NCBI GenBank assembly: GCA_947623665.1
Contig: CANQHJ010000004.1
Span: 1-38,849, forward strand
DNA: 38,849 nt
From: an uncultured Bacilli bacterium
GTDB taxonomy: Bacteria; Bacillota_I; Bacilli_A; RF39; UBA660
Direction: 5' to 3'
Part shown: positions 1 through 38,849 of the stretch, piece by piece
Position numbering within the stretch: the first letter of the stretch is position 1
How the letters are laid out: the number at the start of each line of letters is the position of its first letter
Translations under genes and position numbers: made by a program
The notes under the pieces: model-generated
What the model saw: the letters and a program-made list of their open reading frames with translations, nothing else
What the model was told of the DNA's origin: nothing
Databases searched by the model: none

Positions 1-45
1 AAAAAAAAAAAAAAAACGTCCATATTTTTGAACGCTTTTTATTTT
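1..45 (+). terminator. Rho-independent terminator of a gene left of the window
   Basis: A run of 16 A opens the window. CGTCC (17-21) can pair with GAACG (30-34, one G-T pair) across an AT loop, followed by CTTTTTATTTT. The A-run before and T-run after make it usable in both directions. The next gene points away from it, so it most likely ends a plus-strand gene that lies outside the window. Confidence 0.5.
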
Positions 46-123
46 CCAATTTATGACATTGGTATTTTTTGTAAATACATTTTATATGTATATATAGCTT
101 TACATTGAGTTTACACTTTTTTA

Positions 124-152
124 TTTATTTTTTATAACATTTATGATATAAT
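124..152 (+). promoter_or_regulatory. Extended -10 promoter of the 176-982 gene
   Basis: TATAAT at 147-152 is preceded by TG-n (144-146), an extended -10 box. The -35 position (124-129, TTTATT) is poor. The predicted start near 159 leaves a leader of about 17 nt, containing the SD AGAGGTG at 164-170. Confidence 0.6.
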
Positions 153-175
153 ATGTAACCATTAGAGGTGATATT

Positions 176-982
176 ATGAATAATATTTGGACTATTAAAG
201 ATGGTAATGTTAATCACATTAAATTAGAAGATGATATTGAAGAAATGATAAATTATGCTAGAAGTCCTTTAACTAAGAAATATTTAGATAAAGGATACTC
301 TCTTATTGTTGGAGATGATAAAAATCTAACTACATGTATTAATGCAAATATTTCTAATGAAGATAAAGATTCTTTAGTATCTACTTTATCTTCTATAAAA
401 AATGAAAAAAATTATACTTTTAAATGTTTTAATTATTTAGAAGATGGTAATTATGAATCTATGTTTAAAATTAGAAATAATTTTGTAGAAGAGTTTATTG
501 GAAATATTTGTAGAGAGAAACTTGATATGCTAAATGATTATTATAAAAATATATTTTTCCATTATAGAGATTTTGATCTTAAGTGTTCTTTACAAGAAAG
601 GTATATTAATGTTGGTTATGCTCCATCTAGTTATAATAGTGGATTTATATTAATTAATGAAAATGAAAGAATTGAAAAATCTCTTACTTATATGTCTCAT
701 GAAGAAGGTATTATTGAGACTACTGGTAGTTCTTCTTTTGATTTATATACTAATAAGAATACTATTGTATTTATAGTTGCGGATAGAACTGGTATGATAT
801 TTGTTCCAAATGTTATTAATGATTTTCAAAAAGAAGAATTATCTAAAATTAGAGATGATATTAACTCTGTTTATAATGATACTTATATAGATGTAGTTAA
901 AGTTAAAAGTAAAGATGATCATGAGGTTTTCCCTAATATTAATGCTTATTTTAGTTCATTAGACCAAAAGAAAAAAAGTTAA
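176..982 (+). CDS. Hypothetical protein, 268 aa
   Basis: I do not recognise the family. The product is predicted to be soluble and cytoplasmic: there is no signal peptide or membrane segment. It is acidic and rich in Asn, Asp, Ile and Tyr. The middle part (about residues 140-215) looks like alternating beta strands (for example GFILINENERIEKSL and TIVFIVADRTGMIFVPNVI), and a charged helix follows (QKEELSKIRDDI). The start has an SD (AGAGGTG) six bases upstream. It is transcribed alone and convergently with the rbfA operon, sharing a terminator at its 3' end, so the neighbours say nothing about its role. Confidence 0.75.
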   Translation: MNNIWTIKDGNVNHIKLEDDIEEMINYARSPLTKKYLDKGYSLIVGDDKNLTTCINANISNEDKDSLVSTLSSIKNEKNYTFKCFNYLEDGNYESMFKIRNNFVEEFIGNICREKLDMLNDYYKNIFFHYRDFDLKCSLQERYINVGYAPSSYNSGFILINENERIEKSLTYMSHEEGIIETTGSSSFDLYTNKNTIVFIVADRTGMIFVPNVINDFQKEELSKIRDDINSVYNDTYIDVVKVKSKDDHEVFPNINAYFSSLDQKKKS

Positions 983-1000
983 TTAATTTTAACTTTTTTT
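971..1000. terminator. Bidirectional terminator between the 176-982 gene and rbfA
   Basis: AAAAAAAGTTAA (971-982) pairs with TTAACTTTTTT (989-999) across a short AT loop, so a T-run follows the stem on either strand. It overlaps the stop codons of both convergent genes. Confidence 0.75.
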
Positions 1001-1333
1001 GTTTATATTTTCTATTATATGTTCTATGTTTTCTCCATATTCAATAGATTCATCATATAAAAATTTTAATTCTGGAGTATGACGAATATCTACTCTTTCA
1101 CTTAAACATTTTCTTATAAAGGAAGATGCTTTTTTTAATGCTTTTATAGTTTCTTCTTTTTTGGAATCATCTAACACTCTAAAATATACTTTAGCATAAC
1201 TTAAATCGTTTGTAATATCTACATCTGTAATAGTTACAAATTTTAAAAGTTCATTTTTTATTTCTTTTTCTATAATCATACTTATTTCTCTTATAAATGT
1301 ATGATTATATCTTTCTATTTTTATATTATTCAT
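989..1333 (-). CDS. rbfA: Ribosome-binding factor A
   Basis: RbfA binds the 30S subunit near the 16S rRNA 5' helix and takes part in 16S maturation and cold adaptation. The 114-aa length is normal for the single KH-like domain. The N-terminal part (RYNHTFIREISMIIEKEI) and the core (VTITDVDITNDLSYAKVYF, then SFIRKCLSERVDIRHTPEL) match the family well, including the helix that ends in RHTPEL. It is the last gene of the rimP-nusA-rnpM-infB-rbfA operon. Its ATG overlaps the infB stop codon (TAATG), which suggests translational coupling. Confidence 0.93.
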   Translation of the reverse strand: MNNIKIERYNHTFIREISMIIEKEIKNELLKFVTITDVDITNDLSYAKVYFRVLDDSKKEETIKALKKASSFIRKCLSERVDIRHTPELKFLYDESIEYGENIEHIIENINKKS

Positions 1334-3471
1334 TATCTTTTAACTTCTACTAATTCGTAAAGTTCTATAATATCCTTTTCTTTATAATCTTGACAAGCAT
1401 CTAGAGTAATTCCACAATCCATACCTTTTTTAACTTCTTTTACTTGATCTTTTTCATGTTGTAGTGTTTTAACTTTTCCATTATAAACTACTACATCATC
1501 TCTTATTATTCTTGCTTTAGCATTGTTTGTTACTTTTCCAGTTAATACGTGGCATCCTGCAATAAGACCTACTTTTGAGAATTTAAACATTTGTCTTATT
1601 TCTGCTGTTCCAATTACAACTTCTTCGTATTCTGGATCAAGCATACCTTTCATAGCACTTTCCATTTCTTCTACTACTTTATAGATAATATCATATGTTC
1701 TTATTTCGATATTTCTATTTTTAGCTTCTTCCATTAATGTTGCATTTGCTCTAACATTAAATCCTATAATTATAGCATTACTTGCTTCTGCGAGTACTAA
1801 GTCTGATTGAGTAATAGCACCTACTCCTGCTCTTACTACTGTTATTCTTACTCCTTCTACTTCTATTTTTTCAAGTGAGTTTTTAACTGCTTCTAGACTT
1901 CCATTAACATCGGCTTTTAGAACTATGTTAATTTGTTTTATACCTTCTTGTATTTGACTAAATAAATCATCTAAAGACATTCCACTTCTATTACTATCTT
2001 TTTCTTTAGCTCTTGCTTGACGTTCTAAGGCTATTTGTTTTGCTTGTTTTTCTGTCTCAAAAGCCATGAATTTATCTCCTGCTGAAGGTAGAGAGCTTAT
2101 TCCTGTTATTTCTACTGGTGTTGATGGAGAGGCTTCTACTATATCACGTCCTAAGTCATTAGTTAGTGTTCTAACTTTTCCAAAACCTGTACCAACTACT
2201 ATTGGATCACTTAAACGAAGTGTTCCATTTTGAATAAGTATTGTAACTTTACTTCCTACATGTTTATCTTTACTACTTTCTATTACTACTCCTGTTGCAT
2301 AACGATTAGGATTAGCTTTATATTCATTTAATTCAGCAATTAGTAAAATATTTTCAAGTAGTTTATCTACTCCTTCTCCACTTCTAGCAGATATTTTATT
2401 TACCATAACGTCTCCACCCCATTCTTCTGGAGTAAGTCCGTTTTCTACAAGTTCACTCATAACTCTATCAACATTGGCATTTTCTTTATCTATTTTGTTA
2501 ATTGCAACTATTATAGGAACATTAGCAGCTTTAGCATGATCTATTGCTTCTTTTGTTTGAGGCATAACTCCATCATCTGCGGCAACTATAATAATTACTA
2601 TATCAGTAACACTTGCTCCACGTGCTCTCATTTCTGTAAATGCTTCATGTCCTGGAGTATCTAAAAATGTTATTTCTTTATTATTCCATTTTACTTTATA
2701 AGCACCTATGGCTTGTGTTATTCCTCCTGCTTCTTTTCCTACTATATTTGTTTTTCTAATATAGTCAAGTAAAGTTGTTTTTCCATGATCTACATGTCCC
2801 ATAATAGTAACAACTGGAGGTCTTTCTATTAGATCTTCTTCACTATCTTCTATTTCTAAGTTTTCAAAGTTAGATATATCAGCTGTTTCTTCTCTTTTTA
2901 AAGTTTTATCATAATCTGCAACTAAGATTTCTGCTGTATCATAATCTAGACTTTGATTAAGACTAGTCATTACTCCAAGAGACATTAGTTTTTTTATTAT
3001 TTCTGTTGCGGCTATTCCTAATTTTTCTGCAAGAGACTGAACAGTCATTCCATGTTCATAAATAATTACATTATCAACTGGTTTTGTCTCATTACTTTGT
3101 AATTTTTGTTTTTGTTTGTAAATCTTTTTTCTTTGTTTTTTGAAGTCTTCTTTGTTTTCTTTATTCTTTTTATTTCTTTTAGTAAATTTTTCTTCATTTT
3201 TGGTATTATCTAAGTCTATGTTAGTTGATTCTGCTAGAGTCATTACTTTTTCGAAAGTTTCATCATCATAAATATCATCACTTTCTACTTGTTCTTCCTT
3301 GTCTTCAACATAATCCTCACCATCTTGAATTTCATTATCTAGCAAAATTATATCCTCTTCTTCAAGTTGTGTTTCTTCATCTTGAAATTTAATACCTATT
3401 TTTTCACATAACTTCATTATTTCTTCTGGTGTTTTATTTACATCTTCTGCATATTCTTTGATATTCATCAT
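1333..3471 (-). CDS. infB: Translation initiation factor IF-2
   Basis: IF-2 is the GTPase that places fMet-tRNA on the 30S subunit and promotes subunit joining. The 712-residue protein has a short N-terminal IF2_N module (about 1-30), an acidic then Lys-rich linker (about 35-130), a second IF2_N module (about 133-185), and the G domain with P-loop GHVDHGKT (225-232), DTPGHEAF (271-278) and NKID (325-328). Domain II, the IF2-specific domain III ([19 protein letters not shown]) and the C-terminal fMet-binding barrel follow. The length is typical of Firmicutes. An SD (GAGGTG) stands 7 nt before the chosen ATG. It lies 16 nt downstream of rnpM; ylxQ, which sits here in Bacillus, is absent. Confidence 0.97.
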
Positions 3472-3487
3472 AGTCTTTCACCTCACT

Positions 3488-3751
3488 TTAATTATTTATA
3501 ATTTTTTCTATTTCTTCATACACTTCCTCTGGTATTTCTACTTCTAATCTTTTATCTAATATTTTATTCTTTTTAGCTTTTTTTAGAACTTCTATATCTT
3601 TTTTTATGTAGACTCCTCTACCATTTAGTTTTCCTGTCTCATCTACTTTTACACCTAATTCTTTATTTCTTACTATTCTAAGTAGTTCTTTTTTTTCTAG
3701 TTTTTCTCTTGTTACTGCGCAAGTACGCATAGGTATTTTTCTTTGTTTCAT
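3488..3751 (-). CDS. rnpM: YlxR-family RNase P modulator RnpM
   Basis: This 87-aa basic protein of the YlxR family has the conserved opening RKIPMRTCAVTREKLEKKEL and the motif GRGVYI in the middle. In Bacillus the homologue binds RNase P RNA and modulates its activity. The position between nusA and infB is the classical one. An AGGAGG-type SD precedes the ATG, 9 nt after the nusA stop. The usual next gene, the L7Ae-like ylxQ, is missing. Confidence 0.9.
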   Translation of the reverse strand: MKQRKIPMRTCAVTREKLEKKELLRIVRNKELGVKVDETGKLNGRGVYIKKDIEVLKKAKKNKILDKRLEVEIPEEVYEEIEKIINN

Positions 3752-3760
3752 AATACCTCC

Positions 3761-4897
3761 TTAATCTCTATCTACTATATTAATTCCATCTTCTCTTGCT
3801 TGTTCTGGCGTTTTTATATCTATTTTATATTTTGTTAGACGACTTGCAAGACGAGCATTTTGTCCACCTTTTCCAATTGCAAGTGAGAAGTTATCTCCAT
3901 CAGCTATTACTAGTGCTTCTTTCTTTTTCTCATCAAGTATCATTACTGTTAAGTCTTTTGCAGGAGATAAAGCATTTTCTATGAATCTTGCTGGATCACT
4001 ATCATATCTTACAATATCAATTTTTTCTCCATGTAATTCTTCTATAATTCTTCCTATTCTACTTCCTTTTTCTCCAATGCATGCTCCTACTGGATCTACG
4101 TTATTATTAGTTGACTCTATAGCAACTTTACTTCTTACTCCTGGAATTCTAGCAACACTATGTAGAAGTATTGTTCCATCACTAAGTTCTGGTATTTCTA
4201 GTTCAAATAATCTTTTAACAAAGTTATAATGACTTCTACTTAAAAGTACAAGTAAGGTTTTTCCATTATTATCTACTTTACTTACATATACTTTTATTTG
4301 ACTACCCATTTCTATTTTTTCACCAGGTATTATATCTTTTTTAGGAAGTATTCCATTTGTTCTTCCTAAATCTATAAAATAATTATCTGTATCTTCTAGG
4401 GCAACTGTACCTATTAATAATTCATCTTGTTTATCTCCAAAGTCTTCTAAGATACTATTTCTTTCTGCTTCTCTTACTTTTTGAATAATTACTTGTTTAG
4501 CAGTTGATGCAGCTACTCTTCCAAAGTCATTTGGAGTTACTTCTGTATCTATTGTATCTCCTACATTTAGTGATTTATCATTCTTTCTTGCATCACTTAG
4601 TTTTATTTGTGTTTCAGGATCAAATATTTCTGGTTTTATTTCATTGCCTTCTTCATCATATTCTTTTTCTTCTGGATATTCTTCTAAAATATCATCAGGT
4701 ACTACTGTTAAATAAGAATATACTTTAATATCTCCTGTATCACGATTAATAAATACTTTTACGTTTGTTTTTGATTTAAAATTTTTCTTGTATGCTGAAG
4801 TAAGAGCAAGTTCCATTGCATCAAATACTACTTCAGGATTAATATTTTTTTCTTTGACAATATTATCTACTGCACTTAAGAATTCTTTACTATTCAT
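3761..4897 (-). CDS. nusA: Transcription termination/antitermination factor NusA
   Basis: NusA binds RNA polymerase and nascent RNA and modulates pausing, termination and antitermination. The 378-aa protein has the N-terminal polymerase-binding domain (about 1-130), an S1 domain (about 135-200, around GTVALEDTDNYFIDLGRTNG), and two KH domains (around DPVGACIGEKGSRIGRIIEE and LAIGKGGQNARLASRLTKYK, both with GxxG loops). It lacks the extra C-terminal repeats of proteobacterial NusA, as is normal for Firmicutes. Its ATG overlaps the end of rimP by 8 nt, with the SD AAAGGAGAGG inside rimP. A hairpin in the operon leader may mediate autoregulation. Confidence 0.96.
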   Translation of the reverse strand: MNSKEFLSAVDNIVKEKNINPEVVFDAMELALTSAYKKNFKSKTNVKVFINRDTGDIKVYSYLTVVPDDILEEYPEEKEYDEEGNEIKPEIFDPETQIKLSDARKNDKSLNVGDTIDTEVTPNDFGRVAASTAKQVIIQKVREAERNSILEDFGDKQDELLIGTVALEDTDNYFIDLGRTNGILPKKDIIPGEKIEMGSQIKVYVSKVDNNGKTLLVLLSRSHYNFVKRLFELEIPELSDGTILLHSVARIPGVRSKVAIESTNNNVDPVGACIGEKGSRIGRIIEELHGEKIDIVRYDSDPARFIENALSPAKDLTVMILDEKKKEALVIADGDNFSLAIGKGGQNARLASRLTKYKIDIKTPEQAREDGINIVDRD

Positions 4898-5150
4898 TTA
4901 TATCCTCTCCTTTACTTTTTGAATAAATATCTAATTCGTCAAAATCTTCTTCAATTATATTTTCTTTATCTAGTCTTTCATTAATTACACGAGATACTTC
5001 AGTAATTAAATCTAAATCAATTACATTATCACTATCCACTACTATATTTAAAATAGGTCTATTTTCTTTTTTTTCTATATAAACATCATCTATAAAGCAA
5101 GAAAATTTACTTATTTGTGGATCTAGTATCTTTTTAACACTCTCTTTCAT
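4890..5150 (-). CDS. rimP: RimP-like protein, N-terminal domain only
   Basis: RimP takes part in 30S subunit assembly. This first gene of the operon encodes only 86 aa, against about 150 in the usual protein. The visible part matches the N-terminal alpha/beta domain: KILDPQISKFSCFIDDVYIEK, LNIVVDSDNVIDLDLITEVS and RVINERLDKENIIEEDF, ending in FDELDIYSKSKGED where full-length proteins read xVSSPGLDRPL. The C-terminal SH3-like domain is absent, and nusA begins inside the last codons, so no space remains for it. I call it by position plus partial homology. Whether it is functional is unknown. Confidence 0.72.
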   Translation of the reverse strand: MKESVKKILDPQISKFSCFIDDVYIEKKENRPILNIVVDSDNVIDLDLITEVSRVINERLDKENIIEEDFDELDIYSKSKGEDINE

Positions 5151-5173
5151 GATACCTCCATTTACAAAACAAA

Positions 5174-5196
5174 GAGCGGGTATATTTTTCCCACTC
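5174..5196 (-). promoter_or_regulatory. Leader hairpin of the rimP-nusA operon (possible attenuator)
   Basis: On the minus strand GAGTGGG (5196-5190) pairs with CCCGCTC (5180-5174), a 7-bp stem with one T-G pair and a 9-nt A-rich loop. TTTGTTTTG follows. It begins about 8 nt after the predicted transcription start and ends just before the rimP SD. It looks like a weak intrinsic terminator inside the leader. In Bacillus subtilis NusA is reported to autoregulate through termination upstream of its operon, so the same control is plausible here. Confidence 0.55.
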
Positions 5197-5210
5197 CTTT
5201 CATGTTTATG

Positions 5211-5239
5211 ATTATAACATACTTTTGTAAATTTCTCAA
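5211..5239 (-). promoter_or_regulatory. Promoter of the rimP-nusA-rnpM-infB-rbfA operon
   Basis: TTGAGA (5239-5234), a 17-bp spacer and TATAAT (5216-5211), with TG-n in front of the -10 box. Predicted start near 5204, about 54 nt before the rimP ATG. Confidence 0.8.
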
Positions 5240-5266
5240 ATATTAATATTAAAAAGTAATAATTAA

Positions 5267-5275
5267 TGGTATAAT
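5267..5275 (+). promoter_or_regulatory. Extended -10 promoter of the 5292-5951 CPBP gene
   Basis: TGGTATAAT (5267-5275) is an extended -10 box. The predicted start falls near 5282, on the SD GGTG itself, leaving a leader of only about 10 nt. Confidence 0.55.
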
Positions 5276-5291
5276 TTTATTGGTGATAGAA

Positions 5292-5951
5292 ATGAAGAAT
5301 AATATTTTTAAAGTAATCATTTGTTTTCTAATATTTTTTTATGGTAAGTATCTACAATATATTCCGATATGTTTATTTAAGTTAAACAAACCATCACCTA
5401 CAACTGATGCTTTATTAATTATGTTTTCTAGTTTTATAGAATGTTTATTACTTTTTTTACTTTTTAGAAAAGAATTAAAAGAAGATTTTTCTAAGTTTAA
5501 AAATAATTTTATGATTAATTTTGATATAGGTATTAGATATTGGTTTATTGGGTTATTCGGAATGATTGCAAGTAATATTTTGATTGGGATATTTTTTAAA
5601 GTTAATGGTTCAACTAATGAGGCATTAATTAGAGAAATGACAGCATTAGCACCTTATGCAATGTTTATAGATTCTACTTTTTTAGCACCTTTTATTGAAG
5701 AGATTACTTTTAGATTTAATTTTAAATTACTAATAAAAAATAAATTGCTTTATATTTTATCATCTGGTATTATTTTTGGATTTTTACATATAATATTTTC
5801 TTTTTCTTCTTTAACTGAATTTTTATATATTATACCTTATTCATGTATGGGTATTTGTTATGCATTAATATGTTTGAAAACTGATACTGTATCTACTCCT
5901 ATATTTATACATATGTTACATAATGGTTTTACAATGCTTTTGGCAATTTAA
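5292..5951 (+). CDS. CPBP-family intramembrane protease (CAAX/Abi type)
   Basis: A polytopic membrane protein of 219 aa with several hydrophobic segments and the CPBP signature: EEITFRF (EExxxR), a later FLHIIF (FxxxH) and a last HMLHN, which together form the metal/catalytic site of the family (Rce1/YdiL-like). Members cleave membrane-associated substrates or confer immunity to bacteriocins; the substrate here is unknown. I chose ATG 5292 because GGTG lies six bases upstream. The in-frame TTG at 5280 would lie at or before the transcription start. It is monocistronic, divergent from the rimP operon, and followed by a terminator. Confidence 0.85.
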   Translation: MKNNIFKVIICFLIFFYGKYLQYIPICLFKLNKPSPTTDALLIMFSSFIECLLLFLLFRKELKEDFSKFKNNFMINFDIGIRYWFIGLFGMIASNILIGIFFKVNGSTNEALIREMTALAPYAMFIDSTFLAPFIEEITFRFNFKLLIKNKLLYILSSGIIFGFLHIIFSFSSLTEFLYIIPYSCMGICYALICLKTDTVSTPIFIHMLHNGFTMLLAI

Positions 5952-5952
5952 A

Positions 5953-5982
5953 AAGTTAAGTAATAAATAATATACTTAACTT
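5953..5982 (+). terminator. Terminator after the CPBP gene
   Basis: AAGTTAAGTA (5953-5962) pairs perfectly with TACTTAACTT (5973-5982) over a 10-nt AT loop. The tail TATATTATT is only moderately T-rich. It is followed by the 3' end of a convergent gene. Confidence 0.6.
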
Positions 5983-6027
5983 ATATTATTGACAGATAGG
6001 TAAATACAATTACTTATTTGTTTTTTT

Positions 6028-7221
6028 TTAATTAATCAATGAACTTAAATCATAAAACGTTTTATCTTTTTTCATAGCAATTGTAGTAGCGCCTCCTCCT
6101 CCGTTTTCAAAATAGAAAGAAGTTCTGTGAAACTCTTCAATATCTGTTACATTTGGAATTTGTTTTGTTGTTATAGTATTTGTTGAAATATGATCTTTTT
6201 CAATAATATCAAATAAATCTATATATTCAACACTACCATCTTCCATTAGAAAAAGTATGTTTCCTCCACCTTCATGTCCAAATATTCCTCTATAACCACT
6301 CTTAATCTTTTTTTGAAAACCTAATACATCAATTCTTCTGGCATTTTCATAATTATTTATATTTAATATGCTCATAAATTTATCCCAATCGATATTTAAG
6401 ACGGCATGCATTTTATCTTCACTGATTTGAATATCTAATCCTTCTTCTTTTGTTTCTATTTCTTTATATCCTCCAAAAATTGCATTTGGTGTATTTATAC
6501 ATTTATTAGAATCTAATGGAATTAATTCTTCTTTTAACTTTTTTTCTTCCATTTGATTGATTGCTAATGACAAATCATAAAATGTTCCATCTTTTTTTGC
6601 TCCAACTACTTTCTTTTCTCCTAATCTTGTAGGAGAGACTTTTGCATTATATATTTTATAAATATCTTCTATTTCATCTATTTTTTGAACTGAGGCAGTA
6701 TTTTTATCATCAACATTAAGTTCATACTCTGATTTGTTGAAATTAAATAATTCAACATATTCAATACTATTATCTTCCATTATGAAGAAAAGTATTGTTC
6801 TTACTGCATAGCCATAATCTCCAATAAATGATTTTTTTATTTTTTTAGAAAATCCATCTATTAAAATATTTTCATTATCCTTTGTGCTATAGTTTTTGTT
6901 AATTCCAGTATCTTTACTTTTGAATTTTTTCCAATCGACATTTAAAATGGCACTTTTCCTATCTTCATTTATTTTTATAGTTAAACCATAATCTCCTTGC
7001 TTTTCAGTAAAGTTGCTATATTGGAATTCATCAGTATTTAAACATTTACTCAATTTAATTTTTACTTTCTTTTTCTTCTCTTCTATTTTTTTAGTTTTTG
7101 TTAAATTAATATTATTTTTATAAATTAAAAAAGCATATGTACTTAGCATTATAATATATAGTAATAAAAGTACTATTATAATTATTATACTCTTCTTATT
7201 TTTATTTATATTTGATATCAT
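6028..7221 (-). CDS. Membrane-anchored extracytoplasmic protein with a duplicated unknown domain
   Basis: Not a family I recognise. One N-terminal membrane segment (about residues 11-33, SIIIIIVLLLLYIIMLSTYA) follows a Lys-rich start, so the remaining 360 residues are probably outside the cell. That part is an internal tandem duplication. Copy 1 (about 70-225) carries GLTIKINEDRKSAILNVDW, IEYVELFNF and KKDGTFYDLS; copy 2 (about 245-397) carries GLDIQISEDKMHAVLNIDW, VEYIDLFDI and KKDKTFYDLS. Each repeat ends in a Gly-rich or charged strand plus FYDLSxxIN. The protein is encoded alone, with an SD (AGAAGGGG) about 10 nt upstream. Confidence 0.75.
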   Translation of the reverse strand: MISNINKNKKSIIIIIVLLLLYIIMLSTYAFLIYKNNINLTKTKKIEEKKKKVKIKLSKCLNTDEFQYSNFTEKQGDYGLTIKINEDRKSAILNVDWKKFKSKDTGINKNYSTKDNENILIDGFSKKIKKSFIGDYGYAVRTILFFIMEDNSIEYVELFNFNKSEYELNVDDKNTASVQKIDEIEDIYKIYNAKVSPTRLGEKKVVGAKKDGTFYDLSLAINQMEEKKLKEELIPLDSNKCINTPNAIFGGYKEIETKEEGLDIQISEDKMHAVLNIDWDKFMSILNINNYENARRIDVLGFQKKIKSGYRGIFGHEGGGNILFLMEDGSVEYIDLFDIIEKDHISTNTITTKQIPNVTDIEEFHRTSFYFENGGGGATTIAMKKDKTFYDLSSLIN

Positions 7222-7282
7222 TACTTTTTATACCCCTTCTACTAAATTTGTTATATAATCTATTCTTTTTATAACTATTTTA

Positions 7283-7311
7283 ATTATATCTTAAACAAGA
7301 AAAAATGTATA
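7283..7311 (-). promoter_or_regulatory. Possible promoter of the 6028-7221 gene
   Basis: TATAAT (7288-7283) with TATACA (7311-7306) 17 bp upstream. In such AT-rich DNA this is only suggestive. The rest of the 7222-7396 gap shows no clear terminator or small gene. Confidence 0.35.
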
Positions 7312-7396
7312 TTAAATTTTAAATATCATTATTCTTTTTACAATCAAAACAAGAATCAATAGGATAAGCTTATTTAGACTTTTTATATATTATTTA

Positions 7397-8026
7397 TTAA
7401 TCTTTTATTTTGGCTTTTGATTTTGCTCTAGCAGTTTGATATCTATTATGATATGCTGTTATTCCTTTGCCTACTTTTGGATCAAATAATCTACGTGAGA
7501 TGTTTTCCATAGATTCACTTATTAATATATTTTCTATATTATCTTTATCATCACTTATATAAGTCATAACTTCAAAATCACCATTATAACTTTTTAATTC
7601 TGTATTATCATAAATAGATGTATATCCTAATTCTCTTAATTTAGTTGCAATGGCATTTGTATCTGGTTTTATTGAACCTGGATATGTCTTTCTATATTTA
7701 TCTTTTATTTTATTTATTCGATATAAAAACTCTAAAACCTCTTCATTACTTTGTTCTTCTTTTGAGATAAATTCTTCTGTTAATTCATTCATTAATTTTA
7801 TTGACTCTTTTATTTTCATAGAGTCATATTGCATTTTATATAGAACTTCGTTTTCATGCCATCTATCAAATATTTTTTCCATTTCTTCTAAACTTTCACC
7901 ATTATATTCAAAATGTTGATTATAAAAGTTTATTTCTATATCTCCTCCTGTTGTTAATGCTTGTTTTATTTGTTCTAATAATCCCTTTTTATCATATTTA
8001 TAAATTCTCATTTTAAATCCACACAT
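7397..8026 (-). CDS. Hypothetical protein, 209 aa
   Basis: Unrecognised, predicted to be soluble. The N-terminal part (MCGFKMRIYKYDKKGLLEQ) leads into a strand-rich segment with EINFYNQHFEYNG, then a long charged helical region (about 55-115) and a mixed C-terminal part ending in the basic tail AYHNRYQTARAKSKAKIKD. I place the start at 8026 because AAAGGAAG (8040-8033) is 6-7 nt upstream. A TTG at 8071 would add 15 residues but has no SD. It lies downstream of the VUT-like membrane-protein gene (about 50 nt) and may share its transcript. Confidence 0.65.
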   Translation of the reverse strand: MCGFKMRIYKYDKKGLLEQIKQALTTGGDIEINFYNQHFEYNGESLEEMEKIFDRWHENEVLYKMQYDSMKIKESIKLMNELTEEFISKEEQSNEEVLEFLYRINKIKDKYRKTYPGSIKPDTNAIATKLRELGYTSIYDNTELKSYNGDFEVMTYISDDKDNIENILISESMENISRRLFDPKVGKGITAYHNRYQTARAKSKAKIKD

Positions 8027-8077
8027 AATCATCTTCCTTTCTTTTCTTGTGTAAAACTTTTTTATCCACAATAAAAA

Positions 8078-8650
8078 TTATATTCTTTTAAGAATATAAT
8101 TTTTTTGTTCATAAATAGTAAAAACAAATGCAAAAATTGATTGGATTCCAACTTCTAGTAATAATACCATCCAAAAATCGTTTGCTAAAACTCCATTTAA
8201 TGTTAAAACTAAGTAAATCATTTCACTTACTATTATTGCAAATAAATAATTTGTAAATAAAGTGATTTTTGGTAATGTAGTATTCATAAATAAGAAATAA
8301 TAAATTACTAAATTAAGAAAACTACTGATTAAATAACTAGTAAATAATCCTAAATAAGTTAATGTATTTATATCTTTATTAAATAAAACTCCTGATATAA
8401 GCATAAATAAAATCATTATTGTAGCTGATATAAATATTGCTTCTAATGATTTGTTGTATCCATATTTTCTAGTTATTATATTTGAAATGTAAAATATCAT
8501 AGGATAAGCAAAAACACTTACACTTATCGAATATAAATCAAGGTCGAATTTTATTCCTCTTAGTACACTTGAGAAAATAGCAAGTGAAGTTAAAAAGAAA
8601 AGATATATCCAAAATGGTTCTTCTAGTTGCTTTTGCTTCTTCTTTGTCAT
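8078..8650 (-). CDS. Putative VUT/YhhQ-like integral membrane protein
   Basis: A 190-aa membrane protein with about five or six hydrophobic segments. The stretch VFAYPMIFYISNIITRKYGYN resembles the conserved YPxxYxxxDxxxExYGyk segment of the VUT family (YhhQ, queuosine-precursor transporters), but the usual acidic residues are replaced (Asn and Arg-Lys instead of Asp and Glu), so substrate and activity are doubtful. A GAGGTG SD and a promoter lie upstream. The gene is divergent from the metallophosphoesterase gene. The alternative is an unrelated polytopic membrane protein. Confidence 0.6.
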   Translation of the reverse strand: MTKKKQKQLEEPFWIYLFFLTSLAIFSSVLRGIKFDLDLYSISVSVFAYPMIFYISNIITRKYGYNKSLEAIFISATIMILFMLISGVLFNKDINTLTYLGLFTSYLISSFLNLVIYYFLFMNTTLPKITLFTNYLFAIIVSEMIYLVLTLNGVLANDFWMVLLLEVGIQSIFAFVFTIYEQKNYILKRI

Positions 8651-8677
8651 ACATTACACCTCAGTTCTTTACATATT

Positions 8678-8706
8678 AGTATATCAAAAAAATGAAATTA
8701 AGTAAA
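8678..8706 (-). promoter_or_regulatory. Promoter of the VUT-like gene
   Basis: TTTACT (8706-8701), a 17-bp spacer, and TATACT (8683-8678) preceded by TG-A. Predicted start about 20 nt before the ATG. Confidence 0.6.
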
Positions 8707-8723
8707 CTAAAATTTTAAAAATA

Positions 8724-8732
8724 TGATAGAAT
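8724..8732 (+). promoter_or_regulatory. Extended -10 promoter of the metallophosphoesterase gene
   Basis: TGATAGAAT (8724-8732) is an extended -10 box whose start point, about 8739, touches the SD GAGGG (8740-8744). The leader would be about 12 nt. Confidence 0.45.
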
Positions 8733-8750
8733 TATTATAGAGGGATGTTT

Positions 8751-9653
8751 ATGAGTTCTAGAGAAGAAAAAAATAAAGATAAACAAGAACATTTAGAGTC
8801 TATTGAAAGAAATGAAACTATAAAAAAAGGCTTTATTCTCTTTTTAAAAATTACAATTATTGTTCTTTTGATTATTTTATTAAATGTCTTATATACTAAA
8901 TATATTTCTACTTTAGGAATAATTGTAAAAGAGGAAGCAATCTATTCTAGTGATATTTCTGAAGATTTTAGTGGACTTAAAGTAGTGCAATTTTCTGATT
9001 TACATTATGGTAGTACTATTTTCTTGGATGAAGTTAAAAATTTAGTTAAAATTATTAATTTAAGAAAACCTGATATTATTGTTTTTACTGGTGATTTAAT
9101 TGATGAGAATTATAAACTTTCTTTAAAAAAACAAGAACAGCTTACTTCTGTTCTTGGAAAGTTGAATGCTAGTATGGGAAAATATGCTGTATCTGGAGAG
9201 GAAGATGATGATGATTTCTTGTCTATTCTAAATCAATGTAATTTTAATGTTTTAGATAATTCTTCTGATGTTATTTATTCTAGTGATAATTCTACTATGA
9301 CAATAGTTGGACTTTCTTCTAAAGAAATAAATCAAAATGTAGAGGCTGCTTTTACTAATACTAATCCAAAAGATTTTACTATTACTTTAGTACACGAACC
9401 AGATAGTGCTGATGATATATTAGAATCTCATAGATCAGATTTGATTCTTGCAGGGCATTCTCATAATGGTCAAGTAAGAATTCCTAAGATAGAACCTTTT
9501 ATTAGAAAAGAGGGTGCTAAAAAATATCCTGATGAATTTTATAAACTTGATAATTCAAAACTTTATGTTTCTAGTGGAATTGGCTGTAGTGATTTTAATT
9601 TTAGATTAGGTGCTAGACCTAGTATTAACTTTTTTAGATTAAGAAGAAAATAA
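8751..9653 (+). CDS. Membrane-anchored metallophosphoesterase (YkuE/YaeI-like) with degenerate GNH motif
   Basis: A 300-aa calcineurin-like phosphoesterase behind one N-terminal membrane segment (about 27-48). The motifs appear in order: FSDLHYG (D83, H85), FTGDLID (D115, D118), LVHEPD (H215) and AGHSHNGQ (H236, H238). The third motif, normally GNH[DE], reads GEED (149-152), so the Asn that binds metal and phosphate and the His proton donor are both missing. Relatives with intact sites hydrolyse phosphodiesters or UDP-linked lipids. ATG 8751 is chosen over 8745 because GAGGG is six bases upstream. The 3' end overlaps the convergent carboxypeptidase gene by 15 nt. Confidence 0.85.
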   Translation: MSSREEKNKDKQEHLESIERNETIKKGFILFLKITIIVLLIILLNVLYTKYISTLGIIVKEEAIYSSDISEDFSGLKVVQFSDLHYGSTIFLDEVKNLVKIINLRKPDIIVFTGDLIDENYKLSLKKQEQLTSVLGKLNASMGKYAVSGEEDDDDFLSILNQCNFNVLDNSSDVIYSSDNSTMTIVGLSSKEINQNVEAAFTNTNPKDFTITLVHEPDSADDILESHRSDLILAGHSHNGQVRIPKIEPFIRKEGAKKYPDEFYKLDNSKLYVSSGIGCSDFNFRLGARPSINFFRLRRK

Positions 9654-10694
9654 TCTTTCAAAAAAGGATTTTTTCTTTTTTATTTTTACATAAACATCTA
9701 TTCTTTTTAAAAGTTTATCTTGTAAATATATTTCATATACCCCTACTTTATCATCGTCTTTATAGTTTTTTAACTTTTCTACTTTTAGAATAGTTTTTAA
9801 TTTATTTGTCTCTTCTTTTGTTAGAGGATATGAAAAATTCGTTTTGACATATAAACTATCTTTATAAAAAGTATCATTTAGTTTTAAAGTATCTTTATCT
9901 ATTATCTTGTAATTTTGAAATTTGTTAAAAATATTATTATCTAAGTTTTCATGATTTTCATACATATTAGAATCATTTAAAGATACAGTAGTAATATTAA
10001 AATTATCTTTTTGGGCTGTGGTTACTAATGTCTTTCCTGCTTTTGGTGTATATCCTGTTTTACCTCCTGTTGCATATTTATAACTTTTTAGGAAATCATT
10101 TCTGTTATACCAAATATAACTTTTGTTTTTGGTATTTGTCTCGTATTTTTTAGTTTTACTTATTTTTCTATAAAGTTTAAATTTTTTATAAGCATATCTT
10201 GAAAGTAAAGCCATATCATAGGCAGTTGAATAGTTTTGTGTTTCTTCATCTAGTCCATGAGAATTTTTAAAAATAGTATCTTCCATTCCTATGTCTTTTG
10301 CTTTTTTATTCATAAGTTTTACAAACTCTTCTTCATCTTCTGATACATAATTAGCAATTACTACAGCAGCATCATTTCCACTTCTAAGAATAAGTCCATA
10401 AAGTAAGTCTTTTAAAGACATTTTTTCATTATATTCAATATAAATATTAGATCCATACATTTTTAATATTTCTTCTTTAGCAGTTACTATATCTTTAGGA
10501 TCTTTGTTCTCTAGGGCAATTACTGCAGTCATTATTTTAGTAATGGAGGCAATTAATCTTTTTTCATGACAATTATCACATACTAAGGTTCTTCCACTAT
10601 CTATATCTACTACTGCCTGGCTACTAGCGGCTTTTACATTTATGGGAATTAATATTATATTTATAAGCATTAAAAAAAGAATTATTTTTTTCAC
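9639..10694 (-). CDS. D-alanyl-D-alanine carboxypeptidase (penicillin-binding protein, DacA/DacF type)
   Basis: A serine peptidase that trims the terminal D-Ala of peptidoglycan stem peptides outside the membrane. A signal peptide (residues 1-22, ending INVKA) precedes the catalytic domain with S50-xx-K53 (SITK), S105-G-N and K212-T-G, all at usual spacing. A beta-rich PBP5-type C-terminal part follows (about 260-345), ending in a basic stretch KIKKKKSFFERLF that could be the membrane-binding helix. Start is GTG with AGGTGG about 4 nt upstream. TATAAT at 10720-10715 is the likely -10 box. Confidence 0.92.
   Translation of the reverse strand: MKKIILFLMLINIILIPINVKAASSQAVVDIDSGRTLVCDNCHEKRLIASITKIMTAVIALENKDPKDIVTAKEEILKMYGSNIYIEYNEKMSLKDLLYGLILRSGNDAAVVIANYVSEDEEEFVKLMNKKAKDIGMEDTIFKNSHGLDEETQNYSTAYDMALLSRYAYKKFKLYRKISKTKKYETNTKNKSYIWYNRNDFLKSYKYATGGKTGYTPKAGKTLVTTAQKDNFNITTVSLNDSNMYENHENLDNNIFNKFQNYKIIDKDTLKLNDTFYKDSLYVKTNFSYPLTKEETNKLKTILKVEKLKNYKDDDKVGVYEIYLQDKLLKRIDVYVKIKKKKSFFERLFSS
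9652..9681 (+). terminator. Terminator after the metallophosphoesterase gene
   Basis: AATCTTT (9652-9658) pairs with AAGGATT (9664-9670), followed by TTTTCTTTTTT. It lies inside the last codons of the convergent carboxypeptidase gene. Confidence 0.6.
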
Positions 10695-10714
10695 TTTACC
10701 ACCTATTTAAGTAT

Positions 10715-10720
10715 ATTATA
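10715..10720 (-). promoter_or_regulatory. Possible -10 box of the carboxypeptidase gene
   Basis: TATAAT about 20 nt before the GTG start. No convincing -35 box was seen. Confidence 0.4.
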
Positions 10721-10773
10721 GTAATTTAAAATAATTCTTTTATTTATTGTTTATATAAATCTTGTAAAGATAC

Positions 10774-10795
10774 AGTAAATTATTTTTGATTTACT
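10774..10795 (-). terminator. Hairpin after the 10821-11774 gene
   Basis: AGTAAAT (10774-10780) pairs perfectly with ATTTACT (10789-10795). In the minus direction only GTATCTTT follows, so termination would be weak. A good T-run lies on the plus-strand side (10799-10807), but no plus-strand gene ends here. Confidence 0.4.
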
Positions 10796-10820
10796 TAACT
10801 TTTTTTCATAAAATATTTCT

Positions 10821-11774
10821 CTACTTATTATATTTTTTTCTTAATTCAAATAAAATTATAGAACTACCTAATAATAAAACAGATATTCCAAATAAGATTT
10901 TACTTCTATTATTTGCATCTGTGTTTGGTACTTTAATAGTTTGTATTTGTTTTGTATCTTGGTAATTCTTTTCATTATCAGTCCATTCATTAAGATTAAT
11001 CCAATCATCATCTATATTTTCATCTTGTATTCTTTTATAAACTTCTTCTATATTATCAAAATCATGAATAATAAATCCATATGTTGTATTTTTTGTGTTA
11101 TCATCTGTAATATCTATAGTTTCTGTTTTTGATAAAATAAGATAATCTTCTACTGCTATTTCTTTTAATGATGTTCCTTCATTTTCTGTTTCATAAATTA
11201 CTTTACCATCTAATTTTCCATAAATGGACATATCTATTATTTGAGATGTAGATTGATTTAATGAAACTTTTGCATCTTCTACATTATATTCTAAACCATC
11301 ACTATCTACTGCTGAACCAAATTCAGCAAACAAATTAAGAATATTAAAACGAATCATATGGGGATATTCTTGTGGTATTTTAGTCATTTTATAATTAACT
11401 TCTAGCATTGCAAAATATACTTCTTTTTCTTCTTGTGGTTCTGGTATTTCTTTTTTTATTAAGTTTTCTATAGTATCATCTTCTAATTGAAAATTAAGTT
11501 TGACTCCAGTCATAGGATGCATATTTGCAACATTTATTTTTTCTCCTTTAGGATTTATAGTTACTTTTTCTTTTGGAATATTTATAGTTTTATATACTTG
11601 ATTAGAAAAAATTCCTTCACCTTTATATACTTTAATATCAAAACTTTCTATTGTATATTTGAAATCATCTATTTCATAGTCTGCTGGCAGACTAGTTGCA
11701 GCTTTTGCATTAATAAAAGAAATGCTATAGACTCCTATAAATATTAACAATATTAGCTTTATTTTACTTTTCAT
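10821..11774 (-). CDS. Secreted protein with C-terminal sorting-type anchor
   Basis: Unrecognised family, 317 aa. A signal peptide (1-25, ending INAKA) is followed by an extracellular region with many beta strands and acidic patches. The C terminus reads VPNTDAN, then a hydrophobic segment (ILFGISVLLLGSSIILFEL) and RKKYNK. That is the architecture of a cell-wall sorting signal, but with VPNTD in place of LPxTG. If no matching sortase exists, the segment would simply be a membrane anchor. A GAGGAG SD and TATAAT (11810-11805) precede the ATG. The 129-bp gap upstream (11775-11903) holds only this promoter region. Confidence 0.72.
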   Translation of the reverse strand: MKSKIKLILLIFIGVYSISFINAKAATSLPADYEIDDFKYTIESFDIKVYKGEGIFSNQVYKTINIPKEKVTINPKGEKINVANMHPMTGVKLNFQLEDDTIENLIKKEIPEPQEEKEVYFAMLEVNYKMTKIPQEYPHMIRFNILNLFAEFGSAVDSDGLEYNVEDAKVSLNQSTSQIIDMSIYGKLDGKVIYETENEGTSLKEIAVEDYLILSKTETIDITDDNTKNTTYGFIIHDFDNIEEVYKRIQDENIDDDWINLNEWTDNEKNYQDTKQIQTIKVPNTDANNRSKILFGISVLLLGSSIILFELRKKYNK

Positions 11775-11804
11775 TATACATTTCTCCTCTTCTATTATGT
11801 TTTA

Positions 11805-11810
11805 ATTATA
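11805..11810 (-). promoter_or_regulatory. Likely -10 box of the 10821-11774 gene
   Basis: TATAAT (11810-11805), about 31 nt before the ATG, with an SD GAGGAG between. The -35 region (TTTCTC around 11832-11827) is weak. Confidence 0.45.
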
Positions 11811-11903
11811 CTATAAATAATTTAAAGAGAAATGTTAGCTTTTGAAACTTTACACTTTTTTTAATATTATTTTACACTTACTATACATCTTTTGATATAA
11901 AAT

Positions 11904-12536
11904 TTAAAATTCTTTTTTTAAATATATTTTCTCTGATATTTTATAAGATATATATAATATTAAAATAAGTAGTATTGGAAGTATTACTATCCAATAGTTA
12001 TTTAAGAATACATATATTTTATTAAATGAAGAAAAATTTAAATGTTTAGTTGCAAATTCTCCAATAAAAGCAATACTAAATACTACTATAAATATTCCTA
12101 TTCTAGCTTTTTCTATTCCAAATTTATAAATTACAGGATACATAAAAGATTCTATAATTGATGTTGAAAAAAAGCATAAAAACATTGTAGTTAAAATGGT
12201 TTTATAGTCTATTGTATTTGTTTGAAAATAGTCTATTGCAAATGATAAAATAGTTATGATTATAGTTGAGATAGCAATAATAAATAGTGTTGCTAAGTAT
12301 TTTGCCTTTACACTATTTTTTCTTCCCATTGGTAAAGTAGTAACATAAGCATCCCATTTATTATAAGAATCATAATTAAATGTAGTCATCATTAAAACTA
12401 CACTTATAAATGGTAATAGAAATGATAAGTCTATTTTATTTTGATAAGCAAGTATAGAATATATTAATAGTATAATTATTAGGAATTTTATACTATCTTT
12501 AATCATAAATAAATCTTTTTTTATTAATCCTAACAT
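11904..12536 (-). CDS. ABC-2 type permease
   Basis: A 210-aa membrane protein with six predicted hydrophobic segments, opening MLGLIKKDLFMIKDSIKFL and carrying the loop YNKWDAYVTTLPMGRKNSVKAKY, typical of the ABC2_membrane_5 family. It would form the membrane channel for the ATPase encoded just upstream. The ATG overlaps the ATPase stop codon (TAATG). The pair plus the GntR regulator has the layout of Ytr-like exporters, which respond to cell-wall-active compounds in Bacillus. The substrate here is not known. Confidence 0.82.
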   Translation of the reverse strand: MLGLIKKDLFMIKDSIKFLIIILLIYSILAYQNKIDLSFLLPFISVVLMMTTFNYDSYNKWDAYVTTLPMGRKNSVKAKYLATLFIIAISTIIITILSFAIDYFQTNTIDYKTILTTMFLCFFSTSIIESFMYPVIYKFGIEKARIGIFIVVFSIAFIGEFATKHLNFSSFNKIYVFLNNYWIVILPILLILILYISYKISEKIYLKKEF

Positions 12537-13393
12537 TATTTTTCCCCCTTAATCATTAAAATCATAATATCTTCAAGTGTTGTTCTATCTATGTTATTAA
12601 TGTTGTATTTTTTTCTAAATTCTTTTTTGTTTTCTATTAATACTTGGTATTCATATTTAGTTTTTTGATATTTTAGATAATCTTTTTTATCTATTTTTTT
12701 AAATTCATTTTTAGTACATTTTACAATTCCATATTGTTCTAATAACTCATCACAAGTTTTTGATAGTAGTATTTTACCATCATTTATAAAAGTGATATAA
12801 TCTGCAAAATGTTCTAAATCTGTTGTGATATGGCTAGATATTAATATAGAGCATTCTTCATTTTGAATAAATTCTTGAAATATATCTAATACTTCTCTTC
12901 TAGCAATTGGATCTAGACTTGATGTTGCTTCATCTAATATTAAAAGTTTAGGATGATGTGATAAAGCAGTTATAATTTCTAGTTTTTTTCTCATTCCTTT
13001 GGAGAGTTTTTTGATTTGTTTATTGGATGGTAAGGAAAATTTTTTTAAATAATCATTAAACATATTAAAATCCCAATTCTTATAAATGCTTTTCATAGAA
13101 TTATTTATATCATTTGGAGTAAGTATTTCTGGAAAGAACATATCATCTAATACTACTCCTATGTCTTTTTTTATTTTATCTTCATTTTTATTATTATCTA
13201 AATTAAATATTTTAATTTCTCCTTCATATTTATTTATGATATTCAATATAGCTTTTATAGTTGTTGTTTTACCTGCTCCATTTTCTCCAATAAGACCCAT
13301 TATCATTCCTTTTGGTAAAGAAAATGAAATATTTTTAAGTTCAAAACTATCATATTTTTTATACAAATTATTAACTTCTAAAATATTATCCAT
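12536..13393 (-). CDS. ABC transporter ATP-binding protein (YtrB-like)
   Basis: A 285-aa ATPase with Walker A GENGAGKT (36-43), signature LSKGM in place of LSGGQ (usual in this exporter subfamily), Walker B LLILDEATSSLD and a switch His in SSHITTDLEHF. A roughly 70-residue C-terminal extension follows the nucleotide-binding domain. It energises the ABC-2 permease encoded next. It starts one base after the regulator gene ends. Confidence 0.9.
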   Translation of the reverse strand: MDNILEVNNLYKKYDSFELKNISFSLPKGMIMGLIGENGAGKTTTIKAILNIINKYEGEIKIFNLDNNKNEDKIKKDIGVVLDDMFFPEILTPNDINNSMKSIYKNWDFNMFNDYLKKFSLPSNKQIKKLSKGMRKKLEIITALSHHPKLLILDEATSSLDPIARREVLDIFQEFIQNEECSILISSHITTDLEHFADYITFINDGKILLSKTCDELLEQYGIVKCTKNEFKKIDKKDYLKYQKTKYEYQVLIENKKEFRKKYNINNIDRTTLEDIMILMIKGEK

Positions 13394-13394
13394 T

Positions 13395-13769
13395 TTATTT
13401 ATCCTCCCATAAAATATCTATCATATCTAGTAAATTTTGTTTTTCAATATCATTTATTTTAGCAACATTTATAGCATTATCAATTAAGTTTTGAATTTTA
13501 TTTAATTGCTCTTCTTTTACAAGTTCTTTGTTTATTTCTGATACATAAAAGCCTTTAGATGGTATTGTTTTTACATATCCTTCTTTTTGAAGTTCTTCAT
13601 AGGCATTCTTTGTCGTTATGACACTGCATCTTAAATTTTTCGCTAAACTTCTAATGGATGGTAATAGTTCTCCTGCTTTTAATTCATTAGATATAATTTT
13701 TGTTTTGATTTGATTTTTTATTTGTTCATAAATTGGTATTTCACTAGAATTATTAATTATTATTTCCAT
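13395..13769 (-). CDS. GntR-family regulator, YtrA subfamily
   Basis: A 124-aa repressor: an N-terminal winged helix (PIYEQIKNQIKTKIISNEL, then LPSIRSLAKNLRCSVITTKNAYEEL, EGYVKTIPSKGFYVSE) and a short helical C-terminal tail of about 45 residues, the hallmark of YtrA proteins, which dimerise through it and often have no ligand domain. It is first in an operon with the ABC ATPase and permease. Inverted TGTATATA repeats cover its promoter, so autorepression is likely. Confidence 0.88.
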   Translation of the reverse strand: MEIIINNSSEIPIYEQIKNQIKTKIISNELKAGELLPSIRSLAKNLRCSVITTKNAYEELQKEGYVKTIPSKGFYVSEINKELVKEEQLNKIQNLIDNAINVAKINDIEKQNLLDMIDILWEDK

Positions 13770-13781
13770 AGTACACCTCTT

Positions 13782-13821
13782 TGTATATATAAATTATATA
13801 CAGTTTATATACAGAAGTCAA
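13782..13821 (-). promoter_or_regulatory. Promoter and palindromic operator of the YtrA-like operon
   Basis: TTGACT (13821-13816), a 17-bp spacer and TATAAT (13798-13793). TGTATATA (13782-13789) and TATATACA (13795-13802) form an 8-5-8 inverted repeat over the -10 box. A second TGTATATAA copy on the minus strand lies in the spacer (from about 13812). A GntR dimer bound here would block polymerase. Predicted start about 17 nt before the ATG. Confidence 0.75.
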
Positions 13822-13825
13822 GACA

Positions 13826-13882
13826 TAAAAAAAGATTATCATAAAACTCTCTAACTTTTTGAGTTATTCTATGATAATCTTA
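13826..13882 (-). terminator. Strong terminator after the beta-helix gene
   Basis: On the minus strand AAGATTATCATA (13881-13870) pairs with TATGATAATCTT (13843-13832), extended by an inner AACTC/GAGTT helix, followed by TTTTTTT. It separates the 13896 gene from the Ytr-like operon. Confidence 0.85.
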
Positions 13883-13895
13883 GATCTACTTTATT

Positions 13896-14960
13896 TTATA
13901 GAATAGATTTTTTATTAACTGAATAAGTAATTCCACATATGCTTGTTATTAATAGACTAAGTAGTAAATATAAATTAATATCTGATGTATCTGGATTTTC
14001 TACTACTTCTAGTTCTTCTACAACTTCTGGTTGAATAGGATTTGTTTGATTATTTTCTTTTCTTATGAATGATACCTTTCCATCTTTTTCTACTCTTTCT
14101 AAAGTATCATTGTCCTCTCCTAATTCAACTGTAACTCCTTCTGGTATATCTAAATTACTAGCTACAAAATCATCAGATACAACAATTGTAGATCCAGATG
14201 TAGCATTTTTTATAGCATTTAAAGTATTCTCTTTTGAGTCAGATACAAAAGTAGCACCTTTTTCAACTCGGATATTTCCACTTTCTACTGTAATATTTTC
14301 AAAAGTTATTTTTTGAGTAGTTTCCCCTCCATCATAGGATCTTGAATCTACTGCATATGGAGCATTTAATCTAGAGTTTTTTACAGTTATTTCTGAACTA
14401 TATTTTACACCTTCTTCAGTATAACTTAAATCAGAAATAGCAATTGTTCCTTCTCCATCTCCTATGACATCACAATTATCTATTACTGCAGTTCCCCAGT
14501 TTTGAATAGCAACTGATGGCTGGTCAACTCTTTTTGCAGCGATTTTAGAATTTGTAACTGTTAAATTACCAAGTTCTTCATTTTTTACTGTTAACCAATT
14601 ACTTTCTATGGAAACTCCATCTATTACCATAGTTTTAATATTTCTAATACAAGACCCTCTTGTTTGAGTACAAACTATTTTTCCTTGGCCTTTACTATCA
14701 ATTATTTTAACTGTTCCTAGGTTACTAATTGCATATGAACTTATTGGTGAAGAATAATTAATAGTATGTCCATCTAAGTCAATTGTTATATTTTCATCTG
14801 ATGATATTTCAAATGTTTTTTCTAAATCTACATTATCTGTTAGTTTAATTTTTCCATTTTCATCTTTATCAGGAAGAGTATTCCCTTTTGCTTTTACATC
14901 AACAACAGTAAAGCAACTAAGCATTACTATCCCTAACATTAATAATTTTACATTCTTCAT
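13896..14960 (-). CDS. Secreted right-handed beta-helix surface protein with NPDTSD anchor
   Basis: A 354-aa protein with a signal peptide (1-24, ending VDVKA). The following region (about 30-240) has repeated short strands of the parallel beta-helix type: LDGHTINYSSP, LGTVKIIDSKGQGKIV, LGNLTVTNSKIAAKRV, WGTAVIDNCDVIG and EITVKNSRLNAPY. The C terminus reads ENPDTSDINL, a hydrophobic segment and NKKSIL, a sorting-signal layout with NPDTS for LPxTG. It probably sits on the cell surface; no ligand can be named. It has the only fully consensus TTGACA-17-TATAAT promoter among the single-gene units here. The start is unusual: see the A-tract finding. Confidence 0.78.
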   Translation of the reverse strand: MKNVKLLMLGIVMLSCFTVVDVKAKGNTLPDKDENGKIKLTDNVDLEKTFEISSDENITIDLDGHTINYSSPISSYAISNLGTVKIIDSKGQGKIVCTQTRGSCIRNIKTMVIDGVSIESNWLTVKNEELGNLTVTNSKIAAKRVDQPSVAIQNWGTAVIDNCDVIGDGEGTIAISDLSYTEEGVKYSSEITVKNSRLNAPYAVDSRSYDGGETTQKITFENITVESGNIRVEKGATFVSDSKENTLNAIKNATSGSTIVVSDDFVASNLDIPEGVTVELGEDNDTLERVEKDGKVSFIRKENNQTNPIQPEVVEELEVVENPDTSDINLYLLLSLLITSICGITYSVNKKSIL

Positions 14961-14994
14961 TTTTTTTCATATTCTCCTTTCATTTATAATGTTT

Positions 14995-15023
14995 ATTATA
15001 TAGTATGTACATATTAGTGTCAA
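14995..15023 (-). promoter_or_regulatory. Perfect consensus promoter of the beta-helix gene
   Basis: TTGACA (15023-15018), exactly 17 bp, TATAAT (15000-14995). Predicted start near 14988. The SD AAAGGAG is at 14981-14975. Confidence 0.9.
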
Positions 15024-15059
15024 TTTATTTTTAAACTGTTTTTTACAATTATTTTTTTA

Positions 15060-15545
15060 TTATTTTGTTTGATTAAATTTTACTCTTATATCTGTATTAT
15101 CTAAATCTTCTAAATTATCGATATGTCCTACTTTTGTATAAGTATAGGATGTATCAAAACTTTTATAAAAAATAACTAAGCAATTATTTTCATATAGCAT
15201 TACATCACCTTTTCTAATATGTTTAGGGATTGATGAATTGGTAGGATATTCTTTATCTAAGTAAATGTATTTTTCATTACCATTTAATTCTTTCATATTA
15301 AAGTCAAGTGGTAATGTTTTGAATAGCTCTTGTGTTGTTTCATTATTCTCTAATGTCAAAGTATATTTTTTTTCATTAATGATTACATCTATTTTTCTTT
15401 TAAATTTATTATTTTCATCTGTTTCATTATAAGTTGTGTTTTTTAGATTATTTTTATTGTTGTTAGATTTTGATATTATTAAATAAATACCTATAATTGA
15501 AATTATTATGGTGATGGTTATCATAATAAATATAGTTTTTTTCAT
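15060..15545 (-). CDS. Membrane-anchored cyclophilin-like-fold protein
   Basis: A 161-aa protein with an N-terminal signal or anchor (MKKTIFIMITITIIISIIGI), an Asn-rich linker, and a C-terminal domain matching the cyclophilin-like family often annotated in gut Firmicutes: TLENNETTQELFKTLPLDF, MKELNGNEKYIYL, KGDVMLYENNCLVIFYKSF and YTYTKVGHIDN. The fold is that of cyclophilin, but isomerase activity is not established for this family. I start at 15545, since GGAGA lies 5 nt upstream; an in-frame ATG at 15557 would contain this SD and has none of its own. Confidence 0.82.
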   Translation of the reverse strand: MKKTIFIMITITIIISIIGIYLIISKSNNNKNNLKNTTYNETDENNKFKRKIDVIINEKKYTLTLENNETTQELFKTLPLDFNMKELNGNEKYIYLDKEYPTNSSIPKHIRKGDVMLYENNCLVIFYKSFDTSYTYTKVGHIDNLEDLDNTDIRVKFNQTK

Positions 15546-15569
15546 ATTTTTCTCCATATTGATATAAGT

Positions 15570-15612
15570 TTAAAAGTAGGTATTTTAAACTATTATATTT
15601 ACCTACTTTTAT
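15570..15612 (-). terminator. Long hairpin between the broken small gene and the cyclophilin-like gene
   Basis: TAAAAGTAGGTA (15571-15582) pairs perfectly over 12 bp with TACCTACTTTTA (15600-15611). On the minus strand only the stem itself ends in CUUUU, so it could be a weak terminator for the upstream unit. The loop contains TATAAT (15597-15592), a possible -10 box for the cyclophilin-like gene, so an operator role is an alternative. Confidence 0.45.
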
Positions 15613-15627
15613 TATTTATAATTTATA

Positions 15628-15805
15628 TTATTTTTTCTTTTTTCTTAGTTTCTTTTGGATGATATCAAAGATTGCTAAAACTGTCCAGAAAACTCCTGCT
15701 CCAAACATCTCTATTGCAAAAATATTCTACAAAAAACCAAATTGCTGCACATAATTGCCATAAAGAAGCTTCATATTCTTCACAGAATTCATTAAATTTT
15801 TTCAT
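15628..15805 (-). pseudogene. Small membrane-protein gene broken by one base
   Basis: ATG at 15805-15803 has a good SD (AAGGAGT, 7 nt away) and reads MKKFNEFCEEYEASLWQL, then CAAIWFFVEYF, and then drifts into a wrong frame and stops. Reading on in the other frame gives FAIEMFGAGVFWTVLAIFDI and then QKKLRKKKK before TAA at 15630-15628. Dropping one T from the five-base run TTTTT (15722-15718, minus strand) joins them into one 58-aa protein with a hydrophobic middle and a Lys-rich end. The total length of 178 nt is 3n+1, as expected for one extra base. Either a recent frameshift mutation, a slippage site or a sequencing error. The family is unknown. Confidence 0.65.
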
Positions 15806-15968
15806 TTTATGTACTCCTTCCATTACATTAATAGGTTAGTATCTGAGATAATTTGAATATCTCTTTTGATGATTTTTTCGTTATTATCCATCAACTAATC
15901 ACGCTTACATTATAACTAATTTGATTTAATAGCTTTACTTCATTATTTTAGTTTTATATTTCTATATT
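15806..15968 (-). other. Leader region of the broken small gene
   Basis: Non-coding except for a possible 22-codon ORF (15891-15823) whose stop overlaps an in-frame upstream ATG (TAATG) but which has no SD. TATAAT at 15914-15909 may be the -10 box. GAGATA/TATCTC (15845-15863) can form a short hairpin. Nothing else was seen before the Nudix gene. Confidence 0.35.
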
Positions 15969-16394
15969 TTACTTTAAATAATTAAATATCTCATCTGGAT
16001 ATATTTTTAATTCTTTATTTATAAATTTATCTATGTCTATCCACATTGCATCACTTTCACAATCATCATCAACTATATGATATATTTCTTTATAATCTTT
16101 TTTCTTTATATCAACATTATAAAACAATATCAATTCATGAGCATCTTTTCCATTATAAGTGAATATATTTTCAGCAATACCTAAAAATTCTCCTACACTA
16201 ATATCTATATTAAGTTCTTCTTTAAACTCTCTTTTTAATGCTTCTTTACTATTTTCTAAAAATTCAATACCTCCTCCTATGCATCTATAAAACACTTCAT
16301 CTTTTACTTCATCATATCCTTTACTAACTAATATTTTATTTTCTTTTGTTACTATACCTAGAACAATAGGTCTTATTTCTTTAAATTTATCCAT
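15969..16394 (-). CDS. Nudix hydrolase
   Basis: A 141-aa single-domain protein with the Nudix box GGIEFLENSKEALKREFKEE followed by LNI, which fits Gx5Ex7REUxEExxU with Asn instead of the usual Gly near the end. Nudix enzymes hydrolyse nucleoside diphosphates linked to another group; the substrate cannot be predicted. The opening EIRPIVLGIVTKENKILVSKG and the sequence HELILFYNVDI fit the ADP-ribose/NTP-type subgroup. SD GAGGAGG lies upstream, and the promoter contains TGTTATAAT. Confidence 0.88.
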   Translation of the reverse strand: MDKFKEIRPIVLGIVTKENKILVSKGYDEVKDEVFYRCIGGGIEFLENSKEALKREFKEELNIDISVGEFLGIAENIFTYNGKDAHELILFYNVDIKKKDYKEIYHIVDDDCESDAMWIDIDKFINKELKIYPDEIFNYLK

Positions 16395-16437
16395 AATTTA
16401 CTTTTCCTCCTCGAATTATTATTTTTCTTTACTAAAT

Positions 16438-16446
16438 ATTATAACA
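16438..16446 (-). promoter_or_regulatory. Extended -10 promoter of the Nudix gene
   Basis: TGTTATAAT (16446-16438), lying just after the terminator of the upstream ABC gene. No good -35 at 17 bp. Confidence 0.5.
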
Positions 16447-16450
16447 TTAA

Positions 16451-16480
16451 AAAGCAAATTTCAAAATTGAAATCTGCTTT
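16451..16480 (-). terminator. Terminator of the MacB-like ABC gene
   Basis: On the minus strand AAAGCAGATTTC pairs with GAAATTTGCTTT across AATTTT (one G-T pair), followed by TTAATG. It begins 5 nt after the stop codon. Confidence 0.7.
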
Positions 16481-16484
16481 CTTT

Positions 16485-18935
16485 TTATTCTGTTCTTAAA
16501 GCTTCAACTGGATCTTTCTTACTTGCTATCTTAGATGGTCTAGTTCCAGCAATTACAGTAAGTAATGTACTTAAAAGAATTAGAAGTACAGCACTTAATA
16601 ATGGTAAATGTGCAAGATGATCTGTTGCAACAAATTGAGCAGCAACTTTATTAATTATAAATGAGAATGCTAAACACATAATTACACCCATAGCACCAGC
16701 AACAAATCCTTCTATTACAGTTTCTGCTCTAAATACACGTTTAATATCTTTCTTAGAAGCACCAATTGCTCGTAAGATACCAATTTCTTTTGTTCTTTCA
16801 AGAACACTTATGTGAGTAATAATTGCAATCATTATACTTGATACTATTAAACTAATTGCAACAAATCCTATTAATACCATTGATACAATATTTACAATAG
16901 ATGTAATACTACCTATTAATGTTTTAAGTAAATCTGTATATGTAATAGTGTTTTCTTTATGTCCTTTGTTTTTTTGTTTTTTATTATATTTATTGATTAA
17001 TTTAACTATATTATCTTTAGAGTCAAAATCTTTTGGATATACATTAATTTTACTTGGTTTATCAATATTTACTATTCCAAGTTCATAACAAGTAGCATCA
17101 TATGTAAAAGTTTCATCAAAAGGAGCACTGGTTAAAACATTTATATCCTTGTTTTCTGTTTGTTCTTTATAAATATCAGTTTTTTCTATACTATTTATAA
17201 CATACTCTGTTAGGTCATGTGTATAACCAATTACATTACTATCACTAGTTGACTTTTTATTAAGTTGTAAAATTCCTACAACTTCCATATCAAGTCCATT
17301 ATTTACAATATCTTTCATTACTTCAGGATTAGTAGAATAATCTCTATAAATACCATTTTCTTTTCTATAATAATCAGTATTTAATACTAATTTATAATGT
17401 GTATTTAAAATATCATCATAATCATATTTTTCTTTTTTTAGTTTTCCTTTATTATCTAAAATACCTTTTAATTCATTACGATCTTTTATATCAAGAGCGT
17501 ATAAAACTGAATCAGGTACAACATCATTTTCATCTACTATAAGTACTAATTCATTATATTTTTTAGGATATCTTCCTGCAAGAACTTTATATCTATCTTT
17601 TCTTATTTCTTTATTTTCTAAGATTTCAGTAAATACAGGATCTGGTTTATCGTCTTCAAGTAAACTAGCAAACTCTCCTGTTGCGACATCATTTTTAACA
17701 TTAGCAAGATCATAAATACTAAAATTGTTTGGATTAGTTCTTACATAATCACTATGTTTTGTAGAATAAATTTGCAAGTCTAGATTATAACCATATTGAA
17801 TTTCAGATGCATTCTTTTTAAACTCTTTTGAAGAATCTATATATTTTTTAAATTCCTCTAGGTTATTTTGTTTTACTTTTCCCTCTGTTAAGGATTTGAT
17901 TTGTGAATGTATATCATCACTTGAACATATTTTTCCTTTAGGACATTTTGTTTTATCACTATCAAATACACCATCTGTTAGCATTTCAGTTAAATTTACA
18001 GATTGTTCTTCTATTGCAAGTGGGAAATCTGTAAGGGAGTCTCTTTCTTTGCTAGTTACAAAAGCTGCGACTCCATTTGAAAGAGAAAGAATTAAAGCTA
18101 TTCCTATTATTCCCATACTACCAGCAAATGCAGTTAGGAATGTTCTACCCTTTTTAGTCATTAAGTTATTAAATGAAAGTGCAAGAGATGCCCAAAATGA
18201 CATTGATGTTTTTTCAGTTTTTCTGTTTTCTATAATTTCTTCTTTTTCATGTTTCTCATCATAAGGATTAGTATCATTTAGTATAACTCCATCTTTTAAC
18301 TCTACTATTCTTGTTGAATACTCATGAGCAAGATCTGGGTTGTGAGTAACCATTATTACAAGCTTATCTTCAGCAATTTCTTTTAAAATTTTCATTATTT
18401 GAACACTGGTATGTGAATCAAGTGCTCCAGTTGGCTCATCTGCCAAAATAATATCTGGATCATTTACAAGAGCACGAGCTATTGCAACTCTTTGCATTTG
18501 ACCACCTGATAATTGATTTGGTCTTTTATCAATATGTTCTTTTAGTCCAACCTTAGTTAAAGCCTTAATTGCTTTTTCTCTTCTTTCTTTTTTAGGTATT
18601 CCTGATAAAGTTAGTGCAAGTTCAACATTTGCAAGTATAGTTTGATGAGTAATAAGATTATAACTTTGGAAAATGAAACCTACTCTATGGTTTCTATAAC
18701 TATCCCAGTTTTTATCTTTATACTGTTTAGTTGAAACTCCTTCTATAATTAAATTACCTTCATCATAATGATCAAGTCCACCAATAATATTTAAAAGTGT
18801 AGTCTTACCACTACCACTTTGACCAAGAATAGATACAAATTCGTTTTGTCTGAAATTTATACTTATACCTTTCAGCACATGTTGTTTATTTGTTCCAACT
18901 TGATAACTTTTATGAATTTTTTTTAATTCTAACAT
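16485..18935 (-). CDS. MacB-like ABC transporter, fused ATPase and FtsX-type permease
   Basis: An 816-aa protein that joins the two subunits. The ATPase (1-230) has Walker A GQSGSGKTT, signature LSGGQMQR, Walker B IILADEPTGALD and the switch MVTHN, all of the LolD/MacB type. A membrane segment at about 262-295 (FAGSMGIIGIALILSLSNGV) follows, then a large extracytoplasmic domain (about 300-640), and three further membrane segments with the FtsX core VLERTKEIGILRAIGASKKD. Such transporters use mechanotransmission to act on peptides, lipids or envelope stress rather than moving solutes through a channel. Monocistronic with SD AGAGG. No partner adaptor gene is nearby, and the substrate is unknown. 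Confidence 0.9.
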   Translation of the reverse strand: MLELKKIHKSYQVGTNKQHVLKGISINFRQNEFVSILGQSGSGKTTLLNIIGGLDHYDEGNLIIEGVSTKQYKDKNWDSYRNHRVGFIFQSYNLITHQTILANVELALTLSGIPKKERREKAIKALTKVGLKEHIDKRPNQLSGGQMQRVAIARALVNDPDIILADEPTGALDSHTSVQIMKILKEIAEDKLVIMVTHNPDLAHEYSTRIVELKDGVILNDTNPYDEKHEKEEIIENRKTEKTSMSFWASLALSFNNLMTKKGRTFLTAFAGSMGIIGIALILSLSNGVAAFVTSKERDSLTDFPLAIEEQSVNLTEMLTDGVFDSDKTKCPKGKICSSDDIHSQIKSLTEGKVKQNNLEEFKKYIDSSKEFKKNASEIQYGYNLDLQIYSTKHSDYVRTNPNNFSIYDLANVKNDVATGEFASLLEDDKPDPVFTEILENKEIRKDRYKVLAGRYPKKYNELVLIVDENDVVPDSVLYALDIKDRNELKGILDNKGKLKKEKYDYDDILNTHYKLVLNTDYYRKENGIYRDYSTNPEVMKDIVNNGLDMEVVGILQLNKKSTSDSNVIGYTHDLTEYVINSIEKTDIYKEQTENKDINVLTSAPFDETFTYDATCYELGIVNIDKPSKINVYPKDFDSKDNIVKLINKYNKKQKNKGHKENTITYTDLLKTLIGSITSIVNIVSMVLIGFVAISLIVSSIMIAIITHISVLERTKEIGILRAIGASKKDIKRVFRAETVIEGFVAGAMGVIMCLAFSFIINKVAAQFVATDHLAHLPLLSAVLLILLSTLLTVIAGTRPSKIASKKDPVEALRTE

Positions 18936-18972
18936 AAATTACCTCTTTCTAATATATTTTATTTATAAATTA

Positions 18973-18994
18973 AGAGTGGTAAAAAAACCACTCT
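18973..18994 (-). terminator. Hairpin after the second CPBP gene
   Basis: AGAGTGGT (18973-18980) pairs with ACCACTCT (18987-18994) around a run of A (T on the minus strand). The tail TAATTTAT is only moderately T-rich in the minus direction. Confidence 0.55.
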
Positions 18995-18999
18995 AGTTT

Positions 19000-19821
19000 T
19001 TATGATTCTTTAAATAGTCCATATTCTGGTACTTTTAGTTGTTTTACAATTTTTATTGCTTTAATTAATGCTGGAAGATACAAAATAAACATAACTAGAT
19101 AACCAAGTGTCATCATGTTACCAGCAGTTCCAGATTGTACATATCCTCCTCTTTGTGATACTACAAATATAAGTCCTTGAAATGCAAAGAAATCATTTAA
19201 AGCATGAACAAAAGAAATACCCCAGAAATTTTTTGTTTTTAAATATATTGCAGATAAAAGTATTCCAAATATTCCTGTTTGTAGTATTTTTCCTATTGTT
19301 TGAAGGATTCCTGTTAAATCATAATTTCCACCAAAAATGTAATTTGTAACATGGAAAGTTCCAAACACAAGTGAAGATACTAAAATTGCAATCCATACTC
19401 CACTACGAGTCTTTCCTGTTTTTCTAAGTATTCCATGAAGTAATACTCCTCTAAACATACTTTCTTCAAATACTCCTATTGTAAGAGCAAATAAGAAGTA
19501 AGAAATTTCTTTTGTTATAAAATTGCTTGGAATATTATTTTTTGAAATTGCTACACCTATTGAACCAATTGCAGGTAATGCAGCAATTACTAAAAAGAAT
19601 AAACCAATAAGAACTGACCATCCAAACTTTTTAACATTTGAAAATGATTTTCCTGCTCCCATCATTGCCATAATACCAATCATGATAGCACTCAAAGCAA
19701 TACGTATTAAACTTTGTGATAAATTATCATTTCCATAAGGAAGATAATAAATTCCACAATATCCAATTACCATTCCTATAATTGCAACTATAATTGGTTG
19801 TTTTCTTATTTTTTCCACCAT
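19000..19821 (-). CDS. CPBP-family intramembrane protease
   Basis: A 273-aa polytopic protein with about eight hydrophobic segments. Conserved sites: FEESMFRGVLLHG (EExxxR), FGTFHVTNY (FxxxH) and FVHALNDFF (HxxxND). It is better conserved than the shorter CPBP protein at 5292 and resembles the type II CAAX/bacteriocin-immunity proteases. I start at ATG 19821 because GAGGTG is 7 nt upstream; an upstream in-frame start near 19848 overlaps the -10 box. It is transcribed alone and lies next to the ABC gene without clear cotranscription. Confidence 0.88.
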   Translation of the reverse strand: MVEKIRKQPIIVAIIGMVIGYCGIYYLPYGNDNLSQSLIRIALSAIMIGIMAMMGAGKSFSNVKKFGWSVLIGLFFLVIAALPAIGSIGVAISKNNIPSNFITKEISYFLFALTIGVFEESMFRGVLLHGILRKTGKTRSGVWIAILVSSLVFGTFHVTNYIFGGNYDLTGILQTIGKILQTGIFGILLSAIYLKTKNFWGISFVHALNDFFAFQGLIFVVSQRGGYVQSGTAGNMMTLGYLVMFILYLPALIKAIKIVKQLKVPEYGLFKES

Positions 19822-19848
19822 AAATATACACCTCTTTTCTATAGCCAC

Positions 19849-19857
19849 ATTATAGCA
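19849..19857 (-). promoter_or_regulatory. Extended -10 promoter of the second CPBP gene
   Basis: TGCTATAAT (19857-19849). The predicted start near 19842 gives a leader of about 20 nt. No -35 consensus. Confidence 0.6.
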
Positions 19858-19893
19858 TATTCTGTAGTTTATTAAAAGATTATAAAATTAAAC

Positions 19894-19918
19894 TGTCCAA
19901 CTTTTGGGGTTCAGTTCA
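19894..19918. mobile_element. Orphan terminal repeat resembling an IS3-family (IS150 group) end
   Basis: The 25 bases TGTCCAACTTTTGGGG plus TTCAGTTCA read on the minus strand as TGAACTGAACCCC plus AAAAGTTGGACA, close to the termini of IS150-group elements as I remember them (TGnACTG-ACCCC-AAAGTTGGACA). No second end and no transposase lie in the window. The same bases can fold (AACTG/CAGTT with an inner CC/GG) before TTTAATTTT, so it may now serve as terminator of the kinase gene, whose stop is 5 nt away. Confidence 0.4.
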
Positions 19919-19923
19919 ATTTT

Positions 19924-21153
19924 TTATCTCTTTTGTCTAAAATTAATTATAAAAGTAGTATATCCATTGTTTGATGATGCTTTAATTTTTCCATTATGAT
20001 TTTCTACTATGTTTTTAGCAATTGAAAGACCTAGACCATATCTGTTATCTTTTCTATTTCTAGATTTATCTTCTCTATAAAATCTTTCAAATATTTTTTC
20101 TCTATTTTCTTTTTTGATTTCTTCTCCTTCATTGATAACTTCTATTGTAATATTATTTTTATCTTGATAAAGGTTTACTGTTATAATACTTTTTTCTATA
20201 CCATGTTTAATAGCATTATCAACTAATACTGAAATTAATTCATCTATTTCATTTTCATTACATAAAAACATTACATTACTTTTTATATTTGTTGTGATAT
20301 TTATATTTTTATCATAAGCAAGACTTTCAAAAGTCATTGTTTTCTTTTCTATTATTTTAGATAAATTATTTAATTTGAAGTTTTCTTGTTTTACAAATTC
20401 TGATTTTGATAAATCAAGTAATCTAGTAATTAAGTTATTCATTCTTTCACTTTCATCTTTTACGTTATTTAACCATTTTTCATTCTTTTTATTTGAATCT
20501 ATACAATCAATACTAGCTATAATTACTGAAAGTGGTGTTTTTAATTCATGGGATGCACTGGTGATAAAATCTTTTTGTTTATTAAAACTTTCTTCTACTG
20601 GTTTAGTTATCCAATCTGTTATTTTTTTGGATATAATAAATATTAATACTTCACTTATTATTAATATTATTAATGATTTTAATAAGGTCATTAATAATCT
20701 ATCTCTAATTAAGGTAGTATCTACAATTACAAGGGATATTCCATAATTAAAATTATAAGCAATACTATTAAAATATAGAGAGCCTATTTTTATTTGACTT
20801 TGATTTTCTTCTTCTAATATTTTTTTAGCTTTTGATAAAACTTCCTTATCAAAATCATAATCATTATGACTAATTTTACCAGTTATATTATTATTTTCAT
20901 CTAATAATATTGTATAAACATTATAATTCATTATAAGACGATTATTTAAATCTTTTTTTAATTTTCTATCTGGAATATCATTATTTGGTAAATCATCATG
21001 ATTTATAAATCTTCTCATACGTGTTAAATTATCTTCTACTCCTAAATATTCTTGTTTATATATTTGATGGTTAAATGCAATAACAGATAAAATTATAAAT
21101 AAAGAAAGTATAGAAAAGACTGTATAAAATATTTTATTTCTTAGATTCTTCAT
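19924..21153 (-). CDS. Sensor histidine kinase
   Basis: A 409-aa membrane kinase. Segment 1 (about 8-28) and segment 2 (about 155-175) flank an extracytoplasmic sensor domain of about 125 residues with no family I recognise. The cytoplasmic part has a HisKA domain with H202 (SASHELKTPL), an N box (LVDNAIKHG), and ATP-lid motifs RYGLGLSIAKN. It would autophosphorylate and pass the phosphate to the regulator encoded directly upstream, whose gene overlaps it by 20 nt. The arylsulfotransferase gene lies ahead of both. Confidence 0.93.
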   Translation of the reverse strand: MKNLRNKIFYTVFSILSLFIILSVIAFNHQIYKQEYLGVEDNLTRMRRFINHDDLPNNDIPDRKLKKDLNNRLIMNYNVYTILLDENNNITGKISHNDYDFDKEVLSKAKKILEEENQSQIKIGSLYFNSIAYNFNYGISLVIVDTTLIRDRLLMTLLKSLIILIISEVLIFIISKKITDWITKPVEESFNKQKDFITSASHELKTPLSVIIASIDCIDSNKKNEKWLNNVKDESERMNNLITRLLDLSKSEFVKQENFKLNNLSKIIEKKTMTFESLAYDKNINITTNIKSNVMFLCNENEIDELISVLVDNAIKHGIEKSIITVNLYQDKNNITIEVINEGEEIKKENREKIFERFYREDKSRNRKDNRYGLGLSIAKNIVENHNGKIKASSNNGYTTFIINFRQKR

Positions 21154-21820
21154 TTTCTACCACCATTTTATATCCTAATCCTCTAATTGACTTTATATTT
21201 ACGTTCGATTCAATAATTTTTAATTTCTTTCTTATGAATGATAAATAAGCTTCTAAGTTATTTGATTCAAAACTAGAATCTATTCCCCATACTTTATCAT
21301 ATATTTGTTCTTTAGAAATTATTTGATTAGGATTGTTCATAAAGTATTCTAAGAGTAAGAATTCTCTATATGGAATATCAATAGATTCATTATGACATCT
21401 TAAAATTGAATTTCTTAAATCTAATGTTAAGTCATTAAATTCTATAATATCTTTTACTTTGGTGTTATTTCTAAGTTGGGCATTTACTCTGGCAATTAAC
21501 TCTTCAATATGAAAAGGTTTTGTTACATAGTCGTTTGCTCCACCTTCGAATCCTGATAGTTTATCATCAAGAGTGCTTTTAGCCGTTAGCATAATAACTT
21601 TAGAGGTAATATTTTCTTTTTTTAATTTATATAAAATATCCATACCATTTATTTTAGGAAGCATAATATCTAAAATGATTAAATCATAGGCATTAGTTAG
21701 AGCATTATAAAGTCCTTCTTCTCCATCTAGACAAATATCTACTTCATATTTTTCTTTTTTTAATTTAGTAGAGATTATATCTGCAAGTGAATATTCATCT
21801 TCAATAACTAAAATTCTCAT
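21134..21820 (-). CDS. OmpR/PhoB-family response regulator
   Basis: A 228-aa regulator: receiver domain with acidic pocket E7/D8, phospho-acceptor D51 (LIILDIMLP), T79 and K101 (VTKPFH), then a winged-helix DNA-binding domain (about 130-225) with EQIYDKVWG and RGLGYKM. The last codons overlap the kinase gene. It starts 17 nt after the arylsulfotransferase gene and probably shares its transcript, with an AGGAGG-type SD. Candidate targets are the operon's own promoter region; no direct repeat is clear enough to call. Confidence 0.95.
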   Translation of the reverse strand: MRILVIEDEYSLADIISTKLKKEKYEVDICLDGEEGLYNALTNAYDLIILDIMLPKINGMDILYKLKKENITSKVIMLTAKSTLDDKLSGFEGGANDYVTKPFHIEELIARVNAQLRNNTKVKDIIEFNDLTLDLRNSILRCHNESIDIPYREFLLLEYFMNNPNQIISKEQIYDKVWGIDSSFESNNLEAYLSFIRKKLKIIESNVNIKSIRGLGYKMVVENEESKK

Positions 21821-21837
21821 ATTACACCTCCTATTTT

Positions 21838-23502
21838 TTATTTAAACCAGAAATTATTAAAATCATATTTTAGAACACGATAGACCATATATTTATTCAT
21901 TTTAGCAGTATATTTTCTAATTAAATTATGTTCTTTATCGTATTCTGCGAATATTCCTTGTGTTCCGGAATCTGTTATTATATTGTTATTAGACATTGTC
22001 TGTACACTACTAACAATTCCTGAATATTCTACTGGAAAACTATCTACAAGTTCAAAAGTTTTTTCATTTTCATTTACTTTATATACATAGTAGTATGACT
22101 CGTCTCCTTTAAATGGATTATTATTTTCTATACCAATAGTTTTATAATCAAATTTAGGTTGACTGTTTGATACTCCATAGTTATTATCAAAAAACGTTAA
22201 ATAGAATTCTCCATCTTCTTCTCCTTTTGTATATCTTACACTATGTTGTCCAGCATGTATTTTAAAGTCTCCTACTTGATTAAATACTAAATCAGCAAAT
22301 TCTGTATCTTTCCAAAATTCTTTATTTGATAAGATATATTCTACTTTAGGATTTTCTAAAATGTTAGATACTTTTATTATAGAAGAAGTTTCTCTACTAC
22401 TTAAGAATACATCTCCATCTACATATTCAATAGAGTTTAGATGTAACCAATCTAGTCCATCTTCTCCTTCATCTCTTTGGCTCTTAGTATCTAGAGTACA
22501 AGTTTCTACATAACTTTTAAATATATCTTCAAAGTCAACTAGTTCTGTTACTTTACCAGTTTTTCTATCTATTTTTATAATACAATCTTCTTCTGTTTCC
22601 TTTTTAGTGTTGTTGGCAAGAACTAAAATATTTCCATCTTTATCAAAAGTATAATCATGATGAAGTTGATAATTACCAGTACGATAAATTTTTGTAACAC
22701 GTCCTAGATTGTTGATTTCTGCAATTTTTTTCTGAGAAATACTAAAATACATTTTGTCATCATCAAATAAAATTCTATGAGCTCTATATCCTATTATTGG
22801 AGTTTCACTTCTAAGTATTCCATCATTGTCATATAATGCAAGATAATCTTTTTCATCAGAATCATTACCTAACATTGTGAAAAGTCCATTACTTAACTCT
22901 TCTGTACTTTCTCCATTTTCTACTTTTAATTTTTTCTCTCCTAAAACTTTTTCTTTTTCTAAATTAATATTAAATGAGTAACTTTTATTTTTATCATTAG
23001 TAGATATATCAATACTTACTTTATTTTGCTTTTCTGGTGAGAGTCCTATTAACTGATAAGCACTTTTATCATCTTTGTCTACTAGTGTTTTAGAAAAATC
23101 ATTAATATTTTTATTAGATGATTTAACTGTATATTTTAAATCATTAAAACTTTCACTTTCTTTAAAATAAACATTTACACTTAATTCATTTGTACCATAA
23201 GGGTTATAAAAAACTATATAGTCATCTTTCATGGATTCAATAAATGTATTTATTTTTTCATCTACTACTTGTTGAAATTTTAAATTATAAATAGAAATAT
23301 TATCATCTTTTTTTACTCTATAAATATTTTTACCTAAAGAGTTATCTTTTATAATATTTACATTTTTTCTAATCCAATCAATATCCTTTACATTATCTTT
23401 TAATATTTTCTTATCTAAAAATAATATAGATACTCCTAATACAATTATTATTAATAAAAATTTTATTACTGTAGTTATTTTTTGTTTTGTCTCTTCTTTC
23501 AT
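21838..23502 (-). CDS. Membrane-anchored aryl-sulfate sulfotransferase (ASST family)
   Basis: ASST moves a sulfuryl group from one phenolic sulfate to another phenol without PAPS, through a sulfohistidine. The 554-aa protein has one N-terminal membrane segment (about 14-30), a family N-terminal beta domain, and a six-bladed propeller. Residues matching the active site of the E. coli enzyme are present: HH281-282 (YQLHHDYTF), H354 (DWLHLNSIEY), R370 (FLSSRETSS) and the sulfate-accepting H420 (HAGQHSVRY). The Gram-positive version is tethered outside the membrane instead of being periplasmic; no dsbL/dsbI-like partner is nearby. It is the first gene of an operon with the response regulator and kinase. 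Confidence 0.9.
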   Translation of the reverse strand: MKEETKQKITTVIKFLLIIIVLGVSILFLDKKILKDNVKDIDWIRKNVNIIKDNSLGKNIYRVKKDDNISIYNLKFQQVVDEKINTFIESMKDDYIVFYNPYGTNELSVNVYFKESESFNDLKYTVKSSNKNINDFSKTLVDKDDKSAYQLIGLSPEKQNKVSIDISTNDKNKSYSFNINLEKEKVLGEKKLKVENGESTEELSNGLFTMLGNDSDEKDYLALYDNDGILRSETPIIGYRAHRILFDDDKMYFSISQKKIAEINNLGRVTKIYRTGNYQLHHDYTFDKDGNILVLANNTKKETEEDCIIKIDRKTGKVTELVDFEDIFKSYVETCTLDTKSQRDEGEDGLDWLHLNSIEYVDGDVFLSSRETSSIIKVSNILENPKVEYILSNKEFWKDTEFADLVFNQVGDFKIHAGQHSVRYTKGEEDGEFYLTFFDNNYGVSNSQPKFDYKTIGIENNNPFKGDESYYYVYKVNENEKTFELVDSFPVEYSGIVSSVQTMSNNNIITDSGTQGIFAEYDKEHNLIRKYTAKMNKYMVYRVLKYDFNNFWFK

Positions 23503-23570
23503 GTTTTCCTCCTAAAATTCATTTATTTATTACTAAATATCATATGAATATTAAAGAAAGATTAAAAAGT

Positions 23571-24239
23571 TTATTTTTTTTCTGTAAATTTGTAACTTTC
23601 TATTATGTAATTTATTATTTCTTTATCTTTTATAGTATCATCTAAAACTATAGTTATCCAATGTTTTTTATTCATGTGATAGGCTTTATAAAAACCTTTT
23701 CTTTTTAATAGCTTTAATATTTCATCTTGGTCTAATTTAATATTAAGTATTTCTACTTCTTTATTTTGATTATCTAATTTATTTTTATTTATTTTCATTA
23801 TTAAAGCATACCATTTACCGTTTTTGGGATTTCTAAATACTCCAATATCTTTTGAGGTTTTAAAAATAAATTCTGGGTAATCATTATATTTTTTTATTAT
23901 ATTTTCTACTAATCTATTTGCTTGATTAGATATAAAATATTTGTTATTTGTACAATTTCTTTTTATATCAATTAAAAAGTTTTTATACTCTTCTCTTATT
24001 TTATTTACAAATTCACCATTTTGACTTTCTATTTTATGATTTATATATTCTTCATTAAAAGATAAGTCATACATTTTTCCTGTTATATTTTTATTTTCTA
24101 TTTCTATATCAATACGAAAAGTATTATTTAAGATGTTTTTAGATATTTTATATTTATCTTTTTCTTTAGTAAAACCAAATGAAATTAGTTTTTCATCTAT
24201 TATTTCACTCTTTTTAAATATTTCTTTTTCTATATCCAT
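23571..24239 (-). CDS. MmcQ/YjbR-like protein with an N-terminal extension
   Basis: 222 aa. The C-terminal half (about 115-222) matches the YjbR/MmcQ fold: GVFRNPKNGKWYALIMKINK, LNIKLDQDEILKLL, GFYKAYHMNKKHWITIVLDD and IINYIIESYKF. The family has a DNA-binding-like (CyaY) fold; its role is unknown. The first 110 residues are a charged extra domain seen in longer Firmicute members. It is transcribed alone, divergently from the PepSY gene, with SD AGAGG and a TATAAT at 24261-24256. Confidence 0.83.
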   Translation of the reverse strand: MDIEKEIFKKSEIIDEKLISFGFTKEKDKYKISKNILNNTFRIDIEIENKNITGKMYDLSFNEEYINHKIESQNGEFVNKIREEYKNFLIDIKRNCTNNKYFISNQANRLVENIIKKYNDYPEFIFKTSKDIGVFRNPKNGKWYALIMKINKNKLDNQNKEVEILNIKLDQDEILKLLKRKGFYKAYHMNKKHWITIVLDDTIKDKEIINYIIESYKFTEKK

Positions 24240-24303
24240 AATTTATAAACCTCTTATTATATTTTACTATTTTTCTTTTTTTATCTCAATAATTTCTAGA
24301 TAA

Positions 24304-24332
24304 TTGAATATTATAAATTAATGTGGTAGTAT
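24304..24332 (+). promoter_or_regulatory. Promoter of the double-PepSY gene
   Basis: TTGAAT (24304-24309), 17 bp, TAGTAT (24327-24332) with TG-G in front. TATTAT at 24330-24335 is an overlapping alternative. The start lies near 24339-24342, at the SD GGAGGAG. Confidence 0.5.
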
Positions 24333-24350
24333 TATGCTATGGAGGAGATT

Positions 24351-24938
24351 ATGAAAAAGAATAAAAATATTATTATAGCTATTGTTGTAGTTTTAGTTTT
24401 AATTATTTTAGGAATTGGTGGATATTTTCTTTATATGAAGATGAATTATATTTCTAAAGATGAGGTTAAAAGAATTGTTTTAAATGATACTAAGTTAGAT
24501 AGTTCTGATGTTATATTTGGAGAAATTGATTTAGATACTGATGATGGGATTGCTAAATACGATGTAGAATTTCATTATAATAGGCATGAATATAACTATG
24601 AGATAGATGCAAAAGAGGGAAAAATTATTAGTAGTGATTTTGTAAATACTAATACATCTAATAATAACACTACTACTGAAAAGAATAATTCAAATACTAA
24701 TACTAATAATTCTACTACTAATAATAATTATATTAGTGAACAAGAAGCAAAAGATATAGCAGTTAAGGATGCTTCTGTTAACGAGAAAGATATTGTGTTT
24801 ACAGATGTTGATTTAGACTTAGAAAATAATAAAGCAATTTATGAAGTTGACTTTCATGATCAAACTACTGAATATGAATATAAAATAGATGGTATTAATA
24901 AGAGTATTATAAATAAAAAGAGTGAACCTAAAGATTAA
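24351..24938 (+). CDS. Membrane-anchored protein with two PepSY domains
   Basis: 195 aa: an N-terminal membrane anchor (about 5-29), PepSY domain 1 (about 33-92: SKDEVKRIVLNDTKLDSSDV, AKYDVEFHYNRHEYNYEID), an Asn/Thr-rich low-complexity linker (about 95-125), and PepSY domain 2 (about 126-190: SEQEAKDIAVKDASVNEKDI, AIYEVDFHDQTTEYEYKID). PepSY domains are thought to inhibit or chaperone secreted peptidases; none is encoded nearby. ATG 24351 is chosen because GGAGG is five bases upstream; the ATG at 24339 overlaps that SD. Confidence 0.88.
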   Translation: MKKNKNIIIAIVVVLVLIILGIGGYFLYMKMNYISKDEVKRIVLNDTKLDSSDVIFGEIDLDTDDGIAKYDVEFHYNRHEYNYEIDAKEGKIISSDFVNTNTSNNNTTTEKNNSNTNTNNSTTNNNYISEQEAKDIAVKDASVNEKDIVFTDVDLDLENNKAIYEVDFHDQTTEYEYKIDGINKSIINKKSEPKD

Positions 24939-24970
24939 AGGTGATAATCGTAAAGATTACCACTTTTTTA
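24937..24970. terminator. Bidirectional terminator between the PepSY gene and the ADP-ribosylglycohydrolase gene
   Basis: AAAGGTGATAATC (24938-24950, first bases overlapping the stop) pairs with GATTACCACTTT (from 24955) through a GTAAA loop, followed by TTTTT. It serves the plus gene well and overlaps the stop of the minus gene. Confidence 0.75.
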
Positions 24971-25906
24971 TTTGTTATTTAAAACGTTTTCAAAATTGTT
25001 AGATAGTTCTTCTAGATATTCTCTTTTGGCAATGTCTTTTTTCCAATCTTCTGGTATGTCATCATAACCATATATTATTCCTACCATGGAACCTGTGATT
25101 GCTCCTATTGTATCTGTATCTCCACCTAAGTTTATAGCACCTATTATTCCCTCTTTATAGTTTTTAGCATTTAGCGTTACCCAAAGAGATGCTTCTAATG
25201 TATCAACTACATATCCAGTTGATTTTATTTCACTCATTTTTAATTTTTGAATATTTTCATTTAATATTCTTGAGAATACTTTTACATTACTTTTTTTAAA
25301 CATAGAATAATCTAACATTTTTATCATATTGTATGCTGAATATTTATCTTTTCCTTTTAAAAGAAATAGAATAAAGTTTATATAAATATAACAAGCTAAA
25401 ATACTTATTTCATGTCTATGAGTAAGTGATGATATATTTTTTGTTAGTTCATATACTTCTTCTGGAGTGCTTTTTTTATAATATAGATAGTATGCAAGTG
25501 GTAGTATTCTCATTAAAGAACCATTACCATTAGCATCTATTTTATCTATTCCACACTCTAAAGGTTTTTCTTTATCTATTTCATATTTTTTTATTGCTTG
25601 TAGACAGGTTGCACCAATACCAAACATACTTCCTCCTGGTGTATATTTCCCTTTATTTAACCAATCTGTAAAATTGTTCATTATATCTTCATAATCTATA
25701 TCTTTTTTATTTATAATTGAATCAATTAAAGCTATTTCCAAAGAAGTATCATCTGACCAGTAACCTTTTGGGACTTGATGTATTCCATTTCCTAACATTT
25801 TCGTTACAGGTTTTTTTAATAATTTTTCTCTGTTGCAAAACTCTATAGGTACACCCATGGCATCTCCTATAGCGTGTCCTATTATACCATCTTTTACTTT
25901 AGACAT
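24968..25906 (-). CDS. ADP-ribosylglycohydrolase family protein
   Basis: 312-aa all-alpha hydrolase of the DraG/ARH family, which removes ADP-ribose from proteins or small molecules using two metal ions. Motifs: GHAIGDAMGVPIEF near the start, the metal site WSDDTSLE (about 48-55) and the second metal site GGDTDTIGAITGSMVGIIYG near residue 260. Length and spacing are normal. The target is unknown and no ADP-ribosyltransferase lies nearby. A TATAAT at 25938-25933 may be its -10 box. Confidence 0.93.
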   Translation of the reverse strand: MSKVKDGIIGHAIGDAMGVPIEFCNREKLLKKPVTKMLGNGIHQVPKGYWSDDTSLEIALIDSIINKKDIDYEDIMNNFTDWLNKGKYTPGGSMFGIGATCLQAIKKYEIDKEKPLECGIDKIDANGNGSLMRILPLAYYLYYKKSTPEEVYELTKNISSLTHRHEISILACYIYINFILFLLKGKDKYSAYNMIKMLDYSMFKKSNVKVFSRILNENIQKLKMSEIKSTGYVVDTLEASLWVTLNAKNYKEGIIGAINLGGDTDTIGAITGSMVGIIYGYDDIPEDWKKDIAKREYLEELSNNFENVLNNK

Positions 25907-25947
25907 TTACTACACTTCCTTTTTCTTCTTTTATTATATCTTAATTA

Positions 25948-25975
25948 TAAAAAAAGAAAAAGGATTTTCATCCTT
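25948..25975 (-). terminator. Terminator of the lipoprotein gene
   Basis: On the minus strand AAGGAT (25975-25970), GAAA tetraloop, ATCCTT (25965-25960), then TTTCTTTTTTT. It includes the stop codon region. Confidence 0.85.
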
Positions 25976-26522
25976 AATCATCGTATAATCCGTGTATTTT
26001 TTGTATATCAGATTGACTTAGGTTTTGTACTTTCCATAGTCCATCTTCTTTTTTTACTATAAAAGTTATTTCTTCTTTCTTTTTATCAGCAACATTTTTC
26101 ATTTCTTTTATTTTATAATCCATATATTTACTATCATCAATTGATCCATTGTCATCTGTAAATTCATCTTTATTTTCATCGTAGTATTCTTTAGCTTTAT
26201 CGATGGCATTTTCATAATCAAATACTTCTATTTCAACATCTACCTCAGCAGTATCTTTTTCTATTTTTTCATTTTTTATTTTATATGACATGTTTTGATA
26301 TTGTCTTTCCATTAGACTTTTATATTCTAATCTAGCATCATCTGTCAATGTTTCATCATTTGATACTATTTCATCAAGTTGTGTTAAGACTTCTTGGTCC
26401 ATACTTTGATATTTACTTAAAAAGTTTTCTACTGCTTTTGATGGTGTTTCATCAGATGAGGCACATCCAGTTAAAAGAAATATGAATGCTACTAAAGAAA
26501 TTAATAATATTTTTTTCTTCAT
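25974..26522 (-). CDS. Putative lipoprotein, 182 aa
   Basis: A lipoprotein signal peptide with lipobox LTGC (Cys20), then an acidic helical linker and an alpha/beta region (about 75-175) that ends EITFIVKKEDGLWKVQNL, the typical last strands of NTF2-like accessory domains of Firmicute lipoproteins. It should be tethered to the outer face of the membrane. Function is unknown. SD GAGGAG stands upstream, and a good terminator follows. It lies 52 nt after the aminotransferase gene, which shows no terminator of its own, so readthrough from the phe operon is possible. Confidence 0.85.
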   Translation of the reverse strand: MKKKILLISLVAFIFLLTGCASSDETPSKAVENFLSKYQSMDQEVLTQLDEIVSNDETLTDDARLEYKSLMERQYQNMSYKIKNEKIEKDTAEVDVEIEVFDYENAIDKAKEYYDENKDEFTDDNGSIDDSKYMDYKIKEMKNVADKKKEEITFIVKKEDGLWKVQNLSQSDIQKIHGLYDD

Positions 26523-26574
26523 TTAATCATCTCCTCTATTTATAAGATGAGATGAAATTTTATTTTTTATACAT

Positions 26575-27762
26575 TTATTTTTTGTAGAAGTCTGAAAGTG
26601 ATTTAAATGCTTTTAATGATTTTTGTAACATTTTAGTTTCTACACAATAAGATATTCTTACATATCCACTACAACCAAAAGATGAGCCTGGTACTAGTAA
26701 TAGATTATATTCTTTAGCCTTTTTACAAAATTCTTTATCATCAGCTATTGGGGTTTTCATAAATAAGTAGAATGCTCCTTCTGGTTTTACTGATGTAAAT
26801 CCATAATCAAGTAAAGCATTATATAATATATCTCTATTCTTTTTATAAATACTTATATCTACTGTTTCATCTGTACATTTTCCTATAACATATTGCATAA
26901 TTGACGGAGCATTTACTGCGCCTATTATTCTATTTGATATAGTTAGTGCATTTATTATATTTTTACTATCATTCATTTTAGTTGGTACGATTACATACCC
27001 TATTCTCTCTCCTGGTAGAGATAGTGATTTAGAATATGAATAAACTATAAATGTATTGTTGTAGTATTTTGTAATAAAGGGAACTTCTTTATTATCATAG
27101 ACTAATTCTCTATATGGTTCATCTGATATTAAATATATATCATGATTAAACTCTTTTTGTTTTTCTTCTAATATTTTAGACATTTCTTTTATAGTCTTTT
27201 CACTATAGATTACTCCTGTTGGGTTATTAGGGGTATTTATTAATACAGCTTTAGTTTTACTATTTATTTTCTTCTTAAATTCTTCTAAGTTTGGTTGAAA
27301 AGTTTTTGTATTTGGAGATATTACTACAACTTTTCCATCATAACCACTAATATAGTAATTATATTCCATGAAATATGGTGCAAAAACTATTACTTCATTA
27401 TTTTTTTCTAGTATACTTTTAAATATTATATTTAGTCCTGAGGCTGCTCCTGTTGTCATTATGATATTTTCTTCTGTAAAGTTGGTATTAAATCTTTTAT
27501 TAATAGACTTACTAATAGCACTCCTTACCTCTTCTATACCAGCATTATTAGTATATCCATGTAGAGAAGTTGAATCTTTTTCTTTTAATACTTCAAAGAA
27601 AGCGTCTTCTACTTTCTTAGGTACTTCTACACTAGGATTTCCTAGACTAAAGTTAAAAACATTTTCTTTGCCATATATTTTTTCTAATCTTTTTCCTTCT
27701 TCAAACATTTCTCTAATAGTAGAATTATTATCTACTGCTTTTTGTAATTTCTTTGAAATCAT
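26575..27762 (-). CDS. Class I/II PLP-dependent aminotransferase, probably aromatic
   Basis: A fold-type I aminotransferase of 395 aa with N180 (NTPNNPTGVIY), D214 and Y217 (ISDEPYREL), the PLP lysine K245 (YSYSKSLSLPGERIGYV) and a C-terminal substrate Arg (GYVRISYC). It begins 11 nt after pheA and shares its Phe T-box leader, so transamination of phenylpyruvate to phenylalanine is the likely job. This is an inference from context: the sequence alone would also fit aspartate or alanine aminotransferases. Confidence 0.88.
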   Translation of the reverse strand: MISKKLQKAVDNNSTIREMFEEGKRLEKIYGKENVFNFSLGNPSVEVPKKVEDAFFEVLKEKDSTSLHGYTNNAGIEEVRSAISKSINKRFNTNFTEENIIMTTGAASGLNIIFKSILEKNNEVIVFAPYFMEYNYYISGYDGKVVVISPNTKTFQPNLEEFKKKINSKTKAVLINTPNNPTGVIYSEKTIKEMSKILEEKQKEFNHDIYLISDEPYRELVYDNKEVPFITKYYNNTFIVYSYSKSLSLPGERIGYVIVPTKMNDSKNIINALTISNRIIGAVNAPSIMQYVIGKCTDETVDISIYKKNRDILYNALLDYGFTSVKPEGAFYLFMKTPIADDKEFCKKAKEYNLLLVPGSSFGCSGYVRISYCVETKMLQKSLKAFKSLSDFYKK

Positions 27763-27773
27763 TTTATCACCTC

Positions 27774-28577
27774 TTAATATTTACCTAATACTCTATAAAA
27801 ACTTACACTTTTCTTTAATTCTTCTAAAGCTTTAGTATAATCTTTATTTTTTATTTCTATATCTATCCAAAAATAATATTTACCTAGTCTTGTTTTAGTT
27901 GGACGAGATTCTATTTTACTTAAGTTTAAATTGTAGTGATTAAATATTCCTAAAATATGGTATAGGGCCCCTGGTTTATGATCTGTTGAAAATACTATAG
28001 TAATTAATTTGGCATTTTTATTATCTTGTGGTTTGTTTGTTAAAACCCAGAACTTTGTTTCATTAAAATCATTATCTTGAATATTTTTCTTTAATATTTT
28101 TAAATCATATTCCCTTTGACATTCTATATTTCCAATACATGCAGCATTTTCTTTTCCTTTTATTTTTTCTGCTGCTTTAGCAGTACTTGATACTTCTATA
28201 ATTTCTATATTTTTAAAATTAGAATCTATATATTCTCTACATTGAGCAAGAGCTTGTGGGTGTGAATATATTTCTTTAATATCTTCTATATTATTATTTT
28301 TATTTGTCATTAAATTGTGTTTTATTTTTAATATTTTTTCTTCTTTAATATAAATGTTTTCATTTTCAATTAAAGTATCTAAAGTTTCTGTAACACAACC
28401 TTGAAGAGAGTTTTCTATTGGGACAACTGCTTCATCTGATAATTTTTTATTAAGTGAAGTAATTGTATTTTTTATTGTATTATAGGGTATTTTTTCTATT
28501 TCTTCTTTATAAATTTTATTACATACTTCATATGAGAATGTTCCTTTGGGTCCTAGATAGGCAATTTTCTTTTTCAT
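27774..28577 (-). CDS. pheA: Prephenate dehydratase (monofunctional)
   Basis: It converts prephenate to phenylpyruvate in phenylalanine synthesis. 267 aa: PDT domain opening IAYLGPKGTFSYEV, with PIENSLQGCV and the catalytic motif NETKFWVL, where the usual TRF triad reads TKF (Arg to Lys). A C-terminal ACT domain follows, with PGALYHILGIF and IESRPTKTRLG (GALV and ESRP motifs), which binds Phe for feedback inhibition. I start at ATG 28577, with SD AGGAAGTG; an in-frame ATG further up (28646) lies inside the T-box terminator/antiterminator and must be wrong. The aminotransferase gene follows. Confidence 0.94.
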   Translation of the reverse strand: MKKKIAYLGPKGTFSYEVCNKIYKEEIEKIPYNTIKNTITSLNKKLSDEAVVPIENSLQGCVTETLDTLIENENIYIKEEKILKIKHNLMTNKNNNIEDIKEIYSHPQALAQCREYIDSNFKNIEIIEVSSTAKAAEKIKGKENAACIGNIECQREYDLKILKKNIQDNDFNETKFWVLTNKPQDNKNAKLITIVFSTDHKPGALYHILGIFNHYNLNLSKIESRPTKTRLGKYYFWIDIEIKNKDYTKALEELKKSVSFYRVLGKY

Positions 28578-28584
28578 TTTATCA

Positions 28585-28816
28585 CTTCCTAAAAATAAAA
28601 CAGTGATCATCCTATAAGGACGAATCACTGTAATCCGCGGTACCACCTTGTTTCTAGTTTCCTAGCACTTAATTAGATTAACGCTTCTTCCACGATTTGA
28701 CTCCATTATTGAAATTCATTTACTTGTCTTTCTTATGTGACTTTCAGTCGATGATCACACTTCCTTTAAGAGTATCAAGCAACTACTTAGATAATTTCTT
28801 CATCAATTAAAATTCA
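28585..28816 (-). ncRNA. T-box riboswitch leader of pheA, probable Phe specifier
   Basis: The T-box sequence AGGTGGTACCGCGG is at 28648-28635 (minus). It is followed by a terminator: ACAGTGAT (28631-28624) with ATCACTGT (28607-28600), then TTTTATTTTT. Stem I begins near 28800 with AAGTAGTTGC, and its 3' side holds GAATTTCAA, where the UUC at 28713-28711, followed by A, fits a Phe specifier. Uncharged tRNA(Phe) would stabilise the antiterminator and switch on pheA and the aminotransferase gene. Confidence 0.9.
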
Positions 28817-28822
28817 CTTTGA

Positions 28823-28851
28823 ATTATATTACTTTTATAATTATTTGTCAA
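28823..28851 (-). promoter_or_regulatory. Consensus promoter of the pheA T-box leader
   Basis: TTGACA (28851-28846), 17 bp, TATAAT (28828-28823). The -35 box overlaps the last codons of the XRE-ImmA gene. Confidence 0.85.
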
Positions 28852-29863
28852 TTACATGATTATATATCTGATATTCTTTACTATTATATTTTAAAAGATT
28901 ATCTTTAGCCATTCTGTATACAATGAATGATTTGGGATATTTTTTTTCATTTATAATATTATAATTGTTGTCTTTACATATTTCTTTATAATAATTATCA
29001 TCTATCATCCAACTGTATGCTTGATTATCTGCTTTAGTTTCTTTTTCTTCATCTTCAAAAGATATTAGACTTGTTGCTTGAGCTCTGTTGAAATCTGTTT
29101 TACAATGTGCAAGTTCATGTAAAAGTGCAAAATATATATCGGCTATTCTTTTATGTTTGTATGTTAAATATATAGCAGGAGTTTTTCTATGTACTTTGAA
29201 AGCTCCTCTTATTTTAGAACCTGGTATATCTTCTTGAATTACTAAAAATATTCCGTTTTCATTAAATTTTTTTATTAGTTTTTCTTCATCAAAAATATTT
29301 TTATTTGCACACTTTAAAATATATTTTACTAATACTTCTATATTTTCTTTTTTATATTCTTTTGGTGTTTGGTTTAAAGTTTCTTTATAACATTTTTCAA
29401 GCCATAGTAATAATAATTCTATTTTATCATTTTTACTTTTATAATAAGCTTTATTTTCTATTTCATAAATTTTTTTTGGACTTGTTACTCTTAAAAATTT
29501 TAAAATATCTTTTATTATTTCTGTTTTATCTGCAACATCAATAAATTCCATGTAATCTTCATTAATTAAATATTTATATTTAAACTTATTTAAAAATTGT
29601 GTTTCTGTTAAATTATTTTCTTTTAAATAATTTTCTATTTCTGTTTCTATTTTATAATCATTTTCTACTTTATAAATATAATCAATTGAAATATTAGTAA
29701 CCATTGAAATATCTTTTATAACTTTAGCAGATAATGGTTCTCCATTTAAAATATCTATTAAATGCTTAGGTGTAATATTTATTCTTTTGGCAAATTCTTT
29801 GTTTGAAATATGATAAAATTCTAAATAATCAAGCAAATAATCTTTGAATCTTATTTTTTTCAT
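28841..29863 (-). CDS. XRE-family HTH fused to an ImmA/IrrE metallopeptidase; probable HigA-like antitoxin
   Basis: 340 aa. N-terminal Cro/CI helix-turn-helix (about 10-60: ISNKEFAKRINITPKHLIDI, then LSAKVIKDISMVTNIS), a helical linker, and a C-terminal ImmA/IrrE domain with HELAHCKTD (HExxH) and a later Glu in EEKETKADNQA. Such fusions act as antitoxins or as regulators cleaved under stress. The gene directly follows a RelE/HigB-like toxin gene; the toxin stop is next to an ATG at 29872. I prefer ATG 29863, because GTGAG is 9-10 nt upstream, but 29872 is possible. A phage-repressor origin is an alternative, yet no phage or integrase gene lies nearby. Confidence 0.85.
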   Translation of the reverse strand: MKKIRFKDYLLDYLEFYHISNKEFAKRINITPKHLIDILNGEPLSAKVIKDISMVTNISIDYIYKVENDYKIETEIENYLKENNLTETQFLNKFKYKYLINEDYMEFIDVADKTEIIKDILKFLRVTSPKKIYEIENKAYYKSKNDKIELLLLWLEKCYKETLNQTPKEYKKENIEVLVKYILKCANKNIFDEEKLIKKFNENGIFLVIQEDIPGSKIRGAFKVHRKTPAIYLTYKHKRIADIYFALLHELAHCKTDFNRAQATSLISFEDEEKETKADNQAYSWMIDDNYYKEICKDNNYNIINEKKYPKSFIVYRMAKDNLLKYNSKEYQIYNHVIDK

Positions 29864-29873
29864 GATAATCATC

Positions 29874-30194
29874 TCACTTTTTTATATATTTTTTAAAGTC
29901 TTCATAATGATTGGTACTTATGAAAACTAATCTAATTATATTTAATTCTTCGTTTATTGAAAATATTAGTCTTATTTTCCCACTATTTTTACATAAATTA
30001 AAACTATAATATCCAGTTAAATCTTCTTTTAATAATTCAAATTTATATAATTTAGAAAATTCATGTTCACAAAGTTCTTGGAAAGTTTTACAATTTCTAA
30101 TATGTCTAATTACTTTTTCAAATTCTATTAATTCTTTATGGCGATTCTTTAATTTTTTCTCTTGTCTTTTAAAATTTGTTCTGTCTATCTTCAC
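29874..30194 (-). CDS. RelE/HigB-like toxin
   Basis: 106 aa, basic, with the RelE/ParE pattern: an N-terminal helical hairpin (NFKRQEKKLKNRHKELIEF) and a C-terminal sheet LTGYYSFNLCKNSGKIRLIF, then NIIRLVFISTNHYEDFKKYI. The last motif resembles the end of HigB/YoeB-type mRNA interferases. It should cleave mRNA at the ribosome, but the exact catalytic residues are not certain. I start at GTG 30194: SD AAGGAAGG is six bases upstream. An ATG at 30242 sits at the -10 box and would be nearly leaderless. The partner gene follows. Confidence 0.75.
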   Translation of the reverse strand: MKIDRTNFKRQEKKLKNRHKELIEFEKVIRHIRNCKTFQELCEHEFSKLYKFELLKEDLTGYYSFNLCKNSGKIRLIFSINEELNIIRLVFISTNHYEDFKKYIKK

Positions 30195-30238
30195 TTTTAA
30201 CCTTCCTTTTTTCTTTATTATCACCCTTTCTTCTTTAT

Positions 30239-30271
30239 ACATATATTAACATTTTTATTAATATATGTCAA
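30239..30271 (-). promoter_or_regulatory. Promoter and 11-bp inverted-repeat operator of the toxin-antitoxin locus
   Basis: TTGACA (30271-30266), 17 bp, TAATAT (30248-30243). The perfect inverted repeat ACATATATTAA (30239-30249) and TTAATATATGT (30258-30268) spans the -35 and -10 boxes, the expected site for autorepression by the HTH protein. Confidence 0.8.
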
Positions 30272-30281
30272 TTAATGTTAA

Positions 30282-30312
30282 AAAATAAATAAGTCTTTCG
30301 ACCTATTTATTA
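30282..30312 (-). terminator. Terminator of the gat-aspS-GNAT operon
   Basis: On the minus strand AATAAATAGGTC, GAAA, GACTTATTTATT, then TTTTT, overlapping the GNAT stop codon (30303). It ends 10 nt before the toxin -35 box. Confidence 0.85.
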
Positions 30313-30773
30313 TTAAATATAAATATTTTATCTTTATATTCACAATTATTGTTTGTATAATCTTCTATAACATTTTTCCAAAAGGAATATGCTTTATCAT
30401 TATTAAGAGATGGTTTAACTTCCCAGTTACCTTTATATTTATTAAATAAGCAGGTGGCGGTTTGTTTACCTATATTTTTTCTTCTATATTTTGGTATTAC
30501 TAGAAATTCTGCGATAGAGTGTCCACTTTTTAGTATTTGCATATATGTATTTACCATAGCAAATCCTAATAATTTATTAGTTTCTTTTTCTTTTATAAAG
30601 TAAGCATCTCTTGTATCTTCTGTGAAATAATTATCAAAATAAGAATATTCAAATATTGCTTCATTATTCATTTCATTTAAATCATTTTCACTTTCTTCAA
30701 ATAGTGAGTATTGTAGTAATCGATATAATATTTCTCTATCTTTTTCTTCTACTTTTTCTAAATATATTTCCAT
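30303..30773 (-). CDS. GNAT-family N-acetyltransferase
   Basis: 156 aa, single GNAT domain: IYLEKVEEKDREILYRLLQY at the start, the central strand GFAMVNTYMQILKSGHSIAEF, the acetyl-CoA loop VIPKYRRKNIGKQTA, and the last motif DKAYSFWKNVIEDY. The acceptor is unknown. It follows aspS by 20 nt and precedes the operon terminator, so it is probably cotranscribed with gatCAB-aspS. The SD (AAGGAAA) is rather far, about 11 nt. Confidence 0.85.
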   Translation of the reverse strand: MEIYLEKVEEKDREILYRLLQYSLFEESENDLNEMNNEAIFEYSYFDNYFTEDTRDAYFIKEKETNKLLGFAMVNTYMQILKSGHSIAEFLVIPKYRRKNIGKQTATCLFNKYKGNWEVKPSLNNDKAYSFWKNVIEDYTNNNCEYKDKIFIFNNK

Positions 30774-30793
30774 AATTTATTATTTCCTTAATA

Positions 30794-32554
30794 CTATTTT
30801 TTATTTTTATCACGTATTTTTATGTGTGCTTCTCTAAGCTGCATTTCATCTACTACTGATGGAGCGTTCATTAGAGCATCTGCTCCATTAGCATTAAGTG
30901 GGAAAGCAACTGTTTCCCTTATTGATTCTTCATCTAATAATAACATTAGCATTCTATCAAGCCCTGGTCCCATTCCACCATGAGGGGGTGCTCCATAATG
31001 GAAAGCTTTATAAAGTGCTCCAAATTTTTCTTTTATTACTTCTTCTCCTAGACCTACTATTGAAAATGCTTTTTTCATAATTTCTGGATCATGGTTTCTA
31101 ATTGCACCACTTGCCATCTCTACTCCATTACATACAAAATCAAATTGATAAGCAACTATATCTTCTTCTTTTTTCTCTTCTAATGCTTTAATTCCACCTT
31201 GTGGCATAGTAAATGGATTGTGAGTAAAGTCGTATCTTTCTTCCTCTTCATTCCAATCATACATTGGGAAGTCTTTTACGATACAAAATTCAAATTTGTC
31301 TTTGTCTATTAAATCTAATTTACGACCTAATTCATCTCTAATCATTCCAGCAAGTTTTGGAGCATTTTTTCTATCTGCTATGAAGAATAATACACTATTT
31401 GGTTTTAATCCTGCTTTATCGATTAAGGCTTTTCTTTCATCATCTGTTAGGAATTTATCAATTGGTCCGGCAAAAGACATATCTTCTAATACTTTGAAAT
31501 ATCCAATACCAGGCATACCAATACTTTTAGCGTAATCTACTAAATCATTAAACCAAGAGTTGGATTTAGAAGCAATATCTTCTACTGTTATACCTTTAAC
31601 AGGAATATTTCTAAATGGTTTAAAGTCTGTATCTTCGAACTCTTCTGTTAAATCAATTATTTCTAGTGGGTTTCTTAAGTCTGGTTTATCTGTTCCATAC
31701 TTTTGTATAGACTCTTTATAAGTTAGTCTTCTAAATGGTCTTGGAGAAGTAATTTTTTCTCCACCGAATTTTATAAAAGTATCATAGAATATTTCTTCTC
31801 CTACATTTAAAACGTCTTCTTCTTCTACAAAAGCCATTTCTAAATCTAATTGATAAAACTCACCATATAATCTATCACTTCTTCCATCTTCATCTCTAAA
31901 GCTTGGTGCGATTTGAAAGTATTTATCAAATCCTGAACACATTAATAATTGTTTAAATTGTTGTGGTGCTTGTGGAAGTGCATAAAACTTTCCATGATAT
32001 CTTCTAGCAGGTACAAGGAAATCTCTTGCACCTTCTGGACTTGATGCGGTAAGTATTGGTGTTTGAAGTTCTAAGAATCCTAAGTTTGTCATTTTATCTC
32101 TTAAGAAACTAATTACTTTATTTCTAAAAATAATATTTTGTTTTACTTTTGGGTTACGTAAATCCAGATATCTATATTTTAGTCTTACTTCTTCGTTTAC
32201 TTCTTTAGATGTCATTACTTCAAATGGTAAAACGTTTTTAGATTTACCTAATACTTCTATACTTTCTACTAATATTTCAATTTCTCCTGTTTCAAGTCTT
32301 GGGTTGAAATCATCTTCATCTCTTTTTCTAACTGTTCCAGTTACAGTAACACTACTCTCACGTGTTAAGTGTAGGAACATATTATCATCATTACTTACAA
32401 GTTGAACTGTACCTGAGATATCTCTTACGTCAACAAAGATTACTCCACCATGGTCTCTTATGTTTTCTATCCAACCGGCAATCTTTACAGTTTTTCCAAT
32501 ATCTTTGGGTCTTAGTTCACCTAAGACGCAGTCTCTATATTTATTTTTTATCAT
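30794..32554 (-). CDS. aspS: Aspartyl-tRNA synthetase, probably non-discriminating (Asp/Asn)
   Basis: 586 aa, full bacterial-type class IIb enzyme: N-terminal anticodon-binding OB fold (1-105), catalytic domain with the flipping-loop region PQAPQQFKQLLM, motif 2 (FRDEDGRSDR), the bacterial GAD insertion (about 300-420), and motif 3 (GMGPGLDRMLMLL). In the OB fold His35 (ENIRDHGGVIF) is the residue found in non-discriminating bacterial AspRS, where discriminating enzymes often have Leu. With gatCAB in the same operon, it likely charges both tRNA(Asp) and tRNA(Asn). It overlaps the end of gatB by 14 nt. Confidence 0.95.
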   Translation of the reverse strand: MIKNKYRDCVLGELRPKDIGKTVKIAGWIENIRDHGGVIFVDVRDISGTVQLVSNDDNMFLHLTRESSVTVTGTVRKRDEDDFNPRLETGEIEILVESIEVLGKSKNVLPFEVMTSKEVNEEVRLKYRYLDLRNPKVKQNIIFRNKVISFLRDKMTNLGFLELQTPILTASSPEGARDFLVPARRYHGKFYALPQAPQQFKQLLMCSGFDKYFQIAPSFRDEDGRSDRLYGEFYQLDLEMAFVEEEDVLNVGEEIFYDTFIKFGGEKITSPRPFRRLTYKESIQKYGTDKPDLRNPLEIIDLTEEFEDTDFKPFRNIPVKGITVEDIASKSNSWFNDLVDYAKSIGMPGIGYFKVLEDMSFAGPIDKFLTDDERKALIDKAGLKPNSVLFFIADRKNAPKLAGMIRDELGRKLDLIDKDKFEFCIVKDFPMYDWNEEEERYDFTHNPFTMPQGGIKALEEKKEEDIVAYQFDFVCNGVEMASGAIRNHDPEIMKKAFSIVGLGEEVIKEKFGALYKAFHYGAPPHGGMGPGLDRMLMLLLDEESIRETVAFPLNANGADALMNAPSVVDEMQLREAHIKIRDKNKK

Positions 32555-33983
32555 TTTGTTTTCTCCTTTCTAGTTCTTGTTTGATTAATTCTAGAGAAAT
32601 GTTTGGATTTGCTTGTCTATTAGTTGTTTTCATTACTTGTCCTACAAAGAAGTTATAAACAAAAGTATTTCCATCTTCTACATATTGTCTTACTTGTTCT
32701 TTGTTGTTATCCATAACATTTTTAATTATTTCTAGTAATTTATCTTCATCATTAATTTGTTCTAGATGTTGTTCTTTTATTAAGTCAATTGGGTCTTTTT
32801 CTTCTTTTATTGCTTGATATAATATTTTTTTACCATGATCAAGTGATATTTTTTTATCATGAACTCTATTTACTAGTTCAGCAATTGACTTTGGTTTTAC
32901 TAAAAATTCATCTATTGTTATATCAAGTTTGTTTAAGGTACTTAAAACTGATGTTGAAACAAAGTTTAAAGCAAGGTTTGTATCGTTACTGTTTTCTACT
33001 ACTTCATTAAAATAATCACTTATCTTTTTATCAGCAGAAAGTACTCCAGCATCATATTCACTTAAACCGTATTTTTCTTGATAAAGTTCAAAGCGTTCTA
33101 GTTTTAACATTGGTATTTCTTTTCTAATTTCATCTAAATATTTTTTAGAAAGTGGTACTTTAGGAAGATTTGGTTCGATGAAATATTTATAATCTACTGC
33201 ATCTACTTTTTCTCTCATTGAATAAGTTTTTCCATCTTCATCAATTCTTCTTGTCTCTTGGATTATTTTTTCTCCTTTATCAAGTAGTTCGCTTTGACGT
33301 TTTATTTCATATTCTATAGCGGCTTTTACTGAATTAAAAGCATTTATGTTTTTCATTTCAACTTTTGTACCTAATTGTTTATCATTTTCCTTCATAAGAG
33401 AAATATTTACATCACATCTCATTTGTCCATAATTACTTTTAGCCTCACTTACTTCACAGAATAAGAATACATCTCTTAATTCTTCTAAGAATCTTACAGC
33501 AACCTCAGCACTTTCAATACATGGTTCAGTTACTATTTCAATTAGAGGTATTCCACTTCTATTGTAATCTATTAGAGAAAAGTTAGAATTATGTTCTAGA
33601 GATGCGGTATCTTCTTCTAAATGTAATTGATGAATTAGAATACGTTTTTTTTCTCCATTTACTAAAACATCTAAGTAACCATTTCTTCCCATTGGTTTTG
33701 TAACTTGTGTTATTTGATATCCTTTTGGAAGATCTGGGTAAAAATAGTTTTTACGATCAAATACTACTTCATCTGGATTTTCACAATGAAGTGCCATAGC
33801 AGTTTTTAAGGCTTTACGACATGCTTCTTTATTAACAACAGGTAGTATTCCTGGAAGTCCTAAATCAACTGTGGCAACATTAATATTTGGAGTTCTAGTA
33901 AATGTATTTGGTGCGGATGAAAAGTTTTTTGATTTAGTTTCAAGTTCACAATGAACTTCGAGTCCAATAACTACTTTATACAT
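32541..33983 (-). CDS. gatB: Aspartyl/glutamyl-tRNA(Asn/Gln) amidotransferase subunit B
   Basis: GatB binds the mischarged tRNA and activates its side-chain carboxylate. 480 aa: cradle domain with MYKVVIGLEVHCELETKSKN, PDLPKGYQITQ, RSGIPLIEIVTEP and DVNISL, then a helical domain and a C-terminal YqeY-like tail (ANPNISLELIKQELERRK). Full length. I start at ATG 33983, where AGGTG is six bases upstream; a GTG at 33992 and an ATG at 33989 lack spacing. It overlaps the gatA stop by 8 nt. Confidence 0.96.
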   Translation of the reverse strand: MYKVVIGLEVHCELETKSKNFSSAPNTFTRTPNINVATVDLGLPGILPVVNKEACRKALKTAMALHCENPDEVVFDRKNYFYPDLPKGYQITQVTKPMGRNGYLDVLVNGEKKRILIHQLHLEEDTASLEHNSNFSLIDYNRSGIPLIEIVTEPCIESAEVAVRFLEELRDVFLFCEVSEAKSNYGQMRCDVNISLMKENDKQLGTKVEMKNINAFNSVKAAIEYEIKRQSELLDKGEKIIQETRRIDEDGKTYSMREKVDAVDYKYFIEPNLPKVPLSKKYLDEIRKEIPMLKLERFELYQEKYGLSEYDAGVLSADKKISDYFNEVVENSNDTNLALNFVSTSVLSTLNKLDITIDEFLVKPKSIAELVNRVHDKKISLDHGKKILYQAIKEEKDPIDLIKEQHLEQINDEDKLLEIIKNVMDNNKEQVRQYVEDGNTFVYNFFVGQVMKTTNRQANPNISLELIKQELERRKQNDKK

Positions 33984-35430
33984 TTTCATCACCTGCCACT
34001 TTATTTTTTAAGTTTACTATATCTTCTATTTTCTTTGCCATATTTAAAACTGTTTTGTCATCTCTTACTTTTCCTGTTAGATTTATTCCAACTGGTAAAT
34101 TATTATTATAATACATTGGAAGTGTTATACTTGGAAATCCTCCAAAGTTTGCAATTGCCATATGATTTTCTAAAACAGTTGCCTTTGGATTAAGTCTTTC
34201 ACTACTTGCATCAAAAGTAGGTGCGAATGATCCACTAGCAGGTAGAATTAGTCCATCATATTCTTTAAATAATTCATTCATTTTATCTACAATTAATCTT
34301 CTAATACGGCAAGCATTTAAAAATAATTTATCTTGATTTTCTTTTTGTAAGATATAACTTCCTAATATAAATCTTCTTTTAATAAGTTCAGAGAATCCTT
34401 CTGTTCTAGCATTAAACATTATCTCATCAATACTATCTCCTTTTGGTCTTGGTCCAAACTGTATACCAGTAAGATTGGCATTATTACTAGTAGCCTCAGC
34501 ACAACTAATAGTCATATAAGTTGGATATATGGCATTTAGTAAGTTTTCATCAAATGATACTTCTTCTACTATAAATCCTTCTTCTTTTAGTTTATCTACT
34601 AATTTATAAAACTCTTTAAATGTCTTTTTGATGTTTTCATCTTCATAGCCTTCTATATTACATATTTCTTTAATATAGAAAAGTTTTTTACCTTTTATAT
34701 CATCATCTAAGTGTTCTGAGTATTTTATATCTTCATCTTTTAGAGTTGTCATATCAAGAGGGTCATGTCCTTTTAGAATGTCTGTTACTATGGCAGCATC
34801 TTCTACATTTCTTGTGAAGCATCCGACATGGTCTAGACTTGATGCAAAGGCGAAAAGTCCATAACGTGAAATACGTCCATATGTTGGCTTGAATCCTACT
34901 ATTCCACCGAAAGATGCTGGTTTTCTAATAGAGTCTCCAGTATCACTTCCAATTGAGAAAGGAACAATACCTAAAGAAACAGCTGAGGCACTTCCTGCGG
35001 ATGATCCTCCTATTAGTCTTTTTTTATCCCAAGGGTTTTTTACAACTCCAGTATGGGCAGTAGTTCCTGTTCCTCCCATGGCAAGTTCATCAAGAGTTGT
35101 TTTTCCAACTAATACTCCTCCATTTATTTTTAACTTTTTATATACAGTTGCATCATATACTGGAATATAATCTTTTAGTATATTAGATGAGGCAGTAGTT
35201 AGAATATTACTTGTTGAAAAGTTATCTTTTATTGCATAAGGAATACCATTTATCATAGAATCGTTTTTAGCACGTTTTTTATATTTGTCTATTATTGTTA
35301 CAAATGAATTATATTCATCTTGATATTTATGAGCAAGTTCATTTGCTTCTTTAAATAATTCTTCACTAGTTGTCTTTTCATCTATTAAATCTTGTTTTAA
35401 CTCTTTAATAGTTTTATGTCTATAATCCAT
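33976..35430 (-). CDS. gatA: Aspartyl/glutamyl-tRNA(Asn/Gln) amidotransferase subunit A
   Basis: GatA is the glutaminase/amidase that supplies ammonia to GatB. 484 aa, amidase-signature fold: catalytic Lys in IPYAIKDNF (about residue 67), cis-Ser in GGSSAGSAS, and the nucleophile Ser in GSDTGDSIRKPASFGG. The usual GGS reads GDS, an Asp in the oxyanion-hole region, which I have also seen as a family variant. Its ATG follows the gatC stop without a gap. It overlaps gatB. Confidence 0.96.
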   Translation of the reverse strand: MDYRHKTIKELKQDLIDEKTTSEELFKEANELAHKYQDEYNSFVTIIDKYKKRAKNDSMINGIPYAIKDNFSTSNILTTASSNILKDYIPVYDATVYKKLKINGGVLVGKTTLDELAMGGTGTTAHTGVVKNPWDKKRLIGGSSAGSASAVSLGIVPFSIGSDTGDSIRKPASFGGIVGFKPTYGRISRYGLFAFASSLDHVGCFTRNVEDAAIVTDILKGHDPLDMTTLKDEDIKYSEHLDDDIKGKKLFYIKEICNIEGYEDENIKKTFKEFYKLVDKLKEEGFIVEEVSFDENLLNAIYPTYMTISCAEATSNNANLTGIQFGPRPKGDSIDEIMFNARTEGFSELIKRRFILGSYILQKENQDKLFLNACRIRRLIVDKMNELFKEYDGLILPASGSFAPTFDASSERLNPKATVLENHMAIANFGGFPSITLPMYYNNNLPVGINLTGKVRDDKTVLNMAKKIEDIVNLKNKVAGDENV

Positions 35431-35721
35431 TTATTCCACCACCTTTGGTACTTTAACTTGATCTCTTACTTGATGTTTTACATTACTTAATACCTCATCT
35501 ACAGTTAAATAGTCTCCTATTTCATCTTCTCTTAAAGCTGCTTCTTCTAGTGGAAATGGAAATGTCATAGGTTCAACTTCTTTAATATTAGGTATTTTTT
35601 CTATTAATTCCATTTGTTCTAAAATAACATCAAATTCTTCTTGTAGTGTTTGATATTCTTCTTCGTCCATATCAAACATTAACTTATGTGCATATTCTTT
35701 TAATTTTTCTTTTTCTATCAT
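35431..35721 (-). CDS. gatC: Aspartyl/glutamyl-tRNA(Asn/Gln) amidotransferase subunit C
   Basis: GatC, 96 aa, wraps between GatA and GatB and stabilises the complex. Two N-terminal helices (KLKEYAHKLMFDMDEEEYQ, LQEEFDVILEQMELIE) and the extended tail with EPMTFPFPLEEAALREDEIG match the family. I start at ATG 35721, where AGGAGG is 6 nt upstream; a longer frame into the T-box terminator is not credible. It is the first gene of the operon, immediately downstream of the T-box leader. Confidence 0.94.
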   Translation of the reverse strand: MIEKEKLKEYAHKLMFDMDEEEYQTLQEEFDVILEQMELIEKIPNIKEVEPMTFPFPLEEAALREDEIGDYLTVDEVLSNVKHQVRDQVKVPKVVE

Positions 35722-35730
35722 AATATTCCT

Positions 35731-35970
35731 CCTAAAAATAAAAACAGCCATTTATCCCATAAGGGACGAATGACTGTGAATCCGCGGTACCACCCAATTT
35801 ATCAATTTCTTGATCTCTTTATAGATAACGGTCTATTTCCGGCTTAGTCTACTTAATTTCTTTAAGCACTCTGAAGTGTTTTTCAATATAGTCTTTTTAT
35901 TATCTTTCACCACTATGATAACTCTCTTTGAAAAAGGTCTATATTTACTCCTCTTCGTCTTCGTTTTACG
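35731..35970 (-). ncRNA. T-box riboswitch leader of gatCAB-aspS, probable Asn specifier
   Basis: T-box sequence GGGTGGTACCGCGG at 35795-35782 (minus). Terminator: ACAGTCA (35777-35771) with TGGCTGT (35750-35744), then TTTTTATTTTT. Stem I distal part contains AGAGAGTTATC and the loop GTGGTGAAA. On its 3' side TTGAAAAACACTTC carries AAC (35880-35878) followed by A, the Asn codon in specifier position. A GAA (35884-35882) stands just before it. Uncharged tRNA(Asn) should raise expression of the enzymes that make Asn-tRNA. Confidence 0.88.
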
Positions 35971-35976
35971 TATTTT

Positions 35977-36005
35977 ATAATACTAAATTTTCTAATGTTT
36001 GTCAA
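35977..36005 (-). promoter_or_regulatory. Promoter of the gatCAB-aspS operon
   Basis: TTGACA (36005-36000), 17 bp, TATTAT (35982-35977). Its -35 box lies about five bases from that of the divergent trpS promoter. Confidence 0.8.
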
Positions 36006-36010
36006 TGTTC

Positions 36011-36039
36011 TTTAAGATATCTAAATTTTATGTTAAAAT
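36011..36039 (+). promoter_or_regulatory. Promoter of trpS
   Basis: TTTAAG (36011-36016), 17 bp, TAAAAT (36034-36039) with TG-T in front, an extended -10. Predicted start near 36046, on the SD AAGGAAG, so the leader is about 14 nt. No T-box or other leader control is seen. Confidence 0.6.
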
Positions 36040-36059
36040 ATTTAAAGGAAGTGGTGATT

Positions 36060-37064
36060 ATGAAAAAACGTGTATTAACTGGATTACGTCCGACTGGAAA
36101 TTTGCATTTTGGCCATTATTTTGGTGCGGGTGTTAATTATTTGAAGATGCAAGATGAATATGATTTTTATTTGGAAATTGCAGATGTTCAAGCTTTAACT
36201 GATAACTTTAATAATCCAGAAAAAGTATATGAAAATGTTTTTGAACTTACTTGTGATTTATTATCAATTGGAATAGATCCTTCTAAGGTATGTTTCTTTA
36301 TTCAATCTAAGATACCAGAGATTGCAGAACTTACAGTATTTTATTCTAATTTAGTTACTGTTTCTCGTCTTTTTAGAAATCCTACTGTTAAGAGTGAGGT
36401 TTCTCAAAAGAAAGAGTTATTTGGTAATAATGGAGAATCTATTACTTATGGATTTTTAGGATACCCTGTTAGTCAAGCAGCTGATATTACAGCATTTTCT
36501 GGTGAGTATGTACCTGTTGGAGATGACCAACTTCCTTTATTGGAACAATGTCGTGAAATAGTTAAAAAGTTTAATAGTATTTATGGAGAAACTTTAGTTT
36601 TACCACAACAAGTTTTAAGTAAAAATACTCGTATTAAGGGACTTGATGGTAATGAGAAAATGGGTAAAAGTTTAGGTAATGCTTTATTCTTAACTGATAG
36701 TGATGAGGTTATTTCTAAGAAAGTTATGAGTGCAGTTACTGATCCTGATAAGATTCATAAAGATGATAAGGCTAATCCTGATAAATGTATGGTTTATTAT
36801 TATCATAAATTATTTACACCAAAAGATGAGTTAGATGTTGTGTGTCGTGAATGTAAGGCTGGATGTCGTGGTTGTGTTAGTTGTAAGAAAGAATTAATTT
36901 CTAATATCATTAAATTTTTAGAACCTATTAGAGAAAGACGTAAATATTATGAGGATAATCCTAATGAGGTTAGAAAGATATTAGATGAAGGTACAAAGAA
37001 AGCTCAAGAGACTGCGAAGGAAACTTTAAAAAATGTTAAAAAAGCAATGAAGATAGATTATTAA
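36060..37064 (+). CDS. trpS: Tryptophanyl-tRNA synthetase with iron-sulfur-type cysteine motif
   Basis: 334-aa class I enzyme charging tRNA(Trp). HIGH-type motif GNLHFGHYF and KMSKS-type motif GNEKMGKSLGNA are intact. Near residues 243-275 the Cys pattern C-x21-C-x6-C-x2-C (KCMVYYY...CRECKAGCRGCVSC, with two further Cys) is nearly the C-x22-C-x6-C-x2-C [4Fe-4S] motif of Thermotoga TrpRS, located in the anticodon-binding part. I start at ATG 36060 because AAGGAAG is nine bases upstream; the longer in-frame start lies in the gat leader. It is convergent with an unknown gene. Confidence 0.95.
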   Translation: MKKRVLTGLRPTGNLHFGHYFGAGVNYLKMQDEYDFYLEIADVQALTDNFNNPEKVYENVFELTCDLLSIGIDPSKVCFFIQSKIPEIAELTVFYSNLVTVSRLFRNPTVKSEVSQKKELFGNNGESITYGFLGYPVSQAADITAFSGEYVPVGDDQLPLLEQCREIVKKFNSIYGETLVLPQQVLSKNTRIKGLDGNEKMGKSLGNALFLTDSDEVISKKVMSAVTDPDKIHKDDKANPDKCMVYYYHKLFTPKDELDVVCRECKAGCRGCVSCKKELISNIIKFLEPIRERRKYYEDNPNEVRKILDEGTKKAQETAKETLKNVKKAMKIDY

Positions 37065-37080
37065 TTTAATCTATTTTTTT
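37053..37080 (+). terminator. Terminator of trpS
   Basis: ATAGATTA (37053-37060) pairs with TAATCTAT (37067-37074), followed by TTTTTT. It includes the stop codons of trpS and of the convergent gene. Confidence 0.8.
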
Positions 37081-37718
37081 ACTTTCTTAATAGTTAATAT
37101 ATTAAATAAGTTTATATGTTTTTTAGAAAAATTATTTTTAATATCATCTACTAATACTTCATATAAATTTTCATCATCTTTTTTATTATTAAAACATTCC
37201 TCATATAAGTATTTTATTTTTTCTATATTCTTTTTATTATAACTATTTTTTAATTCTTTAAGTAAAAAGTTTTGAATAAATAATTCTTTTCTAGTTAAAA
37301 AGAAATTTATATTTTTAGGTTTTATTTTTTTATAATTTATAGGTGTTTCATCTAAATTATCTGAAATATCTAGTATTTCCTCTTCTTCATCTAAAAGAAG
37401 ACTACTACGATATAGAACTTTTCCATTATCAGAAAACTCTACTGCATAAACTTTTGATGTATCACTTAAAAGACAAGCATATTCTATATTTTTCTTTGTT
37501 TTAATATCGAATAGTTCTGTATAATTTTTAATATCTTCTAAAAACTTTTTATCCACTTTGATATCATAGTTTATAATATCATCTATTAGTTTTGTATTTA
37601 CTCTAAATAAAGGAATCTTTTTTACATGTTCTATATTATCATGTTCATTCCATTCAAAAAATTCTAATATTCTATTATTATCTGTTAAATTTAAAATTAT
37701 ATCATAAATGTAAATCAT
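37071..37718 (-). CDS. Hypothetical protein, 215 aa
   Basis: Unrecognised and predicted to be soluble. It opens with a beta-strand MIYIYDIILNLTDN, then EFFEWNEHDNIEHVKKIPLF, a region with ACLLSDTSKVYAVEFSDNGK like a sheet, the acidic patch DEEEEILDISDN, and a helical C-terminal half rich in Lys and Asn. The last residues are basic (TIKKVKK). ATG 37718 has AAGGAG six bases upstream. It overlaps the end of the 37702-37917 membrane-protein gene by 17 nt, so the two are translationally linked. Confidence 0.72.
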   Translation of the reverse strand: MIYIYDIILNLTDNNRILEFFEWNEHDNIEHVKKIPLFRVNTKLIDDIINYDIKVDKKFLEDIKNYTELFDIKTKKNIEYACLLSDTSKVYAVEFSDNGKVLYRSSLLLDEEEEILDISDNLDETPINYKKIKPKNINFFLTRKELFIQNFLLKELKNSYNKKNIEKIKYLYEECFNNKKDDENLYEVLVDDIKNNFSKKHINLFNILTIKKVKK

Positions 37719-37917
37719 CACTTTCTCCTTTCCAATATATTGTTATTGTGAGCAAAGTAAGACCAATTAATACATAAAAACATTCATATCTTGTAAAAAT
37801 AAACATTAAATATTCTTTTAATGTATATCCAAATGAAAAAAGATTAAGATAAACAATTATATAAGTGGATCCAATAGTCATTAGTCCAAATCCTATTAAA
37901 AATAAAACTATTCTCAT
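37702..37917 (-). CDS. Small membrane protein, 71 aa
   Basis: Two hydrophobic segments (about 3-28, IVLFLIGFGLMTIGSTYIIV, and about 46-63, CFYVLIGLTLLTITIYW), with a short loop between containing the aromatic patch FIFTRYECF, and a charged tail KGESDDLHL. The family is not recognised. SD AGAGGAG precedes the ATG. It is the first gene of a two-gene unit with the 37071-37718 gene; the -10 box is not clear. Its small size and coupling suggest a membrane partner for the soluble product, an inference only. Confidence 0.7.
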   Translation of the reverse strand: MRIVLFLIGFGLMTIGSTYIIVYLNLFSFGYTLKEYLMFIFTRYECFYVLIGLTLLTITIYWKGESDDLHL

Positions 37918-37962
37918 AACTTCTCCTCTTTTTAATTTATGATAATTATTAGTAATCTATAC

Positions 37963-37987
37963 AAAAAAAGAAAGACATTAGTCTTTC
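37963..37987 (-). terminator. Terminator of the yebC-family gene
   Basis: GAAAGAC (37987-37981, minus) pairs with GTCTTTC (37976-37970) over a four-base loop, then TTTTTTTGT. It overlaps the stop codon. Confidence 0.85.
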
Positions 37988-38697
37988 AAATTATAATATA
38001 CATCTTGAACATCATCTAATTCTTCTAGTTGTTCTACTAGAGCATGGATTTTTTCTGCTCCTTCTTCATCTAGTTCTATTTCGTTTGTTGGTACATAAGT
38101 AACTTCACTTGAAATAAATTTTTCTACTCCTGCTTCTTCTAGGCTAGTTTTTACTTTTATAAAGTCATCTGGTGAAGTTGTGATTGTATAAGAATCTTCT
38201 TCTGTTACAAAGTCTTCTGCTCCAGCATCAAGGGAAGTCATCATCATTTCTTCTTCATCGTATGTTGATGGTATTTCTATTATTCCTTTACGTTCAAACA
38301 TATAACTTACTGAACCATCTGTTCCAAGGTTTCCACCTCTTTTAGTAAAAGCACTTCTTACCATGGATGCTGTTCTGTTTTTATTATCTGTAAGACAATC
38401 TACCATGAATGCTACTCCACCTGTTCCATATCCTTCATAACGGATAGATTCATAGTTTTCACCATCATTATTTCCTTTTGCTTTATCAATTGCTTTATTA
38501 ATTTTATCTTTTGGCATATTAGCACTACGTGCTTTTTCTACTATCATTCTTAAAGATGCGTTTTGATCTGGATCGGGTGCTCCACTTTTAGCAGCCACAT
38601 ATATTTCTTTAGCTAGTTTTTGAAATACTTTTCCACGTGCAGCATCTGCTTCTCCTTTTGCTCTATGTATTTTTGCCCATTTTGAATGTCCACTCAT
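37978..38697 (-). CDS. YebC/PmpR-family protein
   Basis: 239-aa three-domain protein, known either as a DNA-binding regulator (PmpR/YebC) or, for some members, as a factor that relieves ribosome stalling. Opening MSGHSKWAKIHRAKGEADAA and the segments NMPKDKINKAIDKAKG, RYEGYGTGGVAFMVDCLTDN and NRTASMVRSAFTKRGGNLG are highly conserved. The second and third domains are acidic. Full length, transcribed alone, with SD GAGGAGG and a clear promoter. Confidence 0.95.
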   Translation of the reverse strand: MSGHSKWAKIHRAKGEADAARGKVFQKLAKEIYVAAKSGAPDPDQNASLRMIVEKARSANMPKDKINKAIDKAKGNNDGENYESIRYEGYGTGGVAFMVDCLTDNKNRTASMVRSAFTKRGGNLGTDGSVSYMFERKGIIEIPSTYDEEEMMMTSLDAGAEDFVTEEDSYTITTSPDDFIKVKTSLEEAGVEKFISSEVTYVPTNEIELDEEGAEKIHALVEQLEELDDVQDVYYNLKD

Positions 38698-38727
38698 ACT
38701 AGTTCCTCCTCGAATAAATTCTATAAT

Positions 38728-38756
38728 ATTATATCATTAATTATTAAATATGTAAA
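38728..38756 (-). promoter_or_regulatory. Promoter of the yebC-family gene
   Basis: TTTACA (38756-38751), 17 bp, TATAAT (38733-38728) with TG-A in front. Predicted start near 38721. Confidence 0.8.
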
Positions 38757-38787
38757 TCATATCGGTTTTTATCAGTGAAAAAGAGTG

Positions 38788-38839
38788 AATTTTCTTCGTA
38801 AAGAAAATTTGATATAATTACTACATAATAAAAGGTGGT
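38788..38839 (+). promoter_or_regulatory. Promoter with inverted repeat for a gene beyond the right edge
   Basis: TGATATAAT (38810-38818) is an extended -10 box. A 9-bp inverted repeat, AATTTTCTT (38788-38796) with AAGAAAATT (38801-38809), abuts it. AAAGGTGGT (about 38831-38839) looks like an SD, but the ATG after it is followed at once by TAG, so the real start should lie at or past the end of the window. Confidence 0.55.
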
Positions 38840-38849
38840 ATGTAGTAAT

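Follow-up and report, generated by a model that had tools for sequence, protein, structure and literature searches.

The minus-strand segment 15628–15805 of the 38,849-nucleotide stretch analysed here (hereafter the window; contig CANQHJ010000004.1 of an uncultured Bacilli bacterium, presumably of the gut; assembly GCA_947623665.1) is, with a probability that we put at roughly 0.87, an ordinary pseudogene of recent origin, left from a gene for a small, lineage-restricted membrane protein, and an unbroken paralogue resides on another contig, C8, of the same genome. An earlier note on this DNA had listed a decayed gene among its explanations, and this is supported: the gene has unbroken homologues, and protein-level conservation is retained on either side of the break, in each case in its own frame. 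The lesion, however, is neither where nor what that note supposed.

The remnant and its parts

The remnant of this gene for a putative two-helix membrane protein of about 60 amino acids (aa) starts with an ATG (15803–15805), preceded by a Shine-Dalgarno (SD) motif, AAGGAG (15814–15819, minus strand), within the block GGAAGGAGTA, which is common to most of the relatives. The second frame runs to a Lys-rich end and terminates with TAA at 15628–15630. The earlier note, which gave no strand, had described the same start signals and the same end, as well as the length of 3n+1 (178 bases, or 3 × 59 + 1). Judging from the alignments and the profile, the 5′ part (15706–15805, minus strand), in frame 0, corresponds to codons 1–33 of the family, that is, the N-terminal helix, the first predicted transmembrane helix (TM1) and the beginning of the loop, and the 3′ part (15628–15705), in the other frame, is homologous to the second helix (TM2) and the Lys-rich tail. 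On the minus strand of the remnant, profile positions 1–36 align at 15698–15805 and positions 36–62 at 15631–15711. No single open frame of about 59–66 codons spans this segment because frame 0 meets a stop after 46 codons; the resulting 46-aa ORF, open from the ATG (15665–15805, minus strand), keeps TM1 and loses TM2, and its hydropathy profile has one hydrophobic peak as opposed to two in the relatives. The central hydrophobic stretch mentioned in the earlier note corresponds to two predicted helices in the relatives. An altered genetic code, with TGA read as Trp, was considered and rejected: four long genes of the window contain no in-frame TGA and all use TGG.

Distribution of the family

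In the genome from which the window comes, a 91% complete draft assembly of 1.40 Mb in 82 contigs, the search identified the unbroken paralogue, L007, on C8; second DNA matches, on C18 and C3, were of low complexity and were dropped. The remnant matches the unbroken gene of its own genome and the copies in genomes of the same genus with protein E values of 1.8e-13 to 7.5e-18, and the family profile A3 matches both halves (front, E 4.8e-18; rear, E 3.7e-5). The 58-aa read-through protein, which the earlier note had put forward as a query, finds unbroken homologues in the own and same-genus genomes. Among the 60 genomes searched with it, the own genome included, 8 have a match at E ≤ 1, and the strong matches come only from the own genome and two others of the same genus; hits at E > 0.01, in G024, G034, G020, G046 and G056, were discarded as chance or unclear. 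When 291 genomes of the same family were searched with a profile of four unbroken members, 17 had a match at E ≤ 0.01; several of the weaker matches are probably due to chance, and the hits in G112, G191, G024, G292, G287, G124, G176 and G145 were dropped as chance or unclear. With a seven-member profile at E ≤ 0.001, matches were obtained in 10 of the 385 genomes of the order sample, all ten belonging to the same family, and in 1 of the 395 of the class sample, which is the own genome.

In a named contig collection, 147 pattern matches were reduced to 7 loci, all of them in MAGs designated 'uncultured Bacilli bacterium Lapin-...'; six of these seven loci are, to judge by their lengths, contigs already found among the hits of the other searches. 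As 'lapin' is the French word for rabbit, the rabbit gut is the likely origin of the relatives. Altogether, the members comprise G000:C8, G001:C13, G001:C5, G002:C66, G134, G111, G254 and G723, along with the more distant G784, G701 and G193, and, as far as these searches go, the protein family is restricted to a single bacterial family of uncultured Bacilli. The first 54 codons are free of gaps in all eight of the closest unbroken relatives; three more distant relatives (L045, L046 and L047) have additional whole codons in the loop, as judged by eye from the alignment. We also noticed a 53-aa ORF at L029 (G311:C17, near 1501–1647) that is weakly similar to the family (E 3.9e-5) and possibly links it to a wider set of small membrane proteins of Firmicutes.

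Site and nature of the lesion

In MAFFT alignments, the window displays one 11-nt gap, located shortly past a run of five T (15718–15722, minus strand) and falling in the loop and the start of TM2. Fixed models of the break were scored over 151 bases against eight unbroken relatives (L007, L016–L021 and L044). A single, freely placed 11-nt deletion leaves 102–119 of the 151 bases matching. When the 11-nt gap is forced into the T run, there are fewer matches in seven of the eight relatives and a tie in one (L044, 118 vs 118); an extra T combined with an in-frame 12-nt deletion gives fewer matches in all eight, by 1 to 8 bases; and an extra T alone, with 83–91 matching bases, is behind the 11-nt deletion in all eight, by 19 to 33 bases. 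The likeliest junction is 15703–15707 (minus strand), within which the best placement falls for five of the eight relatives (L019, L018, L016, L020 and L021), specifically at 15704–15705 for L019 and with an additional tie at 15701 for L020. The remaining three place it elsewhere: L017 (15706–15712) and L007 (15707–15709) slightly to the 5′ side, and L044 at 15715–15717, where placement in the T run scores equally well. L044 agrees best with the rear half, at 40 of 51 bases, yet it cannot separate the run from the bases just past it.

From these comparisons, the T run is ancestral: it is part of an 18-nt string that is identical in L018 and a 13-nt string that is identical in L017, in both of which it is read in frame within an open frame. 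Furthermore, the homology in frame 0 continues through the run, such that EYFCNRD of the remnant aligns with EYFCHRD of L019 and EYFCNKE of L018. The single-base shift in the homopolymer, after 29 good codons, that the earlier note had postulated is accordingly not seen; 11 bases are missing about a dozen bases beyond the run, and about 33 codons are in the good frame because the frame change sits past the run. The relatives do not differ from the remnant by one base within the run either, and the extra-T model matches poorest of all. With the run ancestral and the 11-nt deletion fitting best, the homopolymer explanation therefore fails, and one 11-nt deletion accounts for the change of frame. 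The practical lesson is that a suspected homopolymer slip merits checking against homologues; here, the lesion is elsewhere and of another kind.

Age of the break and recurrence of decay

The ratio pN/pS against the eight relatives is 0.24–0.82 for the front half in frame 0 and 0.22–0.73 for the rear half in the other frame, compared with 0.33–1.00 among the eight unbroken members themselves, all of these values being noisy for so short a gene. In both halves, amino-acid-changing differences are still fewer per site than silent ones, which makes the break look recent: each half looks like sequence with a protein-coding past that has decayed little since. The remnant is not the only broken member. 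L022 (6001–6120) contains an in-frame stop and L028 (982–1149) contains two, so loss is recurrent in the family; with the window, 3 of the 14 loci that we regard as certain are broken (the window, C8, two in G001, one each in G002, G134, G111, G254, G723, G784, G701 and G193, and L022 and L028; L029 in G311 was left out as uncertain).

Adjoining the deletion is a 40-nt stretch (15724–15763, minus strand) that is identical to the C8 paralogue. Outside it, the remnant and C8 are much less alike, with 34 of 45 bases matching on one side, 11 of 18 on the other and 28 of 51 past the break. The other seven relatives share identical runs of at most 18 bases with the remnant. In a simulation based on column-wise conservation in five other relatives, a run of 40 was reached in 1 of 200,000 draws, a rough figure given the simple model and the conserved region. 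A gene-conversion tract is likely.

Genomic context

The next gene downstream (15060–15557, minus strand) encodes a protein with a Cyclophil_like2 domain (PF18050), and the gene upstream (15969–16394, minus strand) a NUDIX-domain protein. An unbroken copy of the family gene is likewise followed by a cyclophilin-like gene in G001:C13 (74% identity over 111 aa to that of the window), but there a Fic gene takes the upstream position, so that of the two neighbours beside which the earlier note would have sought an intact copy, the cyclophilin-like gene is present at that locus and the Nudix gene is not. The intergenic region that separates the remnant from the cyclophilin-like gene of the window contains a 12-bp AT-rich hairpin with a long loop (15571–15611, minus strand; z −3.6), and the same kind of 12-bp hairpin is present at the syntenic G001:C13 locus (z −5.3). 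It is terminator-like; a terminator pattern search made no call at this position.

In addition, G001 holds a counterpart of the C8 copy (G001:C5), in both cases with a TetR-like gene before and a gene for a membrane protein of 268 to 274 aa after, labels that were assigned from reading the sequences. The two paralogues therefore probably predate the split of these genomes, in which case the window's genome has lost one of them. Apart from the pairs window/G001:C13 and C8/G001:C5, the neighbours differ between the loci and no conserved partner gene was seen, hence no conserved operon points to a function. Around the locus, promoter-like matches are about as frequent as chance predicts (11 vs 10.5 expected) and therefore say nothing for or against an antisense RNA, as a reading of the gene as a Type I toxin would call for. 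Elsewhere in the window, we detected a T-box leader (35759–35970, minus strand; Rfam RF00230, 119.4 bits); the minus-strand genes ending at 35751, just downstream of it, presumably resemble gatCAB and aspS.

Favoured and alternative explanations

The course of events that we favour starts from an ancestor with two paralogous genes for a membrane protein of about 60 aa, of which, in this genome, the copy beside the cyclophilin-like gene has lost 11 bases in the inter-helix loop, throwing the second helix out of frame. Translation now stops after 46 codons and could yield a one-helix fragment at most, presumably without the original function, and the unbroken paralogue on C8 may make this loss tolerable. 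Instead, the gene could be intact in the cell, with the 11 bases lost only in the assembly. The assembly is an incomplete draft in 82 contigs, and the 40-nt exact repeat shared with C8 adjoins the break, a place where a short-read assembly graph may tangle. Against this, the sequence past the break is unlike C8 (only the 28 of 51 matching bases given above), the synteny with G001:C13 is kept downstream, and the loss of 11 bases outside a homopolymer is atypical of assembly errors and not the usual type of sequencing error, so we consider an artefact improbable.

Even less probable, in our view, is that the 46-aa ORF represents a functional shortened gene. The start codon, the SD and TM1 are retained, and the cell could still make and use a one-helix product of 46 aa, but the final dozen or so residues of this product are translated out of frame and match nothing in the relatives, none of the unbroken relatives seen takes such a form, and the rear half still looks conserved in the other frame, as a recent break predicts. 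A programmed +1 frameshift in the T run, the other possibility raised by the earlier note, has very little to recommend it. UUU U permits tRNA re-pairing, and a +1 shift where the two frames overlap would join the helices into a shortened but whole protein. However, the frame change is not conserved: all eight unbroken relatives compared read a single ungapped frame and have no need of a shift, which makes slippage unlikely, and in L018 the identical T5 context is simply read in frame. The arithmetic of the joined 58-aa product was correct, but this protein is not the ancestral one, as it is missing loop residues that all eight of these relatives possess. A recent deletion in one of two paralogues thus remains our reading of the locus.

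Predicted topology and possible function

An AlphaFold model of the relative L019, built from a six-row alignment, comprises helices at residues 2–10, 12–30 and 36–58 (mean pLDDT 85.8, pTM 0.63). The predicted topology of the family is thus a short N-terminal helix, TM1, a short loop, TM2 and a Lys-rich tail, in which the two transmembrane helices would form a hairpin. Under the positive-inside rule, the Lys-rich tail suggests that both ends of the protein are in the cytoplasm. Comparison of the family members with Pfam, NCBIfam and PHROGs gave nothing above the cut-offs, no match to the family was found among the PDB sequences, and nothing significant came out of the fold comparison (best E 4.5). 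A small membrane-protein family that has no label in the first three collections at their cut-offs is a modest by-product of the analysis, the pseudogene itself being of little consequence.

Our guess, weakly held, is that the intact protein might be a small accessory or stress protein that stands alone in the cell membrane, with both its ends on the cytoplasmic side. An origin from a phage, plasmid or other mobile element was examined and rejected, given that none of 27 pattern stretches in viral contigs was confirmed and no relative was found in plasmids or phages. We consider it unlikely that the family represents a small membrane-active protein that is gained and lost in turn, for instance a gene of self-limiting or defence type that it is sometimes of advantage to lose, with the broken copy as one stage of such a cycle; the presence of several copies, their scattered neighbours and patchy distribution, the repeated breakage and the gene conversion between copies can be invoked for it.

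Among known systems, one weak profile hit connects the family with immunity_LacI (NCBIfam NF053574, bacteriocin immunity): P0004 matches it with an E value of 0.0075, but the score of 16.6 bits is far below the family cut-off of 50, and the other six of the seven unbroken members scanned gave no hit to this profile, which we therefore rejected as an assignment. Of the individual loci, the G001:C13 copy has the same downstream gene and intergenic hairpin as the remnant and a different upstream gene. The unnamed family of about 60 aa as a whole is homologous to the remnant in both halves and has the same SD block in most members; these members differ from it in being unbroken, the 11-nt gap being present in none of the eight compared. 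In a broader context, the family resembles the small proteins of microbiomes as a class, such as those of the GMSC catalogue (PMC11364881), in being shorter than 100 codons and belonging to no named family.

Follow-up and report, generated by a model that had tools for sequence, protein, structure and literature searches.

A YoeB-like putative toxin gene and its Xre-ImmA/IrrE fusion partner under a candidate operator in an uncultured Bacilli bacterium

The release of type II toxins is a long-standing question, because most of the models proposed for it rest on general proteases. Makarova et al. (2009; PMC2701414), in the part of their survey that concerns such operons, listed RelE together with an HTH-fused Zn peptidase (COG2856) as a recurrent pair, and proposed there that the protease cleaves an Xre repressor or an antitoxin. 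PD-lambda-2, described by Vassallo et al. (2022; PMC9519451), is an abortive anti-phage defence system composed of a HigB-like protein, an Xre-peptidase and a third component. Unexpectedly, the Xre-peptidase of this system was toxic alone, and the HigB-like protein rescued (PMC9519451). Ernits et al. (2023) reported that ImmA-type proteases form an antitoxin hub, with confirmation in RosmerTA, and suggested cleavage of the HTH; ImmA itself cleaves an HTH repressor (PMC10440598). Additionally, single-stranded DNA stimulates PprI and CapP (PMC10904395).

The window analyzed here, a stretch of 38,849 nucleotides from an uncultured Bacilli bacterium, carries on its minus strand a compact two-gene version of this kind of locus, with a clear putative operator and no accessory gene. 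The order on that strand is promoter, operator, a gene for a putative toxin of RelE/YoeB fold (29874..30194, 106 aa, GTG start) and, directly 3' of it, a gene for an Xre-family HTH fused to an ImmA/IrrE-type zinc peptidase (28841..29863, 340 aa). The earlier note had described a basic RelE-fold gene followed by an HTH + HExxH fusion, and its coordinates, order and strand were correct; the HigBA-type order that it named was also found, the toxin-like gene lying upstream of the antitoxin gene. Two candidate starts were considered for the toxin-like ORF, ATG 30242 (122 aa) and GTG 30194 (106 aa). The 122-aa reading was rejected, since its ATG sits inside the -10 box and the operator and the reading would fall outside the transcript. 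As AAGGAAGG stands before GTG 30194, a length of 106 aa has the better support. The fusion starts at ATG 29863, a position common to its relatives, and ends at 28841; an alternative start at ATG 29872 gives 343 aa. The neighbors are housekeeping genes, with a GNAT acetyltransferase gene, aspS and gatBAC upstream and prephenate dehydratase downstream. Elsewhere in the window, a strong T-box leader (35759-35970, minus strand, 119 bits) lies upstream of gatC-gatA-gatB-aspS, and a gene of the ADP-ribosylglycohydrolase family (24968-25906, minus strand) lies downstream of the module.

The putative operator (30239..30268) is a perfect 11-bp inverted repeat with an 8-bp spacer, ACATATATTAA-8-TTAATATATGT, both halves of which match exactly. 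It overlaps a sigma-70-type promoter with an extended TG (TTGACA-17-TAATAT, 30243..30271, minus strand). The repeat had previously been placed over both promoter boxes. The exact 11-bp repeat and its cover of the whole -10 box were upheld, but with the promoter running from 30271 to 30243 the repeat includes just the final 3 bases of the -35 box. A perfect repeat of this length with a short spacer was obtained in 0.2-0.5% of equal-length Markov-simulated intergenic regions (P about 0.002-0.005); since four other such repeats occur within the window as a whole, the repeat taken alone is moderate evidence only. The conservation of the operator in relatives is stronger evidence than this chance statistic. 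Across five loci (the window, L011, L012, L013, and L033) the 29-bp promoter-operator block showed a mean identity of 88%, with 41% in the flank before it and 44% in the flank after it. The left half of the repeat sits in the promoter spacer, where the promoter alone would not conserve letters; the right half shares bases with the -10 box, so that promoter constraint may account for part of its conservation. In L034 and L035, which are more distant, the two halves changed in step, from TATATTAAC/GTTAATATA to TATTATAAC/GTTATAATA, and many homologues that are more distant still have different palindromes near the promoter, typically TTACC/GGTAA. This pattern is what the dimer of an autoregulating HTH protein would leave.

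The module is also flanked by signals of its neighbors. A 12-bp hairpin with a GAAA loop and a T run (30276..30311, minus strand), with a predicted fold of -11.5 kcal/mol but absent from the listing of the consensus scan, probably terminates the GNAT gene upstream and, if genuine, would isolate the promoter of the module. On the other side, a T-box leader precedes prephenate dehydratase (28613-28809, minus strand; 64 bits, E 6.5e-14, below the Rfam gathering score of 93), as does a perfect promoter, TTGACA-17-TATAAT at 28851-28823, which overlaps the end of the antitoxin gene.

The toxin-like protein is basic (pI 9.5), and no family reached its cut-off when it was scanned against Pfam from sequence alone; the best sub-threshold families were ParE-like toxin, Txe/YoeB and phage RelE-like toxin. 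Since a sequence search of the PDB with the toxin profile returned chance matches only, a comparison of folds was needed. The AF2 model (pLDDT 91.6) was compared with the PDB by Foldseek, and the top matches were YoeB, RelJK, RelE1, and HigB (probability 1.0, E 3e-4), with YafQ toxins also among the best. Residues E53, K56, S64, R75, H96, and Y97 line up with those of an annotated YoeB, and this set includes at E53, R75, and H96 the Glu, Arg and His that are catalytic in YoeB. Among 29 upstream partners of the homologous fusions, Arg was found at R75 in 27, and His in column 96 or adjacent to it in all. The RelE (BECR) fold, the basic character and the catalytic residues place the protein in the RelE/ParE superfamily. 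To judge from the modeled fold and these residues, it is most likely a ribosome-dependent mRNA interferase. The RelE fold claimed in the earlier note was confirmed by the model and its RelE-superfamily matches; the term "RelE/HigB-like" was imprecise as regards HigB, as no match was obtained with the HigB profiles (PF05015/PF09907) and the protein is closer to YoeB/Txe. The YoeB/Txe profile TIGR02116 gave 17 bits against a cut-off of 51.8, and with a partner other than YefM/Phd the protein falls outside that family proper. A classical YefM-YoeB-type pair was detected elsewhere in the same genome (L030, contig C22, around 22095-22358), which therefore has two RelE-superfamily toxin modules with unrelated antitoxins.

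The homologous loci were gathered mostly by the antitoxin alone (five plasmid loci were chosen by hand), so the upstream genes were not selected for. Even so, 29 of the 32 homologues that could be tested have a RelE-type ORF of about 94-127 aa directly upstream of the fusion, which supports the conservation of the pair across genomes, a point raised in the earlier note. The exceptions were L007, L016, and L051 (truncated ORF), and L032 was excluded as lying at a contig end. A Pfam scan of 30 partners gave 16 matches to HigB-like, 6 to YoeB-like and 1 to HigB_toxin families, where one member may match several. In three loci from other species (L011, L012, and L013) the antitoxin is 62-67% and the toxin 41-48% identical to those of the window; a fourth locus, L033, comes from the window's own family. 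The neighborhoods of the pair differ: L011 has it next to a type III-like restriction system, L012 behind glycyl-tRNA synthetase, and L013 between other genes. In L011 a HicB-like gene (6030-6437) directly follows the antitoxin near the restriction system, a possible defence cluster. The pair was absent from two genomes of the same genus (84-85% complete) and from most of the family, and this patchy distribution fits horizontal spread. A search for an empty insertion site through the neighbors pheA and GNAT yielded none, as no examined relative keeps the neighborhood. Relatives of the toxin were not found in viral contigs, and the antitoxin matched phage records only weakly (22-31% identity). 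The module is chromosomal and was probably acquired horizontally.

The fold, the conserved linkage and the conservation of the operator give good support to a RelE-fold gene with an Xre-ImmA/IrrE partner under an autoregulatory operator. The toxin-antitoxin reading of the module is likewise well supported; toxicity, neutralization, repression, a protease trigger and an anti-phage role are inferred for it. The explanation that we consider fairly probable is a chromosomal type II toxin-antitoxin module, in which a YoeB-like interferase is joined to an autorepressing Xre partner whose ImmA/IrrE peptidase would serve as the switch. The HTH dimer of the partner would bind the inverted repeat and repress the operon, probably with the toxin, as the position and conservation of the operator and the precedent of HigA suggest, and the partner would hold the toxin inactive through direct contact. 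Single-stranded DNA or a phage infection, for example, might then be the signal that activates the intact peptidase. In the least certain step, the peptidase would cut an antitoxin molecule, its own or a neighboring one, within the HTH part, so that the operon would be derepressed and the toxin freed.

HTH_3 matched residues 22-66 of the fusion partner (E 3.7e-6), and the HTH of the model resembles HigA antitoxins, including HigA-operator complexes. The peptidase signature consists of HELAH at 252-256 and E278xxxD282 (343-aa numbering), with the Glu 22 residues C-terminal to the second His. Among the 33 fusions in the alignment, of which most are about 20% identical to the window protein, H252, E253, and H256 were invariant and the third ligand E278 was kept in 32; conservation over such divergent proteins indicates that protease chemistry is under selection. 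Peptidase_M78 was matched by 27 of the 33 aligned homologues, the window fusion itself giving no match, and the PADLOC profile PD-Lambda-2_B (PDLC03982) matched all 33, with E 5.7e-19 for the window protein. The peptidase part of the model gave a weak match (E 0.03, TM below 0.3) to CapP, a protease that cleaves a repressor, and the middle of the model (around residues 98-148) is of low confidence. An N-terminal Xre HTH, a C-terminal HExxH peptidase and an adjoining toxin-like gene place the protein among the fused Xre-ImmA/IrrE (COG2856) antitoxins. A separate repressor that might be the substrate of the peptidase is not encoded near the pair.

A protease trigger is plausible for the pair. 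The idea is not new: the earlier note's inference of such a trigger was reasonable yet already published, having been proposed in 2009 in the part of the survey cited above (PMC2701414) and, with respect to ImmA antitoxins, once more in 2023 (PMC10440598). The fully self-triggering form, in which the ImmA/IrrE domain would sense single-stranded DNA or phage, cut its own HTH or linker and release the YoeB-like interferase, is put forward tentatively; its independence of any outside protease or third component would be equally tentative. It appears rather unlikely that the module is a conventional HigBA-like one, in which the peptidase adds only stability or a regulation that has no part in toxin release, and cellular proteases like Lon or Clp free the toxin when they degrade the antitoxin. 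In its favor, gene order, operator and HTH match those of HigBA, and host proteases degrade classical type II antitoxins; however, the retention of HExxH and the third ligand in essentially all 33 divergent fusions is hard to explain if catalysis is idle.

The main risk to the toxin-antitoxin reading lies in the polarity of the pair. Because in PD-lambda-2 it was the fusion that proved toxic when alone and the HigB-like protein that rescued, the roles in the window pair cannot be assumed, and caution is required in naming the small protein a toxin. The Xre-peptidase might be the harmful component, through proteolysis or misregulation, and the RelE-fold protein its restrainer, perhaps as a co-repressor or inhibitor. 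The window antitoxin is indeed a homologue of PD-Lambda-2_B, with 26% identity over 276 columns to the copy in L018, a Pseudoalteromonas plasmid. That plasmid (NZ_CP098525.1) has a clear PD-Lambda-2 A/B pair (1946-3436) at the very start of its record, adjoining a restriction endonuclease gene. Against such reversed roles, the YoeB-type active site is nearly complete in the toxin-like gene, although a protein that only restrains would have no need of it, and the PD-lambda-2A toxin belongs to a different RelE subfamily: the PD-Lambda-2_A profile gave no match to the window toxin up to E 1, whereas the L018 toxin gave 7e-50. Moreover, toxicity on overexpression of a repressor can have trivial causes, and we regard the reversal as unlikely. 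A decayed or non-functional remnant is highly improbable: some homologues are broken by internal stops (L003, L008, L009, and L052), but neither window gene is damaged, and the catalytic residues, ribosome sites, promoter and operator are all present.

Returning to the type II module as the preferred reading, HigBA, PD-lambda-2, and RosmerTA failed the profile tests as membership labels and were kept as analogies. HigBA shares with the window the toxin-first order, a RelE-fold toxin, an HTH resembling that of HigA and a promoter that carries a palindromic operator, but the window antitoxin has an added peptidase domain and scored 12.5 bits with the HigA profile TIGR02607 (cut-off 47.7). PD-lambda-2 also has a toxin-like gene first and then an Xre-peptidase fusion, with a homologous antitoxin; it needs a third gene, C, for defence, whereas the window pair lacks gene C, the next gene being that for prephenate dehydratase, which has a T-box and promoter of its own. 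RosmerTA (RmrT/RmrA) resembles the window in having an HTH with an ImmA-type protease as antitoxin, but the RmrA profile gave no match to the window antitoxin up to E 1, and the RosmerTA toxin tested by Ernits et al. is a different one, the membrane-depolarising toxin of phage Kita (PMC10440598). YefM-YoeB is alike in toxin residues and best fold matches, and differs in that the window antitoxin is an Xre-peptidase rather than YefM/Phd and the gene order is reversed. CapH/CapP, ImmR/ImmA, and DdrO/IrrE likewise combine an HTH repressor with an ImmA/IrrE-type peptidase, but as separate proteins with no RelE toxin attached. The operons predicted in 2009 share with the window the gene pair, the domain architecture and the proposed role of the protease, without a difference in kind; the YoeB-like subgroup and a conserved operator are not described in the part of that survey on these operons (PMC2701414). 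In this widespread family the antitoxin carries its own conserved protease, which makes a built-in trigger directly testable. The kind of system was predicted in 2009 and later found in anti-virus defence, and the window pair adds to it a YoeB-like toxin branch.
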